A stretch of DNA of 64,000 nt from Epilithonimonas caeni DSM 17710 (GTDB taxonomy: Bacteria > Bacteroidota > Bacteroidia > Flavobacteriales > Weeksellaceae), in NCBI RefSeq assembly GCF_000426465.1, contig NZ_AUFK01000013.1, forward strand, positions 62,001 to 126,000. Direction: 5' to 3'. Position 1 is the first letter of the stretch, and every line of letters starts with the position of its first letter. The position numbers were made by a program, and so were the translations under genes. A model generated the notes under the pieces. It did no database searches. It had not been told where the DNA came from and was given only the letters and a program-made list of their open reading frames with translations. This document shows positions 1 through 64,000 of this stretch, piece after piece.

Positions 1-59
1 ATGATTTAAACAACTCATAAGCACCAATTTTACAAATACTAATTTTAAAAACATAAATT

Positions 60-446
60 ATGTCGATTAAATTCAAGACTATCCAGAGAAAAAATTTGCA
101 AAAGCCAAACAATCCTGCAAAATGGTATGCCGTTGCGGTCGGCGATGGAGACACGGGACTGCAAGACCTTGCCGCCTATGCTTCCGAAACATCGACTGTA
201 TCCAAAGCGGACATTCTTGCTGTCCTGGAAAGCTGTTTTACCAAAGTGACGAAAGACCTTTCCGAAGGCAGAATCGTAAGGGTAGGAGATTATTTCACCC
301 TGCAGATGAGTATCTCTAGCGAAGCATCTGATACCGAAGAAGAGGTAACTTCCTCGAAGGTCAAAAAAAGCAAAATCAATTTCCGCCCGGGAAAGATGCT
401 TTCAGATATGATAAAATTGGCAGCCTTTCAAAGAAAACAGTTCTAA
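60..446 (+). CDS. HU-like DNA-binding protein, long Bacteroidetes type
   Basis: A 128-residue member of the HU/IHF superfamily, which bends and compacts DNA in the nucleoid. Residues 33-68 form the helical dimerisation part, GRIVRVGDYFTL (70-81) starts the beta sheet, and KINFRPGK (105-112) is the conserved end of the DNA-binding ribbon. It is longer than the roughly 90-residue E. coli HU because of an N-terminal extension and an acidic/serine insert (86-98), as in the Bacteroidetes subgroup of histone-like proteins. The ATG follows an AT-rich leader. It is monocistronic, closed by a strong hairpin terminator. The family is clear; whether it is a housekeeping or accessory HU cannot be told. 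Confidence 0.85.
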   Translation: MSIKFKTIQRKNLQKPNNPAKWYAVAVGDGDTGLQDLAAYASETSTVSKADILAVLESCFTKVTKDLSEGRIVRVGDYFTLQMSISSEASDTEEEVTSSKVKKSKINFRPGKMLSDMIKLAAFQRKQF

Positions 447-485
447 GACAAATGGAAAGAAAAAAAATAATTGTAGGCGGGAAGA

Positions 486-519
486 AAAAAAGGCAGTTCG
501 AAAATCGAACTGCCTTTTT
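486..519 (+). terminator. Rho-independent terminator after the HU-like gene
   Basis: A perfect 12-bp stem (490-501 with 505-516, AAGGCAGTTCGA) has a 3-base loop and is followed by a T run. Confidence 0.85.
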
Positions 520-619
520 AGTTCCAAACACAAATGTTTTATTAGATAATTTTATTTACATTCATGTTTATTAAAGGAATTTTGAGTATAAAATTGTTAT
601 TTTTACAAAAAATATAAAA

Positions 620-1201
620 ATGTTTCGTCTTAAACTTCCTACAGATCCACGTTGGGCCAATATTGCAGAAGATAATCTGGAAGAGATCCTTACCGATCAT
701 GCTTGGTGCGAGCAAAAAGCTGCAACCAACGCCATTGGTCTTATTACTATGGTTCCCGAACATACGGAGATGGTAACAGAACTTTTAGCCATTGCTCAGG
801 AAGAACTGGACCATTTTGATCAGGTTCATGAAATCATCAAAAAGAGAGGAGGCGTTCTCGGACGAACACGTAAAGATGATTATGTAAACGATCTGGTAAA
901 ATTCATAGTGAAAGGAGGTGACCGAAAGGACCTTTTGGTGGACAAAATGCTTTTTGCCGCAATGATAGAAGCCAGAAGCTGTGAACGATTCAAAGTATTG
1001 ACAGAGAATATCAAGGACGAGGAACTGAAGAAATTCTATAACGACCTGATGATTTCGGAAGCTAATCATTATACAACATTCATTGGATTTGCAAGAGAAA
1101 TTGGAGATCCAGAAAAAGTAAATCAACGTTGGGAAGAATGGCTGGAGTATGAAGCCAAAATCATCCAATCTTACGGCAACAAAGAGACCATCCACGGATA
1201 A
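620..1201 (+). CDS. miaE: tRNA-(ms2io6A37) hydroxylase MiaE
   Basis: Non-haem di-iron monooxygenase that hydroxylates the isopentenyl group of 2-methylthio-N6-isopentenyladenosine at tRNA position 37, after MiaA and MiaB. At 193 residues it has the ferritin-like four-helix fold with the expected carboxylate/histidine ligands: E31 in AWCEQKAA, E62-x-x-H65 in EELDHF, E117 in IEARSCERF and E147-x-x-H150 in SEANHY. The ATG at 620 is preceded by an AT-rich leader. A GTG-started DUF502 gene begins 11 bases after the stop, so the two are probably co-transcribed. Confidence 0.9.
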   Translation: MFRLKLPTDPRWANIAEDNLEEILTDHAWCEQKAATNAIGLITMVPEHTEMVTELLAIAQEELDHFDQVHEIIKKRGGVLGRTRKDDYVNDLVKFIVKGGDRKDLLVDKMLFAAMIEARSCERFKVLTENIKDEELKKFYNDLMISEANHYTTFIGFAREIGDPEKVNQRWEEWLEYEAKIIQSYGNKETIHG

Positions 1202-1212
1202 ACATAATAATA

Positions 1213-1827
1213 GTGAACCGAAACTTTAACGATTACATACGTCTTTTTATACGCTCATTTATTCAGGGATTGATTATTATTGGTCCTTTGGCGGTAACTT
1301 TTTGGGTGATCTGGACGGTTGTTTTCAGTATCGATAATTTGGTTCCTTCGGTTTCCGGAAAATTCCCGGGACTTATATTTTTCATTGTCATTTTTGGGAC
1401 AACATTTATTGGTTTTTTTGGGAACAAGTTTTTCATTGGCAGAATGATTGTTGATGGTGTAGATTATGTTCTGGAGCATATCCCTGGAATCAAATTCCTG
1501 TACACTTCTCTCAAAGATGTGATGGGATCTTTTGTGGGAGACAAAAAGAAATTTAATCATCCGGTTTGGGTGAAGACCAATGAGAATCCGGAGATTTGGA
1601 GAATCGGATTTCTCACACAGACAGATATGTCTGCTGTCAATATGGATCACATGATAGCCGTTTATCTGCCACATTCTTATGCCGTTTCTGGCTGGGTTAT
1701 CATTACTCAATATTCTAATATCAAAGAAGTAACCGGAATGAGTTCCGCCGAAGCAATGAAATTTGCTGTAAGTGGCGGTGTTGCCGGATTCCATTCAGAC
1801 GATAACGTTTTCAAAGCACCAGAATAG
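1213..1827 (+). CDS. DUF502 family membrane protein
   Basis: A 204-residue integral membrane protein of the DUF502 family, function unknown. Two hydrophobic helices are visible at about residues 15-40 and 52-72. They are followed by the amphipathic family motif HIPGIKFLYTSLKDV (about 89-103) and a beta-rich soluble domain. The start is GTG at 1213; no ATG fits upstream, and GTG places the first helix directly after a short positively charged N-terminus. It sits 11 bases after miaE and probably shares its transcript. Residues 76-110 resemble the DUF502 segment proposed to lie along the membrane, which is an inference. Confidence 0.82.
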   Translation: MNRNFNDYIRLFIRSFIQGLIIIGPLAVTFWVIWTVVFSIDNLVPSVSGKFPGLIFFIVIFGTTFIGFFGNKFFIGRMIVDGVDYVLEHIPGIKFLYTSLKDVMGSFVGDKKKFNHPVWVKTNENPEIWRIGFLTQTDMSAVNMDHMIAVYLPHSYAVSGWVIITQYSNIKEVTGMSSAEAMKFAVSGGVAGFHSDDNVFKAPE

Positions 1828-1833
1828 TTTTCA

Positions 1834-1995
1834 TTAATGATAATTGATGAGTGATAATTGATTTCTTGGGAGTCATTATTTATCAGTGTAAATATTTATC
1901 TATTGCATAGGATTTCCTATTGTGATTTACTTTTCATCAATTATCAATATAAAAGATCATTTATCAATTATTTATCAATTATTAATCATCATTTA
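1834..1995. repeat. Imperfect inverted-repeat element between DUF502 gene and tnaA
   Basis: The gene gap of about 175 bases holds TGATAATTGATGA (1838-1850) and its exact inverted copy TCATCAATTATCA (1934-1946). Further decayed copies of the AATTGAT unit occur at 1851-1862 and 1956-1990. No ORF lies inside. The right part runs up to the tnaA start at 2004, so it must overlap the tnaA promoter region. Confidence 0.6.
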
Positions 1996-2003
1996 TATTT
2001 ATT

Positions 2004-3380
2004 ATGAAACTACCTTATGCGGAACCATTTAGAATCAAAATGGTTGAAGAAATATATCAATCCACACAAGAACAACGCGAAGAATGGCTGAAAAATGCCA
2101 ATTACAACCTTTTTAATCTGAGAAGCTCGCACGTTTTCATCGATTTGCTGACAGACAGCGGAACAGGAGCGATGAGTGACAAACAATGGGGTGCATTGAT
2201 GGTCGGCGACGAGAGTTACGCTGGTTCACGCTCATTCGAAGCGTTACAGCAAACTGTTGAAAAGATTACTGGATTTCCTTATCTACTACCAACGCACCAA
2301 GGTCGTGCAGCAGAAAATGTACTATTCTCAGTTATGGTAAAAGAAGGCGACATTGTTCCAGGAAATTCACACTTTGACACCACAAAAGGTCACATAGAAA
2401 TCCGAAAAGCCCACGCTGTTGATTGCACAATAGATGAAGCTTTTGATATTAATGATCTTCATCCATTCAAAGGAAACATTGACTTGGAAAAATTGGAAGC
2501 GGTTTATAGTGCTCACCCAAAAGAACAAATCCCGTTTTGTCTGATTACAATTACTTGCAACTCTTCCGGAGGACAACCTGTTTCTCTAGAAAACATCAAA
2601 GCTGTAAAGGAGCTTTCTGAGAAATATGGAATTCCTGTTTTATTTGACTCTGCGAGATTTGCAGAAAATGCTTATTTTATCAAGAAAAGAGAAGCTGGAC
2701 AACAGGATAAAACCATCAAGGAAATCTGTAAAGAATTATTCTCTTACGGTGATGGAATGACGATGAGCTCCAAAAAAGATGGTTTGGTAAATATTGGTGG
2801 ATTCATCGCTTTGAAGAATAGAGAAATCTTCGAACAGGCTTCTAATTTCACAATCATTTATGAAGGTTTCATCACTTATGGTGGAATGGCTGGAAGAGAT
2901 ATGTCTGCTCTTGCGTATGGTTTGGATGAAGCTACAGAATTTCCTTATCTGGAAAGCAGGATCTCTCAGGTTGAATACCTTGGAAACAAACTAATGGAAG
3001 CCGGAATCCCTGTTCAAAAGCCAATAGGAGGACACGCCGTTTTTATTGATGCACTTAATTTTTTACCCAATATCAAAAGAGAAGAATTTCCTGCACAAAC
3101 TTTAGCAATCGAACTATATAAAGAAGCGGGAATCCGAGGTGTGGAAATCGGGACATTATTAGCTGACAGAGATCCGGAAACAAGAGAAAATCGATATCCG
3201 AAATTAGAACTATTAAGACTCGCAATACCAAGACGAACTTACACTAACAATCATATGGATTATGTTGCGGCGGCTGTGATTAATGTCTTTGAAAGAAGAG
3301 AAGCAATTACAAAAGGCTATAAAATAAAACGAGAACCAGAAATTTTAAGACACTTTACCGTACAGCTGGACAAGGCATAA
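2004..3380 (+). CDS. tnaA: Tryptophanase (tryptophan indole-lyase)
   Basis: PLP enzyme that splits L-tryptophan into indole, pyruvate and ammonia. It is 458 residues, the usual length of the tryptophanase/tyrosine phenol-lyase family. The PLP lysine is K258 in MTMSSKKDG (252-260). Two specificity positions favour tryptophanase over tyrosine phenol-lyase: HFDTTKGH (123-130) has the Asp where the lyase has Thr, and GVEIG near residue 378 has the hydrophobic V/I pair where the lyase has Met/Arg. No TnaC-like leader peptide or tryptophan permease adjoins it. It stands alone between an inverted-repeat element and a bidirectional terminator. Indole export or signalling would be inference. Confidence 0.92.
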   Translation: MKLPYAEPFRIKMVEEIYQSTQEQREEWLKNANYNLFNLRSSHVFIDLLTDSGTGAMSDKQWGALMVGDESYAGSRSFEALQQTVEKITGFPYLLPTHQGRAAENVLFSVMVKEGDIVPGNSHFDTTKGHIEIRKAHAVDCTIDEAFDINDLHPFKGNIDLEKLEAVYSAHPKEQIPFCLITITCNSSGGQPVSLENIKAVKELSEKYGIPVLFDSARFAENAYFIKKREAGQQDKTIKEICKELFSYGDGMTMSSKKDGLVNIGGFIALKNREIFEQASNFTIIYEGFITYGGMAGRDMSALAYGLDEATEFPYLESRISQVEYLGNKLMEAGIPVQKPIGGHAVFIDALNFLPNIKREEFPAQTLAIELYKEAGIRGVEIGTLLADRDPETRENRYPKLELLRLAIPRRTYTNNHMDYVAAAVINVFERREAITKGYKIKREPEILRHFTVQLDKA

Positions 3381-3382
3381 AT

Positions 3383-3414
3383 AAAAAGAGAGCAGATTAA
3401 TTTGCTCTCTTTTT
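3383..3414. terminator. Bidirectional terminator between tnaA and porW
   Basis: A 12-bp perfect stem (3383-3394 with 3403-3414, AAAAAGAGAGCA) has an 8-base loop. A-rich and T-rich flanks suit both converging genes. Confidence 0.85.
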
Positions 3415-3416
3415 CC

Positions 3417-5975
3417 TTATTTCTTTATTTTTTCTTGTCTTTGCTGCTGCTTCATGGTAGCCTGCTGGGTGGCAGACGAGTCATTAGTTCCGGGTTTTCC
3501 TGGTCCAAAATTTACCTGAGGAGCGGAGGCTTTCATTTCTTCCTGTCTTTTTATTTCTTCTTCTGAAGGCTGGACAGATTCGACTGGCTTTTGAGAAATT
3601 GTGTTACCATTTTCATCTGTCATCTCAAGTTTTGCATCGCTTTTCAAGAACCGGAGAAGATCTTGTGCTTTTTTTCCTTCAGGCGTCTTTTTATAATTAA
3701 GAACGATTTGCTCCAGTTGCAAGATCATGATTTCTTTTCCGGCAGTTTTCCCCGCATTATAGGCATTTAACAAATAGAATTTAGGAACAAGTGCATCTTT
3801 TGGATTGTCTGCGATAGCTTTGTCTATAATGGCGGATGATTCTGCAAATTTCCCGGTTTCATAGAGTTTATAAGCATCTGCATATAATTTTTCTACATCA
3901 GCTGTTGTTTTGTTAAAATCTTTACTCTTCGGATTTTTAACAAATTCTGCGTAAGAAGTGTATGGGTATTTTTCCAGGATCAAAGCTTTTGCTTTTTCAG
4001 CTTCAGAAGGGTTTTTCTCATAATTGAAAACAAAAATATTGTATAGAGCCAGCAAATCTGTTTCTTCATCCGGCTTATTTGCAACCAGGTCAAATAATGT
4101 TTTCGTAGCCAGTTTTGTATTGCCAAAGTAGGTTTCGTACATACTTCCCATTCCCAGGCTTGCAGTGTCCCTGTCCTTTTTCAGCTTGTCAAGTTCTACT
4201 TTGGAGGTCGGGATCTTTTCTATATAAAATTCTGGTTCCAATCTTCTTGGATCCGGAGCATTGGCCAACCCTAAAGCTTCATTCTTCATTTCCTCTATCG
4301 TTGTGGTTTTTGCGGAATATCTCCAGTTGTCCATCAGTGTTCTGTTTCCCCAAGTTTGTTTGAAGGCATTTTCACCTCTTGGGATGTTGCTGGAATTAGC
4401 AAAATAGAAAGTCGATCCGCCGGAGATTCCAAAATTCTGGAAACTGCCGCTATCAGAAGAATTATTGGCAAAGATAGAATTCGCATTGTAATCAGAATTG
4501 TCAAAGCCCTTGCTTCTTTCAGCTCTTTTCTTTTCTAATTCTTCAACAGCTTCTTTTGCTTTTATCTTTTCGATATATTTTGCAAAATAATCCCTTCTCT
4601 CCTGATCGGACATTTTGGTCAAAGCCAGGATACTGTCATTCTTTTTAACAACATAATAGTTCTTGGACAATTTTTTGATATTGGCAGTCAAGCCTGTCAA
4701 TCGTTCTTTCTCAGGCTGGTATGTCATTACAGCTAAAGCACTGTCGTAATAAACCCCTGCCGTCAGATAATCGTCTTTTGCAAAATATTTTTTAGCAATC
4801 TCAGCATAAGTAAGACCACGGATCTGTGGATCGGATTGCTTTTCTTTCAATGCCTTTCTGAAATAAGAATCTGCTATAGAATCTTTTGTTGCGGAAGTTG
4901 CAATCAATCCACTGGCATAATATAATTCGTTTTTACGGGAAGCATAGGTTCCTTTTTTGGCAATTTTGGCAAGATATGCCATTGCTTCTTCATAGCTGTC
5001 AGCTTTTCCGTCAAAGGTTTTTGCAATTTCTATTTGAGATTTAACTTCGAATTCATAGCTGTTCGCATATTTGTAAGCTGCTGCAAAAGATTCTCTTGCT
5101 TCGCTTTTTCTATTAAGGCTAGAGAGGATCTGGCCTCTTAAAAATGCAATTCTACTTTTGGTTTTTCTGTTCTTGTTATATGCAAAAGCATCTTCCAAAA
5201 CTTCCGCCGCCAATTCTTTTTTCCCCCATTTCAGGAAATTATCTGCCTGATAAACTTTCAGGATCCTTTTGTGCTCTTTGGTCAGTTTAATTTTCGGATT
5301 TTCTTCAAGGTCTATGAAAACCTCATCTGCACGATAATACTCTTTCAGTTTTGTATAATTTACAGCCTGATAGATCCTTGCCAAAGGAAGCCTTTTATCT
5401 TTGCTCATGTTGTTGAAGATATAGCCCAATGCATCCAGAGATTCCAGATATTTTCCCTGATACATTCTGGCCTTTGCCAACAAAATATAAGCATCGAAGA
5501 TCTTCTGGTTCTTCTCTACCCCATTGACAAGTACCGAGTATTTTGTTATCGCCTTCTGTGCTTTAGCTTCAGTAATTTGCAGTATCGATGCTCCTTTTTT
5601 ATTGTTATTATTAGCACCGACCATTCCTCCTGCTCTATCATTCACATCATTGAAGGATGAAGACCTTGGTCCTCCTCTTAATGGCGGAGGTGCATCCGGG
5701 TCGTTAGAACCTGGTGACATCGGACTTCCACTTTGTAAAGCGTTTACATCATCCTCGGTTGTATAAACCGAGATATATGGGTCGTAGAAATTATCTACAT
5801 GAGCCTTATCTCTGCTTTCCATTTCAGCATTGAAAGCTTCCTTACTATTGAACAAAGTATTGTAGTAGGTCATAAACCGATTGACTGGTCCGCTCCTCGT
5901 CTTTTTCTTTTTATGACGCGGATTACAGGCAACTACGCTTACAACGGCAAGTATAATTAATAAATATTTTCTCAT
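3417..5975 (-). CDS. porW: Type IX secretion/gliding lipoprotein PorW (SprE)
   Basis: An 852-residue TPR lipoprotein of the PorW/SprE family, which links the type IX secretion ring to the trans-envelope machine and is needed for gliding motility in motile relatives. The lipobox VVAC places the lipidated Cys at residue 17, after the signal MRKYLLIILAVV. A short basic stretch follows (RHKKKKTRSG), then the family motif NRFMTYYNTLFNSKEAF (about 32-48). Many alpha-helical TPR-like units lie between about 130 and 470, a low-complexity Asn/Ser/Gly stretch near 490-540, and more TPR units at 640-780. The C-terminus is Gln-rich. It lies downstream of kdsC and maf on the same strand. Confidence 0.88.
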   Translation of the reverse strand: MRKYLLIILAVVSVVACNPRHKKKKTRSGPVNRFMTYYNTLFNSKEAFNAEMESRDKAHVDNFYDPYISVYTTEDDVNALQSGSPMSPGSNDPDAPPPLRGGPRSSSFNDVNDRAGGMVGANNNNKKGASILQITEAKAQKAITKYSVLVNGVEKNQKIFDAYILLAKARMYQGKYLESLDALGYIFNNMSKDKRLPLARIYQAVNYTKLKEYYRADEVFIDLEENPKIKLTKEHKRILKVYQADNFLKWGKKELAAEVLEDAFAYNKNRKTKSRIAFLRGQILSSLNRKSEARESFAAAYKYANSYEFEVKSQIEIAKTFDGKADSYEEAMAYLAKIAKKGTYASRKNELYYASGLIATSATKDSIADSYFRKALKEKQSDPQIRGLTYAEIAKKYFAKDDYLTAGVYYDSALAVMTYQPEKERLTGLTANIKKLSKNYYVVKKNDSILALTKMSDQERRDYFAKYIEKIKAKEAVEELEKKRAERSKGFDNSDYNANSIFANNSSDSGSFQNFGISGGSTFYFANSSNIPRGENAFKQTWGNRTLMDNWRYSAKTTTIEEMKNEALGLANAPDPRRLEPEFYIEKIPTSKVELDKLKKDRDTASLGMGSMYETYFGNTKLATKTLFDLVANKPDEETDLLALYNIFVFNYEKNPSEAEKAKALILEKYPYTSYAEFVKNPKSKDFNKTTADVEKLYADAYKLYETGKFAESSAIIDKAIADNPKDALVPKFYLLNAYNAGKTAGKEIMILQLEQIVLNYKKTPEGKKAQDLLRFLKSDAKLEMTDENGNTISQKPVESVQPSEEEIKRQEEMKASAPQVNFGPGKPGTNDSSATQQATMKQQQRQEKIKK

Positions 5976-6054
5976 CTAATTAATTTCAAATAGGAGATCT
6001 GAGTAACAATCTGTAAAAATAACGAAATTTTGTAAGGAAAATTATTTAAAGCTG

Positions 6055-6633
6055 TTAGTTTTGAAAATTGCATGGAAAACAATTCAGTTTTCTGAGTTCA
6101 TCATAAACCAGATCTACAGGAAAACCCATGACAGAATAGAACGAACCGGAGATATTTTTGATCTTTGCCATTCCCAGCCATTCTTGTATCCCGTATGATC
6201 CTGCTTTGTCAAAAGGTTTATAATTTTTGATGTAAAAATTGATTTCTTCATCACTGATCTCCGAAAATTCGACGTCCGTTTTGTTTGTTCTACTGATTTC
6301 AGAATCCGGTGTTTTGATTGTAAAAGCTGTATAGACCTGATGTGTTTTCCCTGAAAGACTTTTGATCATTTCAAAAGCTTCATCTTCATTTCTGGGTTTT
6401 AAAAGAATTTTTTGTCCTGATGCAACAATAGTATCTGAAGTCAAAAGAATTTCACCGGAATTTATATCGAAAGCGTTTGCTTTTTTATTTGAAACATATT
6501 CTGCAATATTTTCTGGCAACAAGTCTGAAGGATAAGATTCGTCAACATCGATTTTAACAATATCAAATTCATATCCCAATTGCGATAACAATTCTTTCCG
6601 TCTGGGCGAATTGGAAGCTAGTAATAATTTCAT
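6055..6633 (-). CDS. maf: Maf family nucleoside triphosphate pyrophosphatase
   Basis: House-cleaning pyrophosphatase that hydrolyses non-canonical or excess nucleoside triphosphates (dTTP/UTP or m7GTP class). It is 192 residues. The signature SNSPRRKELL is at 7-16, TSDTIV with the catalytic Asp is at 65-70, and the C-terminal KPFDKAGSYGIQ motif is present. The C-terminus carries a short extra tail with two Cys. It starts 9 bases after the kdsC stop and probably shares its transcript; porW follows about 80 bases downstream. Substrate subclass cannot be settled by eye. Confidence 0.92.
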   Translation of the reverse strand: MKLLLASNSPRRKELLSQLGYEFDIVKIDVDESYPSDLLPENIAEYVSNKKANAFDINSGEILLTSDTIVASGQKILLKPRNEDEAFEMIKSLSGKTHQVYTAFTIKTPDSEISRTNKTDVEFSEISDEEINFYIKNYKPFDKAGSYGIQEWLGMAKIKNISGSFYSVMGFPVDLVYDELRKLNCFPCNFQN

Positions 6634-6642
6634 TTAAATTAT

Positions 6643-7164
6643 TTAAGCAGATTTAGTTTCTTCGTCCAAATTCCATTTACCCTGGACTTTCATGACCTGT
6701 TCTATCACATCACGCACAGCACCTTTCCCCCCAAAAACTGGCGAAATATAATCTGAGATCGCTTTCACTTCCGGAACTGCGTTGGCAGGACAAGCAGAGA
6801 TCTCTGCTAACTTCATTATCCCAATATCAGGAATATCATCACCCATCATTAGTATTTCGGAATCTTGCAAATTATATTTTGATTTGAAATCTTCGTAGTC
6901 CGAGATTTTGTGGGAAGACTTTGCATAATAATCTTTAATTCCCAGATATTCCATTCTGTTTTTTACCATCGGGTCGTTACCACCAGTGATAATTCCGATC
7001 TTGTATCCCTGCTTCAGAGACTGAACAACGGCATAACCATCCAAAACGCTCATCACCCGGGACATATTCCGATCTGGCAAAAGGTAAACGCTTCCGTCTG
7101 TGAAAACGCCATCTACATCGAAAACGAAGGCTTTTATATTTTTAAGTTTTGGTAAATAACTCAT
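6643..7164 (-). CDS. kdsC: KDO-8-phosphate phosphatase (KdsC-type HAD)
   Basis: HAD-superfamily phosphatase predicted to remove phosphate from 3-deoxy-D-manno-octulosonate 8-phosphate in lipopolysaccharide inner-core synthesis. The 173 residues lack a cap domain, as in the tetrameric KdsC class. Motif I is FDVDGVFTDG with nucleophile D16 and acid D18, motif II is IITGG (58-62), K86 (SSHK) is a motif III candidate, and motif IV is MMGDDIPD (106-113). It is the first gene of a probable kdsC-maf-porW run. Related sialic-acid or nucleoside HAD phosphatases share these motifs, so substrate is inferred from family. Confidence 0.86.
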   Translation of the reverse strand: MSYLPKLKNIKAFVFDVDGVFTDGSVYLLPDRNMSRVMSVLDGYAVVQSLKQGYKIGIITGGNDPMVKNRMEYLGIKDYYAKSSHKISDYEDFKSKYNLQDSEILMMGDDIPDIGIMKLAEISACPANAVPEVKAISDYISPVFGGKGAVRDVIEQVMKVQGKWNLDEETKSA

Positions 7165-7185
7165 TTTAATTTTTTAAAATTGACA

Positions 7186-7212
7186 TAAAAAAAGTCCCCA
7201 AAATTGAGGACT
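7186..7212 (-). terminator. Terminator after the GLPGLI gene
   Basis: Read on the minus strand, AGTCCTC pairs with GGGGACT (one G-U pair), followed by seven Ts. It separates the GLPGLI transcript from kdsC. Confidence 0.7.
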
Positions 7213-7237
7213 ATAAAAGTAAGGATTTATGTAGAAA

Positions 7238-8140
7238 TTATGGATAAAGAGACGGTTCTATTTTGTTATTATCCTGTTTGATTTGATCTTTTTGGAATTT
7301 TTCCATATTTCTCAGCATTTCTGCCGGATCTGTCATTTCTTTACCATTGATATTGAGTTTCATTTTCACTCCGGGCATAGATAAGCTTTGTCTCATATCT
7401 TTTACCGGGTCATTTTTATATTCTTTCCATTGTTTTATGAATTGGTCTTCCGAAACCTCTAATTCTTTCCCTCCAGGCATATTACCGATTCTTACAATTC
7501 TTCCACCAACAGGAGGAGCAATTTCTTTTTTCTCGATTTTCTCCACTTCATCAAATTTTTTGCTTCCGGCGAATTTGAAGATATGAGTTCCTGTAGAATC
7601 TTCCATTTCCAAAATCAACCCGGGTAATCCATGGAATTTGTATGGACCATCCTGAAATGGAAAATCTTGTGAGAACCAAGCGGTCCAAGTTCTTCCTCCA
7701 AAATCCAAAGTTGCTTTCTGGACTTCGAATTTGTCAATCATTTTTTTGTCTGGAAGAATTTTCCAGTTCATTGGTTTGGAATCTGAAACATCAAAACGAT
7801 TGGGGCCAAGAGAAGCGTGAAGATTTATTTTGAAGTCCGGATAAGTTTTGTTGACCGTGTAATCCACTTTACCGGCATTAGAATCATTATAGCTGAAATT
7901 ACCTGAACCAGACGCCAATTGTTTCTGAATGTAAACATCTCTCAAAGAATCGCTGACGAATTTTTGTCGGCTATAGAATTTGCTGCCGTCTTTTTTGATA
8001 TCCAGATACATCAGTTCTGTATCGAGGGAATCCTTTTTTTCGATGTTAGATGCGAACTTGTACTCATACATGATCCTTGTACCTTGAGCGAATGATAAAA
8101 CGCCAAAGAAAATCGATAAAATAAATAGTGTTCTTTTCAT
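7238..8140 (-). CDS. GLPGLI family secreted protein
   Basis: A 300-residue exported protein of the GLPGLI family (Bacteroidetes, function unknown). The signal peptide is MKRTLFILSIFFGVLSFAQ, cleaved after about residue 19. The family hallmark is GPYKFHGLPGLILEMED, about two thirds along, preceded by WTAWFSQDFPFQDG. The C-terminal part is rich in Lys, Met and Asn. It directly follows the CarboxypepD_reg/outer-membrane receptor gene on the same strand, the usual arrangement of GLPGLI genes, which suggests that the two products work together at the outer membrane. Confidence 0.88.
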   Translation of the reverse strand: MKRTLFILSIFFGVLSFAQGTRIMYEYKFASNIEKKDSLDTELMYLDIKKDGSKFYSRQKFVSDSLRDVYIQKQLASGSGNFSYNDSNAGKVDYTVNKTYPDFKINLHASLGPNRFDVSDSKPMNWKILPDKKMIDKFEVQKATLDFGGRTWTAWFSQDFPFQDGPYKFHGLPGLILEMEDSTGTHIFKFAGSKKFDEVEKIEKKEIAPPVGGRIVRIGNMPGGKELEVSEDQFIKQWKEYKNDPVKDMRQSLSMPGVKMKLNINGKEMTDPAEMLRNMEKFQKDQIKQDNNKIEPSLYP

Positions 8141-8174
8141 GACTAAAAATTTAGTGATTTAAAATTAAGAAAAA

Positions 8175-8208
8175 TAAAAAGGCAGACAATAAAATTGCGC
8201 TACCTTTT
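8175..8208 (-). terminator. Weak hairpin between receptor and GLPGLI genes
   Basis: On the minus strand AAAGGTAG pairs with CTGCCTTT (one G-U pair) around a 14-base loop, and is followed by TTTTATTTTTC. It may only partly reduce read-through into the GLPGLI gene. Confidence 0.45.
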
Positions 8209-8228
8209 CGGTTATAATAAATAGTGTG

Positions 8229-10949
8229 TTACTTGAAGTTGAATTTTACGGTGAACATGAATTGGCTTGGGCGGATGTTATAAGTATTTCTTCGAATAGA
8301 GTTTGTATTCGTATTTACTGAAACTGTTTCATAAACCTTTTTGTTTCCGATATTTAACCATTTCAATTCAAAATCAATTTTTCTTTTAACCCAAGTATAT
8401 TGATAAGAAACATCAAAAAAGGAATTTCTATAGCTTTCTGTTGCAAGTGTTGTAGTGATATCGTCCCAAATAAAACCAAATGTATGATTGTCTGATGGAT
8501 AAACATAGGTGGCTAAATTGTGATTCCAGTCACTGTTTTTATTGGTTATATTTCTAAAGTTATCGGAACTTTTTCTCCAATTCATAGAGAGGTTATAATC
8601 CACACTTAACCAGCTGAAAAAGGTATTATTGAATTTTAAGCCAAACGCCTGTCCTTCATTTTTTGTAGTATAAAAACTTTCTGAAATTTTAACAAAGTTC
8701 TCATCAACTTCGCTAATCATACTGTAATTCGTACTATTACTATTAGTAAAGCTAACAGAGAAATTGGTTTTGAATTTTGGAAAATATTTTCCAACTTCTG
8801 CTCTTTGACTATTAGATGTTGAGGTATTATCCCTTTCTTCGATTGCTGATAGAATAGTCCCACTTGGCAGAATGGTCTGATTATTAATCAAGTTAGAAGT
8901 ATTATTTCCAATTCTGTAACTCACATTGAAGAAAAGGTTATTGAGAGGATTTCTATACTCTAATCGTGTACTTGCATTTCTAACAGTATTTTCAGGAAGT
9001 TGAGTGCTTTTAACCTGCACAAAAGTTGGATTGGTAAGAATATTACCTGCATATAAATCACCAAAATTCCCGAAACTATTGGAAATACTTCCAAATGCCC
9101 AAATTTTGAAAAATGATGCAAAATCATAAGAACCAAACATAGTAGGTTCGAATCTGGTTTTATTAATTGCCTGCCCTGTTCCTCTCAAGTTATCATCATA
9201 ATCAATCCCGTAAAAATTTACAGGTAGAGTCAGATTCAGATTAACATTTTGGGATTTGTAGTTAACGCCCACTTGCGTGTAAGGCTGTACCTCGTTCCAA
9301 TCAATATTATTTTGATAAGCCAGGCCATAAAGTGTATATTCATTTCCATTAATTCCGCTGAGATTGGATTTCATCGAATTGAAATTGACGCTAACTCCGG
9401 CCTCAGGCGTGAAAGTCCATTTTCTGTAACTAAACCCAACTGATGCAGAGTGTGTTGTGTTGACGCTTTTCAAAGAAATATACTGTTGCAATTTATCAAA
9501 ATTATTAACCACAAAAGTATCATCGTTTGACAAAGCTGGATCAGGAATTAATGAAGAATATCTACCCGGAGTAGTACTCAATGTTTGTTTATCGTTTTGG
9601 ACACTTACATAACTCATCACATTGAATAATTTGTCTTTCCAGGGCAAAATAGTACTTAATGAGTTGGTAAAGTTAAAGGTCGGCGCATTCATATTTTCAT
9701 CAGCATTAATGTTGATGTTAGAATTATAAGAATTTGCTTGATTATCAGCCCACATTCCCGTCCAGGTTGTAGTGTTTTTGAAAAACCCTTTCTTGGCATT
9801 CTTCGTGAAGATCATTTCTCCTTTAGCCTTATTAGTGTAAAAATCGTTATGAATTTGCCTAATGATACTTGAGCCATTAACTAATGTCTCATTAGAATAA
9901 GAATCTCTTTCGATAGCATTGTTTGTATAATTTGTATTAAGCTTTAATTCCCATTCCTTATTTTTGAAAGGACTTGTCAATAAATTGGCAGAGAAAAAAT
10001 GTACATTATTCAACAAGTATCTTTTTTCTGGTAGATCTGGCGTTTGGGCTTGCTCTACATTTAACCAGCGATTTGCTGAAACCTGGCTTCTTTTTCCTTC
10101 CCATCGATTTCCAAAAGCCAGCAGATTACCCTCATTCTCGACACTCTCTCCATTGTTATTCGCCTTGTAATTCACGACCCACTGGTTTTTTTGCCCAAAG
10201 AACATAGGCGTCAATTTCACATTCCAAAGCAACGGACTGAAACCTGCTCCAATTTCTCCACGGCCAGTCATCGTTACTGATTTTTTCAATTTGATATTAA
10301 GTGCTGCCTGCTCGGAAGGTACTTTATCCCTAAGAATACTTACTGGCTGGTGATTTTCAAGAACCTCAACCTTGGAAACCGCATCTTTTGGCAATGAATT
10401 ATTTACAGTTCCATAACCGCCTTCCATAAGATCTTTCCCGTTAACATAGAACTTATTGATAGCCTCGCCTTGATAAAGAACTGTTCCGTCTTTATTAACT
10501 TCGATTCCTGGGATCTTTTTCAAAACATCCGCAAGAGTTCTGTCATTTTTATTTTCAAAAGACTTGAGGTCATAAGAAATAGTGTCTCCTTTTTTGGTGA
10601 TCAGTTTTGTTTTTAGCCTTACTTCCTGTATCTCGGTAGCCTGAGAATCCATTGAGAAATTAAGTTTCTGATCCTCATTTTTTATGGACCGTGTGATTGG
10701 TTTCTGATTGAAGGCCTTGATCTTCAGGTCTAGATTACTCTCAGAAGATGTTACGGTCACTTTATATTCTCCTTTCGCATTGGATATCCCGTAAGCAAGA
10801 ATGGCATTTTTGCCCGGTTCTTCCACAGTTACACTCGCACTTGCAAGTGCTTTCCCATCACCATCGGTTATCACTCCGGAAATTGTTTTTTGTGCAAATA
10901 CCATCAAAGTAAAAGTCATCACAAAAAAGATAGATAGAACTTTTTTCAT
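8229..10949 (-). CDS. Outer-membrane receptor with carboxypeptidase-like regulatory domain
   Basis: A 906-residue outer-membrane beta-barrel protein of the TonB-dependent-receptor-like group paired with GLPGLI genes. The start is taken at the second ATG (10949), which gives a clean signal MKKVLSIFFVMTFTLMVFAQ; an ATG two codons upstream is possible. After the signal come a CarboxypepD_reg-like Ig domain (about 22-100), a plug-like region with LADVLKKIPGIEVNKDG (about 135-152), and a long Asn/Thr/Tyr-rich barrel ending in FMFTVKFNFK, a typical aromatic C-terminus. It lacks a clear TonB-dependent siderophore signature, so the cargo is unknown. It is probably in one operon with the GLPGLI gene. 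Confidence 0.82.
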   Translation of the reverse strand: MKKVLSIFFVMTFTLMVFAQKTISGVITDGDGKALASASVTVEEPGKNAILAYGISNAKGEYKVTVTSSESNLDLKIKAFNQKPITRSIKNEDQKLNFSMDSQATEIQEVRLKTKLITKKGDTISYDLKSFENKNDRTLADVLKKIPGIEVNKDGTVLYQGEAINKFYVNGKDLMEGGYGTVNNSLPKDAVSKVEVLENHQPVSILRDKVPSEQAALNIKLKKSVTMTGRGEIGAGFSPLLWNVKLTPMFFGQKNQWVVNYKANNNGESVENEGNLLAFGNRWEGKRSQVSANRWLNVEQAQTPDLPEKRYLLNNVHFFSANLLTSPFKNKEWELKLNTNYTNNAIERDSYSNETLVNGSSIIRQIHNDFYTNKAKGEMIFTKNAKKGFFKNTTTWTGMWADNQANSYNSNININADENMNAPTFNFTNSLSTILPWKDKLFNVMSYVSVQNDKQTLSTTPGRYSSLIPDPALSNDDTFVVNNFDKLQQYISLKSVNTTHSASVGFSYRKWTFTPEAGVSVNFNSMKSNLSGINGNEYTLYGLAYQNNIDWNEVQPYTQVGVNYKSQNVNLNLTLPVNFYGIDYDDNLRGTGQAINKTRFEPTMFGSYDFASFFKIWAFGSISNSFGNFGDLYAGNILTNPTFVQVKSTQLPENTVRNASTRLEYRNPLNNLFFNVSYRIGNNTSNLINNQTILPSGTILSAIEERDNTSTSNSQRAEVGKYFPKFKTNFSVSFTNSNSTNYSMISEVDENFVKISESFYTTKNEGQAFGLKFNNTFFSWLSVDYNLSMNWRKSSDNFRNITNKNSDWNHNLATYVYPSDNHTFGFIWDDITTTLATESYRNSFFDVSYQYTWVKRKIDFELKWLNIGNKKVYETVSVNTNTNSIRRNTYNIRPSQFMFTVKFNFK

Positions 10950-11187
10950 AGTCATTAATTATATCACTAAAACATTAGTAGAAAAATTTTACAAAATGTT
11001 ACAAGGTTTTTGTTGGAGTCATAAAAAATTCAAAAGTTAAATGCGCGATCTTGTTAAAAGCCGCCTTTGGAGAGATGCTGGGATTCATTTCATAGTAAAG
11101 AGAAAATGATTTATAAAATAAATACTAGTTATTTATAATGAATATAAATAGTGAAGTATTTTTTTCCGGGTCAATTATAAAATTTAA

Positions 11188-11195
11188 TAAATTTG
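11188..11195 (+). promoter_or_regulatory. -7 promoter element for the cupin-like gene
   Basis: TAAATTTG matches the Bacteroidetes -7 consensus TAnnTTTG exactly, 20 bases before the ATG at 11216. No convincing -33 element was found. Confidence 0.5.
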
Positions 11196-11215
11196 CACAT
11201 TAATATTGAGTTAAT

Positions 11216-12097
11216 ATGGGAATCACTCTAAAACCTATCGATATTGTAGATGATATCACCAAAGAAGAATTCTTTGAAAAATACCTGAAACCGCGCAAAC
11301 CGGTCGTGATAAAAAATATGGCCAGAAAATGGCCAGCTTATCAAAAATGGACGATGGAATATATAAAGGAGGTCGTAGGAGACGTTACCGTTCCTTTGTA
11401 CGATAGTGCTAAAGCTGACCCTGCGGCTCCTATCAATACGCCAACAACAGAAATGAAGTTTGCGGATTACATCGATCTGATACAAAGAGAACCAACGGAC
11501 CTCAGGATATTTTTCTTCGATCCTATAAAACATGCTCCAAAAATACTGAATGACTATATTTCGCCCAAAGAATTGATGGGTGGCTTTCTGGACAAATATC
11601 CAAGTATGTTTTTCGGGGGAAAAGGTTCTGTCACGTTCCTGCATTTTGATATTGATATGGCGCATATTTTCCATACGCACTTCAACGGTAGAAAACATAT
11701 CCTGCTATTCGACTACAAATGGAAAGAAAGGCTTTATCAGCTTCCTTATGCAACTTATGCTTTGGAAGACTTTGACATAGAAAATCCGGATTTCGAAAAA
11801 TTCCCGGCACTAGACGGTATCGAAGGTATCGAATGCTTTCTGGAGCATGGAGACACGTTGTTCATGCCGACGGGCTGGTGGCATTGGATGAAATATCTGG
11901 ACGGTAGTTTCTCGATCTCACTCAGAGCTTGGGACAAAAGCTGGGCCGTGAAAGCACATTCTTTATGGAATCTTACCGTACAGAGAGGTTTTGATAATTT
12001 TATGAAGAAAAATTTCAAGGCCAATTATATGAACTGGAAAGAGAAAAAAGCTATCGAAAGAGCCAATTATGCCTTAAAAAGAGGTTTGCCAAGATAG
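11216..12097 (+). CDS. JmjC/cupin-like Fe(II)/2-oxoglutarate dioxygenase
   Basis: A 293-residue cupin_8/JmjC-type protein, resembling the factor-inhibiting-HIF group. The metal triad is visible as H143-x-D145 in FLHFDID and H223 in PTGWWHWM. K160 in NGRKHILL is placed to bind 2-oxoglutarate. The N-terminus has the family motif RKPVVIKNMARKWPA (27-41). Relatives hydroxylate proteins, including ribosomal proteins, or modify tRNA; the substrate here is unknown. It is monocistronic between a divergent receptor gene and a convergent gdhA, with its own promoter element and terminator. Confidence 0.82.
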   Translation: MGITLKPIDIVDDITKEEFFEKYLKPRKPVVIKNMARKWPAYQKWTMEYIKEVVGDVTVPLYDSAKADPAAPINTPTTEMKFADYIDLIQREPTDLRIFFFDPIKHAPKILNDYISPKELMGGFLDKYPSMFFGGKGSVTFLHFDIDMAHIFHTHFNGRKHILLFDYKWKERLYQLPYATYALEDFDIENPDFEKFPALDGIEGIECFLEHGDTLFMPTGWWHWMKYLDGSFSISLRAWDKSWAVKAHSLWNLTVQRGFDNFMKKNFKANYMNWKEKKAIERANYALKRGLPR

Positions 12098-12116
12098 TCT
12101 CAATAACCTCTAAATA

Positions 12117-12149
12117 AAAAATGCAGCTAAGTAATTTAGCTGCATTTTT
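12117..12149. terminator. Bidirectional terminator between cupin gene and gdhA
   Basis: A 14-bp perfect stem (12117-12130 with 12136-12149) contains TGCAGCTAA, with a 5-base loop and A/T tails on both sides. Confidence 0.85.
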
Positions 12150-12174
12150 TTATTTTTATTAAAGTGATTTGGTT

Positions 12175-13533
12175 TTAAACTACACCTTGAGCCAACATTG
12201 CCTCAGCTACTTTTACGAAACCTGCGATATTTGCACCTTTTACATAATTTACATAGCCATCCTCTTCTTTTCCGTAATCTCTACAGGCTTTGTGAATTCC
12301 TATCATGATCTCCTTCAATCTTGCATCTACTTCCTCAGAAGTCCAGTTAAGCCTGATCGAGTTTTGTGTCATTTCCAATCCGGAAGTTGCAACACCTCCA
12401 GCATTAGACGCTTTCCCGGGAGAGAAAAGAACTTTGTTGTCCAAGAAATAGTTGATTGCCTCCAACGTAGAAGGCATGTTCGCTGCTTCTGTTACACAAA
12501 GACATCCGTTTGCCACCAGTTTGATCGCATCCTCAAGATCCAATTCGTTCTGGGTTGCAGAAGGGAAAGCGATATCACACTTCACTTCCCAAGGTCTTTT
12601 TCCTGCGAAGAATTCCGCTTCAGGATATTTTTTTGCATAATCCTCAGCTCTATTGTTTCCGGAAGCTCTTAATTCAAGAAGATATTCGATTTTTTCTCCA
12701 GAAATTCCATCTTTATCATAGATGTAACCATCTGGTCCTGAAATGGTAACCACTTTTCCACCAAGATCATTGATCTTCTTGATAACACCCCAGGCCACAT
12801 TTCCGAATCCTGAAACTACAACTGTTTTACCGGTAATAGATTCGTTGATGGTTTTCAACATCTGCTCAGCAAAATAAACCACACCATAACCAGTTGCTTC
12901 GGGTCTGATAAGGGAACCCCCGTAAGCCAGACCTTTTCCAGTCAAGACTCCGGTAAACTCATTTCTTATTTTCTTATACATCCCGAAAAGATACCCGATC
13001 TCTCTTGCACCAACGCCGATATCTCCGGCAGGAACATCAGTCTCAGGGCCAATATGTTTACAAAGCTCCATCATGAATGCCTGGCAGAAACGCATTACTT
13101 CCATATCAGATTTCCCTTGTGGGTCAAAATCAGAGCCTCCTTTTCCTCCTCCCATTGGAAGCGTGGTCAAGCTATTTTTGAAAACCTGTTCAAAAGCTAA
13201 GAATTTCAAAACGCTAAGATTAACTGTCGGGTGGAATCTAATCCCACCTTTATATGGTCCGATCGCAGAATTCATCTGGATTCTGAATCCTCTGTTGACC
13301 TGGATCTCCCCTTTGTCATCGATCCACGGCACTCGGAAGATGATCACTCTTTCCGGCTCTGCCATTCTCTCCAGGAGCTTCATCCCGGTATATTCTTTTC
13401 TCGTAGCGATGAAAGGGATCACGGTAACCGCCACTTCTTTTACTGCTTGGATAAATTCTGGTTCGTTAGGATTTTTGGCCTCAATTTTTGCCATAAACTC
13501 CTGGATCTTTTGCTCAACGTTATAGTGTTCCAT
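12175..13533 (-). CDS. gdhA: Glutamate dehydrogenase (NADP-type, hexameric)
   Basis: Catalyses reversible reductive amination of 2-oxoglutarate to glutamate. It is 452 residues, the usual length for the hexameric bacterial enzyme. The substrate-binding segment GPYKGGIRFHP is at 92-102. The catalytic region LPMGGGKGGSDFDP has its active Lys at 131, and the dinucleotide fold appears as VVVSGFGNVAWG. Overall resemblance to E. coli/Clostridium-type enzymes favours NADP or dual use over the longer NAD enzymes. Monocistronic, with a good promoter just upstream. Confidence 0.95.
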   Translation of the reverse strand: MEHYNVEQKIQEFMAKIEAKNPNEPEFIQAVKEVAVTVIPFIATRKEYTGMKLLERMAEPERVIIFRVPWIDDKGEIQVNRGFRIQMNSAIGPYKGGIRFHPTVNLSVLKFLAFEQVFKNSLTTLPMGGGKGGSDFDPQGKSDMEVMRFCQAFMMELCKHIGPETDVPAGDIGVGAREIGYLFGMYKKIRNEFTGVLTGKGLAYGGSLIRPEATGYGVVYFAEQMLKTINESITGKTVVVSGFGNVAWGVIKKINDLGGKVVTISGPDGYIYDKDGISGEKIEYLLELRASGNNRAEDYAKKYPEAEFFAGKRPWEVKCDIAFPSATQNELDLEDAIKLVANGCLCVTEAANMPSTLEAINYFLDNKVLFSPGKASNAGGVATSGLEMTQNSIRLNWTSEEVDARLKEIMIGIHKACRDYGKEEDGYVNYVKGANIAGFVKVAEAMLAQGVV

Positions 13534-13552
13534 TGTTCTATAATTATGACAA

Positions 13553-13582
13553 CAAATTTAATTTTATTTTCGAATTTCGCAA
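13553..13582 (-). promoter_or_regulatory. gdhA promoter (-33 and -7)
   Basis: On the minus strand TTG (13582-13580), a 19-base spacer and TAAATTTG (13560-13553) fit the Bacteroidetes sigma consensus. The -7 box ends 19 bases before the gdhA ATG, leaving a very short leader. Confidence 0.65.
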
Positions 13583-13713
13583 GTAATATTTTGTTTTTTA
13601 TCGAAAATTTAAGGATAATCATTAAAGTATTTGCATAATGCATAATTATGATTTTTGTATTAATGATTCTTAAATTTAATGTTAATTTACTTCAAATTTC
13701 CGAAATGATGATT

Positions 13714-14823
13714 TTATTGATCTATCAGGTATTGCCTACCGGAAAGACATTTTATATGACCATAAATCTCTAGATCTAAGAGAATTGGCAAAAGCTTATG
13801 ATGTAAAACGCCCGATTTTTCGGCAATATCATCCAAAGAAATGGATTCATTATCCTCAATAATGTCCAAAATCATTTGGTGCTCTTTTTTATCCGAATCT
13901 AGTATGACCTTCGTTTTTTCCTTTGGGAAAAGTTCAGGCTGAGGCAGAAAATTCAGATTTTTGATCAATGTATTGATGTCAACAATAGTTGCAGCTTTGT
14001 TAAGAGATATCAGTTGGTTGCAGCCCTGGCTAAAAACATCCGTGATTCTTCCAGGCAAAGCATAAACGTCTCGATTATATTGATTCGCAAAATTGACGGT
14101 CGTTACAGATCCGCCACCATAAGCCGTTTCTACAACGATCAGGTTAGGAGAAAATCCTGCGATGATCCTGTTTCTTTGAAGGAAATTTTCTTTTGCCATA
14201 CCTTCAAAGGATGCATACTCTGTTACCAGCGCACCATTATTCTCCAGGATCTTATTTGAAAGACCTTTGTTCCTGGAAGGATAAATAGAACCAAGGCCCT
14301 GTGCCAAAACGGCAATGGTGGGAATTTGATTTTTAAGAGATTCCTCGTGAACACAAGAATCGACTCCCAAAGCCAGACCACTGACAGTAGAGATTTTGGA
14401 GCTCGATAATCCGTGAAGTAGATCTTGGATGAAACCCTTTCCATAAACAGTCATTTTCCGTGTCCCCACGATGCTGATTGGATTTAGATCAGGATTGAGG
14501 TTTCCTTTGTAAAATAGCAATATAGGAGAATCATCACAATTCAAAAGATGTTTTGGATAAAGGTCATCATTCTGAGAAATGATTTTAATATGTTGTTTTT
14601 CGCAAAGCGCTATTTCTTTTTCGGCAACTTGTAAAAAATCCTTATTCCCAATGTTTTGAATTGTCTGTTTTCCGATTCCGGGAGTGGAAAGAAGAGATCT
14701 GGGAGAAGATTCCCAAACTTTTTTGGCTGATCCAATATTTTTGATCAGTTTTTTAAGATTGATGTTGCCAATGTTTTTGCACTGCTTAAGTGCAAGGATG
14801 TAAAGATATTCTTCGGAGGTCAT
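13714..14823 (-). CDS. dprA: DNA processing protein DprA
   Basis: Loads RecA onto incoming single-stranded DNA during natural transformation. It is 369 residues with an N-terminal SAM-like helical domain containing TPGIGKQTIQNIG (about 47-59). The central Rossmann-like domain has ISIVGTRKMTVYG, TVSGLALGVDS, RNRIIAGFSPNLIVVE and YGGGSVTTVNFA. A C-terminal winged-helix (DML1-like) domain covers about 310-365. It begins 30 bases after the rhomboid gene stop, so the two are probably one operon. Confidence 0.93.
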   Translation of the reverse strand: MTSEEYLYILALKQCKNIGNINLKKLIKNIGSAKKVWESSPRSLLSTPGIGKQTIQNIGNKDFLQVAEKEIALCEKQHIKIISQNDDLYPKHLLNCDDSPILLFYKGNLNPDLNPISIVGTRKMTVYGKGFIQDLLHGLSSSKISTVSGLALGVDSCVHEESLKNQIPTIAVLAQGLGSIYPSRNKGLSNKILENNGALVTEYASFEGMAKENFLQRNRIIAGFSPNLIVVETAYGGGSVTTVNFANQYNRDVYALPGRITDVFSQGCNQLISLNKAATIVDINTLIKNLNFLPQPELFPKEKTKVILDSDKKEHQMILDIIEDNESISLDDIAEKSGVLHHKLLPILLDLEIYGHIKCLSGRQYLIDQ

Positions 14824-14853
14824 AGGTCATTTGTGTTCTGACCAAATTAAGGA

Positions 14854-15627
14854 TTATTTTTCTCTTTTCCGAATTTCATCCAGATAATCCCAAATATTTT
14901 CCTGTTTCAATTGCGGCAGTTCTTCGAAATCTTCAGGATGATTTGCCATATACTCCTGCCAGATCTTATCATCTTTCTCATTGTAGTAATTAGGAAACTC
15001 CCAAATGTATTTCTTTTTTTTTTCTCCAAATTTTCTAAATATAATCGCCAAAATAATTCCGGTGATACTTCCTGCCAAATGTGACTGCCAGCTGATTCTG
15101 CTCGGCTCTTCCAGATTTGAGAAAAATTCTTCCGGGAAAATTCCCCATATCAAACTTCCGTAATATAAAGCAACAACCATAGAAATGGTCAACAATTTCA
15201 TATTCCAACGGAAAACGCCGCTGAAAAAAATGAAAAACGCCAGCATATAAACCAATCCACTTGCACCAATGATGCAACTGTAGTTCCATTCTCCCGTCAT
15301 AATGTCGATAGGTGGCAACATCCAAACCAACAAGCCTGAAGCAATCCAACCAATAAAGAAAATTCTGTAGGCTATTTGGGGATAAAATTCAAATAATAAA
15401 AATAAAAGAATCGCAATCGGCATAGAGTTTCCGATAATATGATCCAAGCTTCCGTGCAGTAACGGAGCAAAGAGAATACCTTTCAACCCTTCCGGCATCA
15501 ATGTAATAAGTGCGCCGTCACAACCTTGGAAAAATCCGAGATTCTGAAATAAGAAAAAACTCCACATCAATACCAACATAATGATTGGCACCAAAATAGA
15601 TCGCAAATTGAAAGATTTTAAAAACAT
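14854..15627 (-). CDS. Rhomboid family intramembrane serine protease
   Basis: A multi-pass membrane protease of 257 residues. The start is placed at the ATG at 15627, because the longer reading frame begins with a TTG. The catalytic serine is S123 in GASGLVYM and the histidine partner is H183 in SHLAGSITG, each in a predicted membrane helix. HGSLDHIIGN (58-67) is the family's helix-2 motif with conserved His and Asn. The C-terminus is a charged cytoplasmic tail rich in Lys, Glu and Trp. It lies upstream of dprA. Substrates are unknown. Confidence 0.88.
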   Translation of the reverse strand: MFLKSFNLRSILVPIIMLVLMWSFFLFQNLGFFQGCDGALITLMPEGLKGILFAPLLHGSLDHIIGNSMPIAILLFLLFEFYPQIAYRIFFIGWIASGLLVWMLPPIDIMTGEWNYSCIIGASGLVYMLAFFIFFSGVFRWNMKLLTISMVVALYYGSLIWGIFPEEFFSNLEEPSRISWQSHLAGSITGIILAIIFRKFGEKKKKYIWEFPNYYNEKDDKIWQEYMANHPEDFEELPQLKQENIWDYLDEIRKREK

Positions 15628-15745
15628 TGATTTTAGATTCTCAATTTTACAGCCAATGATCAAAAAAGGTAATTTTGTCCGTAAAAATCAGGTCAAATAA
15701 TATGAATTTGGTTATAACGGCAGATTCTGAAAAATTTAGTTTTAT

Positions 15746-15753
15746 TATTTTTG
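15746..15753 (+). promoter_or_regulatory. -7 element for first DUF3078 gene
   Basis: TATTTTTG fits TAnnTTTG, 17 bases before the ATG at 15771. No well-spaced -33 element was seen. Confidence 0.45.
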
Positions 15754-15770
15754 TTCAAAATTAGATAATA

Positions 15771-16877
15771 ATGAAAAAGATATTGGTGCTATTTGTCCTA
15801 ATTTTGGGTATCTCTATTAATGCTCAGATAAATGATTATCAAAGGATAATTGATTCTATCGGTCAAAAAAAATGGGACTCTATATCCATCAATATCGATA
15901 GTCTTGCCAATCCAAGACTTGTGGACGTCAAATCTTTGAAAAGAGATGAGGTAAAGATCAACAACAGCATTGTGGTTGTACCAAATGATGACTCAAGCCC
16001 TTTGACCCCATCATCCATCCTGACTTTACCAACCCTGAAACGCTGGTTCATCTTTGGGCAAAATACATTGGTTTTCAATCAGTCATCGTTTGCAAATTGG
16101 TATGCCGGAGGAAATAATAATATTGGCGTTATCGGAAAGGTGAATTACAATATCGTTTATAAAAAGAACAAGCATTATCTGGACAATAATATTCAGTTAG
16201 GTTATGGTTTTGTCTCTTCCACCGGGCAATCTACCAGAAAGACGGATGATTACATCAATATCATGACCAACTATGGATACGAGTTGGCTCAGCATTATTA
16301 TTTATCTACCGGATTTCAATTTTTATCCCAATTTACTCCGGGATTCAACTATTCTTCGACACCGGATCCCGTCTATGATGATAGGATCTCAAAATTTATG
16401 GCGCCTGGTTATCTTAATTTAGGTCTTGGTTTCTCGTACAATCCAAACGAAAACTTCCAGATCATTCTAAGGCCATTGAATGGAAAGTTTACTTTTGTTT
16501 TGGACAAAAAGCTCCAGACAAAAGGTAACTATGGTCTGGAAAGAGACGGCCAGAGCCTGAGAGCCGAGGTTGGTACAATGATGAATGTTCTTTATAAGAT
16601 CAAGCTTTTCAAAGATGCAACCTATGTGAACCAGATCAATTTCTTTAGTAACTATCTGGAACACTCGGAACGTGTAGATATCAATTACAGTGGTGCACTG
16701 AACTTGAAATTCAACAAATATATCACAACTTCTGTGACCATAGATATTATGTACGATCACGACCAGATCCAAAAACTGCAAAGAAAGCAAACTTTGGGTG
16801 TAGGTGTGACATACAGTTTAGGTTATAAAGTAGAAAGAGACAGCAAAACAGGCGTGATCAATCCTTTTGTGAAATAA
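15771..16877 (+). CDS. DUF3078 outer-membrane protein (copy 1)
   Basis: A 368-residue exported protein of the DUF3078 family, predicted to be an outer-membrane beta barrel of unknown role. The signal is MKKILVLFVLILGISINAQ. A roughly 75-residue linker is absent from the next gene's product. The DUF3078 core then starts at RWFIFGQNTLVFNQSSFANW and includes GGNNNIG and SKFMAPGYLNLGLGF. The C-terminus is TLGVGVTYSLGYKVERD. It is clearly paralogous to the following gene: both share the W-x-x-x-GQNTL-x-NQS-x-F-NW start and the LRP-N-x-x-FTFVLDK segment. Confidence 0.82.
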   Translation: MKKILVLFVLILGISINAQINDYQRIIDSIGQKKWDSISINIDSLANPRLVDVKSLKRDEVKINNSIVVVPNDDSSPLTPSSILTLPTLKRWFIFGQNTLVFNQSSFANWYAGGNNNIGVIGKVNYNIVYKKNKHYLDNNIQLGYGFVSSTGQSTRKTDDYINIMTNYGYELAQHYYLSTGFQFLSQFTPGFNYSSTPDPVYDDRISKFMAPGYLNLGLGFSYNPNENFQIILRPLNGKFTFVLDKKLQTKGNYGLERDGQSLRAEVGTMMNVLYKIKLFKDATYVNQINFFSNYLEHSERVDINYSGALNLKFNKYITTSVTIDIMYDHDQIQKLQRKQTLGVGVTYSLGYKVERDSKTGVINPFVK

Positions 16878-16897
16878 AATCCTCCACAGTATTTCAT

Positions 16898-16905
16898 TAT
16901 ATTTG
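16898..16905 (+). promoter_or_regulatory. -7 element for second DUF3078 gene
   Basis: TATATTTG matches TAnnTTTG exactly, 18 bases before the ATG at 16924. It suggests that the second copy has its own promoter. Confidence 0.5.
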
Positions 16906-16923
16906 TCGAGAAAACAAATAAAT

Positions 16924-17829
16924 ATGAAGAAAATATTATTCTTTGGAAGCCTTTTGATGGCTTTCAATTCCTATGCGCAAGAGCAGCCTGTTCAAGATTC
17001 CATAAAAGCTTGGTCCATAATTGGACAGAATACATTGATGCTCAATCAATCCGCTTTCTCCAATTGGGTAGCCGGAGGTGCCAACAACATTGGTTGGCAA
17101 GCGGGTATAAACTATAACCTAACCTACGAAAAAGATAAAGACCTTTGGGAGAACATCATCATTCTGGGTTATGGCATGAACAATACCCAAGGTGTTGGAA
17201 ACAGGAAAACGCAGGACGTGATCAATCTTTCTACCAATTACGGAAGAAAGATATCTGATAACTGGTACGCATCTGTCGGAGCGGGTTTAATTACACAATT
17301 TGCGCCAGGATATGAAGATGGGAATAATCCTGATGCTTCCAAGATCTCTAATTTCATGGCACCGGGATATGTAAATCTGGGAGCTGGTTTTACTTATAAA
17401 CCAAGTGATAATTTTACCATGACACTGAGACCTGCCAATGCAAGATTTACTTTTGTTCTTGACAAAGATCTGCAATACGCTGGAAACTACGGTTTGAAAA
17501 ATGATGGAGATTCTATGTTGTTTCAATTTGGATTCTTGGGAACAGCGCAGTACAAAGTAAAGTTAATGGAAAATATCACTTTACAGAACACGGCTTCCGT
17601 TTTTTCCAATTATCTTGACCATCCGGAAAGATTGGTGCTTTCTTACGGCGGAATTCTTAATATGAAGGTTAATAGATATATCTCGACGAATGTAACTTTG
17701 GATCTTTTATACGATCACAACCAGATCAAGAAAACACAGTTGAAACAAACTCTGGGAATCGGATTTGCCTACAACATCGACAATGGCAAGAAAAGATCAG
17801 AAGACAAACGGAATCAGGGCTGGAAATAG
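16924..17829 (+). CDS. DUF3078 outer-membrane protein (copy 2)
   Basis: A 301-residue paralogue of the preceding gene's product. The longer frame begins with TTG inside the -7 promoter box, so the ATG at 16924 with signal MKKILFFGSLLMAFNSYAQ is the start. The core begins WSIIGQNTLMLNQSAFSNW and carries SKISNFMAPGYVNLGAGF, FTFVLDKDLQYAGNYGL and a C-terminal QTLGIGFAYN. It lacks the N-terminal linker of copy 1. The tandem pair probably arose by duplication. Confidence 0.82.
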   Translation: MKKILFFGSLLMAFNSYAQEQPVQDSIKAWSIIGQNTLMLNQSAFSNWVAGGANNIGWQAGINYNLTYEKDKDLWENIIILGYGMNNTQGVGNRKTQDVINLSTNYGRKISDNWYASVGAGLITQFAPGYEDGNNPDASKISNFMAPGYVNLGAGFTYKPSDNFTMTLRPANARFTFVLDKDLQYAGNYGLKNDGDSMLFQFGFLGTAQYKVKLMENITLQNTASVFSNYLDHPERLVLSYGGILNMKVNRYISTNVTLDLLYDHNQIKKTQLKQTLGIGFAYNIDNGKKRSEDKRNQGWK

Positions 17830-17846
17830 AAATTTTAAAATAAAAG

Positions 17847-17870
17847 AAGTGGAGAATTAATTCTCCACTT
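17847..17870. terminator. Palindromic bidirectional terminator overlapping the msrA stop
   Basis: A perfect 24-bp palindrome (AAGTGGAGAATT and its complement) is flanked by A-rich and T-rich tails. The msrA stop codon (17857-17859) lies inside it, so the last MsrA codons form one arm. Confidence 0.8.
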
Positions 17871-18510
17871 TTTCGTTTAACCAGCCTAATCCTCCAAAAT
17901 GCTTTTTGAATTTCTGGATCTTTGGTCCAACGACAGCACTACAATAGGGCTGCGTAGGATTGGCATTGTAATATCCCTGGTGGTAAGCTTCTGCTGACCA
18001 GAATTTTTTGAAAGGAACGATCTCTGTTACATATTTTCCGTTCCATTCCTGTTTTGCTTCGGAGTCTTTCAGAGATTCTTCAGCTTCCTGTTTTTGTTTT
18101 TCAGAATGATAGAAAATTGCTGACCTATACTGCGTTCCAATATCGTTACCCTGTCTGTTAAGCGTGGTCGGGTTATGAAGAAACCAAAAGACCTCCAATA
18201 GTTGTTTGTAAGAAATGATCTTTGGGTCAAATGCAATCTGAACAACTTCTGCGTGGCCAGTTGTTCCAGTGCAAACTTCTTCATAGGTAGGATTGTTTTT
18301 ATGTCCTCCGGAATATCCAGAAATTACTGAGTCCACACCTTTCAGCATATGAAAACAACTTTCCACACACCAAAAACATCCACCTGCCAAAGTGGCATAT
18401 TCCAAATTGTTTTTATCCATTTTTTGATTTGTTAAAGGTTTTGTCTTTTTCTCCTGCCCATTGCAGTTGATGAGAAAAAAACTGAGTATTAATAATAAAT
18501 AACGATTCAT
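17857..18510 (-). CDS. msrA: Secreted peptide-methionine (S)-S-oxide reductase MsrA
   Basis: Repairs methionine-S-sulfoxide in proteins. It is 217 residues. An N-terminal lipoprotein signal MNRYLLLILSFFLINC (Cys at 16) points to an envelope-located form. The catalytic motif GGCFWCVES follows (nucleophile Cys in GCFW), with YSGGHKNNPTYEEVCTG, GHAEVVQI and GTQYRSAIFY typical of the family. C-terminal YCSAVV supplies a candidate resolving Cys. No MsrB is fused or adjacent. Its stop codon lies inside the shared terminator palindrome with the upstream DUF3078 gene. Confidence 0.92.
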   Translation of the reverse strand: MNRYLLLILSFFLINCNGQEKKTKPLTNQKMDKNNLEYATLAGGCFWCVESCFHMLKGVDSVISGYSGGHKNNPTYEEVCTGTTGHAEVVQIAFDPKIISYKQLLEVFWFLHNPTTLNRQGNDIGTQYRSAIFYHSEKQKQEAEESLKDSEAKQEWNGKYVTEIVPFKKFWSAEAYHQGYYNANPTQPYCSAVVGPKIQKFKKHFGGLGWLNEKVEN

Positions 18511-18603
18511 TTTCGGGAAGGAAAAATCCTTTGATTTTCCTTGTCATCAATAGCAAAAATTATTCCTATCAAAAAGAAACATCAAAGGATCTATGAATAC
18601 CAA

Positions 18604-19575
18604 TTATTTATTTTCCCATACAAGAGCACTTGCTCCCAAAATGGCTGCATCTGCCTCATCCAGCTCGCTGAAAACCAATTTTACTTTGCCTCGGAAGATA
18701 GGAAGCAGGTTCCTTTCCATATGCAATTTGGCAGGTTTTAGCAAGAAATCACCAGCCTTGATCACACCACCAAATAACAGTATAGCTTCAGGAGAAGAGA
18801 ACATAACAAAATTTGCCAAAGCTTCTCCCAATTTTTGTCCTGTATATCTGAAAACCTCTATTGCTGTTGGGTCACCCTTCTCAGCACATTCGAAAACGGT
18901 TTTGGAATTGATAGATTCTTCAGGATATTGATTCAGCATAGAATCCGGGAACTCTGCACGGAATTTTTTTGCCGTAATAGCAATTCCCGTTGCAGAAGCA
19001 TATGCCTCAAGACTTCCTTCCGATCCTGTGCTCCAATGTTTTCTTCCACCAGGTTTCACAATTGTATGTCCTAATTCTCCGGCAAATCCATCGTGTCCGT
19101 AGATCAGATTTCCACCACTGATAATCCCGCTTCCAACACCTGTTCCAAGTGTGATCATGATGAAATCCTTCATTCCTCTAGCTGCGCCGAACATCATCTC
19201 ACCAAGGGCTGCCGCATTGGCATCATTGGTCATTTTGCACGGCACTCCGAATTTGGCTTTCATCAATTCAGCAAAGGGGACAACACCTTTCCAGGGCAGA
19301 TTAGGTGCAAGTTCGATCGTTCCTTTGAAATAATTGGCGTTAGGTGCACCAACGCCTATACCGTCCAGAGTCTTGTTTTGACTTGCTTCATCAATCAGAG
19401 GCTTGATGTTGGTATACAGAGCATCGATAAAATCCTCGACCTCTTTATATTCTTCTGTTTTTATACTTCCTTTTGCCAGGATCTCTCCGCGATGGTTGAC
19501 CAAACCAAATTTAGTATTAGTTCCGCCAATATCTATTCCTATTGCTATTTGCTTAGATAAATCAATTAATGACAT
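18604..19575 (-). CDS. ROK family sugar kinase (glucokinase-like)
   Basis: Phosphorylates a hexose, probably glucose, with ATP. The start is the ATG at 19575 because the upstream in-frame codon is TTG; this gives 323 residues. The ATP phosphate loop is GIDIGGTNTKFG (13-24), the catalytic Asp lies in TNDANAAALGE (D118), and LGTGVGSGII and ELGHTIV follow. The usual ROK zinc-binding motif with three cysteines is absent: the segment reads GRKHWSTGSEGSLEAYAS. Related proteins bind zinc there, so this enzyme probably dispenses with the metal. Sugar specificity is inferred. Confidence 0.83.
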   Translation of the reverse strand: MSLIDLSKQIAIGIDIGGTNTKFGLVNHRGEILAKGSIKTEEYKEVEDFIDALYTNIKPLIDEASQNKTLDGIGVGAPNANYFKGTIELAPNLPWKGVVPFAELMKAKFGVPCKMTNDANAAALGEMMFGAARGMKDFIMITLGTGVGSGIISGGNLIYGHDGFAGELGHTIVKPGGRKHWSTGSEGSLEAYASATGIAITAKKFRAEFPDSMLNQYPEESINSKTVFECAEKGDPTAIEVFRYTGQKLGEALANFVMFSSPEAILLFGGVIKAGDFLLKPAKLHMERNLLPIFRGKVKLVFSELDEADAAILGASALVWENK

Positions 19576-19653
19576 CAATTTTTAATTTTTTTAGACGCTA
19601 AATTTATGGAAAATCAATGTAATATGTGTCAAATATTAATTTATTTTTAAATT

Positions 19654-22221
19654 TTAGAAGCTGACTTTTATCGTTAATCCAAAAGTTCGAGGGTCGCCCA
19701 GAACGCCGGCGTAATGTCCGGCATTTCCGGCTCCTGGAAGCAATTGTTCAAAATAATCCCTGTCAAATATATTTCTGACCCAGATAAAAGTTGTAACACC
19801 TTGTCTCACCCGAAAACCGAATCTTGTATTGAATAATGCATAACCGGGAATATTCAAAAATTTGGATGGTGTTGGACTTGATGAGAAGGTTGAACGATAA
19901 TAACTATCCAATGCAAAAAAGTAATCTCCACTGTATTTGAGGAATTTTCCGGCGAAATTAAATTCTCCACCTGTTGAACCTGCCCATTTTGAGACACCAG
20001 GAAGAACACCACCGGAAATATCAACATAATTTACACCGCCTGTATCTTCCAAAGCTGGTGGCGCGTTCGTGAATTTTTTGTAGATCGCTTCTGTATAGGC
20101 TAAATTTGAGAAGAAATAGAAGTTACTGAAGGTATAAGAAATATCAGTTTCAATGCCTCGTACCTGAACTTTTTCTGCATTGGCAAGATATCCTCTGTTA
20201 AGTTGTAAACTTTCTGCCTGAACCTGGATCTGATAATCTTTGATATCAGAATTATAAACAGTCAAATTAAAAATAAAATTCTTGAAAGGTTGAGATTTAA
20301 GTCCGATTTCGTAATGTAGAATTCTTTCCGGCTTTACGACAGCAAGTTCCGTCATCACTCTTCCGTTTTCTGTAGGAAGTCCTCCTAGATTGAGTCCAAC
20401 AGGTTTGAAGCCTGTAGAAAAAGTTCCGAAAAGATTATAATTTTTATTTGGTTTATAAGCTAAAGTCAATTGTCCGGAAAAATTGGTATCATCAATAGAT
20501 GCATCGAATTCCTGATTGCTGTAAACAGAATTCTTCAAAGCAATCAAAGCGGGATCGCTGGTTTCCAAGCCTCCGTAAGTGATTCTTTTGAAATCGATTT
20601 CTTTTTTGTCATAATTAATTCTAATTCCGGGAAGCAAACTAAGTTTTTCGGTGAAAGCCCAATCCAACTGTCCAAACACCGCTCCACTAAAGGAATTGAG
20701 GCTTGGATAAGATTTGATGCCATATCCATCTAATAACCCCGGGGTTTGCCAAAGAGAACTTGTTGAACTTTGAGAGAATCGCCATTGGTCCTTTCCTGCT
20801 TCCTCGATTTGTCCGTCTTTATCAGCTCTTAATCTTTGCCAGATACCAAAAACACCGAAGACTCCGCTCAATTTTTCATTGAAATTTCCCGACCATCGGA
20901 TTTCCTGGCTCCATTGCTGATGCTTACTCGGTGCCTGTGATTTTGCCAATGCTGACAGTCCTGTAAAATCTCTATCATTTGAAGGATTCCAGTTCCAGAA
21001 TCTCCAGGCTGAGGTTGATGTGATTTTTCCTTTTCCAAGATTATATTCAACGTTCAAGGAAACTCCACCCATATCTTGTTCGGCTTTCCAAGGCGTGTCT
21101 GTATCAACCGTTCTGTTGAATGGGTCAATTGTTGGAAGTGTATAACCAAGGTCAGAGATAATATTATTGAATTGCCTGTAAGCCACTCTTTTGGTCGTTA
21201 CAACTCCGGCAATGACCTGTGCATATCCATTTGCTCTTAACCTGTTGTAATCTCCGGTTAGAATGAATTTCAAATTTTCATTCGGTTTGTATAACAATTG
21301 GTCCCGGATAGCGATGGAATTGATATCATTAAGTTCCTGATTGGTCCTCGAATTATAAATTGTTCCATCCCTGTGCGTTCCGGAAGCGGAAAACCTATTA
21401 GCCAATTTATCCGTAATCGCTCCGGTCACCGATGTTTTTGCCTGAATGAAACCATAATTTCCGTAACTGACCTCAGCGGTTCCTCCAGTTTTAAAACCTG
21501 GCTGTTTTGTAGTCACGTTGAAAGTTCCTGCTGTTGTGTTTTTACCGAATAAAGTTCCCTGCGGACCTCGCAAAACTTCGATTCTTTCGATATCGACAAA
21601 ATCCAGAGTTGTAGCTGCCGGTCTTGCATAATAAACACCGTCAACGTAAAACCCAACACCCGGGTCAAGTCCGTCATTTGTCAAACCAAAAGTTGAACCC
21701 AATCCTCGGATGCTGAGACTTGTATTCCTAGGTGTTGAGCTGTAAAATTGAACAGATGGAACAAATTCTTTCAATCGGTTGACATTGAATGCTCCAGTTT
21801 CCTCGGCTTTTTTTCCTGAGATAACATTGATGGGAATCGGAACCTGTTGAGCTGTTTCTTCCCTTCTTCTGGCGGTTACGACAACTTCTGTAATAACAAC
21901 ATCATTTGGTAATAGTTTGATGAATAAAGTATCTGTCGGGTTTTCTTTTATTGATACAAATCTTGTCTCAAAACTTTTTTTCTGGATCTTCAATTCGAAA
22001 GGAAAAGAATTGATATTCTGCAGGACGAAGTTTCCATTCTGGTCTGTTTGTATGGATAGATCTTTATCCGTTTTCGATGATATTTTTGCGTCATTGATGG
22101 ACCTATTATTGATACTGTCAAGAATTTTTCCATAAATAGAATTCTGTGCGAAAGAAAATGTGAATGACAAAATAAGAAAGATCAAGATTGCCTTTCCAAA
22201 GAAAGTCGAAAGTCTGCTCAT
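19654..22221 (-). CDS. TonB-dependent receptor with CarboxypepD_reg domain
   Basis: An 855-residue outer-membrane transporter. A signal peptide ends at about residue 25 (SFTFSFAQ). A carboxypeptidase-regulatory-like domain follows (about 27-105), then the TonB box EVVVTARRREE (about 112-122) and a plug domain with the signature RIEVLRGPQGTLFGKNTTAG. A 22-strand-type barrel ends in RTFGLTIKVSF, with the C-terminal Phe. The plug and barrel resemble receptors common in Proteobacteria more than SusC proteins. It has its own promoter and a palindromic site upstream and follows the PepSY/receptor operon, so it is probably part of iron or metal-chelate uptake. The cargo is unknown. Confidence 0.85.
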   Translation of the reverse strand: MSRLSTFFGKAILIFLILSFTFSFAQNSIYGKILDSINNRSINDAKISSKTDKDLSIQTDQNGNFVLQNINSFPFELKIQKKSFETRFVSIKENPTDTLFIKLLPNDVVITEVVVTARRREETAQQVPIPINVISGKKAEETGAFNVNRLKEFVPSVQFYSSTPRNTSLSIRGLGSTFGLTNDGLDPGVGFYVDGVYYARPAATTLDFVDIERIEVLRGPQGTLFGKNTTAGTFNVTTKQPGFKTGGTAEVSYGNYGFIQAKTSVTGAITDKLANRFSASGTHRDGTIYNSRTNQELNDINSIAIRDQLLYKPNENLKFILTGDYNRLRANGYAQVIAGVVTTKRVAYRQFNNIISDLGYTLPTIDPFNRTVDTDTPWKAEQDMGGVSLNVEYNLGKGKITSTSAWRFWNWNPSNDRDFTGLSALAKSQAPSKHQQWSQEIRWSGNFNEKLSGVFGVFGIWQRLRADKDGQIEEAGKDQWRFSQSSTSSLWQTPGLLDGYGIKSYPSLNSFSGAVFGQLDWAFTEKLSLLPGIRINYDKKEIDFKRITYGGLETSDPALIALKNSVYSNQEFDASIDDTNFSGQLTLAYKPNKNYNLFGTFSTGFKPVGLNLGGLPTENGRVMTELAVVKPERILHYEIGLKSQPFKNFIFNLTVYNSDIKDYQIQVQAESLQLNRGYLANAEKVQVRGIETDISYTFSNFYFFSNLAYTEAIYKKFTNAPPALEDTGGVNYVDISGGVLPGVSKWAGSTGGEFNFAGKFLKYSGDYFFALDSYYRSTFSSSPTPSKFLNIPGYALFNTRFGFRVRQGVTTFIWVRNIFDRDYFEQLLPGAGNAGHYAGVLGDPRTFGLTIKVSF

Positions 22222-22238
22222 AGTTTAAAATTAATGAG

Positions 22239-22246
22239 CAAATGTA
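22239..22246 (-). promoter_or_regulatory. -7 element for the third receptor gene
   Basis: On the minus strand TACATTTG matches TAnnTTTG, 17 bases before the ATG at 22221. Confidence 0.5.
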
Positions 22247-22261
22247 GAAAATAAATAATCT

Positions 22262-22276
22262 ATACTAAAATAGTAT
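22262..22276. promoter_or_regulatory. Palindrome ATACTA-AAA-TAGTAT, candidate operator
   Basis: A perfect 6-3-6 inverted repeat is centred about 25 bases upstream of the -7 box, covering the expected -33 region of the receptor gene at 22221. The position fits a repressor site. The binding protein is not known. Confidence 0.5.
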
Positions 22277-22326
22277 GAATTAAAATTAATATAAAAACTG
22301 AATGATTAAACTTAGGTTTTTTCCAA

Positions 22327-23532
22327 TTATTTAATTGTTGTTTTCTTCCTTCTCCCCCACCAGATCATAAATCCGGTAACCGGCATCGATGCTATGATCA
22401 GACTTACTATGAAAGCAATGATTTTAGTTGGCAGACCTAATATTGCGCCGACGTGGATGTCGTAATTGGCAGCAACCGTCTTTTCTCCAAAGTTCTTATC
22501 CTTTGGATCATGTCTGTGCAGAAGTTCCCCGGAATTTTCATCAAAAATAAGACTGCTGCTCTTGTGATAAGAATAAGACAAATGTTTTACATAAACCTCA
22601 AAATTCGGATGTTCATGATCATCGATATGCGGATGTCCCAGATCCAAAGAAAAACCATAGGCATTGGGATAGAGTTCAATAACTTTATCAGATATCTTAT
22701 CCAAGGTTTTATCGGTTCTCATCTCGATCGGTGCTTTTGTCGTGATCTTTGAAAAATCCGGATAAGCTGTTTCTCCTCCTGAAAATATCACATAAATCAT
22801 CGCCTGAACGACGAAAAATGCATAGAATAATCCTGTAATTGTGAGAATCAATGCGAAAATTGAAGAATAGAAACCAAGGATGTTATGAAGGTCATAATTT
22901 TTTCTTTTCCATTGTGTGGTGTCTTTCCATTGAAATTTGAAGCGTTGTTTTCTAGCTGCTTTGTTTTTTGGCCACCAAAGGACGATTCCCGTGATCAGCA
23001 TTATCAGAAAAATAATAACCGGAATCCCCACAACATAAGTTCCCCAATCCTGCTTGAGAAGAAAGCTCCAATGGATAGATTTTACAATCGCAAAGAATCC
23101 GTTTTTCTCATCATAAACTTGCAGAACTTTTCCAGTGTAAGGATTGACATAAGCCAATTTGTAGATCGGGAATTCGTCAAAGTAATTCCATTGGTCTGGC
23201 TGATGTTCATACCAATAAAATTGATAGGACATTTTTTTATCAATCGGAATGTTGACCCAATGGATCGGATATTTTTCTTTGGTCTGCCGGTCAACTAATT
23301 TTTCCAGCTCCCGGATCGGAATCACTTTTTTGGATTCGATGTTTTGCTCGTTGTGATAGATATATTCCTTACGGGTAAAGTTTTCTATCTCATCTTTGAA
23401 AACATAAAGTGCACCGGTAATCGAAATAATAAATATCAGGAAACCAACGGACAAGCCAAACCACAGATGTAGCTTGGCTGACCATTTCTTGAAAAATCCT
23501 GGTTTCTTTTTATGATGGTGTTTTTTCTTCAT
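22327..23532 (-). CDS. PepSY-domain inner-membrane protein (copy 1)
   Basis: A 401-residue PepSY-associated TM protein, like those that reduce or process ferric siderophores at the inner membrane. The N-terminus is strikingly basic and His-rich (MKKKHHHKKKPGFFKKW) before the first helix (about 25-48, WFGLSVGFLIFIISITG). WSFLLKQDWGTYVVG precedes the second helix, LHNILGFYSSIFALILTITG is the third, and the last helix is near the C-terminus (ASMPVTGFMIWWGRRKK). A periplasmic PepSY region lies between helices. It is a paralogue of the gene at 25674 and lies 27 bases after the upstream receptor's stop. Confidence 0.85.
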   Translation of the reverse strand: MKKKHHHKKKPGFFKKWSAKLHLWFGLSVGFLIFIISITGALYVFKDEIENFTRKEYIYHNEQNIESKKVIPIRELEKLVDRQTKEKYPIHWVNIPIDKKMSYQFYWYEHQPDQWNYFDEFPIYKLAYVNPYTGKVLQVYDEKNGFFAIVKSIHWSFLLKQDWGTYVVGIPVIIFLIMLITGIVLWWPKNKAARKQRFKFQWKDTTQWKRKNYDLHNILGFYSSIFALILTITGLFYAFFVVQAMIYVIFSGGETAYPDFSKITTKAPIEMRTDKTLDKISDKVIELYPNAYGFSLDLGHPHIDDHEHPNFEVYVKHLSYSYHKSSSLIFDENSGELLHRHDPKDKNFGEKTVAANYDIHVGAILGLPTKIIAFIVSLIIASMPVTGFMIWWGRRKKTTIK

Positions 23533-23559
23533 ACTGATTTGAGCAGGCTAAGATAAACT

Positions 23560-25677
23560 TTAAAATTTGTACTCGACCATGAAAGTTCCCCTCATTCCCA
23601 TGGAATTGGTAAAATCACTGTCCCGTGCTGCCCACCAAGCGATGGCCGGCTTGTACATTTTGTTCAGAACATTCTCTATACCCAGAGATAGTTTCCAGCT
23701 TTTATCGATATCAAAACTTGACTTGAAATTGAAAACTGTGTATTCGGGGACCTTTCCTTCACCATAAGCGAACAAGCCTGTTTTCACATTAGGTGAAAAT
23801 CTGTCCTGCTCGAACGCATGAAGCATATCCAAACCAACAGATAATTTTTGTAAAGGTCTCAGCTGAACATAGGCCAATACTTTGGGTGCAGAGATCCTGC
23901 TGTTATTGATCTTTGTTGAGTAATCTCCGTCATCTTTTGGAGAGGTGATTCCTTCCATCCAACTGTAACTTCCGCCGAAATTAATCCATCTTGCCGGTGT
24001 AAAATGTAAGAAACCCTCCACTCCATAAACTACTTCCGGTGCTCTTTGTATCGTTAAGGCTCTATCCGGGCTCTGGACGAATGAAGCGCCTAGTTTTGAT
24101 GTGCTTACATAAGAAGTGATCTCATAGTTCAGCCATTCTGTCATTTGTCCGGTTGCTCCCAATTCATAATTGTTAACAATGATCGGTTTTGTTTCCAGGT
24201 TTGTGATCGTGTCAGAGGTAGAGGTTCTCAGGATCCTGCCCAGTTCATTGATGGAATATGATTGTGAGAAGCTTCCGAACAGATTAACCATCGGGTTGAT
24301 ATTGTAGCGGATTCCGATGTTTCCAACCAAAGCATTGTACTCCAGATCGCCACCTTTTACAAAAATACTTTGGGTAAATGTCCCATCATTTTTGATGGTG
24401 GAAAGCGTATTGAAATCACCGACTTTCACTTTCATATTTTCATACCGAAGACCTCCTTTGATGGTCAGCTTTTTTAGCAGATCAATCTTGACCAACATAA
24501 AAGGTGCGATATTCGTCATGTCCATATCCGGCGTCCAGTAACGGCCGTCTTCCAGCTTCTGTACAGTTTGATCATCCAGCATATCAACACCATAGATCAC
24601 CTCTGCCTGAGAATTCTGACCATTCCAAAGCTGGGTATCCAGATTTACCCTCGCACCACTTTTTCTGGAAATAATGTTGGATTGTCCTCCGTTCAGGAAA
24701 GTGTCACTGTATCCGTACACTGTTCTGAAATCCTGTAGATAAAGATTGACATCCAAGGCGGTTCCCGACCAAAGATTTCTATTGTCGTAACTTAATTTGA
24801 TGTTATGGTTTCTCGGTGTTCCTTGCGGAGTCGTTTCAAGATTCTTTCCTTTGCCTTCGCCAATGGTTGGAATCAAGCCATATTTTCCGGTCTTTAAGCC
24901 TAAGTCCAGGTCAGATCTTGAGGCATAGCCAATATATGAAGCTTCTATTCTTTGATTCTCATTGATATTGTACCCCAGTTTCAGCATTCCGTTATAGTTG
25001 TCCATTTTTGCGGGACTGTATGACGGGCTTAGATCAACACCATCCGCATCTTTCATATAGCCCGTCCTTTCGTAGGCCATTGATGCGACATAATCAAAAT
25101 TTTTCGTGATCTTTCCGGATAGCAATTGGCTTGCCCTGTATCCTAAAGTTCCGCCATAAGGCTGTCCTGTAATACCAACCTGAGTAATTCCCGAGATCGT
25201 TTTTTCAGAATTGCTTTTTCTTGTAATATAATTGATGATACCTCCATCTGCACCATTTCCGTATATCGAAGAAGCCCCTTTAATAACTTCTATCCTTTCT
25301 ATTACAGAAGGATCGATCACTCTTATATCCCTCGCTCCGTTACGCAGAGGCGTAGATTGTGGAATTCCGTCGATCAGAACCAAAACCTGACGTCCTCTCA
25401 GGGTTTGCCCCGTATTGGAAGTTTGCCCGGAACTGGTTGCCAAACTCGGTACCGTATATTGTAAAATACTTGTAATATCAGAATTCACTGTCAATTGTGA
25501 CTGTATCTGTTTTTGGTTGACAATGGTCACAGAACTTGGGATCTCCTTGATGTTTTCTTTTTTTCTGGATGCGGTCAAAACAACGCCATCCACATCTTTT
25601 ACATCTAATGAATCTTTTTGTTGTGCAAGTGTCATGACCGTAGCAAGTGATGCTACGGATAGTATTATTTTCTTCAT
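23560..25677 (-). CDS. TonB-dependent siderophore receptor
   Basis: A 705-residue outer-membrane receptor. The signal is MKKIILSVASLATVMTLAQ. The TonB box is DGVVLTASRKKENIKEIP (about 30-47), with plug motifs QTLRGRQVLVLIDGIPQ and IERIEVIKGASSIYGNGADGG. The barrel ends in MRGTFMVEYKF. Compact size and plug resemble hydroxamate/citrate-hydroxamate siderophore receptors, but the ligand cannot be settled. Its ATG overlaps the stop of the upstream PepSY gene (ATGA, 25674-25677), indicating translational coupling. Confidence 0.87.
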   Translation of the reverse strand: MKKIILSVASLATVMTLAQQKDSLDVKDVDGVVLTASRKKENIKEIPSSVTIVNQKQIQSQLTVNSDITSILQYTVPSLATSSGQTSNTGQTLRGRQVLVLIDGIPQSTPLRNGARDIRVIDPSVIERIEVIKGASSIYGNGADGGIINYITRKSNSEKTISGITQVGITGQPYGGTLGYRASQLLSGKITKNFDYVASMAYERTGYMKDADGVDLSPSYSPAKMDNYNGMLKLGYNINENQRIEASYIGYASRSDLDLGLKTGKYGLIPTIGEGKGKNLETTPQGTPRNHNIKLSYDNRNLWSGTALDVNLYLQDFRTVYGYSDTFLNGGQSNIISRKSGARVNLDTQLWNGQNSQAEVIYGVDMLDDQTVQKLEDGRYWTPDMDMTNIAPFMLVKIDLLKKLTIKGGLRYENMKVKVGDFNTLSTIKNDGTFTQSIFVKGGDLEYNALVGNIGIRYNINPMVNLFGSFSQSYSINELGRILRTSTSDTITNLETKPIIVNNYELGATGQMTEWLNYEITSYVSTSKLGASFVQSPDRALTIQRAPEVVYGVEGFLHFTPARWINFGGSYSWMEGITSPKDDGDYSTKINNSRISAPKVLAYVQLRPLQKLSVGLDMLHAFEQDRFSPNVKTGLFAYGEGKVPEYTVFNFKSSFDIDKSWKLSLGIENVLNKMYKPAIAWWAARDSDFTNSMGMRGTFMVEYKF

Positions 25678-26873
25678 TTTTTAATTCCTTTTTTCTTCTT
25701 TCCAAGCCATAGTAAAAATCCGGTTACAGGTAATGATGTGCAAACCAACCCTGCGGCGAACCAAATAATTTTCCCGAATAATCCGAAATATGACCCAACG
25801 TGGATATCATAATTGGCATTGGCATATTTTTCTGCGTTGTTAAGCTTCTGATGAGGTTTATTTGCTAATAATTTTCCTGAATATTTGTCGAAAATCAATT
25901 GATTTCTGATGGCAAATTGTCCGTCTTTATCATAAATGGTCACCGGAATATTCTTTAAGTCCTTTCCTTTTTTATTTTTTCCGTTTAAAGGAATCCTGAA
26001 GCTCGATGAACCCGGATATAATTTTTTAGTTTCCCAGGCAGCAAGGTCAAAAACGGCATTGTTTCTCTTTAGTAATGAATCAGGAGATTTGATGTCTTTT
26101 TCTTTCGGAAGTTCCCATGCACCGGAAAGTGTCATACTGAATGCATTCTTCACCCATGGATAGGCAAAGTAAATCCCTGACAAACTCAATAACAAAGCTA
26201 TAACCGAAGCATAAAATCCCAGAATGTTATGGAGGTCATAGTTTCTGCGTTTCCATGTTTTAACATTTTTCCAATCAAACCAAAGCCTTGTTTTTCCTGT
26301 TTTTTTGTTTTTCGGCCACCAAAGAATGATTCCTGTGATCAGCATAATGATGAATAAGACAACGGGAATCCCCACAACGTACTTCCCCCAATCTGATTTT
26401 AATAATAAACTCCAATGGATGGCTTTCAAAATAGGGAAAAGATCATATTTTTCATTATACACCCCCAAGATCTGTCCTGTGTATTGATTGACATAAATAA
26501 GCTTATTGATCTTTACTTCCTGAAAATAATTCCATGCCTGCTTATCCTTTTCATAGTACAAAAACTTATAAGATCTATTTTTGACCAGAGGAATCTCAAC
26601 AGAACTGACCGGATATTTTTCATTGGGCTTCAATGATACTTTTTCCTTCAGAACTTCGATTGGAAGTGGTATCTGTGTGATTGTTTCAGGTTTTACATAG
26701 ATGACGTCTTTTCTGATTTGATTTTGAATTTCGTCCTTGAAAACATACATCGTCCCTGTCAAAGCTACGATGAAGACAATCAAACCAATGGATAAGCCAA
26801 ACCACAAATGCAGTTTGGCAGACCATTTTTTTATAAAAGAAGGTTTCTTCTTATGAAGGTGCTTTTTCTTCAT
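25674..26873 (-). CDS. PepSY-domain inner-membrane protein (copy 2)
   Basis: A 399-residue paralogue of the gene at 22327 with near-identical N-terminal design (MKKKHLHKKKPSFIKKW, then WFGLSIGLIVF). The helices and the shared motifs SAKLHLWFGLS, HWSLLLKSDWGKYVVG, RRNYDLHNILGFY and NYDIHVGSYFGLFGK are present. The conserved histidines in these segments could bind haem or a metal chelate, which is an inference. The final TGA overlaps the next receptor's ATG. It lies 34 bases after the stop of the upstream receptor. Confidence 0.86.
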   Translation of the reverse strand: MKKKHLHKKKPSFIKKWSAKLHLWFGLSIGLIVFIVALTGTMYVFKDEIQNQIRKDVIYVKPETITQIPLPIEVLKEKVSLKPNEKYPVSSVEIPLVKNRSYKFLYYEKDKQAWNYFQEVKINKLIYVNQYTGQILGVYNEKYDLFPILKAIHWSLLLKSDWGKYVVGIPVVLFIIMLITGIILWWPKNKKTGKTRLWFDWKNVKTWKRRNYDLHNILGFYASVIALLLSLSGIYFAYPWVKNAFSMTLSGAWELPKEKDIKSPDSLLKRNNAVFDLAAWETKKLYPGSSSFRIPLNGKNKKGKDLKNIPVTIYDKDGQFAIRNQLIFDKYSGKLLANKPHQKLNNAEKYANANYDIHVGSYFGLFGKIIWFAAGLVCTSLPVTGFLLWLGKKKKGIKK

Positions 26874-26907
26874 AAAGATTTAAAGTAGAGGCGACAGATT
26901 CACTTTT

Positions 26908-29070
26908 TTAGAATTTATATGCTATTGAGAATCTCCAGTTTCTTGGTGCTTCTGCTTGATAATAGTATCCTCCTTTGTATGTTCCGTCAGCTTGTAAGAA
27001 ACTATATCCACTACCACTATACAAGTATCTATTAAAAACATTAAATACATTCAGGTTTAATCTGATTTTAGAATCTTCCCAAGACATTCCTGCATCGAAT
27101 TTCAGATAATCATTCATTTCTAAAGGAGAATCCTTACTTCCCCAGTCCCAAGTGCTTCTGTCAGCTAAAAAAGTTCCTCCAAATGTGAATCCAAATCCCT
27201 TTAATAAATTATCTTGTGTGAAAGTATAATTTAACCAACCATTCACTGTGTGTTTAGCATAACCAGGAACCCTTTGCCCTTTAATAGCAGATGGTGTTGT
27301 TTCTGTATATGTATTTTCGGTAAAAGCATAATTGAAAATTGCATTAAAGCCTTTTACTATCTCTCCTTTCAAATCAAATTCTGCTCCCTGAACTCTTGTC
27401 CTTCCTAGGAAAATAGAATAAATACCTGAAGGATCTGTTGGATCACCAGTTATAGCATTTCTTTTACTAATGTTATATAAGGATAAAGTGGTATTCCATT
27501 TTCCACCTGCCCAATCTCTTTTTAATCCGACTTCAACATTATTACCTGTAATTGGTTTTGCGGTTGAGCCATTCCTAAATAGTCCTGTTTGTGGAACAAA
27601 AGCCTGATCATATAAAGCATAAGCTGAAGTATTCTGATCAATTGAATAGCTTAAACCAAAACGGGGTGTTATTTTTTCCCCTTTTTGTTCTGCCGCTCCA
27701 TAAGCTTGTTGAGAAACATTTGTATATCTTGCAGCAATAGTTAATCTTAATTGATCTTCAAAAAAGCCCAATTCATCCTGTAGATAGACGCCATTGTAGT
27801 TTTGGCTGATTGTCCCCCAAGGATTTGCTCTTTGTTCCAACGGAATACTTCCATCGAATGTTGGATATCCAGCGCTTGGAACTGTATAAATATTTGAATT
27901 GGTATCAAACGGACTAGTGACCAAATCAATAGCTCCTCCTTGATTCCAGTCTGCTAGATATTTTTTGGAGCCCAAATCTAAGCCCGCAAGAATTTTATGT
28001 GAAACGCCACCTGTTTTTTCGTAACCATTTAAAAAGACTTGACCAAATTTCATTACATTACTTGCTTCCCAGAAGTAAAGGCCTCTAATCATATATCCAG
28101 TTGCTTGGTCAAACATGCCAGGCCATATATCACTTCCTAAAGTGTGATTATTCATATAAGTCAATTGTGCGGTCAACTTCCAATCTGAGCTAAATTTATG
28201 CTGTAAATTAATATTTGCAGTATGATCATTAATATTTGTGGGTGCAATCCCCGGGTCAGATACAGTATAATCAACAGGTTTAGTTCCGTATCCATCAAAA
28301 CTGTATACATAAGATGAGCCTACTTCTGACGACTTAGCTTTTTGATATATATACTCTGCAGTTAAGACTGTTTGATTGGTTAAATCAACTTTAATAGATG
28401 GATTAATAATATATCTATCATTAAATTCATATTTTCTGAAACTATTTTTATTTTGGCCCATTAAATTAAGTCGGAATGCAACTTTCTCTGATAGTTTGGA
28501 ATCAAAATCAGTTTCTCCTCTGTACATATCAAAACTTCCTAGAGTAACACGAGCTGATCCATTAAAATCTTTTCCTGTAGGTTTTTTAGTAACAACATTG
28601 TAAATGCCACTAGGTTCACCATTAGACATTAAAAAGCCGGAAGGCCCTTTTACGAATTCAATATGATCAACATAGCTCATATCTTCACTTAAAGGCCCCC
28701 AAGGTGTTGTTACATTAACACCATTAAAAAAAGCTTCTGCGCGAGAACCTCTCATATTTACTCTGGTATACATATCTCCCCAATGCTCTAATCTTTGTGC
28801 TCCTGCAACATTTCTTAAAACTCCATCACTGAGAGTAGTTACCTGCTGATCTTCTAATGCTCTGTTGGTAATTATTGTAATGTTTTGAGGTATTTTGATA
28901 AGCTCTTCATTTAATCGGAGAGAAGATGACCCCTCTTTTTCATTATACTTTTTATAGTATTTATTAAGTATTACCTCATCTATATCATTTGACTTTTTAA
29001 TCGTGTCATTTTCTTGAGCAAAAGCAAAAGTGGAAACCAAAACCACAGCACTCACAATAATTTTCTTCAT
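26908..29070 (-). CDS. TonB-dependent siderophore receptor (FhuA/FoxA-like class)
   Basis: A 720-residue outer-membrane receptor of the TonB-siderophore class. The signal is MKKIIVSAVVLVSTFAFAQ. The N-terminal region DIDEVILNKYY serves as a TonB-box-like stretch. Plug motifs are RLNEELIKIPQNITIIT, VNMRGSRAEAFFNGVNV and HIEFVKGPSGFLMSNGEPSG, and GIYNVVTKKPTG ends the plug. The barrel ends NWRFSIAYKF. The plug resembles ferrichrome/ferrioxamine receptors. It is first in a run with PepSY copy 2, the next receptor and PepSY copy 1, read from a promoter that contains a Fur-like palindrome. Confidence 0.87.
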   Translation of the reverse strand: MKKIIVSAVVLVSTFAFAQENDTIKKSNDIDEVILNKYYKKYNEKEGSSSLRLNEELIKIPQNITIITNRALEDQQVTTLSDGVLRNVAGAQRLEHWGDMYTRVNMRGSRAEAFFNGVNVTTPWGPLSEDMSYVDHIEFVKGPSGFLMSNGEPSGIYNVVTKKPTGKDFNGSARVTLGSFDMYRGETDFDSKLSEKVAFRLNLMGQNKNSFRKYEFNDRYIINPSIKVDLTNQTVLTAEYIYQKAKSSEVGSSYVYSFDGYGTKPVDYTVSDPGIAPTNINDHTANINLQHKFSSDWKLTAQLTYMNNHTLGSDIWPGMFDQATGYMIRGLYFWEASNVMKFGQVFLNGYEKTGGVSHKILAGLDLGSKKYLADWNQGGAIDLVTSPFDTNSNIYTVPSAGYPTFDGSIPLEQRANPWGTISQNYNGVYLQDELGFFEDQLRLTIAARYTNVSQQAYGAAEQKGEKITPRFGLSYSIDQNTSAYALYDQAFVPQTGLFRNGSTAKPITGNNVEVGLKRDWAGGKWNTTLSLYNISKRNAITGDPTDPSGIYSIFLGRTRVQGAEFDLKGEIVKGFNAIFNYAFTENTYTETTPSAIKGQRVPGYAKHTVNGWLNYTFTQDNLLKGFGFTFGGTFLADRSTWDWGSKDSPLEMNDYLKFDAGMSWEDSKIRLNLNVFNVFNRYLYSGSGYSFLQADGTYKGGYYYQAEAPRNWRFSIAYKF

Positions 29071-29086
29071 TAGGAAATAATTTTTG

Positions 29087-29122
29087 CAAAGGTATTATTT
29101 TTAATTATTCTAAATTAACAAA
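29087..29122 (-). promoter_or_regulatory. Promoter of the siderophore-receptor operon
   Basis: On the minus strand TTTG (29122-29119) and TACCTTTG (29094-29087, exact TAnnTTTG) are separated by 24 bases, slightly longer than the usual spacing. The -7 box ends 16 bases before the ATG. Confidence 0.5.
29097..29115. promoter_or_regulatory. Fur-box-like 19-bp palindrome in the receptor promoter
   Basis: Read on the minus strand it is ATTTAGAAT-A-ATTAAAAAT, matching 7 of 9 half-site pairs of a perfect ATTTAGAAT/ATTCTAAAT palindrome. It lies between the -33 and -7 boxes, where a bound iron repressor would block the polymerase. That this is the Fur site is inference from the siderophore context. 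Confidence 0.5.
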
Positions 29123-29159
29123 TTTTGTGATTTTTATCAGATTATTAAGAATTGTTCCA

Positions 29160-29191
29160 AATAAAAAATCCTGCTGATTACTCAACAGGAT
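29160..29191 (-). terminator. secA terminator
   Basis: On the minus strand ATCCTGTTGA pairs with TCAGCAGGAT (one G-U pair), with a 4-base loop, followed by TTTTTTATTT. Confidence 0.8.
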
Positions 29192-29215
29192 CAATATTAT
29201 AGTTAAATCTTATTC

Positions 29216-32200
29216 TTAAGCCGGGATTTCTCCTTTGTATAAGAAAGAAACAATCTCTTTATTCACTTTATCAACCATTTCGCTAAACAGGTAGAAAGAC
29301 TCTTGCTTATATATTACCAATGGATCTTTTTGCTCATAAACGGCACCTTGTGAAGAACGTCTTAGGTCGTCCATTTCTCTCAAGTGTGTTTTCCAGTTCT
29401 CATCGATGATTGCTAAAGAAATATTCTTCTCAAAATCTGTGATCAGACTTTCACATTTGGTTTCATAAGCTTCCTTCAGATCCGTAACAATGGTCATTGT
29501 TTTTGTCCCGTCGCTGAAAGGAACCTGGATCATCTTGAACATAGAACCTTGGTTCAGATAAACATTCTCGATAATTGGATAAGCATTTTCCTTAAGAAGA
29601 TTTAATCTCAAGTCATAGTCTTCTTTTGCTTTTTTGAAAACGATGTCTGTAAGAGCTGGAATCTGAATGCTTCCAAATTCTGACTCATTTACAGGAGCTT
29701 CCATTGTGAAATGTTTGATGATTTCGAATTCGAAATCTTTATAATTACCAGTTGCTTTGGTCTGAGAAACAATGGCCGCAGCCGTATCGTAGATCATATT
29801 CACGATGTCATACTTCAAGTGGTCTCCGAACAAGGCGTTCTTTCTTCTTTTGTAGATAACGTCACGTTGTTTGTTCATTACGTCATCATATTCCAATAAT
29901 CGTTTTCTGACACCGAAGTTATTCTCCTCCACTTTTTTCTGAGCTCTTTCGATAGATTTGGAAATCATGGAATGCTGAATTACTTCACCTTCCTTATGAC
30001 CCATTCTGTCCATCATTTTTGCGATTCTTTCGGAGCCGAAAAGACGCATCAGGTTATCTTCCAAAGAAACATAAAATTGAGAACTTCCCGGGTCTCCCTG
30101 ACGACCAGCTCTACCTCTCAACTGCCTGTCAACACGACGGGAATCATGTCTTTCTGTACCTATGATTGCTAAACCTCCGGCATCTTTCACTTCAGCCTTC
30201 AACTTGATATCGGTACCTCTACCAGCCATATTCGTTGCAATTGTTACAACGCCCGGTCCACCAGCACCAGCTACAATCTCTGCTTCTTTCTTGTGAAGTT
30301 TCGCATTCAGAACCTGGTGTTGAATCTTTCTTAATTGTAATGCTTTTGATAATAACTGAGAAATCTCAACCGAGGTTGTTCCCACCAAAACAGGTCTTCC
30401 TGCCGAGGTCAATTTTTCGATTTCTTCAATTACAGCATTGTATTTTTCACGATTGGTCTTGAAAACCAAATCTTGCCTGTCGTCTCTTTGGATTGGTCTG
30501 TTCGTAGGAATCACAACCACATCCAACTTATAAATTTGCCAGAATTCTCCAGCTTCAGTTTCCGCAGTACCAGTCATACCGGCTAACTTATTATACATAC
30601 GGAAATAATTTTGTAATGTAATCGTCGCAAACGTTTGAGTCGCCGCTTCAATTTTTACATTTTCTTTTGCCTCGATCGCTTGGTGAAGTCCATCTGAATA
30701 ACGACGACCATCCATAATACGACCAGTCTGCTCATCCACAATCTTCACTTCACCGTCAATTACCACATATTCATCATCTTTTTCGAATAATGTATAAGCT
30801 TTTAGTAGTTGATTCATAGTGTGAATGCGCTCAGATTTCACAGCAAATTCTCTGTATAATTCTTCTTTGGCAGCAAATTCTTCTTCCTTGGAAAGATTTT
30901 TCTTTTCGATGTCGGCAATTTCTGTCGCGATGTCTGTCAAAACAAAGAATTGTGAATCCTCGTTACCTGCAGACATATATTCTACACCTTTATCCGTCAA
31001 ATCGATTTGATTGTTCTTCTCATCGATAACGAAATATAGGTCTTTGTCCACAATTGGCATATCACGGTTGTTATCTGCCATATATTGCCCTTCAACTTTC
31101 TGAAGCAATGCACGGTTTCCACTTTCTGATAAGAACTTGATCAATTGTCTGTTTTTCGGAAGACCCCTGTACGCCTGAAGCAATTTGAAACCGCCTTCCT
31201 TTGTGTTTCCGTTAGCAATCAATTTTTTAGCTTCGTTGAAAATTGCAGAGACCGTTTTTTTCTGAACTTCAACAATTCTGTCAATTGAAGGTTTAAGCAC
31301 ATCAAATTCCTGTCTGTCACCCTGAGGAACAGGGCCGGAAATAATCAGCGGTGTTCTTGCATCATCAATCAAAACGGAGTCAACCTCATCGACAATAGCG
31401 AAATTCAATTCTCCCTGAACTAATTCAGAAGGATTGGTCACCATATTATCCCTAAGATAATCGAAGCCGAATTCGTTATTGGTTCCGTAAGTTATACTTG
31501 CCTGATAAGCTTTTCTTCTGGAATCTGAGTTAGGTTGGTGATTATCGATACAATCGATGGTCAAACCATGGAATTGATACAATGGGCCCATCCAGGCCGA
31601 GTCACGTTTTGCCAGATAATCATTAACAGTTACAACGTGGACGCCTCTTCCCGGTAAGGCATTAAGGTAAATCGGTAATGTTCCTACCAATGTTTTACCT
31701 TCACCGGTTGCCATTTCTGCGATCTTTCCAGAGTGCAATACAACACCACCAATAAACTGTGTGTCATAATGAACCATATCCCAAACTACCGGTGTTCCCG
31801 CGGCATCCCAAGAATTTTTCCAAACAGCAGTGTCACCGTCTAGAACTACAAAATCTTTTGTAGCAGCCAATTCGCGGTCTCTGTCTGTTGCTTTGACCCG
31901 GATTTCTCCGTTCTGGGCCAAACGTCTTGAAGTTTCCTTCACCAGCGCAAAAGCTTCCGGTAGAATCTCATTAAGAACCTTTTCTTCTACCTCATAAGAT
32001 TCTTTTTTGAGGGTTTCTATCTTAGTGAAAAGAGCCTCTTTTTCGTCGACGTTTGTAGAGTTTTTTATCTGCTCTTTTATTTCGTCTATTTGGGTTGTAA
32101 ACTTAACAGTTGCAGATCTGATCTTTTCTTTAAACTCTGCTGTTTTATCTCTCAGTCCATCATCAGATAATGATTGGATGTCAGATTCTACTGCCTTTAT

Positions 32201-32287
32201 TTTCGTGACAACTTTCTTTACTTCTTTAAGATCTTTTGCATTTTTGTCTCCCAAAAAACTTTTAAGAACTGTATTTAAAAAACTCAT
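29216..32287 (-). CDS. secA: Preprotein translocase ATPase SecA
   Basis: ATP-driven motor that pushes unfolded preproteins through SecYEG. It is 1023 residues. Walker A is MATGEGKTL (192-200), and the DEAD-type box appears as [53 protein letters not shown] and [16 protein letters not shown] are all present. A Bacteroidetes-type insert lies between residues 55 and 165. The C-terminus ends at FLYKGEIPA, without the usual Cys/His zinc-binding tail that contacts SecB, so that tail is absent here. Confidence 0.96.
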
Positions 32288-32387
32288 AATTTGCTATTTG
32301 CGGTTTGCCTTTAGCTTTTAACTAATTGCGTAATTTATTTAATAAGAAATTGACCCGTGACAAAAAGTCAAAAGTCAAAAAAACGAA

Positions 32388-32609
32388 TTAATATTCGTCT
32401 TCGTTCCAGAGATAGTCCTCGTCGGTAGGATAATCGCTCCAGATCTCATCTATCGCATCATAGATCTCTCCTTCATCCTCGATTGCCTGAAGGTTTTCTA
32501 CAACTTCCATAGGTGCCCCTGTTCTGATGGCGTAATCAATTAATTCTGCCTTGGTCATCGGCCAAGGTGCATCGCTAAGATATGATGCTAATTCTAATGT
32601 CCAATACAT
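32388..32609 (-). CDS. DUF2795 family small protein
   Basis: A 73-residue acidic protein of the DUF2795 family, unknown function. The recognisable segments are LASYLSDAPWPMTKAELIDYA and a run of Glu/Asp towards the C-terminus (YPTDEDYLWNEDEY). It lies about 100 bases upstream of secA on the same strand, with its own promoter, and may be co-transcribed with secA. Confidence 0.8.
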   Translation of the reverse strand: MYWTLELASYLSDAPWPMTKAELIDYAIRTGAPMEVVENLQAIEDEGEIYDAIDEIWSDYPTDEDYLWNEDEY

Positions 32610-32624
32610 AATTTAAATTTTTTG

Positions 32625-32632
32625 CAAAAGTA
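32625..32632 (-). promoter_or_regulatory. -7 element for the DUF2795 gene
   Basis: On the minus strand TACTTTTG matches TAnnTTTG, 15 bases before the ATG at 32609. Confidence 0.5.
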
Positions 32633-32730
32633 AAAAATTAGGTGATATTTTATATACTTTTCTATTGATTTTCAATAATATTTAAAAATAATTTTATTTG
32701 ATATTTAAATTTATCTAAGATCAAAGAACG

Positions 32731-33759
32731 TTAATGCGGATTTCCCAAAAACCATTCCACAAATTTTTTTATGCCATTTTGGAAGTTTGTGCCTGGAGAA
32801 TAGCCGATAAGCGCCCTGGCTTTTGTAATGTCTGCATTGGTTTTCTGAACGTCTCCGGGCTGCATCGGTAACATTTTTTTATTAGCCTTCTTACCGATTG
32901 TTTCTTCCAGAACAGATACCATTTGGTCCAATGTCACGACTTCACTTTCTCCGAGATTAATGATCTCATACACGTTTTCATTGGTTTCCAGATAATCTAT
33001 TGATTTTAAAATCCCATCAATAATATCATGAATGAAGGTGTAATCTCTAGCCGTAGAACCATTACCGTAGAAAGGGATCTCTTGACCTTCTGAAATTAAT
33101 TTAGTGAATTTGTGAATCGCCAGATCAGGTCTTTGTCTTGGTCCATAAACCGTGAAAAATCTCAGCTGGACCATGTCAATATGATAAAGGCTATGGTACA
33201 CATGACCGATGATTTCACCACATTTTTTTGTAGCCGCATAAGGAGAAATCGGATTGTCAACATTATCCGTTTCGGAAAAAGGTACCTTCTCATTATTTCC
33301 GTAAACACTTGATGATGAAGCACAAACGAATTTTTTGATTTCGAATTCCTTACAAAGCTCCCAAAGATTCTGAGTTCCCCTGATGTTGACTTCTTCATAT
33401 TCCAAAGGCCTTTCAATAGATGGACGAACACCGGCCAAAGCCGCTAAATGGACCACCAAATCTATCTTATGGTCGCGGAAAATAACTTCCAAACCTTTTT
33501 TGTCCCGAATGTCCTGATAGTAAAGTTGATAATTATCTGATTTAGTTTTAACTGCTAAATTTTGAATATCGGTTTCCTTGTCTGAAAAACTAAATCCGGT
33601 ATCTAAGCCTAAAGATTCCAGGGTATTTCTGACTTTGATCTTGTAATCATAAAAATCGTCAAAGTTGTCAACATTAATGACAGAATGTCCATTTTTCAAA
33701 AGTTGCTCTACCAAGTGAGAACCTATAAATCCACTGCCACCCGTTAAAAGATAGTTCAT
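32731..33759 (-). CDS. NAD-dependent nucleotide-sugar epimerase (UDP-glucuronate 4-epimerase-like)
   Basis: Extended short-chain dehydrogenase of 342 residues acting on a nucleotide sugar for surface polysaccharide. The start is the ATG at 33759, because the longer frame begins with TTG. MNYLLTGGSGFIGSHLVE holds the glycine-rich NAD motif. The catalytic Y174-x-x-x-K178 is in SPYAATKKCG, preceded by SSSSVYG. The segments VDNFDDFYDYKIK and TVYGPRQRPDLAIHKF are characteristic of UDP-glucuronate 4-epimerases. No glycosyltransferase is adjacent. Exact substrate is inferred from resemblance. Confidence 0.85.
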   Translation of the reverse strand: MNYLLTGGSGFIGSHLVEQLLKNGHSVINVDNFDDFYDYKIKVRNTLESLGLDTGFSFSDKETDIQNLAVKTKSDNYQLYYQDIRDKKGLEVIFRDHKIDLVVHLAALAGVRPSIERPLEYEEVNIRGTQNLWELCKEFEIKKFVCASSSSVYGNNEKVPFSETDNVDNPISPYAATKKCGEIIGHVYHSLYHIDMVQLRFFTVYGPRQRPDLAIHKFTKLISEGQEIPFYGNGSTARDYTFIHDIIDGILKSIDYLETNENVYEIINLGESEVVTLDQMVSVLEETIGKKANKKMLPMQPGDVQKTNADITKARALIGYSPGTNFQNGIKKFVEWFLGNPH

Positions 33760-33895
33760 AAAATCAATTGTGATGCGAATATAAGAATTAAACAAAAAAA
33801 GAACTACAATAAATCATAAGAATAATGTGTCTGATAAAAATTTAAAATTAATTAAATAATGATTACTTTTAATCCCAATTTCTAATCTAAGACAA

Positions 33896-34687
33896 ATGCA
33901 TTTTTCCGGACAAATTCTCAAAATGATCTCCCAAAACGGACAGCCTATCCAATATTATCTGAATCTAAAAGATGACCTGATCAATATGAATCAGCTTTTC
34001 GGGAAAGAACTTAAAATAAAACACATCGGATATGAATGTGTGAATTGTGGAAGCGACGAGAAGATCTACAGAATGGGATTCTGTAAAAAATGCTTTTTCG
34101 AAAGTCCTTATGCGAGTGATACCATTATTCGTCCGGAATTATCCACAGCACATCTTGGCATCGCAGAGCGGGATCTGGAAATTGAGAAAGAAATCCAGTT
34201 GGTTCCGCATATCGTTTATCTGGCCTACACAGGCGAAGTGAAAGTGGGCGTAACAAGAGAAGCGCAGATCCCGACACGCTGGATCGATCAGGGCGCAACG
34301 TTCGCATTGCCGATCGCAGTTACCGAAAACCGTTACGAAGCCGGAATGATCGAGGTTGAACTCAAAAAACATATCGCTGACAAGACCAATCCGAAAAAAA
34401 TGCTTGCAGACGATTATGAAGATACTTTGGATTTGATCGATTTTCGAAATAAGATCGCAGAATATTTCCCCAACGATTTCAAAAAGTTTGCAGTTACTGA
34501 AGAGAATGTTATAAAACTCGATTTTCCTTATGAAGCACCAGAAAAAGTCAATGTTTTTACGCTGGACAAAAGACCGGAATTCAGTGGAGTTTTGAGAGGA
34601 ATCAAAGGGCAATATCTTTCTTTTGAAGGTGGCGACTTTATCAATGTAAGAGGACACGAAGGTTATGTGATCGAATTGAGCCTGTAA
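33896..34687 (+). CDS. DUF2797 protein with zinc-knuckle and GIY-YIG-like segment
   Basis: A 263-residue member of the uncharacterised DUF2797 family. A four-Cys zinc ribbon is visible, C48-x-x-C51 (CVNCG) and C63-x-x-C66 (CKKC). It is followed by a segment resembling a degenerate GIY-YIG nuclease core, VYLAYTGEVKVGVTR with RWIDQGA about 15 residues later. The C-terminal half is beta-rich with GQYLSFEGGDFINVRG. A nucleic-acid role is inferred from these features only. It lies in the same direction as the AsmA-like gene 42 bases downstream. Confidence 0.8.
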   Translation: MHFSGQILKMISQNGQPIQYYLNLKDDLINMNQLFGKELKIKHIGYECVNCGSDEKIYRMGFCKKCFFESPYASDTIIRPELSTAHLGIAERDLEIEKEIQLVPHIVYLAYTGEVKVGVTREAQIPTRWIDQGATFALPIAVTENRYEAGMIEVELKKHIADKTNPKKMLADDYEDTLDLIDFRNKIAEYFPNDFKKFAVTEENVIKLDFPYEAPEKVNVFTLDKRPEFSGVLRGIKGQYLSFEGGDFINVRGHEGYVIELSL

Positions 34688-34729
34688 ATTTGGAATGGTT
34701 TTAGTCATTAATTTTTTAAAATAAAATTT

Positions 34730-36841
34730 ATGCTAAAAAAACTACTGAAAATTACTGCTATCGTCCTTGGGAGTGTCTTGATTCTCATAGTTTTACTGAA
34801 TATCGGGTTCAGCCTGTGGCTCAAGTATAAATTGCCTGATTATCTCAAAACCAAAACGCCTTACGAGATTACTTACGAATCCCTGAATGTCGAAATCCTA
34901 AGCGGAAGCATCTCTGCCAATCAAATCAAAATCAAAACCAAACAACCAAACAACCTTGAAACCATAGCTCTCGATGGAAGCTTAGACAATCTGAATATCA
35001 GCAGATTAAGTATAATTGAATTTTTGAGAAACAATCAAATCGAAGCCAATTCTATTAAGCTAATTAATCCCAATTTAAAAGTCAGATTAGCAAACCCACG
35101 GACTGGAAAAAACAAAAAAAATCCAAATCCTTTTACAATCAAAAATATTGAGATCAAAAAGGGAAATATCGAGGTTTATAAATCGGAGAACACCAAATTT
35201 TTCTCCGCAAGCAACTTTGACCTTGATGTCAAAAACCTTAGTCTGAACCAAAATCCCGATGAATTGCCTTTTGCGCTGGATGGTTATAAAATATCTGCCA
35301 ATCAGTTTTATGCACAAATCAGTGATGTTTATTCTTTGAATTCGTCGGAACTAAAAACGGTCAATGGAGAATTGACCATCAATGATTTCGAATTAAAGCC
35401 ATTGATTGATTTCAAAAACTGGGAACAGAATTTCAAAACACAGAAAACACTTTACGATATCAAAAGCAAAAGTATTTCTTTCAACGATTTGATATTTAAC
35501 AAAACAAAATTAAGTTTCAAAAACGCTCAAGTTATCGACCCAATTTTCATTTTACAAAATCGTGATAGTAAAATTGTTAGACAAAACAAAGAAAAGTCCA
35601 ACTTTAATATTGATTTTGAGAATTTCGATATTAAAAATGGACAATTTTCTATTCTGAGACCGAATGGGAAAAAGTCACTCTCATTAGCGAAATTCGATGC
35701 AAATTTGAAGGGTTTTTTAATGGACGAAGAAACTTCGAAAAACAAAATCCCTTTCACTTACAAAGATTACAAAGTTTCCGGAAATCAATTTTTTTATGAC
35801 GCAGGCAAATATTACAATATGGATTTGTCAAGCTTTGAAATGACTTCGCAAAATATTGATCTAAAGAATTTTAAATTAAAGCCAAAAGTGTCAAGAGCGG
35901 AATTTGTAAGAATGATTCCAATGGAAAATGACTTGTTCGATATTTCTGCAAACAGGGTTCAATTGTTGGGACTTAACTGGAAATTCGAAAATGACAAGCC
36001 GAATATCAATCTTAAAAATGCAAAGCTGACGAATGTTGACGCCAACATCTTCCGAAGCAAAATCCCGAAAGATAATCCTAAAGAAAAGCTGCTTTATTCT
36101 AAATTACTGAGAACTATAAAATTTCCTTTAATTATTGAAAATCTGAATCTTATCCAGTCTAAATTGGTGTATGAAGAAGATACTCCGGATTCTCACGGAC
36201 CTGGCAAAGTTATATTTACAAATTTTAATATGGATGTCAAAAATCTGAATTCCAACAAACAAAAAGGAGGCAATACAAAAGTTCCGATAATGATCAACTG
36301 CAAATTTATGGATGTCTCTCCAATGAAAGTGAATTGGAATTTCAACACGGCTGATATGCGCGATAATTTTACAATTGGAGGCAGCATTCATAACTTGCCA
36401 GCTGTTGATATCAATCCATTTATCAAACCTTATCTCAATGTTTCTGCAACGGGAACAATCACAAGCCTCAACTTTGACTTCAAAGGGAATAATGACATTA
36501 TGAACGGGAAATTCAGGATTGCACACAAAGATTTGAAGGTCAGCCTTCTTGATAAAAAAACAAGGGAAAAGAAAAAGTTTTTATCTGCAGTGGTTAATCT
36601 GGTTGTGAGAAAAGACTCCAAGCAATTTCCAGAATCCGTGGATGTTTATGTTGAGAGAAACAAAGAGAGGTCATTCTTCAATCTGTTCTGGAAAGGTATC
36701 GAAGATGGTTTGAAAAAGACTTTAATCAGTATCAATGTTGACAAAGTGAAGGAAAATGTTGAAGATGTGAAAGAGACCGTGAAAGAAACAAAGAAGAAAA
36801 TAAAAGAAGCTAAAAATAATATTGCTGAAAAAAAGAAATAA
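34730..36841 (+). CDS. AsmA-like/DUF748-type envelope protein
   Basis: A 703-residue protein with one N-terminal membrane helix (about 7-33, ITAIVLGSVLILIVLLNIGF) and a long repetitive beta-rich region (about 45-660), such as occurs in AsmA/TamB-type proteins that bridge membranes and carry lipids. The recurring pattern of N-x-x-I/L-x-x-G-x-I or D-x-x-L-x-N units supports this. The C-terminal 45 residues are highly charged and coiled-coil-like (VKENVEDVKETVKETKKKIK). Exact family assignment is uncertain; it could equally be a DUF748-type protein. Confidence 0.68.
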   Translation: MLKKLLKITAIVLGSVLILIVLLNIGFSLWLKYKLPDYLKTKTPYEITYESLNVEILSGSISANQIKIKTKQPNNLETIALDGSLDNLNISRLSIIEFLRNNQIEANSIKLINPNLKVRLANPRTGKNKKNPNPFTIKNIEIKKGNIEVYKSENTKFFSASNFDLDVKNLSLNQNPDELPFALDGYKISANQFYAQISDVYSLNSSELKTVNGELTINDFELKPLIDFKNWEQNFKTQKTLYDIKSKSISFNDLIFNKTKLSFKNAQVIDPIFILQNRDSKIVRQNKEKSNFNIDFENFDIKNGQFSILRPNGKKSLSLAKFDANLKGFLMDEETSKNKIPFTYKDYKVSGNQFFYDAGKYYNMDLSSFEMTSQNIDLKNFKLKPKVSRAEFVRMIPMENDLFDISANRVQLLGLNWKFENDKPNINLKNAKLTNVDANIFRSKIPKDNPKEKLLYSKLLRTIKFPLIIENLNLIQSKLVYEEDTPDSHGPGKVIFTNFNMDVKNLNSNKQKGGNTKVPIMINCKFMDVSPMKVNWNFNTADMRDNFTIGGSIHNLPAVDINPFIKPYLNVSATGTITSLNFDFKGNNDIMNGKFRIAHKDLKVSLLDKKTREKKKFLSAVVNLVVRKDSKQFPESVDVYVERNKERSFFNLFWKGIEDGLKKTLISINVDKVKENVEDVKETVKETKKKIKEAKNNIAEKKK

Positions 36842-36856
36842 TTATTTAAGGATAAA

Positions 36857-36893
36857 AAAACAAGCTCAAAACGTAGAATTTTGAGCTTGTTTT
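36857..36893. terminator. Bidirectional terminator after the AsmA-like gene
   Basis: A 15-bp stem (36857-36871 with 36879-36893) contains ACAAGCTCAAAA, with a 7-base loop and A/T tails. Confidence 0.85.
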
Positions 36894-36907
36894 ATATAGT
36901 CCAGATT

Positions 36908-37246
36908 TTAAAAATCATATTCTTCTTTCTCTTCTGTTGGCAAAGATTTAATAAAGTTATCAAACTCTTGTCCATCATAATTACTGTTGGCACCGTAAGA
37001 ATCTATAATCATCGCCTTGTTTCCGTAAACATCTTCTACAAGATATAAGGCAACATTGTCCGCCGGGTCACTCGCCCCCTCGAACCTGTAAGTGCGGATA
37101 ATTTTCAGGTCTTCGGCTCGATATGCTTTTTGCGTACTATGAATGACGAATTGTTTTTTGTCATTCATTATGATTTCATCCGTAATTCCTTTTTCTCTTA
37201 GCTTCTCCATGACCTGGGAGAGCGTAAGCATTGATCTAGTGCTCAT
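36908..37246 (-). CDS. Small conserved hypothetical (often mislabelled PRPP synthetase)
   Basis: A 112-residue soluble protein with no signal peptide or membrane helix. The segments YRFEGASDPADNVALYLVED and YGNKAMIIDSYGANS match my recollection of a small Bacteroidetes family sometimes labelled phosphoribosylpyrophosphate synthetase. It has no PRPP-binding loop and cannot be that enzyme. Function unknown. It converges on the AsmA-like gene, sharing the terminator. Confidence 0.62.
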   Translation of the reverse strand: MSTRSMLTLSQVMEKLREKGITDEIIMNDKKQFVIHSTQKAYRAEDLKIIRTYRFEGASDPADNVALYLVEDVYGNKAMIIDSYGANSNYDGQEFDNFIKSLPTEEKEEYDF

Positions 37247-37304
37247 AATAATATTTTTTTGGATTGATAAGTAGAGATAAACAAATCGTGAACCAAAAAA
37301 ACAA

Positions 37305-37331
37305 AAGACTTTACAAGTGATGTAAAGTCTT
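37305..37331 (-). terminator. Terminator after the 87-residue secreted-peptide gene
   Basis: A perfect 10-bp stem (AAGACTTTAC with GTAAAGTCTT) has a 7-base loop. On the minus strand it is followed by a T-rich tail. Confidence 0.75.
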
Positions 37332-37390
37332 AAAAAAATAAAAGTTATGAAAAATTAAATTGTCCCTCTCTTCTTCATCGATTAGGAAAA

Positions 37391-37654
37391 TTATTTGTTT
37401 ACCTTATAACGTTTATCCGGCGTGCCGTCTTTTTTTAATGTTTTGGCCGCTTTGTAACGTTTATCAGGGGTTCCGTCTTTTTTTAGTTTAACATCTGGTG
37501 TGTTTGCCACTTTCGCAGCCTGAGCCTCTACGGATCTAGTAGCTTTCTTTTCTGTTTTTTTAGCTTCTTTTTTTGCAGTAGCCGGCACTGTGGTTTGCGC
37601 TGTTGCCAGTCCCACTCCGAAGGTAAGTAGCAATGCTGTGAATAAATTTTTCAT
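37391..37654 (-). CDS. Small secreted basic protein with tandem repeats
   Basis: An 87-residue product with a signal peptide MKNLFTALLLTFGVGLATAQ and a Lys/Ala-rich mature part (AKKEAKKTEKKATRS), then two copies of LKKDGTPDKRYK separated by four residues (AAKT). The mature protein is very basic. Such Lys-rich, GTPDKR-repeat proteins occur in Chryseobacterium-type genomes as far as I recall; their role is unknown. It has its own promoter and terminator. Confidence 0.78.
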   Translation of the reverse strand: MKNLFTALLLTFGVGLATAQTTVPATAKKEAKKTEKKATRSVEAQAAKVANTPDVKLKKDGTPDKRYKAAKTLKKDGTPDKRYKVNK

Positions 37655-37676
37655 TTTCAGTGTTGTTTTGGTTTGA

Positions 37677-37684
37677 CAAATTTA
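37677..37684 (-). promoter_or_regulatory. -7 element for the small secreted-repeat gene
   Basis: On the minus strand TAAATTTG matches TAnnTTTG, 22 bases before the ATG. Confidence 0.45.
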
Positions 37685-37752
37685 TATTAAAAATCATTCT
37701 AAAATTAAGAATAAAAAACTTTAACCAGAAATTATAACAACTTAAAAACGCC

Positions 37753-38367
37753 TTAAAAATTAATACGATAGGCTAGACCGATATTCAGTAATGTTGCTTT
37801 GGAATAATATTTCTCGATGTCTGGATTCTGATTCCCGATTTTAGAATTATAGAAATTAAGTCTTGTATTAAGGACGATCTGCTGCGTTCCGTTGTCGTCC
37901 AAAGTATAGATAGCTTTTGCGCCCAGATTCAAACCGCCGTTTCCTTCGGAGAAATCCCCACGATTATCCAGGTAAGGACTTTTCATCCGGTAAGTGCTGT
38001 AACCCAAGATTTCCTCCACAAAAAAAACTTCCGTGATTTTGTCCTGATGGAAAATGTACCAGTCAAAATTATTCATCGACGGCGACCCAAGATAGCCAAA
38101 TAATTCCGGTGCTTTGACATTAGCCAGAAAATAAGTGTACTCAACGCCCAATCCGAAGTTTTTATAGAGATTGATATTTCCACCCATCCCGAATCCATAA
38201 AAATACTCGAAGGCATCTTTCATAAAATTGTTTCCGAGCGATGTCATCACTTTCACGTGAGGTTCGAGAGAGTATTTTACATTTTCCGTCCAGTCTTGTG
38301 TTTTCCTTCTTTGCGAAAAAGTTGAAATCGAAATCACAACGAAAGAAAAGAGTAAGGTTTTCTTCAT
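37753..38367 (-). CDS. Outer-membrane beta-barrel protein
   Basis: A 204-residue exported protein. The signal is MKKTLLFSFVVISISTFSQ, followed by alternating hydrophobic strands with FGMGGNINLYKNFGLGVEYTY, and the C-terminus ATLLNIGLAYRINF has a terminal Phe as in porins. It is not assignable to a named family. Its ATG overlaps the TAA of the upstream lipoprotein gene by one base (TAATG), so the two are translationally coupled. Confidence 0.7.
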   Translation of the reverse strand: MKKTLLFSFVVISISTFSQRRKTQDWTENVKYSLEPHVKVMTSLGNNFMKDAFEYFYGFGMGGNINLYKNFGLGVEYTYFLANVKAPELFGYLGSPSMNNFDWYIFHQDKITEVFFVEEILGYSTYRMKSPYLDNRGDFSEGNGGLNLGAKAIYTLDDNGTQQIVLNTRLNFYNSKIGNQNPDIEKYYSKATLLNIGLAYRINF

Positions 38368-38744
38368 TATCTCAAAGTTATATCATTGAAAATAATGTAA
38401 GTCACGCCCTCAGGAATTTCGATACTAAGCGAATCGCTGGAGATTTTGCAACCTTGGGTGTCGGTAGAAAAAGATCTTATCTTGGAGTTCTTCAGTTGTA
38501 ATTTATATATGCCTTTGTCATAAGGGCCGGCAAGCACAAAACTTCCGCTTTCTTTCGGGAAAGTTTCTGCGATGATCTTTTTGTCTTTAACAAGATGAAT
38601 TGGGTCTTCCAAAAACTTGGCATCGGAATAAGTGACTTTCCCTTCTACATAAGCACGGAAAATGGATGCATCGTCTTCTTTACATTGTACCAAAAGAAGA
38701 AAAAGCACACAAAAAATGGCTTGTATTTTGAAACGGAATTTCAA
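38367..38744 (-). CDS. Small lipoprotein with Ig-like fold
   Basis: A 125-residue lipoprotein if translation starts at the TTG at 38744. The longer frame runs through the mfd promoter and also starts with TTG, and no ATG gives a signal peptide. MKFRFKIQAIFCVLFLLLVQC ends in a lipobox Cys (residue 21). The mature part is beta-rich, with GSFVLAGPYDKGIYKLQLKN, like a carboxypeptidase-regulatory or transthyretin-type Ig domain. Coupled to the outer-membrane protein gene downstream. Function unknown. Confidence 0.6.
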   Translation of the reverse strand: MKFRFKIQAIFCVLFLLLVQCKEDDASIFRAYVEGKVTYSDAKFLEDPIHLVKDKKIIAETFPKESGSFVLAGPYDKGIYKLQLKNSKIRSFSTDTQGCKISSDSLSIEIPEGVTYIIFNDITLR

Positions 38745-38795
38745 GCGCTCATAGTTTAAGGATGTAAAATTAAAACTAATTTTTTTGAAAAATAG

Positions 38796-38803
38796 TATCT
38801 TTG
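38796..38803 (+). promoter_or_regulatory. mfd -7 promoter element
   Basis: TATCTTTG is an exact TAnnTTTG. It implies a start near 38809 and a 5' leader of about 54 bases before the mfd ATG at 38863. Confidence 0.55.
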
Positions 38804-38813
38804 TAACAAATAA

Positions 38814-38843
38814 CGATTCCGAAATTTTCTCGGAATCGCTTTT
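38814..38843 (+). promoter_or_regulatory. Hairpin and T-tract in the mfd leader
   Basis: CGATTCCGA (38814-38822) pairs perfectly with TCGGAATCG (38830-38838) around a 7-base loop, followed by CTTTTTG. It resembles a transcription attenuator just after the probable start site. Confidence 0.55.
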
Positions 38844-38862
38844 TGCGTTTATACCTACATTA

Positions 38863-41800
38863 ATGGAATTAAAAAAAATCAATCAAAATCTGCTTCCGGA
38901 CTTGCTTCAGAAACAATTCGGGAATGAGATTTTTTCTCAATTAAATAACAATCAACATATTTCGGTCAAAGGAAGTGCTGGTTCTGCGGTTTCAATTTTG
39001 GCTTCGGAACTTTTCTTGACTCAGAAAAAAACGATTCTTTATCTTGTTGATGATAAAGAAGATGCGCTTTACATCAATGCAGAAATGGAAGATCTGCTGG
39101 GAAAAGAAAATGTCCTTTATTTTCCCGCAACACATCTTGAACCGTATCAGGTCGAGAAAACTCAGAATGCGAATCTGGTTCTGAGAACCGAGGTTATCAA
39201 TAAACTTAATTCCGGAAATGCTCCGAAAGTGATTGTAGCTTTTGTCGGCGCTTTGTCAGAAAAAGTTCTGAAGAAAGAAGATTTCAAAGCGATTTCTCAT
39301 CAGATAAAAGTTGGTGACCAACTGGACTTTGATTTTGTGGACGAATTGCTGAATCATTATCAATTTAACCAAACCGACTTTGTTTCCGAGCCTGGAGAAT
39401 TTTCCGTCCGAGGTGGAATCGTGGATGTTTTTTCTTTCTCTAATGAAAAGCCTTATCGTATCACATTTTTCGGAAACGAGGTGGAAAGCATCAAAACTTT
39501 CGATATAGAATCTCAGCTTTCTATTGATAAAATATCGGAGTTTCAATTGGTTTCCAATATGAATTTTTCGGTTTCGGGAAGCAAGGTTTCTTTTCTTGAT
39601 ATTTTGCCGGATGACAGTTTTATGGTTTCAAAAAATCTTTATCTTTCGACCAAAAGAATAAGAGACTTTTACGAAAGATCATTAGAAAAATTCGAAACGC
39701 TGAGTAAAGATATCAAACACCGGACACCGGAAGAGCTATTCATTTCTGAACCGGAGTTTCATAACAAATTAATCAAATTCAGAACGATTGATTTCAGTTC
39801 TCAAACTTTCAAACTCCCGAACTCTCAAACTCTCGAACTCAATCAAACACAACAACCGAGTTTTCATAAGAACTTCGAAATGTTGATTCAGGATCTGGAA
39901 GATAAACAGAGTCAAGGATTTGACACTTGGATTTCCTTCTCATCGGAGAAGCAAAAAGAAAGACTGGAATCGATTTTTGAAGAATTGGAACATGAGATTC
40001 CTTTTAAAAGTTTCAGATCCGAACTTCACGAAGGTTTTGTGGATGCTGAAAATAAAATTCTGGTTTATACCGACCATCAGATTTTTGACCGATATCAGCG
40101 CTACAAATCCAAAGACACTTTTGCAAAGTCGGAACAACTGACACTCAAAGATCTAATGTCTTTGAAAGTTGGCGATTACATTGCGCATATCGACCACGGG
40201 ATTGGGAAATTTATGGGATTAGTGAAAGTCAATAATGACGGGAAAATCCAGGAATGTTTCAAACTGAGTTATAAAAATGGAGACTTGCTTTATGTGAGTA
40301 TTCATTCACTTCATAAAATTTCAAAATATAACGGTCCGGACGGAAAAGAAATCGTTCTCAGCAAGCTCGGTTCGCCTGCTTGGAAATCCCTGAAACAGAA
40401 GACGAAAGCCAGAGTCAAGCAAATCGCTTTTGATTTGATAAAACTCTATGCGGAAAGAAAAACCGCTAAAGGCTTCCAATATTCACCGGATTCTTATCTT
40501 CAAAATGAGTTGGAAGCAAGTTTCCTTTACGAAGATACGCCAGACCAGGAAAAAGCGACCATTGATGTCAAAAAAGATATGGAAGATGAAGGTGTGATGG
40601 ACCGATTGATCTGTGGTGACGTTGGATTTGGAAAGACAGAAGTTGCGATTCGTGCGGCGTTCAAAGCTGCGACGGACAGTAAACAAGTCGCAATTCTGGT
40701 TCCGACCACGATTCTGGCTTTCCAGCATTACAGAAGTTTCAAAGAACGTTTAAAGGATTTCCCTGTCAATATTTCTTATTTAAATCGATTCCGAACGGCG
40801 AAGCAGAAATCGGAAACCAAAGAAGGTCTTAAAAACGGTAAAATTGACATCGTCATCGGAACACATCAGTTGGTTGGTAAAGATATCAAGTTCAAGGATT
40901 TAGGCTTATTGATCATTGATGAGGAACATAAATTCGGAGTTTCGGTAAAAGATAAATTGAAGACGATGAAAACCAATGTCGATACGTTGACATTGACCGC
41001 AACGCCAATTCCCAGAACGTTGCAATTCTCATTGATGGCCGCGAGAGATTTATCCGTTATCAAAACACCACCGCCAAACCGTCAGCCCGTTGATACGAGC
41101 ATTGTTGGCTTTAATGAAGAGATTCTGCGTGATGCGATCTCTTACGAATTGCAAAGAGACGGACAGGTTTATTTCATCAATAACAGAATCGAAAATCTGA
41201 AAGACATTGCCGGATTGATTCAGCGTTTGGTTCCTGATGCAAGAGTGATCACCGGTCACGGACAAATGGACGGAAAACAAATGGAGCAGAATATCCTCGA
41301 TTTTATGGAAGGAAAATATGATGTTCTTGTAGCGACAACAATCGTAGAAAGTGGTGTTGACGTTCCGAATGCGAATACGATTTTCATCAATGATGCGCAT
41401 AGATTCGGAATGGCGGATCTGCACCAGATGCGCGGAAGAGTCGGGCGAAGCAACAGAAAGGCATTTTGTTATCTGATAACGCCTCCGTTTGATATGATGA
41501 CTTCCGATGCGAGAAAACGATTGGAAGCAATTGAACAATTCTCGGATTTGGGAAGTGGTTTCCAGATTGCGATGAAGGATCTGGAAATCCGTGGTGCAGG
41601 CGATTTGTTGGGTGGAGAGCAGAGTGGATTTATCAACGAAATGGGATTTGAGACTTATCAGAAAATGATGCAGGAAGCTTTGGAAGAACTGAAAGATGAT
41701 GAGAATTTTGAGAATCTTTTCGAAAATGAAGAGGAAAGAAACAAGCTCATCAAATCCACAAAAGAAGTGAACATCGACACAGATTTGGAATTGATGTTAC

Positions 41801-42210
41801 CGGATGATTATGTGAGTTCAACGGAAGAACGTTTATCACTCTATCAAAAACTTGCTGAAATCCAAAATGCGAAAGAGTTACAGGCTTTTGAAAATGAGTT
41901 GAAAGACCGGTTCGGAGAATTGCCAAGCGAAGCCATTAATCTTCTGAAATCTGTGGAACTGAAATGGCTGGCGGCGGAAATTGGATTTGATAAATTGGTG
42001 GTGAAGAATAAAGTTTTCCTCGGATATTTCCCTGCGAATCCTCAGGATAAATTCTACCAAAGTGAAAAATTCAAAAAAATCATATCTTATCTCACACAAA
42101 ATCCGGCAGAAGCGACGTTAAAAGAAAAGAACAACCAGCTGATGATGCGGAAAGATAACGTGAAAAATGTGGATGAGGTGAATCTGGTTTTGAATAGGAT
42201 TTTGGGTTAA
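38863..42210 (+). CDS. mfd: Transcription-repair coupling factor Mfd
   Basis: DNA translocase that pushes stalled RNA polymerase off DNA and recruits UvrA. The start is the ATG at 38863 (MELKKINQN), because the longer frame begins with TTG inside the promoter. This gives 1115 residues. UvrB-like N-terminal domains contain FPATHLEPYQVEK and RGGIVDVFSF. The RNA-polymerase-interaction domain begins near GDYIAHIDHGIGKF. The helicase motor has Walker A CGDVGFGKTEVA (K591), DEEHKFG, TLTATPIPRTLQFS and QMRGRVGRSNRKAFCYL. The C-terminal TRCF domain is present. Confidence 0.96.
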   Translation: MELKKINQNLLPDLLQKQFGNEIFSQLNNNQHISVKGSAGSAVSILASELFLTQKKTILYLVDDKEDALYINAEMEDLLGKENVLYFPATHLEPYQVEKTQNANLVLRTEVINKLNSGNAPKVIVAFVGALSEKVLKKEDFKAISHQIKVGDQLDFDFVDELLNHYQFNQTDFVSEPGEFSVRGGIVDVFSFSNEKPYRITFFGNEVESIKTFDIESQLSIDKISEFQLVSNMNFSVSGSKVSFLDILPDDSFMVSKNLYLSTKRIRDFYERSLEKFETLSKDIKHRTPEELFISEPEFHNKLIKFRTIDFSSQTFKLPNSQTLELNQTQQPSFHKNFEMLIQDLEDKQSQGFDTWISFSSEKQKERLESIFEELEHEIPFKSFRSELHEGFVDAENKILVYTDHQIFDRYQRYKSKDTFAKSEQLTLKDLMSLKVGDYIAHIDHGIGKFMGLVKVNNDGKIQECFKLSYKNGDLLYVSIHSLHKISKYNGPDGKEIVLSKLGSPAWKSLKQKTKARVKQIAFDLIKLYAERKTAKGFQYSPDSYLQNELEASFLYEDTPDQEKATIDVKKDMEDEGVMDRLICGDVGFGKTEVAIRAAFKAATDSKQVAILVPTTILAFQHYRSFKERLKDFPVNISYLNRFRTAKQKSETKEGLKNGKIDIVIGTHQLVGKDIKFKDLGLLIIDEEHKFGVSVKDKLKTMKTNVDTLTLTATPIPRTLQFSLMAARDLSVIKTPPPNRQPVDTSIVGFNEEILRDAISYELQRDGQVYFINNRIENLKDIAGLIQRLVPDARVITGHGQMDGKQMEQNILDFMEGKYDVLVATTIVESGVDVPNANTIFINDAHRFGMADLHQMRGRVGRSNRKAFCYLITPPFDMMTSDARKRLEAIEQFSDLGSGFQIAMKDLEIRGAGDLLGGEQSGFINEMGFETYQKMMQEALEELKDDENFENLFENEEERNKLIKSTKEVNIDTDLELMLPDDYVSSTEERLSLYQKLAEIQNAKELQAFENELKDRFGELPSEAINLLKSVELKWLAAEIGFDKLVVKNKVFLGYFPANPQDKFYQSEKFKKIISYLTQNPAEATLKEKNNQLMMRKDNVKNVDEVNLVLNRILG

Positions 42211-42217
42211 AATTGAT

Positions 42218-42225
42218 TATATTTG
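42218..42225 (+). promoter_or_regulatory. -7 element for the toxin-antitoxin pair
   Basis: TATATTTG is an exact TAnnTTTG, 18 bases before the antitoxin ATG at 42244. Confidence 0.5.
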
Positions 42226-42243
42226 ATTAATAAAATTTTAGAA

Positions 42244-42489
42244 ATGAACATTTTAACAATAAGAACAGAAAACCCGAATTTACTTTCTTTGGTAAAAGAT
42301 TTTCTGAAAAAATATAAAGAAATCGAAATTATAGAAGATGAGATTTCTGAAGATAAGTTGAAAATCTATCTTGAAAATATCCGAGAAAAAGCCAATAAAG
42401 AAAACTCCATTGATTCCAAGGAGATGAAGGATAAGTTCTTCCAAAAATTATGCGAATTAGATACACTAAAGAAGCAGAAGAATCTTTAA
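42244..42489 (+). CDS. Putative antitoxin of a ParE-type module
   Basis: An 81-residue acidic/helical protein. The ATG at 42244 (MNILTIRTENPNLL) is chosen because the longer frame begins with a TTG inside the promoter box. The N-terminus is strand-like and the rest is charged coil (KLKIYLENIREKANKENS). Its last 40 bases overlap the start of the ParE-like toxin gene. It matches no antitoxin DNA-binding fold that I can name, so its role is inferred from position, size and overlap. Confidence 0.65.
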   Translation: MNILTIRTENPNLLSLVKDFLKKYKEIEIIEDEISEDKLKIYLENIREKANKENSIDSKEMKDKFFQKLCELDTLKKQKNL

Positions 42490-42743
42490 TCGAAATTGCA
42501 GAATTTCTCTATTACAGATGGACGGAAAACGAGATTCGAGATTTGTATGCTGAACTGGAAACAGTTTTGGAAAATGTGTCTCAAAATCTGGTTGTTTATG
42601 AAAAGTTTTCAGAAAATATATTTCAAGCTTTGATTGGAAACAGAAATGTGAAATTTTATTTCTCGGTCAATCAGGATGAAATACTGGTTCTTTTTTTTCT
42701 TAATTGCAGGCAAAATCCAGACAGACTTGATTTTTTGAAATAA
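42450..42743 (+). CDS. ParE/RelE family toxin
   Basis: A 97-residue toxin of the ParE/RelE superfamily. The N-terminus MRIRYTKEAEESLIEIAEFLYYRW matches the family's first strand and helix, with typical later segments ENIFQALIGNRNVKFYF and ILVLFFLNCRQNPDRL near the C-terminus. ParE toxins inhibit gyrase; RelE cleaves mRNA. The sequence suits the ParE side, but this is not decisive. It overlaps the antitoxin gene by 40 bases, indicating coupled translation. Confidence 0.78.
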   Translation: MRIRYTKEAEESLIEIAEFLYYRWTENEIRDLYAELETVLENVSQNLVVYEKFSENIFQALIGNRNVKFYFSVNQDEILVLFFLNCRQNPDRLDFLK

Positions 42744-42756
42744 AGAATAATTCTTA

Positions 42757-43749
42757 ATGAATCAATCTCTATTTAACGTTTGTAAAAGAAAATTCATTCT
42801 ATTGTTTTTAACAACAATGGTTTCTCTCTGCAACGCCCAAATCCTGAAATATCATTACGACAAGGAAATGACTTTTCTAAGTGAAGCAGATAACGAAGCT
42901 GGGATTTCTGTGAGATTTAATTCTAAAGACAAATCGGTTCCTGTTTATTCCATTGGATTTGATTCTGAGAAAAAATCAATCAGAAATACGATCAATTTCT
43001 ATTACACTTACAGGAATAATATCTACAGGATGGATGGCATTCTGTACAACAAAAAATTTGGGGCCGCCAACGGTTTTCGAACTTACAGCGCTTCATCGCC
43101 AGTCCGTTATTTCAAAAAGGCTTCGGATACTTTGTATGAATACAATTCCTATCGAGATTTGGAAAAAAGGATTGCAACAGACAAAGACGGAACCAAAATC
43201 GAACTGTTTGTCGCGAATCTAAAAGATAATATCGATTATTCTGAACCTGCGTTGTTTTACCTTTCGGAACATTATGGAATTTCGCCAGGTTTGGGAAAAG
43301 GTGAGATTGTGGTTTATGCAAATTATATCTTTAATAATAATTACAGTTCGGGAGATTTTGTAAAAATGAAAGATATTGATGAGGACTTGTACCTCAACAA
43401 AGAACAAATCGAATCTCTCATTGATAACAAATATCGGGAGTTTATAACAAAAATGGAGCCTGACAAGAAACCTATCTATTGTTCTGTAACATCATTTGGC
43501 AAAAATGTGGATGAAAAAACAACCGAAGAGCTGAATGATTTCCTCGGCAATATCTGCGAATGCTATGATCTGTGGAATAAACAGGAAACCAATGAGAATT
43601 TCAAAAGATATTTTGATTCTGAAATCAAAAGAAGATCTGAAATTTATAACAAAAATAGAACTCTAAATGAGAAACAACTGAAAACTTATCTTGAAGAATT
43701 GAATCAGCTTAAAAGTCAAAATTCATTAGAAAGTTTTGATTACAAATAG
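42757..43749 (+). CDS. Secreted protein of unknown function
   Basis: A 330-residue exported protein. The signal is KFILLFLTTMVSLCNAQ, preceded by a basic N-terminus. The mature part has no family that I recognise. It contains repeated YxxxY/Asn-rich strands (NFYYTYRNNIYRMDGILY), LSEHYGISPGLGKGEI and a charged C-terminal helix (LNEKQLKTYLEELNQLKSQN). It follows the toxin gene by 13 bases but has a different character, so it may be independent. Confidence 0.6.
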   Translation: MNQSLFNVCKRKFILLFLTTMVSLCNAQILKYHYDKEMTFLSEADNEAGISVRFNSKDKSVPVYSIGFDSEKKSIRNTINFYYTYRNNIYRMDGILYNKKFGAANGFRTYSASSPVRYFKKASDTLYEYNSYRDLEKRIATDKDGTKIELFVANLKDNIDYSEPALFYLSEHYGISPGLGKGEIVVYANYIFNNNYSSGDFVKMKDIDEDLYLNKEQIESLIDNKYREFITKMEPDKKPIYCSVTSFGKNVDEKTTEELNDFLGNICECYDLWNKQETNENFKRYFDSEIKRRSEIYNKNRTLNEKQLKTYLEELNQLKSQNSLESFDYK

Positions 43750-43781
43750 TTTCCCATAAATAATAATTAATTTTAAAAAAT

Positions 43782-43789
43782 TAACTTTG
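43782..43789 (+). promoter_or_regulatory. -7 element for the lipoprotein-pth operon
   Basis: TAACTTTG matches TAnnTTTG, 19 bases before the ATG at 43809. Confidence 0.5.
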
Positions 43790-43808
43790 CAACCAGAAAA
43801 AAGAAATA

Positions 43809-44657
43809 ATGAAAAACATTTTATATTATATTACAATTGCCTTCGGGATCTTTACACTGTCCTCTTGTGACCCCAGCCAAGATGCGAACGGCGATTTTCT
43901 GAATGGTGTGGAATATGAGACCAATCCTAATAATGGAGGCTCTGGAACGACAACCAGGCTCTTAAAACAAATGAAGTCGCATCTCAAGGATGAAGAAACG
44001 GGGCAATATGAGGATGAAAATTACACCTATAATTATACCGGAACAAAGTTGATTTCGTATACTGATGCTGATGGAGAAGTTACCAAGTTTGACTATAATA
44101 GCAGCAACAAGATCTCTAAAATGTCCAACGCTGGAGAAACTGCTGTTTTCACTTATGCCGGGACTAATCTTACTAAAGTTGTTACAGAAGTTACTGGCAT
44201 AGCAAAAATTACTGCCAATTATAGCTATTCCGGAGGAAAACTTTCGAAAATCATTTCTATTCAGGAGTATACAATTCCATTTCCTATTAAAGCATATTTC
44301 GAAACGACATATGAATTCCAAGGAGAAAACATGACGAAGTCTGTGACCAAAAATGGTATTTATAATCCTGTAACCGGAGATCTGGAAATGAGTCCGGAAA
44401 CGAATACTTTTTCTTTCACGTATGATTCAAAAAAATCACCCTACAAACTTCTTCCTTTAGAATACAACCTTTCTTTGATTGGCATAGCTCCACAAGGTGG
44501 AAATTTTCTATCCACAAACAATTCTTTAAAAACAACTGTCACCAACACGGGTGCTTCTGCAGAAGTAATATCTTTTTCGCATGCTTATGATAGTAAAAAT
44601 TATCCTACAAAAAGTACTGCCGGACAAGATTTTATCGAATATAAATATCAAGATTAA
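43809..44657 (+). CDS. YD/RHS-like lipoprotein
   Basis: A 282-residue lipoprotein. The signal MKNILYYITIAFGIFTLSSC has its lipobox Cys at residue 20. The mature region consists of beta-rich repeats in which Y-N-Y/G-T-K-L and F-D-Y-N units recur (YTYNYTGTKLISYTDADG), resembling YD/RHS-type or DUF4595-like repeat proteins. Function unknown. Its final TAA shares one base with the pth ATG, so translation is coupled. Confidence 0.7.
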   Translation: MKNILYYITIAFGIFTLSSCDPSQDANGDFLNGVEYETNPNNGGSGTTTRLLKQMKSHLKDEETGQYEDENYTYNYTGTKLISYTDADGEVTKFDYNSSNKISKMSNAGETAVFTYAGTNLTKVVTEVTGIAKITANYSYSGGKLSKIISIQEYTIPFPIKAYFETTYEFQGENMTKSVTKNGIYNPVTGDLEMSPETNTFSFTYDSKKSPYKLLPLEYNLSLIGIAPQGGNFLSTNNSLKTTVTNTGASAEVISFSHAYDSKNYPTKSTAGQDFIEYKYQD

Positions 44658-45220
44658 TGAAATATCTTATTGTCGGCATCGGGAACAAAGGGGAAGAATA
44701 TGCAGAAACCCGACACAATATCGGCTTCAAAGTGGCGGAGAAAATTGCTGAAAAGATAGAAGCCCCTTTCAGATCTTCCAACTTCGGACTACTTGCCGAA
44801 GGCAAATATAAAGGCAGAAAAGTACTTGTTCTGAAGCCTGATACCTACGTAAACCTCTCGGGCAATGCTGTCAAATTCTGGATGCAGAAAGAAAATATTC
44901 CGTTGGAAAATATTTTAATTATTACTGATGATCTGGCATTACCTTTTGGTTCATTGAGAATGAAAATGAAAGGAAGCCCGGCCGGACACAACGGACTTAA
45001 AAATATAGAAGCCGTTCTGAATACCAATCAATATACGAGACTGCGATTCGGGATCTCTGCCGAATTCAAAGATGGTCAACAGGTGGACTATGTACTTGGA
45101 AAATGGAATGAAGAGGAATACTCAAAATTGCCGGAACGAATCGAGAAGTTTTCCCAAGCTGCTTTATCTTTTGTATTTGCGGGTGTTCAGAATACAATGA
45201 GTGCTTTTAATGGGAAGTGA
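44657..45220 (+). CDS. pth: Peptidyl-tRNA hydrolase
   Basis: Releases peptide from prematurely dropped peptidyl-tRNA. It is 187 residues. N10, H20 (catalytic), the Asp at 91/92 in ITDDLALPFG and GSPAGHNGLKNI (107-118) are all in place. The one-base overlap with the lipoprotein gene implies coupled translation. Confidence 0.95.
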   Translation: MKYLIVGIGNKGEEYAETRHNIGFKVAEKIAEKIEAPFRSSNFGLLAEGKYKGRKVLVLKPDTYVNLSGNAVKFWMQKENIPLENILIITDDLALPFGSLRMKMKGSPAGHNGLKNIEAVLNTNQYTRLRFGISAEFKDGQQVDYVLGKWNEEEYSKLPERIEKFSQAALSFVFAGVQNTMSAFNGK

Positions 45221-45320
45221 CCTGATCAAATCTGTTGTTTTTCCAGAATCTATTTAGCAGACGGTCTTTTTCTGGTAAAAGCCAATAAAAAATCATTTGA
45301 GTTTATTTCACATTAAATAA

Positions 45321-45350
45321 GTAAGCCGGATAATAAATTACCCGGCCTAC
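45321..45350. terminator. Imperfect hairpin between pth and carbonic anhydrase genes
   Basis: GCCGG pairs with CCGGC, with TAA/TTA inside and GTA/TAC outside, separated by single mismatches. It lies between two converging genes. No strong T tract, so its terminator role is uncertain. Confidence 0.4.
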
Positions 45351-45380
45351 TACCCTAATTGTATGAAGAAAAAATATTTT

Positions 45381-46016
45381 CTATAACCAAGTTACAACGC
45401 CGGTTTCTACGTCGTAATTTGCGCCAACGATCTTGATCTTACCTTCGTCTTCCAGCCTTTTCAAAGTTGCGCTTTGTTTACGAATGTCCTCTATGGCGTG
45501 TTTTACATTGTGATGGTTCAATCTTTCTAGAAGATCTTCGTTCTTAGAAGAGCGTTCTTCACCATCTTTAATGATATTTTTGATGATCGGATCAAAATGT
45601 CCAATCAAGTGATTGAGATTATCCATTCCCAGTCCTTCGATTGCTGCTGCATCCAGCCCTCCTTTCAATGCACCGCATTTGGTATGCCCTAAAACGACAA
45701 CCAATTTAGAACCTGCCACGTTGCAGCCAAATTCCATAGACCCAAGAATATCCTGATTTACAAAATTGCCCGCAATTCTTACACTGAAGATGTCACCAAG
45801 ACCTTGATCAAAGATCAGTTCGGCAGATGTACGGCTATCGATACAGCTTAATATTACCGCAAACGGCCATTGCCCTTCGCGGGTATCATTCACTTGTGCC
45901 AAAAGATCTCTATTTGCTTTCAGATTGTTCACAAATCTCCGGTTCCCTTCTTTTAGAATTTCTAACGCTTTTTCCGGGTTAATAGTAGATTGTGTTTCTG
46001 ATGTATGTGCTTTCAT
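45381..46016 (-). CDS. Beta-class carbonic anhydrase (copy 1)
   Basis: Interconverts CO2 and bicarbonate. It is 211 residues with zinc ligands C58, H111 and C114 and the Asp-Arg pair D60-x-R62 in SCIDSRTSAEL. The C-terminus GANYDVETGVVTWL is typical of this subclass. It follows the SulP transporter gene on the same strand, and the two may form a carbon-uptake pair. Confidence 0.93.
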   Translation of the reverse strand: MKAHTSETQSTINPEKALEILKEGNRRFVNNLKANRDLLAQVNDTREGQWPFAVILSCIDSRTSAELIFDQGLGDIFSVRIAGNFVNQDILGSMEFGCNVAGSKLVVVLGHTKCGALKGGLDAAAIEGLGMDNLNHLIGHFDPIIKNIIKDGEERSSKNEDLLERLNHHNVKHAIEDIRKQSATLKRLEDEGKIKIVGANYDVETGVVTWL

Positions 46017-46072
46017 ATTTTTTTAAATTTTAAGTGCGTTTTTTAATTGTTAATAATTAAAAATTTGATAAT

Positions 46073-47668
46073 TTACATGGCTCTTTTATGTGTTACCACC
46101 ACATGAGAATCCTGATCGCTCGCATAATCTCTATACGAAGTTTTGAATCCTACCAGTTCAACATCAATGTCTTCTTCTTTTGCTCTTACATTGGCAAAAT
46201 CCTGGATCATTTCCAGTACATCTGTTGTTATATAAGAAGTCGTTTTTGCATCGATGATTACCTTCGATCCAGACTTGATGTTCTTCAATGTTTTCTTGAT
46301 TGCTGCCTTATTTAGGAAGGAAACTTCCTCCGCCAGTTTTATCGTGATCTCGTCGGCGTCGTTTAGTGTTTCTCTGCTAAGGTAATAGGCACGTTTCATA
46401 TTTCCCTGTAAGATATAAACAATAGATATCAGCAATCCAATTCCTACACCTTTCAAAAGATCAGTCGCTACAACAGCTACAACAGTTGCCACAAAAGGAA
46501 TGAATTGGTACTTCCCATTGTGCCAAAAATGTTTGAATGTTGCAGGTTTTGCCAATTTATAACCTACCAAGATCAGAACGGCCGCTAATGTTGCCAATGG
46601 AATCAAATTCAGTATCACAGGGATTGTCAATACACAGATCAATAATAAAACACCATGTATGATTGCTGATACTTTGGATGTTGCCCCTGCATTGGCATTG
46701 GCGGAACTTCTTACAACGACGGATGTCATTGGTAATCCCCCAATAAATGAACTGACCAGATTCCCGATCCCCTGTGCTTTCAGTTCCAGATTCGTATCAG
46801 TGATCCTCCTTCTAACGTCTAATCTGTCAGATGCTTCTATGCAAAGTAACGTTTCGATAGATGCTACTATCGCAATAGTTGCCCCGGTGATCCAAACCTT
46901 AGGATTGGTAAAACCTGCAAGATCAGGAAAGGTCACTAAGTTTCGGAACTCCTCCAACGAAGTAGGGACAGGCAGATTTACCAAATGTTCCGGCGAAACA
47001 GCCAATGAGCTTCCAGAAATCTTGAAAAATTCGTTGATCAAGATTCCAGCAATAACTGCAACCAAAGCACCCGGCAATAACTTCAATCTTTTAAGGGACG
47101 GAATATGGTCCCAGGCCAGTAAGATTCCCATCGAGATCAAAGTAATAATGATCGCTCCCGGATGTATTGCCCCAAATAGTTCAGTAAAATAACCGATATT
47201 GAATCCGTTATCGAAAAGAGCCTCATGGCCTTCATAATCTTTGTCAAAACCTACTGCGTGGGAGACTTGCTTTAGAATGATAATGATTCCTATACCGGCA
47301 AGCATTCCTTCTATGACATTATTCGGAAAATAATTGGAGATACTGCCGGCCCTTATAAATCCGAGGATCAACTGAATGATACCGGCAATAATCCCTGCGC
47401 AAAGAAATAGTTCAAAAGCACCAATATCAGTAATGGCGACTAAGACAATTGCGGTAAGGCCCGCTGCGGGCCCGGATACAGAAATATTAGAATTACTGAG
47501 AGACCCAACTACGATTCCTCCAACAATTCCAGAAATGATACCTGATAATGGTGGTGCTCCCGAGGCTAATGCGATACCGAGGCATAATGGTAGTGCCACA
47601 AGGAATACGACCAGTCCGGATGGGAAATTTTCTTTTATCCCTCCCAGCAAAGATTTTGATTTTTGCAT
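46073..47668 (-). CDS. SulP family anion transporter (probably bicarbonate)
   Basis: A 531-residue inner-membrane transporter. The start is the ATG at 47668 (MQKSKSLLGGIK), because the longer frame begins with TTG. The membrane part has the SulP pattern (FPSGLVVFLVALPLCLGIALASGAPP, SGPAAGLTAIV, ETLLCIEASD). A C-terminal STAS domain (about 430-525) contains GSKVIIDAKTTSYITTDVLEMI. SulP proteins carry sulfate, bicarbonate or dicarboxylates. Flanking carbonic anhydrases point to bicarbonate, but the substrate is not shown by the sequence. Confidence 0.88.
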   Translation of the reverse strand: MQKSKSLLGGIKENFPSGLVVFLVALPLCLGIALASGAPPLSGIISGIVGGIVVGSLSNSNISVSGPAAGLTAIVLVAITDIGAFELFLCAGIIAGIIQLILGFIRAGSISNYFPNNVIEGMLAGIGIIIILKQVSHAVGFDKDYEGHEALFDNGFNIGYFTELFGAIHPGAIIITLISMGILLAWDHIPSLKRLKLLPGALVAVIAGILINEFFKISGSSLAVSPEHLVNLPVPTSLEEFRNLVTFPDLAGFTNPKVWITGATIAIVASIETLLCIEASDRLDVRRRITDTNLELKAQGIGNLVSSFIGGLPMTSVVVRSSANANAGATSKVSAIIHGVLLLICVLTIPVILNLIPLATLAAVLILVGYKLAKPATFKHFWHNGKYQFIPFVATVVAVVATDLLKGVGIGLLISIVYILQGNMKRAYYLSRETLNDADEITIKLAEEVSFLNKAAIKKTLKNIKSGSKVIIDAKTTSYITTDVLEMIQDFANVRAKEEDIDVELVGFKTSYRDYASDQDSHVVVTHKRAM

Positions 47669-47802
47669 AATAAAATAGCAGAAGTCATTGATAATGAATA
47701 TCAATTATTCTTTAAAAATGTTGATTGACTTAATACGAAATTTAGTTGCTGAGAATTAAATAACAGCAAAGAAAACGTTTGTAGAAAAACGATTACGATA
47801 TA

Positions 47803-48102
47803 TTAAGCTTCGGGAGGAGGAGAGAATATACTGAGTGACGGTGGAAAATATAATGTAGATTCCCAGTTCACAGTGATCTTATTATGAGTGTCCGCTTCAT
47901 AAAACTTCAGGAAATCATGGATATCCATCGGTTTAGGAATTGTTTTTTCGTAGATTATGATTGTATTATTCGAGTGGGAATGTTCCTCTTCGCTGACCAA
48001 AACATTAGTTCTCGGCAATTCCCAACCCAATATTGCGGCAATTCCCGGAAGAGCCGTAAAGTTTAGAAAAACCATTAATGTTATGATACTTAGATACTTC
48101 AT
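47803..48102 (-). CDS. Small secreted protein in the carbonic-anhydrase cluster
   Basis: A 99-residue protein with an N-terminal membrane or signal segment (MKYLSIITLMVFLNFTALPG) and an acidic, His-containing mature part (SEEEHSHSNN). The C-terminus is proline-rich (SPPPEA). No known family. It sits 16 bases downstream of carbonic anhydrase copy 2 and upstream of the SulP gene, so it may serve the same module; this is inference. Confidence 0.6.
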   Translation of the reverse strand: MKYLSIITLMVFLNFTALPGIAAILGWELPRTNVLVSEEEHSHSNNTIIIYEKTIPKPMDIHDFLKFYEADTHNKITVNWESTLYFPPSLSIFSPPPEA

Positions 48103-48118
48103 ATACTTTTTGATGCGC

Positions 48119-48781
48119 TTATTTTTTTCTGCTCATCACCCAATCAGAGTCTGTCAGGTTATAGATCTTCTGAATGTCCTTTAATATTTTTTCAAAATCG
48201 ATATCGAGATCGATTATTTTTCCCGTTCTAAGGTCGAAGACCCAACCATGAACAACCGGAAACTCTTCCAGGATATAACGCTCCTGCACGCAGGCCATTT
48301 TGATTACATTAATACATTGCTCCTGAACATTCAGTTCCACAAGGCGGTCATATTTTTTATCTTCATCTATAGAATCCAATTCTTCCTGGTGCAGTCTGTA
48401 AACATCCCGGATATTTCTCAACCAGGGATTCAAAAGACCAAGGTCCTGGGATGTCATCGCTGCTTTTACACCACCACAGTTATAATGTCCGCAAACAATA
48501 ATGTGCTTCACTTTCAAATGTTCCACGGCATATTGGATAACTGCTGTAGAACTCATGTCCAGAGTGTTTACAACGTTGGCAATATTTCTGTGCACAAATA
48601 CCTCGCCTGGCCCTAATCCCATCAGTTCCTCGGCCGTAGCACGACTGTCAGAACATCCAATGTATAGATAGTCGGGATGTTGTGTTTTAGCAAGATTGTG
48701 AAAATATTCCGGGTCATCCGAAATCTTTGACTCTACCCACTTTTTATTGTTTTCGAAAATAGCTTTATACGAGTGCGCCAT
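48119..48781 (-). CDS. Beta-class carbonic anhydrase (copy 2)
   Basis: A 220-residue carbonic anhydrase with zinc ligands C43, H99 and C102 and the D45-x-R47 pair in GCSDSRATAEEL. VFVHRNIANVV is the standard family segment. It is the longer, E. coli Can-like type and differs from copy 1, so two non-identical enzymes flank one transporter. First gene of the run, with a divergent gene across a 313-base gap. Confidence 0.93.
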   Translation of the reverse strand: MAHSYKAIFENNKKWVESKISDDPEYFHNLAKTQHPDYLYIGCSDSRATAEELMGLGPGEVFVHRNIANVVNTLDMSSTAVIQYAVEHLKVKHIIVCGHYNCGGVKAAMTSQDLGLLNPWLRNIRDVYRLHQEELDSIDEDKKYDRLVELNVQEQCINVIKMACVQERYILEEFPVVHGWVFDLRTGKIIDLDIDFEKILKDIQKIYNLTDSDWVMSRKK

Positions 48782-49094
48782 AACGATAATGTTATATCAA
48801 CAAAGATTATCAGTTTCTTTGAAATTATTTTCAAAACCAATAGACCAAATCAATAATCATACAAAAATAGTGGTTTAATCCTAAAAAAAAGAATATTTAA
48901 CATACTTTTAATATTATAAATTTAAAGGATTTTAGAAAAGTAACCTGATCGTTAAAACAATATTTCCATAATTGATCCTTATCATTCAATTATTACTGAA
49001 ATATATCGACATGATCATGAAGAAAAAATGAATTTTTATTAAGTAATAAGGAATCTGTTCATTCTAATTCTTATTTTTGCAAAAAAATTGACCG
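48782..49094. other. 313-base divergent intergenic region
   Basis: No ORF. It is AT-rich and contains a weak minus-strand promoter-like stretch (TAATCTTTG near the carbonic anhydrase start) and, at its right end, the DUF4271 -7 box. I see no hairpin or repeat of note in the middle. Confidence 0.6.
49072..49079 (+). promoter_or_regulatory. -7 element for the DUF4271 gene
   Basis: TATTTTTG matches TAnnTTTG, 15 bases before the TTG start at 49095, implying an almost leaderless transcript. Confidence 0.5.
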
Positions 49095-49733
49095 TTGGTA
49101 AGAATTGCAGAACATAATGATTGGGTGGTATATTGTATTCTCGGGAGTATTTTTATATACATTATCCTTTTGTCTGTTTTTCAAAGGGATGCCAACATCA
49201 AGGAATTTTTGCTGCAAAAAATAGAAGATTCCAGCAATCTTACACCATCCTGGCTAATTATATCTATTGTGAAATGTATAATGACGGCCCTCCTACTATC
49301 ACAATTTGTCCCGATTGTCCCAAAGCTTTTTACCATTGATGTTCTGGGATTTCAGATCAATAAATTCGGCTTTACGCTTTTGACGTTATTAACTTTTGAC
49401 ATTATCAGGAATATTCTGACCTTTCTGTTCTACTCCAGCATTGGTAGCGGCAAAAACCTGAAAGGGCTGACCTTGGTCTCAAGCAAATTCTATTTTCTGG
49501 AATCCATCATTTTCATAATGGCATCTTTTGCACTTTATTTTTTCCCAATCGACTTGGTAAAATATTTCTATTTCATTATTGGTCTGGTTGTTGGTTCATT
49601 CATTTTGAAAAATTTAATATATATTTTCCATAACCAGTCTATTTTACCCGAAAAATGGTATTATAAATTTTTGTATATTTGCACGCTTCAAATAGTACCC
49701 GTTTTGGTACTTTGGAAGTTCTTATTTTATTAA
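49095..49733 (+). CDS. DUF4271 membrane protein
   Basis: A 212-residue multi-pass membrane protein of the DUF4271 family (unknown function, Bacteroidetes). The start is TTG at 49095: a TGA at 49089-49091 is in frame just upstream, and the conserved VRIAEHNDWVVY start would be lost otherwise. Several helices are visible (YCILGSIFIYIILLSVFQRD, SWLIISIVKCIMTALLLSQ, FGFTLLTLLTFDIIRNILTF and a C-terminal one). It is followed 20 bases later by hemD. Confidence 0.75.
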   Translation: MVRIAEHNDWVVYCILGSIFIYIILLSVFQRDANIKEFLLQKIEDSSNLTPSWLIISIVKCIMTALLLSQFVPIVPKLFTIDVLGFQINKFGFTLLTLLTFDIIRNILTFLFYSSIGSGKNLKGLTLVSSKFYFLESIIFIMASFALYFFPIDLVKYFYFIIGLVVGSFILKNLIYIFHNQSILPEKWYYKFLYICTLQIVPVLVLWKFLFY

Positions 49734-49753
49734 TATAACATACACGTTATAAG

Positions 49754-50494
49754 ATGAAAATCAAATCTATTTTAGTTTCGCAACCTGCTCCGAATGAATC
49801 ATCACCTTATTTGGAAATTGCAAAAAAAGAGAAAATCAAAATCGATTTTCGTCCTTTTATTCACGTAGAAGGTGTGGATGCGAAAGAACTCAGAACCCAG
49901 AAAATTGACCTGGCCCAATATACCGGGATAATTTTCACGAGTAAAAATGCAATCGACCATTATTTTCGTCTTGCTGAGGAAATGAGATTCTCTGTTCCAG
50001 ATTCTATGAGGTACATCTGCCAGTCAGAAGCGATTGCCAATTATCTACAGAAACACATTGTTTACAGGAAAAGAAAAATCAGTTTCGGAGAGAAGAATTT
50101 CTCTGACCTGGCTGCTCTATTCAAAAAATATCCTTCCGAAAAATATCTTTTGCCTTCTTCCGATGTTCTAGGTCCGGAAATACCAAAAGTTCTGGATGCC
50201 GCTAATGTGGACTGGACAAAAGCAATAATGTACAAAACCGTTGCAAGTGATTTGACAGATATCAATATCAAGGATTATGATATGTTGGTATTTTTCAGCC
50301 ATCAGGGAATAAAATCTTTAGGAATCAATTTTCCTGATTTTGAACAAAATGATACCAAAATTGCGGTTTTTGGAACAACAACCCAGGCTGCTGCAGAAGA
50401 AGCAGGATTGACCGTCAATGTAATGGCACCAACCAAAGAAACACCATCTATGACAATGGCCATAGAAAAATATGTCAGAAGCATCAACAAATAA
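49754..50494 (+). CDS. hemD: Uroporphyrinogen-III synthase
   Basis: Cyclises hydroxymethylbilane to uroporphyrinogen III in haem synthesis. It is 246 residues, the usual length. Sequence conservation in the family is low, but the two-domain pattern is visible: ISQP-type start (SILVSQPAPN), GIIFTSKNAIDHYF (about 58-71) and VFFSHQGIKSL, then FGTTTQAAAEEAGLTV near the C-terminus. Downstream of DUF4271 in the same direction, a common neighbour in this group as far as I recall. Confidence 0.86.
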   Translation: MKIKSILVSQPAPNESSPYLEIAKKEKIKIDFRPFIHVEGVDAKELRTQKIDLAQYTGIIFTSKNAIDHYFRLAEEMRFSVPDSMRYICQSEAIANYLQKHIVYRKRKISFGEKNFSDLAALFKKYPSEKYLLPSSDVLGPEIPKVLDAANVDWTKAIMYKTVASDLTDINIKDYDMLVFFSHQGIKSLGINFPDFEQNDTKIAVFGTTTQAAAEEAGLTVNVMAPTKETPSMTMAIEKYVRSINK

Positions 50495-50512
50495 TTGTTG
50501 ACCACATAAATC

Positions 50513-50544
50513 AAAACCGTCTTCTTTCTGAGAAGATGGTTTTT
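50513..50544 (+). terminator. hemD terminator
   Basis: AAAACCGTCTTCT pairs with AGAAGATGGTTTT (one G-T pair) around a 5-base loop, followed by Ts. Confidence 0.8.
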
Positions 50545-50583
50545 TGTTTATTTTTGTTGGATCTGAAAATCTCTTCAGAAAAC

Positions 50584-50710
50584 TTTTAACCACATAGATA
50601 CATCGTTTTCTGAATAATTAATTGGATTGTTAAAGTTTAAATAGAAGATATTTAAATTCTCTCTATTTTCTTTAAATAAAATTTTAATCTATGTGTCTAT
50701 GTGGTTTTAA
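50584..50710. repeat. Inverted-repeat element: AACCACATAG arms
   Basis: The left arm at 50584-50603 (core AACCACATAGATACAT) and the right arm at 50691-50710 (core ATGTGTCTATGTGGTT) are inverted copies with three mismatches over 20 bases, enclosing about 87 AT-rich bases. The element ends 15 bases before the oligopeptidase ATG, so that gene's promoter or RBS lies in or beside it. Confidence 0.65.
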
Positions 50711-50725
50711 TTAATACAATTTCAA

Positions 50726-52762
50726 ATGAACGCTCCAAAAGCTAAAAAAATAGACAAAACTCTCGAAATTCACAACGATAAAAGAAATGACCCTTTTTTC
50801 TGGATGAATGAACGTGAAAACCCGGAAGTTATAAAATACCTCGAAGAAGAAAACGCTTACACCGATTTTGTAATGAAGGACACAGAAGACCTTCAAAACG
50901 AATTGTTTGAAGAAATGAAATCCCGTTACAAAAAAGATGACCAGTCTTTGCCTTATTTCTTTAATCAATATTGGTATATTGTCCGCTATGAAGATGGGAA
51001 AGAATATCCGATTTTCTCAAGGAAGTTTCAAACTTTGGAAAATGAAGAAGAAATTCTTCTAGATGTGAACATTCTGGCAGAAGGAGAAGAATATTTTGAT
51101 ATCGGAAGTGTTTCAGTAAGTGTCAATAATGATTTCATTGCATATTCTTCCGATAAAACAGGACGAAGAATTTACACGATATTTTTCAAAAATCTCAAAA
51201 CAGGAGAAATCTTCGAAGACAAAATTGAAAATACGACTGGAAAAGCAGTCTGGGCAAACGACAACCAACACATTTTTTACATTAGAAAAGATGAAAGTCT
51301 GCGAGCTTATCAAATCCATCGACATGCGATTGGAACCGAAACCGAAAAAGACGTTTTGATTTTCCACGAAGAGGATGAAACTTTTGACGTTAATGTTTTC
51401 AAAACCAAATCTTTAGAATACATCTTTATTTCTTCGTCAAGTACGAATGAAGATGAACACAGATTCATTCCAGCTGATAACGTTTTTGCAGATTGGAAAA
51501 TCATTCAGGAAAGAACGGAAGATCTGGAATATTCTGTTGAGCATTATCAGGATGATTTTTACATCATTACAAATGCCGATAATTCTACAAATTTCAAAAT
51601 CGTAAAGACAAAAGTTTCTCAGCCGGAGATTGAAAATTGGGTAGATTTCATTCCTCATAGAGAAAATGTCTTGCTGGAAGGTTTTGAAATATTCAATGAT
51701 TATTTTGTCATAGAAGAACGGGAAAAAGGGCTTCTTCAAATCAAAATCATAGAAAACAAAACAGGAGATTCTCATTATCTTCCATTTTCGGACCCTACTT
51801 ACACGGCGTACATCGGAACCAATATGGAATTCGATACGGAAAAACTGCGTTTCGGATATACTTCTTTGACAAAACCTTCTTCCACTTACGAATACGATAT
51901 GAAGGAAAAAACCATCAAACTTCTGAAAGAACAGGAAGTTTTGGGCGGAAAATTCTTCTCAGAAAATTATATCTCGGAAAGAATCTGGGCAAATGCAAGG
52001 GACGGAAAAGAAATTGCTATTTCTCTGGTTTATCATAAAGACACGAAGAAATCTGCAGATACACCGCTTCTACTCTATGGTTACGGAAGTTATGGACACA
52101 CTGTTGATGCTAGTTTTTCAAGCGTAAGACTGACTTTACTTGACCGAGGTTACATCTATGCCATCGCACACATCCGAGGCGGAGAATACCTTGGAAGAGA
52201 ATGGTACGAAGATGGAAAAATGCTTCAGAAAAAGAATACGTTTTTTGATTTCATTGATGCTGCAAAATATTTAATATCAGAAAATTACACATCTCCTAGA
52301 CATCTTTATGCCATGGGTGGAAGCGCCGGCGGACTTTTGGTTGGCGCAGTCATAAATTACAATCCGGAGCTATTCAATGGAGTTGTGGCGCAGGTTCCTT
52401 TCGTGGATGTTGTGACAACGATGCTGGACGAGACAATTCCTTTGACAACCGGGGAATACGACGAATGGGGAAACCCGAATGAGAAAGAATATTATGATTA
52501 TATGAAATCCTATTCGCCTTACGATAACATCGAAGCAAAGGATTATCCTAATATATTAATAACAACAGGCTTCCACGATTCTCAGGTTCAATATTGGGAA
52601 CCGGCAAAATGGACCGCAAAACTAAGAGATTTGAAAACAGATAATAACATCCTGATCTTCAAAACCGATATGAGCTCCGGACACGGCGGTGCAAGCGGAC
52701 GTTTCGAAAGCCTGAAAGAAATCGCTTTGGAATATGCGTTCCTATTAAAAATCGACCAATAA
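50726..52762 (+). CDS. S9 family peptidase (oligopeptidase B-like)
   Basis: A prolyl-oligopeptidase-type serine peptidase of 678 residues. An N-terminal beta-propeller lies at about 60-390. The C-terminal alpha/beta hydrolase has the nucleophile S533 in MGGSAGGLL, D618 in GFHDSQVQYWEP and H653 in SSGHGGASGRF. The long SHGG-type C-terminus and the Arg/Lys-pair preference of relatives suggest oligopeptidase B. No signal peptide, so it is probably cytoplasmic. Its end overlaps the convergent LytTR gene by 18 bases. Confidence 0.85.
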   Translation: MNAPKAKKIDKTLEIHNDKRNDPFFWMNERENPEVIKYLEEENAYTDFVMKDTEDLQNELFEEMKSRYKKDDQSLPYFFNQYWYIVRYEDGKEYPIFSRKFQTLENEEEILLDVNILAEGEEYFDIGSVSVSVNNDFIAYSSDKTGRRIYTIFFKNLKTGEIFEDKIENTTGKAVWANDNQHIFYIRKDESLRAYQIHRHAIGTETEKDVLIFHEEDETFDVNVFKTKSLEYIFISSSSTNEDEHRFIPADNVFADWKIIQERTEDLEYSVEHYQDDFYIITNADNSTNFKIVKTKVSQPEIENWVDFIPHRENVLLEGFEIFNDYFVIEEREKGLLQIKIIENKTGDSHYLPFSDPTYTAYIGTNMEFDTEKLRFGYTSLTKPSSTYEYDMKEKTIKLLKEQEVLGGKFFSENYISERIWANARDGKEIAISLVYHKDTKKSADTPLLLYGYGSYGHTVDASFSSVRLTLLDRGYIYAIAHIRGGEYLGREWYEDGKMLQKKNTFFDFIDAAKYLISENYTSPRHLYAMGGSAGGLLVGAVINYNPELFNGVVAQVPFVDVVTTMLDETIPLTTGEYDEWGNPNEKEYYDYMKSYSPYDNIEAKDYPNILITTGFHDSQVQYWEPAKWTAKLRDLKTDNNILIFKTDMSSGHGGASGRFESLKEIALEYAFLLKIDQ

Positions 52763-53575
52763 CATCTTCTTTTTAACCTCATCTTTATACTTTCTCCCAA
52801 CAGGGATCGTCATATCATTGATTTCGATCTTGCTGGGAGAAACCGAGGTAATATTATCTTTATTAATCAGAAACGAACGATGGATCCTTATAAATTTGGA
52901 TTCTGGCAACAATTCCTGAACAGATGTCAGTGTTTTAAGGACCGTTATTTCCGAATCATTCAGTTTTATTCTGCAATAATTCCGCAGACTTTCCACAAAA
53001 ATAATATCATTGATTTTAATTTTTCTTACACTTTTATCGACTTTCAGATTGATGTAAGAATCATTGTTATTGTCCTGGATTACAGCATCTTCTTTCAACA
53101 ATTTGTTCTCTTCATTCAGCTCCAGATTATTTTTCTGAAGATTTTCAATCGTGGTCAGATAAGTGTAAGCAATCGGAATCATCGCAGCAATATTGATGTC
53201 CAGAGCGGTATTCATTATTTCTGATAAGATAAAAAAACCGGAATTCTTGAATCCAGGGAGAAAATTCGGCTGAATAAAATAAAGAAACAAAGGTCGTTGG
53301 ATAAAAACACTTATCAATGCAACCAAAACGCAATACGAAACAAAGAAGCTGAAGTATTTTTTCTGATTGAAAAACTTCGGGAAGAGATAAAAAAGCGTGA
53401 CATAAACCAATAACATCCTCGAAGGAAGACAGCATATCTGAATCAAAATATTACGGGAATAATTGTCATCCGAAACACCCCAAACCAATCCAAAAAACAG
53501 GACAAACGCTATCCAGTAGAAAACGTGTTTTATCCAAAATTTGGATTTGAAATGTTCAAAAACGGATTGGTTCAT
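52745..53575 (-). CDS. Membrane-anchored LytTR-domain regulator
   Basis: A 276-residue protein with about four N-terminal hydrophobic helices (FYWIAFVLFFGLVWG, LLVYVTLFYLFPKFF, YFSFFVSYCVLVALISVFI and one more) and a C-terminal LytTR DNA-binding domain (about 165-265, IIFVESLRNYCRIKLN, FIRIHRSFLINKDNI). There is no receiver domain and no kinase domain, so it looks like a one-component, membrane-bound regulator. The longer frame starts with TTG inside the promoter box; the ATG at 53575 is used. The stop codon region overlaps the S9 peptidase end. Confidence 0.82.
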   Translation of the reverse strand: MNQSVFEHFKSKFWIKHVFYWIAFVLFFGLVWGVSDDNYSRNILIQICCLPSRMLLVYVTLFYLFPKFFNQKKYFSFFVSYCVLVALISVFIQRPLFLYFIQPNFLPGFKNSGFFILSEIMNTALDINIAAMIPIAYTYLTTIENLQKNNLELNEENKLLKEDAVIQDNNNDSYINLKVDKSVRKIKINDIIFVESLRNYCRIKLNDSEITVLKTLTSVQELLPESKFIRIHRSFLINKDNITSVSPSKIEINDMTIPVGRKYKDEVKKKMLLVDF

Positions 53576-53590
53576 ATTTTTAAGGTTACT

Positions 53591-53598
53591 CAAATTTA
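53591..53598 (-). promoter_or_regulatory. -7 element for the LytTR gene
   Basis: On the minus strand TAAATTTG matches TAnnTTTG, 15 bases before the ATG at 53575. It explains why the apparent TTG start is not coding. Confidence 0.5.
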
Positions 53599-53668
53599 AT
53601 TATTTATCTGAAATCAATTCTGGTGATTTGCTTTTTGTACAGAACAACCTGTCGTTTGTCCAAAAGGC

Positions 53669-53699
53669 TTGTAACAAAGAGAAAGTAGAAATAGTTTTG
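53669..53699 (+). promoter_or_regulatory. Promoter of the ChaN-esterase fusion gene
   Basis: TTG (53669-53671), a 20-base spacer and TAGTTTTG (53692-53699, exact TAnnTTTG) fit the Bacteroidetes consensus, about 20 bases before the ATG. Confidence 0.6.
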
Positions 53700-53719
53700 T
53701 TCAAAATTCAATCTAAAAA

Positions 53720-55723
53720 ATGAAACTTTCAATTTCTTTTTCACTTCTGTTTTTAGCATTTCTCTTTCCGATTTTAGGATTTAGTCAGGAAAACAAAGCC
53801 ACTCTTGAAGCCGTAGAATATCTGAAACAACATCCAAAAAGTCCGAAAGATTATCTCATTTCGAAATTCAAAAATTATCCTCTTGTACTTTTGGGTGAAG
53901 ACCACGCTGTGAAAGAAAATCTAGATTTTGTCAAGAGCATTATCCCGGATTTATATAAGGCTGGCGTTTACAATCTCTGTATGGAATTTGGTGCTTTTGA
54001 AAAGCAGAAAGAGCTGGATGAATTGCTGAATTCTGATAAATTCGATGAAAGAAAAGCAAAAGATATGTTCTTTTATTACAATGTCGGCTGGGCTTATAAA
54101 GAATATTTTGATATCTACAAAGCGGTTTGGGAATTCAATAAAACCATAAAACCTAACGCCAAAAAATTCAGAATTGTCAACCTAAGCTATCAATACCGTT
54201 GGGAAAACTTCAAAGGTGGCGCAAGAACGCCCGAGAATATGAAAGCGGTTTTCAATCTGGGAACGCCAGACCAGTTCCGGACAGAAATTATCAAAAAGGA
54301 AATCATTGATAAAAATGAAAAGGCCTTGATCTACATGGGACACGTCCATGTTTTCACAAAGTACAAAATGCCAATCCTGAAAGTGAACAACGATGATTTT
54401 TGTGATTATGATGAAGGAATGGTCGGAAATCGTCTCTACAAATTAATGCCCGATAAGATTTTCAATATGATGTTTCATACGCCGATGTTTTCCAAGACGC
54501 AGCATAACCCGGCTTACGTTTCGCCTGCGAATGGAGAATTGGAAAATGCGCTTCGGAAACTCAACTATCCACAGATTGGATTCGATTTGATTAACACCCC
54601 TGTCGGGACATTGCGAGACAATAGTTTTTTCAGTTTTTGTCATTCTGATTTCAAAATGGAGGATTTTTTTGACGGTTATATTTTCCTTAAACCTTTCAAA
54701 GATTTGACTGGATGCACATACGATGACGATTTTTTCACTGGAAAGGATTGGAATTATATTGAGAATAATTTTCCGGACCCGGACTGGAGAAAACCTAAAA
54801 ATCTGGAAGATTACAAAACAGAAATTAAGAAGTACGTCAAAATCAAAGACCGTTACAGAGATGTGATTCAGACTTCGGTTCCCGATGTGAGTTTAGGCAA
54901 AATCATCAGAATTAATCAATTTCCTTCGAAATATGTGGCGCCTAGAAATATAGATGTGTGGTTGCCTGAGAATTTTAACCCCAATAAAAAATACGCGGTT
55001 CTCTATATGCACGACGGTCAGATGCTTTTTGACCCGACAATCAACTGGAACAATTCCGAATGGAAAGTGGATGAAAATTATACAGAACTCAGCAAAAAAA
55101 TCAAACTGAAAGATTGCATCATTGTCGGACTTTGGAATACAGGCGCAACCCGGCATTCGGAGTATTTTCCACAAAAAGCTTTTGAAAGTTTATCTAAAGA
55201 GTTACAAAATCAAACACTTGAAAAATACTTTCAAGGGAAAATCCAGTCCGGTAACTATTTGAAATTCATTGTAGAAGAGGTAAAACCTTTTATTGACAAC
55301 AATTATCCAACGCTGAAAGACAGGGAGAACACTTACATCGCCGGTTCCAGTATGGGCGGATTGATATCGATGTACGCGATTTGCGAGTATCCCGAAATTT
55401 TCGGCGGCGCAGCTTGTCTTTCCACACATTGGGTTGGAATCACAGACCTTTTGAATGATGAAATTCCAACCGCTTTCGAAAATTATCTCAGACAAAGACT
55501 CCCGAGTCCGAAAACCCATAAAATCTATTTCGATTATGGAACTGAAGGATTGGACAGCCGTTATGAAAAACATCAGAACAAAGTTGATTTGATAATGAAA
55601 GAAAAAGGTTTTAGTAAAAATAACTGGACAACCAAAAAATTCGAATTGGCAGACCATAGCGAAAATGCCTGGAGCAAAAGATTCTCAATTCCATTGGAGT
55701 TTCTTTTTGAAGAAAAGTACTAA
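53720..55723 (+). CDS. Exported ChaN-like domain fused to serine esterase
   Basis: A 667-residue exported protein with two enzyme-like halves. The signal is MKLSISFSLLFLAFLFPILGFSQ. Residues 25-330 look like a ChaN/EreA-type fold: E60-D61-H62 (LLGEDHAVKEN), CMEFGAFEKQK and H208-x-H210 (YMGHVHVFTKY) are conserved-type residues. Residues about 360-667 are an esterase-D/enterochelin-esterase-like hydrolase with S544 in GSSMGGLISM, D605 in YFDYGTEG and H646 in ADHSENAW. The fused halves are not a combination I recognise. Siderophore or ester cleavage is a guess from the esterase family. Confidence 0.75.
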   Translation: MKLSISFSLLFLAFLFPILGFSQENKATLEAVEYLKQHPKSPKDYLISKFKNYPLVLLGEDHAVKENLDFVKSIIPDLYKAGVYNLCMEFGAFEKQKELDELLNSDKFDERKAKDMFFYYNVGWAYKEYFDIYKAVWEFNKTIKPNAKKFRIVNLSYQYRWENFKGGARTPENMKAVFNLGTPDQFRTEIIKKEIIDKNEKALIYMGHVHVFTKYKMPILKVNNDDFCDYDEGMVGNRLYKLMPDKIFNMMFHTPMFSKTQHNPAYVSPANGELENALRKLNYPQIGFDLINTPVGTLRDNSFFSFCHSDFKMEDFFDGYIFLKPFKDLTGCTYDDDFFTGKDWNYIENNFPDPDWRKPKNLEDYKTEIKKYVKIKDRYRDVIQTSVPDVSLGKIIRINQFPSKYVAPRNIDVWLPENFNPNKKYAVLYMHDGQMLFDPTINWNNSEWKVDENYTELSKKIKLKDCIIVGLWNTGATRHSEYFPQKAFESLSKELQNQTLEKYFQGKIQSGNYLKFIVEEVKPFIDNNYPTLKDRENTYIAGSSMGGLISMYAICEYPEIFGGAACLSTHWVGITDLLNDEIPTAFENYLRQRLPSPKTHKIYFDYGTEGLDSRYEKHQNKVDLIMKEKGFSKNNWTTKKFELADHSENAWSKRFSIPLEFLFEEKY

Positions 55724-55774
55724 ATTAGAAAAAGGTCTTAAAATACATTTTTGTACATTCGCAACAAATATAAG

Positions 55775-55804
55775 AGCTCCGGTTTAATTTCAACCGGAGT
55801 TTTT
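55775..55804 (+). terminator. Hairpin after the fusion gene
   Basis: CTCCGGTT pairs with AACCGGAG around a 7-base loop, followed by TTTTT. About 50 bases after the stop. Could equally be a leader hairpin of the next gene (see findings). Confidence 0.65.
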
Positions 55805-55875
55805 GACTTTGAATTTTCTATTTCAGAGTTAAGCAGAATTTGATAAAAAATTTGTAAGTATAATTTATACAGAAA

Positions 55876-56220
55876 ATGACAGAATCCGAAATCTGGAAAA
55901 AGATAGAACACTTTTTTGAAGTTAATTTTCAAACCGAAAAAAATCCCCCAATCGAAACGATATTATTCTTGATTGGCATTCAGGAACTAGGAAGTGGTCA
56001 ACAAAAATTCACGAAAGATGATAAGGTCAATCTAATTCATATTGCGGTTTGTAGATTGCTGGAGCCTTTTGGGTATTACAAATTCAGTCATTATAACGAA
56101 GGCTGGCCGGAGTTTGAAAAGCTGGAAGATTTGCCGGATCTGAAGCCCAACGAACAATCGCTTCTGATGAAAAAAGCGATTATACAGTATTTTATTGATG
56201 AAGAGATTGATTTGGAATAA
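55876..56220 (+). CDS. Conserved hypothetical protein
   Basis: A 114-residue soluble, helical, acidic protein. It starts MTESEIWKKIEHFFEVNF and contains ILFLIGIQELGSGQQKFTKD and GYYKFSHYNEGWPEFEKLE. I believe homologues exist in other Bacteroidetes, but I know no function. It lies alone between a hairpin and an inverted-repeat element. Confidence 0.7.
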   Translation: MTESEIWKKIEHFFEVNFQTEKNPPIETILFLIGIQELGSGQQKFTKDDKVNLIHIAVCRLLEPFGYYKFSHYNEGWPEFEKLEDLPDLKPNEQSLLMKKAIIQYFIDEEIDLE

Positions 56221-56229
56221 AGTTTATAC

Positions 56230-56297
56230 TCTCGCAGATTCGACAGATTTAGAAGATGATAAACTTAAAAAATCTGCAATTCACTTAATCTGCGAGA
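56230..56297. repeat. Inverted-repeat element: TCTCGCAGATT arms
   Basis: TCTCGCAGATT (56230-56240) and AATCTGCGAGA (56287-56297) are perfect 11-bp inverted repeats, with further partly paired AGATTT/AAATCTG inside. Lies between two converging genes, where it could also end transcription. Confidence 0.7.
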
Positions 56298-56315
56298 ACT
56301 AAAATTAAATTATTT

Positions 56316-56798
56316 CTAAACCAAAATATCCTCCAACTGATTCAATCCCATTTTGAAGCCTTCTTCAAAACCCATTTCGATGAGCTGATTCATTTCTTCT
56401 TTGGAGTTGAAATGCAGATTGAAAGTCATTCTTGTGCCTTCATCAATTCCTGTGAACCCGATTAGCCAAGAAGTTTGTGGCAAATCTGTTCTTACTTTCC
56501 CTTTATCATCAGCGAAAGCATCTGTCCACGCAATACTTCTGTGGGGCATTATTTCACCGTAATTTGCTAGTGCCATTTCTTTTTCGCCGTCCGGACCTTT
56601 CATTGCGTACAGCCAATTTCCGTTTTCCCGAAAATCCATTTTTTCGGTTTCGCATTTCCAAGGTTTTGGCGCCCACCATTGGTCAATCAGTTCGGATTTT
56701 GTGAAATAATCCCAAAGCGTGGAAACATCGGCTCTGTAAACCTTCATCACGTAAACCCCAGTGTCGGCATCTTTATTAAAAACAATTTCTGAGTTCAT
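56316..56798 (-). CDS. AHSA1/SRPBCC-family protein
   Basis: A 160-residue START-like (SRPBCC) protein of the AHSA1 type. Typical segments are VSTLWDYFTKSELIDQWWAP, GNWLYAMKGPDG, ITGIDEGTRMTFN-like (IGFTGIDEGTRMTF) and the C-terminal helix EMGFEEGFKMGLNQLEDIL. Such proteins bind small hydrophobic molecules or act as stress-response factors; the ligand is unknown. Monocistronic. Confidence 0.86.
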   Translation of the reverse strand: MNSEIVFNKDADTGVYVMKVYRADVSTLWDYFTKSELIDQWWAPKPWKCETEKMDFRENGNWLYAMKGPDGEKEMALANYGEIMPHRSIAWTDAFADDKGKVRTDLPQTSWLIGFTGIDEGTRMTFNLHFNSKEEMNQLIEMGFEEGFKMGLNQLEDILV

Positions 56799-56987
56799 AA
56801 CATTTTCTTTTTTCTAAAATTAATATTAAAAAATCGAACCAAAGTTTTCCTATGGCAATATATTTGATATTCACAATAAAATGTTAAATCTTTTAATTTT
56901 AAGAAATATTTAATAATTACAATCCGTTATTATTGTTGAGATATTCTTAAAAAGAGTAATTTTAACTTTTCAAACTTAAAAAAACAT

Positions 56988-58529
56988 ATGAACAACAAGT
57001 TTATTCCTATTATATCTGTTTTTATGACAATTTCCCTGGTGGTTTTCGTCTCTTTGCAGCTATATTGGATTAAAGAATTATATACATCTCTCGAGCAGGA
57101 TTTCTCTAATAAAGTTTATTCCGCATTAGAAACTTCGACTCAGAAAGTAAATCAAATCGAGGTCAACAAATATTGGAATGAAACTTATAATAATGTTGGA
57201 AAAGAGGTTTTAGCCTCTAAAAACCAACCAACTAAGACCTATATCCAGCAAAGTTCCGACTCTGCGAATCGTTCGAATATTCTTTTCCAGACAAGCATCG
57301 TTGAAAAGCAAAACATTCCGGTTTCAGCAAAGGGCGACACGTTATACACGACGAAACTTTACAAAGACGAAGGACAATTAAAGCTGAAAAGAAGCAGTCC
57401 TGAACCTTTGACAACCAACATCAGCCGAGACCTTGATAATAATTCTTATCAGATGAAGGAGTTTGCACGTTTGAGCGCGACCAATCTTCCGATAGAAAAA
57501 CGTGTTGACAGCAAAACGATTGATTCCGTCATTTCAAAAGAATTGAGACTCAAAGGGATTGATACAAAATTTGGATTTGGGGTCATCAATAAAACCAATC
57601 AGTTAACAACGGTTGCAAACAACATCTATCTCGACCAAAAAGATAAAACGAACTACACTTATCCACTTTTTACAGACAGCAAAGACAGAACACTTTATAC
57701 GCTGGCTTTGGTTTTTCCAAGAAAAGATTACTCTCTGGTGAAGCACAATTTGCCTATGTTGTTGGGAACTTTCATTTCATTACTGACGATTTTGGGGATT
57801 TATATCATCTCTATCAATTATATGATGAGACAGAAAAAAATTGCGGAGATCAAGACCGACTTTATCAATAATATGTCTCACGAGTTCAAGACACCCTTGG
57901 CAACGATTTCCGTTGCAACAGATTCTTTAGCAAATGATAAAATCGCTACCGACCCGGATAAGGTCAAATACTATTCAGGATTGATAAAACAGGAAAATCT
58001 GAGGATGAAAAAACAGGTAGAGACCGTTTTGAATATGTCCAAACTGGAACGAAACGAAATGCCTCTTCACCTGAAAGAAACTAACGTTCGCGAATTAATA
58101 AAAAGTATTGCAGAATCTTTCCGATTAATTGTTAATGAAAGAAACGGAATTTTAACAACAGAATTTAATGCTACGAAATATAATTTCTTAATTGATGAAT
58201 TTCATATTTCGAATGCATTAATCAATCTGCTAGATAATGCCAACAAATATTCTCCTGAAACACCGGAAATAAAGGTTAGCACGAGAAATGAAGGAAACTG
58301 GTACGTGATAGAAATTTCCGACAAAGGAATGGGAATGGAATCGACGAATAAAAATAAAATCTTTGAAAAATTCTTCCGCGAAGAAACCGGAAATATCCAT
58401 AATGTAAAAGGACAAGGTCTTGGATTGTCTTACGTGAAAAAAATTATCGAAAATCACAAAGGGCAAATCCACGTAGATTCCCACAAAGGAAAAGGAAGCA
58501 CATTTACAATAAAACTTCCGATAGTTTAA
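56988..58529 (+). CDS. Sensor histidine kinase (RprX-like)
   Basis: A 513-residue inner-membrane kinase. One helix at about 8-27 and a second at about 252-281 bracket a large periplasmic sensor. The HisKA segment FINNMSHEFKTPLATIS carries H298. The catalytic domain has the N box (NALINLLDNANKYS), G1 (DKGMGM) and G2 (GQGLGLSYVKKI). It resembles RprX of Bacteroides. The cognate regulator lies downstream, but an S23/four-helix element is inserted directly after the stop codon. Confidence 0.9.
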   Translation: MNNKFIPIISVFMTISLVVFVSLQLYWIKELYTSLEQDFSNKVYSALETSTQKVNQIEVNKYWNETYNNVGKEVLASKNQPTKTYIQQSSDSANRSNILFQTSIVEKQNIPVSAKGDTLYTTKLYKDEGQLKLKRSSPEPLTTNISRDLDNNSYQMKEFARLSATNLPIEKRVDSKTIDSVISKELRLKGIDTKFGFGVINKTNQLTTVANNIYLDQKDKTNYTYPLFTDSKDRTLYTLALVFPRKDYSLVKHNLPMLLGTFISLLTILGIYIISINYMMRQKKIAEIKTDFINNMSHEFKTPLATISVATDSLANDKIATDPDKVKYYSGLIKQENLRMKKQVETVLNMSKLERNEMPLHLKETNVRELIKSIAESFRLIVNERNGILTTEFNATKYNFLIDEFHISNALINLLDNANKYSPETPEIKVSTRNEGNWYVIEISDKGMGMESTNKNKIFEKFFREETGNIHNVKGQGLGLSYVKKIIENHKGQIHVDSHKGKGSTFTIKLPIV

Positions 58530-58970
58530 TTAATAATGAAAAATTAATAATTAAGATTTTGGAGAATATTGAATTTAGGAGAAATATTATTAGAGATAAA
58601 TCATTCGATTTTTCTGTAAGAATTATTAATCTTTTTAAATTATTAACCTCAGAAAGGAAAGAGTTTGTTTTATCAAAACAATTATTAAGGTCAGCAACAT
58701 CGATTGGTGCAAATATAGAAGAAGGGATTGCTGCTTTTAGCAAAAAAGAGTTTGTTGTGAAACTTCAAATCTCTTACAAAGAAGCTTTTGAAGCATATTA
58801 TTGGATAAAATTATTACATAAAACAGAATTTATAAATGAAGCAGAATTCAAATCATTGGAAAAAGATGTAGAGGAAATCATTAAATTATTGACAACTATT
58901 TTAAAAACCACTAAACAAAATATTAACGACACGAAGAAATATTAATTCTTCATTTTTAATTATTAATTAC
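58526..58970. mobile_element. S23 four-helix-bundle element flanked by inverted repeats
   Basis: An imperfect inverted repeat of about 30 bases has a left arm near 58526-58556 and a right arm near 58941-58970, with about four mismatches. The left arm begins at the stop codon of the kinase gene and the right arm ends 6 bases before the regulator ATG. The S23 ORF occupies the space between. The layout matches intervening sequences in 23S rRNA, but here in a protein operon. Mobility is inferred. Confidence 0.6.
58559..58945 (+). CDS. Four-helix-bundle protein (S23/TIGR02436 family)
   Basis: A 128-residue protein of the four-helix-bundle family also found in 23S rRNA intervening sequences and related to Avd of diversity-generating retroelements. 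The segment KEFVLSKQLLRSATSIGANIEEG (55-77) is the family hallmark, with YKEAFEAYYWIKLLHKTEFI later. The start is TTG at 58559; there is no internal ATG at all, so a non-ATG start is needed. It lies inside an inverted repeat. It is AT-rich and low in GC compared with the kinase and regulator around it. Function unknown. Confidence 0.85.
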   Translation: MENIEFRRNIIRDKSFDFSVRIINLFKLLTSERKEFVLSKQLLRSATSIGANIEEGIAAFSKKEFVVKLQISYKEAFEAYYWIKLLHKTEFINEAEFKSLEKDVEEIIKLLTTILKTTKQNINDTKKY

Positions 58971-58976
58971 AAAGCT

Positions 58977-59666
58977 ATGAGCAACAGAATATTATTAGTA
59001 GAAGACGACCAGAGTTTTGGCGCAGTTCTTAAGGATTATTTGACAATCAACAACTTCGAGGTTACATTGGCAACCGATGGAGAAATGGGACTGAAAGAGT
59101 TTACGGAAAAAGAATTTGACATCTGTATTTTCGATGTGATGATGCCGAAAAAAGATGGATTTTCTTTGGCAGAAGATGTGAAGAAAATTGATAAAAACAC
59201 GCCAATCATTTTCCTGACAGCAAGAAATATGCGTGAGGATATTTTAAAAGGCTATCAATTAGGAGCAGATGATTATATCACAAAGCCATTTGATACCGAG
59301 TTGCTTCTTTATAAAATAAAAGCGATTCTACAAAGAAGTGCCGTTTTGGAAAATGAAGACCAAGAGCAGTTTAAAATCAGTAATATCTTCTTCGATTCTA
59401 TGTTGAGACAACTAAGAGTCGGCGAGAATGAATACAAGCTTTCTCCAAAAGAAAACGAACTTTTGAAATTACTTTGCATCCACAGAAACGACTTTATGCC
59501 GAGAGATCTGGCATTAAGAAAAATCTGGAAAAAAGAGAATTATTTCACCGCAAGAAGTATGGATGTTTACATCGCAAAATTGAGAAAACTTCTGAAAGAT
59601 GATGAAGGTCTGGAAATCATCAACGTTCATGGAGAAGGTTTCAGATTATTAGTGAAAAACCCATAA
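58977..59666 (+). CDS. OmpR-family response regulator (RprY-like)
   Basis: A 229-residue regulator. The receiver domain has the acidic pocket ED (residues 9-11) and the phosphoacceptor D53 in CIFDVMMPKKDG, with K103 in ITKPFDTE. The C-terminal winged helix (about 130-225) has LSPKENELLKLL and ARSMDVYIAKLRKLL. It is the partner of the kinase ending at 58529, and no other kinase lies near. Confidence 0.92.
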   Translation: MSNRILLVEDDQSFGAVLKDYLTINNFEVTLATDGEMGLKEFTEKEFDICIFDVMMPKKDGFSLAEDVKKIDKNTPIIFLTARNMREDILKGYQLGADDYITKPFDTELLLYKIKAILQRSAVLENEDQEQFKISNIFFDSMLRQLRVGENEYKLSPKENELLKLLCIHRNDFMPRDLALRKIWKKENYFTARSMDVYIAKLRKLLKDDEGLEIINVHGEGFRLLVKNP

Positions 59667-59670
59667 AAAC

Positions 59671-59702
59671 AAAACCCCTTCAGAGTTTCTGAAGGGGTTT
59701 TT
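59671..59702. terminator. Bidirectional terminator after the response regulator
   Basis: AAAACCCCTTCAG pairs perfectly with CTGAAGGGGTTTT around a 5-base loop, with A/T tails on both sides, between converging genes. Confidence 0.85.
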
Positions 59703-59718
59703 AATTTTTATTCTGAAG

Positions 59719-60513
59719 CTAATTCGTTGCCATATTCTGCCTTGGAGAACCAAGAATAGAATCGGTTTTCTCAGTATTTTTCAGCCATTGAGAACTTGCC
59801 AGATAATTCTGGTCCGGGAAATAAATAAACAGACACGTTCTGTTTTTTATGGTATTGATGATTGGTTTCGCCAAACTAGTTGGAACCGCTGGACAACCCC
59901 AGCTTCTTCCTAATCTCTTCTCGGATTTGATGAAATCTTCGCTCACGTACTTGGCGCCATGCATTACGATACATCTTTCCAAAGCTGCATCGTTATAACC
60001 TCTATCCATGCCGAACAATCGCAAAGAATAGCCATTGTCGCCATTATAGGTCTGTTCTGTGACGTAGAAGCCCATACTCGACTGATGCGAATCCTCTGTG
60101 TTGGAAAAGTTGGTTGCGAACTCTTCACCTGTTCCTTTTCCGTGCGCAACTAATGTATTGAATAACACTTTTTTCTCACCCAAATCTATGACCCAAAGGC
60201 GCTTCCTGTTGGAAGATAAACTAAAATCACAAACCGAAAGCAATTTGGCCGTCGGTTCCAGTTTTCCGGAACTCTTTAAATTTTGGAATCCTAAAAACGC
60301 TTTTTCAAAGACTTCAAAATTCAATGTCTCATCCGTAAACTGAAGCTCTTTGTAGATTTCTTCTGCAGGATTTTGTGGCGAGAAATTCTTTTTTGGACTT
60401 AGTTTGATTTCTTTTATTATCGTTTTGGCGTGAGAATGGCTCTCAGAACTCGCAGGATAAAAAGAGGTGGTCACCAAATAAACTAAGCATAACAATAATG
60501 GGAATTTCTTCAT
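59719..60513 (-). CDS. L,D-transpeptidase catalytic-domain protein
   Basis: A 264-residue exported protein of the YkuD_2 murein L,D-transpeptidase class. The signal is MKKFPLLLCLVYLVTTSFYPASS. The catalytic site is H185-G186 in IVMHGAKYVS and S204-W205-G206-C207 in LGRSWGCPAVP, with the Cys as nucleophile. WVIDLGEKKVLFNTLVAHGKG is the family's beta-sheet start. It would cross-link peptidoglycan or act on the Lpp-like peptide linkage. Monocistronic. Confidence 0.85.
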   Translation of the reverse strand: MKKFPLLLCLVYLVTTSFYPASSESHSHAKTIIKEIKLSPKKNFSPQNPAEEIYKELQFTDETLNFEVFEKAFLGFQNLKSSGKLEPTAKLLSVCDFSLSSNRKRLWVIDLGEKKVLFNTLVAHGKGTGEEFATNFSNTEDSHQSSMGFYVTEQTYNGDNGYSLRLFGMDRGYNDAALERCIVMHGAKYVSEDFIKSEKRLGRSWGCPAVPTSLAKPIINTIKNRTCLFIYFPDQNYLASSQWLKNTEKTDSILGSPRQNMATN

Positions 60514-60548
60514 TAATTAATAATATTAGATTTTTATTTTTAGTGGAG

Positions 60549-60556
60549 CAAAATTA
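60549..60556 (-). promoter_or_regulatory. -7 element for the transpeptidase gene
   Basis: On the minus strand TAATTTTG matches TAnnTTTG, 35 bases before the ATG at 60513. No well-spaced -33 box. Confidence 0.35.
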
Positions 60557-60671
60557 TATATAAATCATTTTCAATAGATTACAAAAATATTTTTTAACGA
60601 TTTTTTAGTAAACTTTAACGCAATTGCTTATTATTTGAACGATTTTTATTAAGATTTTATTATGTTTTTCT

Positions 60672-60845
60672 GAACACTAAGGCCACGAAAGTTCTAGATT
60701 GTAAATTTTTAAGTTCATAAGTACTCCGACAAGCTCAGTATAAACTCAAAAATTAACAAAGTAATAGTTGTTTTTTTAAACGAAGTGCCTTTGTAAGCCT
60801 TAAAATCAATATCTTTTTTAAATAATCTTTGTGAACTTAGTGTTC
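60672..60845. repeat. Inverted-repeat element: GAACACTAAG arms
   Basis: GAACACTAAG (60672-60681) and CTTAGTGTTC (60836-60845) are perfect 10-bp inverted repeats, with weaker pairing extending beyond (CACGAAAG with CTTTGTG). The interior also carries CCGACAAGCTCAGTATAAAC (60726-60745), similar to the repeat at 62411. Confidence 0.6.
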
Positions 60846-60877
60846 AAAAATCATAAATTGCATTAAACTTTTGAAGT

Positions 60878-61639
60878 ATGTCAACACTTAAAATTGCGGG
60901 GCTCAATCTCGATATTTCCTGGAAAAACAAAGAACAGAATTTCAAGCAAATTGAAAAAGAATTCAGTTCCATTGGTGCAGATTTGTTTTTACTTCCTGAG
61001 ATGTTTTCTACCGGATTTTGTATGGAAGCCGAAGAGGTTGCGGACAGAAATGAGGAATCCTTAACCTGGATGAAATCCTTTGCCAAAAGCAAAAATTCGG
61101 CAGTTGCTGGAAGTGTTTCTGTGGAAGAAAATGGAAAATTCTATAACCGATTTTATTTTGTTTTTCCAGATGAAAGTTTTGAATATTACGACAAAAGGCA
61201 TCTGTTTTCCTATTCTAGTGAAGACAAAATTTATACTGCCGGAACTGAACGAAAAATTATTGATTACAAAGGATTTAAAATTCTATTACAAGTATGTTTT
61301 GACTTGCGTTTTCCGGTTTTCTCCAGGAATCAGGGTGATTATGATGCGGTTTTGTACGTTGCCAACTGGCCAAAATCCAGAGTCGATGCCTGGAAATCAC
61401 TTCTAAAAGCACGTGCGATTGAAAATCAGGCTTTTCTATTTGGATTAAATAGAATTGGAACAGACGGTTACAACCTTGAATATGAGGAAAGTTCATTAGT
61501 GCATTTCCCTGATGGAAGAGAAATCTCTGAAAGAAAAAGTAATGTTGTTCTTTCAGAATGGAATTTGGAGAAATTAAAGGAATTTAGAAATAAGTTTCCC
61601 TTTTTGAATGAGCGAGATGAGTTTGAGATTATTTCTTAG
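60878..61639 (+). CDS. Omega-amidase/nitrilase-family amidohydrolase
   Basis: A 253-residue carbon-nitrogen hydrolase. The Glu-Lys-Cys triad is E41 in FLLPEMFSTGF, K106 in YYDKRHLF and C140 in LQVCFDLRFP. Relatives such as YafV/NIT2 deaminate alpha-ketoglutaramate. The C-terminus is typical of this branch. It overlaps the reading frame of the next gene region but not its real start. Confidence 0.85.
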   Translation: MSTLKIAGLNLDISWKNKEQNFKQIEKEFSSIGADLFLLPEMFSTGFCMEAEEVADRNEESLTWMKSFAKSKNSAVAGSVSVEENGKFYNRFYFVFPDESFEYYDKRHLFSYSSEDKIYTAGTERKIIDYKGFKILLQVCFDLRFPVFSRNQGDYDAVLYVANWPKSRVDAWKSLLKARAIENQAFLFGLNRIGTDGYNLEYEESSLVHFPDGREISERKSNVVLSEWNLEKLKEFRNKFPFLNERDEFEIIS

Positions 61640-61661
61640 TTCTGTAAAAAACTTTAATCCA

Positions 61662-62075
61662 ATGAAAAAATCGATAACTTTACTTTTAGCATTTCTAACC
61701 TGTACAATCTGTTTTTCTCAAAATAAAACTTTAACTTATAAATTTAAATACGCTTATTATATCTATGAAGATTATAAAAATAAAGAGCGTACCTATGTTC
61801 CTACAGGAAGCGACGTTACTATAACTTACGATACTTTTTTCAAAAAATATTTTGTTTTGTGGACAGATTCAAAAAATATCCGTGCCGGTAATAATTTCTA
61901 CTATATTCCATCAAATGACGAGAATGGAATTACTTCTGCGTCTGATGATAATGGTAATTATTATTATATTGTTGATAAAATAAAGGACTATAGCAAATTA
62001 TTCATTACTATGAAAAAACAGACACATAACTTTATGGTGACAATATTATTAACAGATGAATTAATTACGAATTAA
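61662..62075 (+). CDS. Small secreted protein of unknown function
   Basis: A 137-residue exported protein. The ATG at 61662 gives signal MKKSITLLLAFLTCTICFSQ, while the longer frame only runs back into the amidohydrolase gene. The mature part is rich in Tyr, Asn and Lys (YKFKYAYYIYEDYKNKERTY), like many secreted Bacteroidetes proteins without named family. The stop overlaps the convergent thioredoxin gene by about 11 bases. Confidence 0.62.
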   Translation: MKKSITLLLAFLTCTICFSQNKTLTYKFKYAYYIYEDYKNKERTYVPTGSDVTITYDTFFKKYFVLWTDSKNIRAGNNFYYIPSNDENGITSASDDNGNYYYIVDKIKDYSKLFITMKKQTHNFMVTILLTDELITN

Positions 62076-62370
62076 TATATTGCTCCAGCAAACCAACCAA
62101 AGAGTTAACGTCGTGAACACCACTTTCTTTCCAAAGCAATTCTCCATTTTTGAAAATCGCTAAAGTAGGAACACCACGAACGCCATTTTCTGATGCAATT
62201 GACGGAAACTGGTCTACATCAATTTTTACGATCCTTGCTTTTTCGCCAACTTGCTCTTTTACAGAATTCAAAACGGAAGACTGAACTTTGCACGGCTGAC
62301 ACCAAGTGGCAAAAAAATCAATAAGAACCGGACGTTCGGATTGTATTAGTTCTTGAAATTTCTGTGACAT
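62065..62370 (-). CDS. Thioredoxin-like protein
   Basis: A 101-residue thioredoxin. The redox site is C24-Q-P-C27 (ATWCQPCK) instead of the usual CGPC, with the cis-proline P68 in RGVPTL and D18 near the start. Compact length with no signal peptide suggests a cytoplasmic reductant. It converges with the secreted-protein gene (11-base overlap of ends). Confidence 0.9.
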   Translation of the reverse strand: MSQKFQELIQSERPVLIDFFATWCQPCKVQSSVLNSVKEQVGEKARIVKIDVDQFPSIASENGVRGVPTLAIFKNGELLWKESGVHDVNSLVGLLEQYINS

Positions 62371-62410
62371 AATAAAAGAGATGTTAAAGATTAGATTTTA
62401 GCTATCAGAT

Positions 62411-62482
62411 CCTTCGACAGGTCAGAATGACATTTTAAGATACTGAAATTAACCCTGCACTGTCAGGCTGAGGCTCTCGAAG
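62411..62482. repeat. Inverted-repeat element: CTTCGACAGGTCAG-type arms
   Basis: CTTCGACAGGTCAGAATGACA (left, from 62412) and TGTCAGGCTGAGGCTCTCGAAG (right, 62461-62482) are imperfect inverted copies. It lies between the thioredoxin and MBL genes. The TTCGACAGG-type core resembles dispersed repeats known from Flavobacteria as far as I recall; unverified. Confidence 0.5.
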
Positions 62483-62493
62483 CCCTTTTAATT

Positions 62494-63903
62494 CTACAAA
62501 GTTTTACTTTGACAAACAAAATTGCTCAATGGAAATTTCTCTGTTTTCTTGATTGCATTGAACCCGCCATCAATCTCAGTGAAATTCCTATAACCTCTTG
62601 ACTGCAAAATACTTGCCGCAATCATACTTCTGTAACCTCCCGCACAATGGATATAAAAATGCTCCGAATTGTCTAAAGAATTCACCCAGTCATTAATGTA
62701 AGCAAGAGGTTTACTGTAGGCTTCATTGATATGCTCTGCCTCGTATTCTGTTTCCTTTCTTACATCAATAACTTTCATATTTTCAGAAAATTCATCAGTA
62801 AACTCTTCTGCAGAAATTCTTCTAATCTCATCTGTTTCTTTACCCGAATTTTTCCAAGCTTCGAAACTTCCGTCCAAATAACCTAAAACATTATCAAATC
62901 CTACTCTGCTCAACCTGGTAATTACTTCTTCTTCTGTTCCTTCATCAGAAACCAAAAGAATCGGCTGTTGAACATCCACGATCATGGCTCCAACCCAAGG
63001 TGCAAAATCACCCCTGATCCCGATATTAATAGAATTTGGAACAAAGCCTTTATGAAAAACCGCCGCACTTCTTGTATCCAGGATCAAAGCTCCGGTTTCT
63101 TCAGCAGCAGTTTCGAATTCTTCTACAGACAAAGGATTGTTTCCTTTTTTCAGAACCTGGTCGAAGCTTTCATAGCCACCTTTGTTCATGGCGACATTCA
63201 TCCCGAAATATTTTGGTGGCGCCGTTAATCCGTCCAGAACTTCATTAATGAAAGATTCTTTATCCGGTTGATTAAGAGCATAATTCTTTTTTTTCTGGTT
63301 TCCCAAAGTATCCACTGTTTCTTTCTGCATATTTTTTCCGCAGGCAGAGCCAGCGCCGTGAGCCGGATAAACTGTAATGGAATCATCTAAAGGCAGAATC
63401 TTGCTTTGAAGACTATCATATAACATTCCTGCCAAATCTTTTTCATCGATTTCGCCAGCCTTTTGTGCTAAGTCAGGTCTTCCAACATCACCCAAAAACA
63501 AAGTATCGCCAGAGAAAATGGCCGTTTCTTTTCCATCTTCATCAATCAGTAGAAAAGTGGAGCTTTCCAAAGTATGGCCTGGCGTATGAAGAACTTTAAT
63601 TTTAATTTTTCCAATTTCAAAGATCTGATCATCCTCTGCAATGATCGCTTCAAAATCAGGTTTAGCTGTTGGTCCGAAAACAATTGGAGCGTTGGTTTTT
63701 TTAGACAGATCCAAATGCCCCGAAACAAAATCGGCATGGAAATGCGTTTCAAAAATATATTTGAGTTTGACTTTGTCCTTCTCCAAACGTTCAAGGTAAG
63801 GTTTCACTTCTCTCAGCGGATCGATGATCGCCGCTTCATTTTCAGAAACAATGTAATACGCCCCTTGCGCAAGACAGCCTGTATATATTTGTTCAACCTT
63901 CAT
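62494..63903 (-). CDS. Metallo-beta-lactamase fold protein with two rhodanese domains
   Basis: A 469-residue persulfide-dioxygenase-like protein. The MBL domain (1-240) has metal ligands H54-x-H56-x-D58 (THFHAD), H63, H110 (HTPGHTLES), D133 and H182 (PAHGAGS). Two rhodanese domains follow. The first (about 255-355) has Asp320 (LLVSDEGT) in the Cys position and is probably inactive. The second (about 365-460) has the active Cys420 in YIHCAGGYRS. The architecture resembles CstB/ETHE1-rhodanese fusions that detoxify sulfide. Confidence 0.87.
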   Translation of the reverse strand: MKVEQIYTGCLAQGAYYIVSENEAAIIDPLREVKPYLERLEKDKVKLKYIFETHFHADFVSGHLDLSKKTNAPIVFGPTAKPDFEAIIAEDDQIFEIGKIKIKVLHTPGHTLESSTFLLIDEDGKETAIFSGDTLFLGDVGRPDLAQKAGEIDEKDLAGMLYDSLQSKILPLDDSITVYPAHGAGSACGKNMQKETVDTLGNQKKKNYALNQPDKESFINEVLDGLTAPPKYFGMNVAMNKGGYESFDQVLKKGNNPLSVEEFETAAEETGALILDTRSAAVFHKGFVPNSINIGIRGDFAPWVGAMIVDVQQPILLVSDEGTEEEVITRLSRVGFDNVLGYLDGSFEAWKNSGKETDEIRRISAEEFTDEFSENMKVIDVRKETEYEAEHINEAYSKPLAYINDWVNSLDNSEHFYIHCAGGYRSMIAASILQSRGYRNFTEIDGGFNAIKKTEKFPLSNFVCQSKTL

Positions 63904-64000
63904 TTGGATATCGATAGATTTTAATCAAACTTTATTTAAGATGTTATTTGGTTACAGTTTACAAATACAAATATGAGGTTATTTGGATTAACTATAAATA

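Follow-up and report, generated by a model that had tools for sequence, protein, structure and literature searches.

In the genome of Epilithonimonas caeni DSM 17710, the spacer between a sensor histidine kinase gene and a response regulator gene very probably holds a small mobile element resembling the intervening sequences (IVSs) of 23S rRNA, 0.4-0.5 kb in length, lying in sense between two genes of an mRNA operon and built of an open reading frame (ORF) for an S23 protein enclosed by two inverted arms (hereafter an S23 element). For decades S23/IVS elements have been familiar as rRNA oddities, and no function has been assigned to their protein. The same anatomy recurs across the genus and in many phyla, mostly in sense from the stop codon of one gene to the start codon of the next, which points to S23 elements as a widespread, largely unrecognised kind of small mobile element in operons.

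The window analysed here is a stretch of 64,000 nucleotides of this genome, to which all coordinates refer. The upstream gene of the operon is the kinase gene (56988..58529, + strand), an ORF with HisKA and HATPase_c matches, and the downstream gene encodes an OmpR-type response regulator (58977..59666, + strand; ORF and profile matches), whose best NCBIfam match, RprY, is under that model's cut-off. The spacer from kinase stop to regulator start measures 447 nt and contains the S23 ORF and both arms. As a first-pass annotation of the sequence had claimed, the left arm (58527..58559) opens with the kinase stop codon TAA (58527-58529). The right arm (58937..58969) overlaps the S23 stop codon and ends seven bases (CAAAGCT) before the regulator ATG at 58977, one more than the six originally counted. 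Each arm is 33 nt long and 29/33 positions pair, leaving four mismatches, in agreement with the earlier estimate of about 30 bases with about four mismatches; in this ungapped pairing 29/29 pairs are A-T. The S23 ORF (58559..58945, + strand, 128 aa) does fill the interior, and it matches the 23S-rRNA-intervening-sequence-protein profiles PF05635 (98.3 bits, cut-off 33.8) and TIGR02436 (106.8 bits, cut-off 24). An array scan detected the heptamers TTAATTC TTCATTT TTAATTA TTAATTA in the right arm (58942..58969), the sole array past the scan thresholds in the 64-kb window, with none in each of five block-shuffled windows. The left arm can likewise be read as heptamers, TAATTAA TAATGAA AAATTAA TAATTAA followed by GATTT.

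Scored for complementarity, the window arms reached 23, whereas 2000 shuffles of their AT-rich flanks never exceeded 16. Among 20,000 random placements in the window, four reached 23, all of them on the element itself, and none of the 19,703 placements off the element did so (maximum 16.5). Pairing the left or right flank of the window locus with flanks of the other 110 genus loci never reached its score (0/220 mismatched pairings). The insert with paired arms around an S23 ORF is thus confirmed as real. These scores also weigh against taking S23 for an ordinary third gene of the two-component operon, set between chance AT-rich repeats. That reading can draw on the AT-rich flanks and on the age of the insertion at the kinase site, and we regard it as extremely improbable, given that no intact S23 ORF of the window kind occupies the site in 20/23 genus genomes and that the arrangement recurs at 39 sites, both described below.

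The window ORF has a TTG start and no later in-frame ATG, as first reported; its start codon is not certain, since the frame is open back to 58403. The S23 ORFs at the same site in two genomes of other genera (G048 and G033) have an in-frame ATG upstream of the conserved region, raising the possibility that the usual start codon has been lost from the window copy. An AlphaFold model of the window protein (mean pLDDT 92.5) comprises four helices and superimposes on 2rld_B with Z 20.7 and rmsd 0.8 over 112 residues, and on 2gsc (Xcc0516) with Z 17.0; 2rld (BT_0352) was also matched in sequence with an E value of 1.1e-34. The two solved proteins belong to the same S23 family, and the titles of their structures call them hypothetical or of unknown function. 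By its profile matches the window protein is a member of the S23/23S_rRNA_IVP family (PF05635, TIGR02436), with a predicted four-helix bundle like those of solved members. Structural comparison with the Avd protein of diversity-generating retroelements (DGRs) gave Z 15.0 for one chain of 8ub8, a DGR complex, and Z 14.2 for Avd 4dwl_C, values little higher than the 13.7 reached by unrelated helical bundles. Avd is a four-helix bundle like the S23 model, but the two are only 11% identical; the relatedness to Avd raised initially comes down to a possible resemblance in fold. A resemblance of PF05635 to Avd is also noted in the accessible text of PMC10053308, and in that of PMC4990558 an S23p from Xanthomonas is described as a ring of five subunits.

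The closest known system is the IVS in the 23S rRNA of Coxiella burnetii, which, as described in the accessible text of PMC4990558, spans 428 nt, carries an S23p ORF, a 28-bp terminal repeat and heptamer repeats, and is excised from the rRNA by RNase III. The window element agrees with it in the sense S23 ORF, in length (447 nt against 428), in its terminal inverted repeat (33 nt against 28 bp) and in having heptamer direct repeats next to the ORF; a sporadic distribution and reductive decay of the ORF, also described there, are shared by the S23 elements reported here. The host molecule differs, being an mRNA operon for the window element and rRNA for the Coxiella IVS, and RNase III excision, demonstrated for the latter (PMC4990558), is a prediction for the former. 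Of the features that define an rRNA IVS, the window element has complementary ends around an S23 ORF and heptamers next to the ORF, and it lies between kinase and regulator genes, not inside an rRNA gene. Because of this location it is IVS-like in anatomy but no rRNA IVS, which bears out the proposal of an IVS-like element in a protein-coding operon. An Rfam scan of 20 S23 loci picked for unusual neighbours or spacing placed none in rRNA (0/20), and the comparison with rRNA IVSs therefore relies on published descriptions. S23 proteins are also carried by rRNA insertions of CPR bacteria, according to the accessible text of PMC11270868. We found no description of arm-flanked S23 inserts in protein-coding operons in the open-access literature. 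The protein family, the rRNA IVSs with arms and the Coxiella heptamers are known, and the form residing in mRNA operons appears to be new.

Comparison of the kinase-regulator site in relatives revealed alleles with short spacers, which the first-pass annotation had named as a check on insertion. The regulator was present in 23/23 genus genomes. The spacer in G014 (451 nt) contained the same S23 with a broken reading frame, that in G022 (492 nt) contained an S23 only ~30% identical with other arms, and the remaining 20/23 genomes had spacers of 58-171 nt with no intact S23 ORF of the window kind. In 11/20 of these short spacers, DNA was retained whose match to the S23 element exceeded that of each of 200 shuffles; 9/20 had none. 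Outside the genus, where the comparison covered 40 of 68 matches, spacers measured 13-33 nt in 13/40 genomes, intact S23s were found at the kinase site in two (G048 and G033) and a shortened one in a third (G102), and several spacers looked by eye like ORF-less hairpins. The kinase-site S23s of the window genome (G000), G033 and G048 formed one clade (support 0.96, 61-64% identity). Since this clade spans three genera and 11/20 short spacers keep decayed S23 DNA, phylogeny and spacer matches together indicate that the kinase-site insertion is old, predating the split of the three genera, and that it was lost repeatedly, in most close relatives. The earlier idea of an element that had moved into the operon thus holds for the IVS-like insert, with the qualification that its insertion at this site is an old one common to three genera. 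The G022 kinase-site S23 fell in the murE-mraY clade described below, indicating that a different S23 element replaced the original there. Third-position changes between G000 and G014 amounted to 26/129 in the insert, 145/333 in the kinase and 79/229 in the regulator; that the insert is more alike than the flanking genes is a hint of later exchange.

The window genome yielded eight PF05635 matches, seven of them over the cut-off, and matches over the cut-off were obtained in 23/23 genus genomes, compared with 0/14 well-known control genomes with any match. After removal of 6 rows under the family cut-off, the 118 PF05635 rows of the genus gave 112, and after leaving out G012:C324:1077 they gave 111 loci, 105 of which lie between two genes on the S23 strand. 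Neighbouring genes were called by a simple longest-ORF rule. Grouped by flanking genes, the 111 loci represent 39 distinct sites, and in 34/39 the S23 ORF is in sense between two co-directional genes; among sites with co-directional flanks, 34 are sense and 1 is antisense. Against a null formed by the chance of a co-directional pair (37/54 adjacent gene pairs in the window) times one half, the 34/39 sense sites have a p value of about 1e-11. Faster decay might hide antisense copies from detection, and the sense bias alone is therefore no proof of insertion at the RNA level. Core operons are represented among the flanking pairs, including those we take to be murE-mraY, groES-groEL, carA-carB and trpE-trpG (gene-pair names here, other than the kinase and regulator, were presumed from reading protein ends and not from database matches). 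At a thiolase site with eight orthologous S23s (28 pairs), dN was 0.018 and dS 0.350, which indicates purifying selection on the S23 protein there, as judged from substitution rates.

Gain and loss were followed at two of the core operons. The murE-mraY junction was readable in 21 of 23 genus genomes (2/23 lacked murE upstream), and its spacer was exactly 6 nt in 14/21. S23 elements of 417 and 419 nt were present in 2/21, G000 and the distant G020; G022, the sister of G000 in the tree, was empty. Remnants were visible in other genomes, namely nine bases in G014 that are similar to the right-arm end and a heptamer-like right end kept in G008, G016 and G017, and G010 contained another ORF. By eye, no target-site duplication was seen against the 14 genomes with the 6-nt spacer; insertion and decay may both be old. 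In other genera (27 loci, 25 readable), six junctions held S23-like ORFs and the others were compact (down to 5 nt) or held other inserts. The murE-mraY S23s of several genera formed one clade, and third-position changes between G000 and G020 (32/119 in S23, 110/359 and 155/400 in the flanking genes) were similar inside and outside the insert. On these grounds the murE-mraY S23 may be an old insert lost many times; from the sequences compared, gains and losses of S23 are not fully separable. At groES-groEL (22 genomes; 1 of 23 gave no groEL match), S23 inserts of 468-532 nt occurred in 3/22 and spacers of 47-114 nt in the other 19, some of the ORF-less spacers looking hairpin-like by eye. The carA-carB junction was considered as a clean empty site and rejected, its spacers holding many other inserts and its 4-nt spacers apparently coming from another carAB copy.

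By sequence comparison, movement is clearest where one element sits in two operons. The S23s at carA-carB and at site 98_98 are 82-88% identical and have matching arms, and those at trpE-trpG in G014 and at trpG-trpD in its sister G011 are 98% identical, the G011 copy containing an in-frame stop. Conversely, the S23s found at one site in different species can be unrelated, and so can their arms. These observations bear on the reading that the elements are immobile and very old spacers, carried between strains by recombination in the homologous flanking operon. The kinase-site clade spanning three genera, the murE-mraY clade of several genera and the G000/G014 insert that is more alike than its flanking genes all agree with such transport. 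The presence of the same arms with the same ORF in different operons, and the unrelated S23s and arms at a single site, speak against it, as does the murE-mraY S23 of G063, which is placed in a different branch with sufA-sufB S23s (0.985). We therefore consider it unlikely that recombination accounts for these elements.

To look outside the genus, four S23 proteins were used to scan named genomes, which yielded at least 583 relatives. The best 80 of these, a selection biased to one S23 branch, belong to many bacterial phyla and to two bins carrying an archaeal label. Leaving out 6 near a contig end gave 74 loci. Both neighbours were co-directional with S23 in 55/74, and loci with co-directional flanks comprised 55 sense and 3 antisense cases; 19/74 loci are not known as a sense S23 between two co-directional genes. 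The arms recurred as well: scores of at least 14 were obtained in 52/74 loci versus 3/740 random placements in the same loci, scores of at least 16 in 44/74 versus 0/740, and 22/74 loci scored under 14. In the genus, true pairs of flanks (220 nt on either side of the S23 domain) had a median score of 16.5 versus 9.0 for mismatched pairs, and with one locus per site 27/39 sites scored at least 14 versus 14/780 random placements.

The arm sequences vary between elements, and the design that these sequences have in common is a seven-base period with a strand bias of G in the left and C in the right arm. Self-match in the 26 strong-arm genus sites was 0.555, 0.517 and 0.493 at lags of 7, 14 and 21, compared with about 0.35 after shuffling (0.348 at lag 7), and in 48 cross-phylum arms it was 0.61 at lag 7 versus 0.30. 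Left arms of the 26 genus sites contained 18.6% G and 5.3% C, right arms the reverse; G exceeded C in 23/26 genus and 45/48 cross-phylum left arms. Among pairs from different sites, matching arms were found in 31% at S23 identity of at least 0.6, in 4.4% at 0.5-0.6, in under 1% at 0.20-0.50 and in 4.6% of 65 pairs below 0.20, and arm and protein similarity over all different-site pairs were nearly uncorrelated (Spearman 0.047), from which it appears that arms are common mainly to close S23 relatives. The search for further S23 ORFs with the same arms, suggested initially as a check, was borne out in part: further armed S23 ORFs exist in the genome and the genus, with arms that differ in sequence and have their design in common.

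Inverted arms of common design, the occurrence of the element in different operons and the hairpin-like, ORF-less spacers seen by eye at the kinase and groE sites would also suit a non-autonomous DNA element of MITE or REP type, in which an enzyme acting in trans recognises DNA hairpins of the arms, S23 serves as an accessory DNA-binding protein or is simply carried along, and RNA has no role. We regard this as a possible but less than even account. A MITE or IS family would be expected to have the same terminal sequence in all copies, the ends of a MITE family being fixed, whereas the S23 arms differ widely; at murE-mraY no target duplication was visible, S23 is under purifying selection, and the sense bias is strong, though such a bias could also result from selection for ORF transcription.

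Returning to the S23 element as an IVS-like insert, its placement suggests how it might persist. In the cross-phylum loci with arms scoring at least 14, the median distance from a co-directional upstream ORF to the start of the left arm is 3 nt (n 43), and that from the end of the right arm to a co-directional downstream ORF is 5 nt (n 46). Its position between a stop and a start codon would make the element tolerable, and it would be transcribed with the operon, which would supply expression of the S23 ORF. Pairing of the arms in the transcript would then bring the upstream stop and the downstream start together, and by analogy with rRNA IVSs the stem would probably be a target of RNase III; a cut there would separate the kinase and regulator mRNAs, as proposed initially. 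For the S23 ring, a role at the arms or in copying of the element is probable. In the window, the predicted arm duplex with flanks has -19.1 kcal/mol and the all-A-U stem is a weak candidate for RNase III; the fold of 58500-59000 holds the long stem, yet has a z of 0.18, 53/100 shuffles being at least as stable. RNAduplex gave modest separation of true from swapped flanks (median -54.3 versus -40.9 kcal/mol; below -20 kcal/mol in 73/74 and 69/74, respectively). No compensatory change was found in the arms of 137 ortholog pairs (own 17.06 versus swapped 17.08), own arms being better in 34, equal in 71 and worse in 32. The proximity of good arms to both neighbouring ORFs could alternatively mean that the stem is a device for translational coupling, holding the upstream stop near the downstream start for terminating ribosomes, with selection keeping the arms. 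The lack of covariation, the weak stem in the window and the many relatives that do without the element, with spacers of 6 nt or 13-33 nt, make this quite improbable.

S23 had no match among 50,697 phage records and was found in 30/72,556 plasmid records; the listed genera were mainly cyanobacterial, with four Riemerella in addition. Four of the 30 plasmid copies, all cyanobacterial, were inspected with annotated neighbours; their arms scored 19-25, three were in sense between genes and one was antisense to both neighbours. On a Pseudanabaena plasmid, inverted arms enclose an S23 ORF located between cas6 and cas4, a setting more suggestive of a passenger than of a CRISPR protein. S23 genes in cas loci have been noted before and counted as CRISPR-associated, according to the accessible text of PMC3936711.

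Intergenic heptamer arrays resembling the S23 arms have been described elsewhere. In marine Beggiatoaceae, most TAACTGA arrays of one genome lie just upstream of start codons (PMC4679880), and the heptanucleotide sites of Geobacter metallireducens are mostly in pairs (PMC2700814); in the accessible text of both reports the heptamers are taken for regulator-binding sites, with no link to S23. Identity of the arms with TAACTGA repeats was rejected, rotations of this heptamer occurring beside S23 ORFs in 10/74 loci versus 41/595 control windows, no clear enrichment.

In the broadest reading, which we put forward as speculative and unlikely to be right as a whole, elements of 0.4-0.5 kb inserted in sense in operons would exist throughout prokaryotes, with rRNA IVSs as their visible minority; the heptamer arms would bind the pentameric S23 ring at about one heptamer per subunit, spread of the element would depend on an RNA copy, with the reverse transcriptase acting in trans, and S23 would be an ancestor or cousin of Avd. 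If this were true, the S23 genes that are listed as CRISPR-associated would ride in cas operons as passengers. If many S23 elements live in mRNA operons, this could give one explanation for the S23 genes counted as CRISPR-associated (PMC3936711), the pre-start heptamers of Beggiatoaceae and the paired sites of Geobacter, as far as the accessible text of those reports describes them, and the elements would offer abundant material for testing the function of the S23 protein, and material on how a small element without an obvious transposase spreads and on arms built of heptamers.

The groES-groEL spacers of the window's own genome (G000), two congeners (G005 and G006) and others carry ORF-less, repeat-like stretches of the form GTAAAATGTAAAAAGTATT ... 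ACATTGTACATTAATAC (loci L281, L273 and L280), and S23 inserts were found at this same position in three other species. Hairpin-like stretches lacking an ORF are also seen in kinase-regulator spacers of g20 genomes such as G121 (L307) and G079 (L310). They lie directly 5′ of sequence similar to the window element's right arm, an arrangement that looks like the insertion of one element beside the remnant of another.

At the murE-mraY junction, three genomes, G010 (L155), G057 (L338) and G051 (L349), contain a small ORF of another kind, whose start looks hydrophobic, and the insert of G051 ends in a heptamer-like stretch immediately 5′ of the mraY start. The corresponding spacers of G016 (L153) and G017 (L164) possess a second inverted repeat of the GTCATTCCGTAGGAATCT type, which adjoins the heptamer-like right end and perhaps represents a separate small repeat family.

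The N-terminal part of the downstream protein seems to include the translated right arm at two S23 sites, 71_70 and 14_14, as exemplified by G011 (contig C2, near 50238) and G004 (contig C7, near 10046). In one such case, KPSTSNCQPATK precedes the TrpG start as an apparently translated right arm.

Arm-flanked S23 ORFs were also located on cyanobacterial plasmids. The copy of a Calothrix sp. PCC 7716 plasmid (L359:1489-1869, arm score 19) is antisense to both annotated neighbours, breaking the rule that the ORF usually shares their strand. On Pseudanabaena galeata plasmid pPg_01, an S23 ORF within inverted arms (L362:1296-1944, score 25) lies between cas6 and cas4. A passage of PMC3936711 names S23 as a CRISPR-associated gene, as does a figure legend of PMC10910872; such published listings may have their source in operon insertion.
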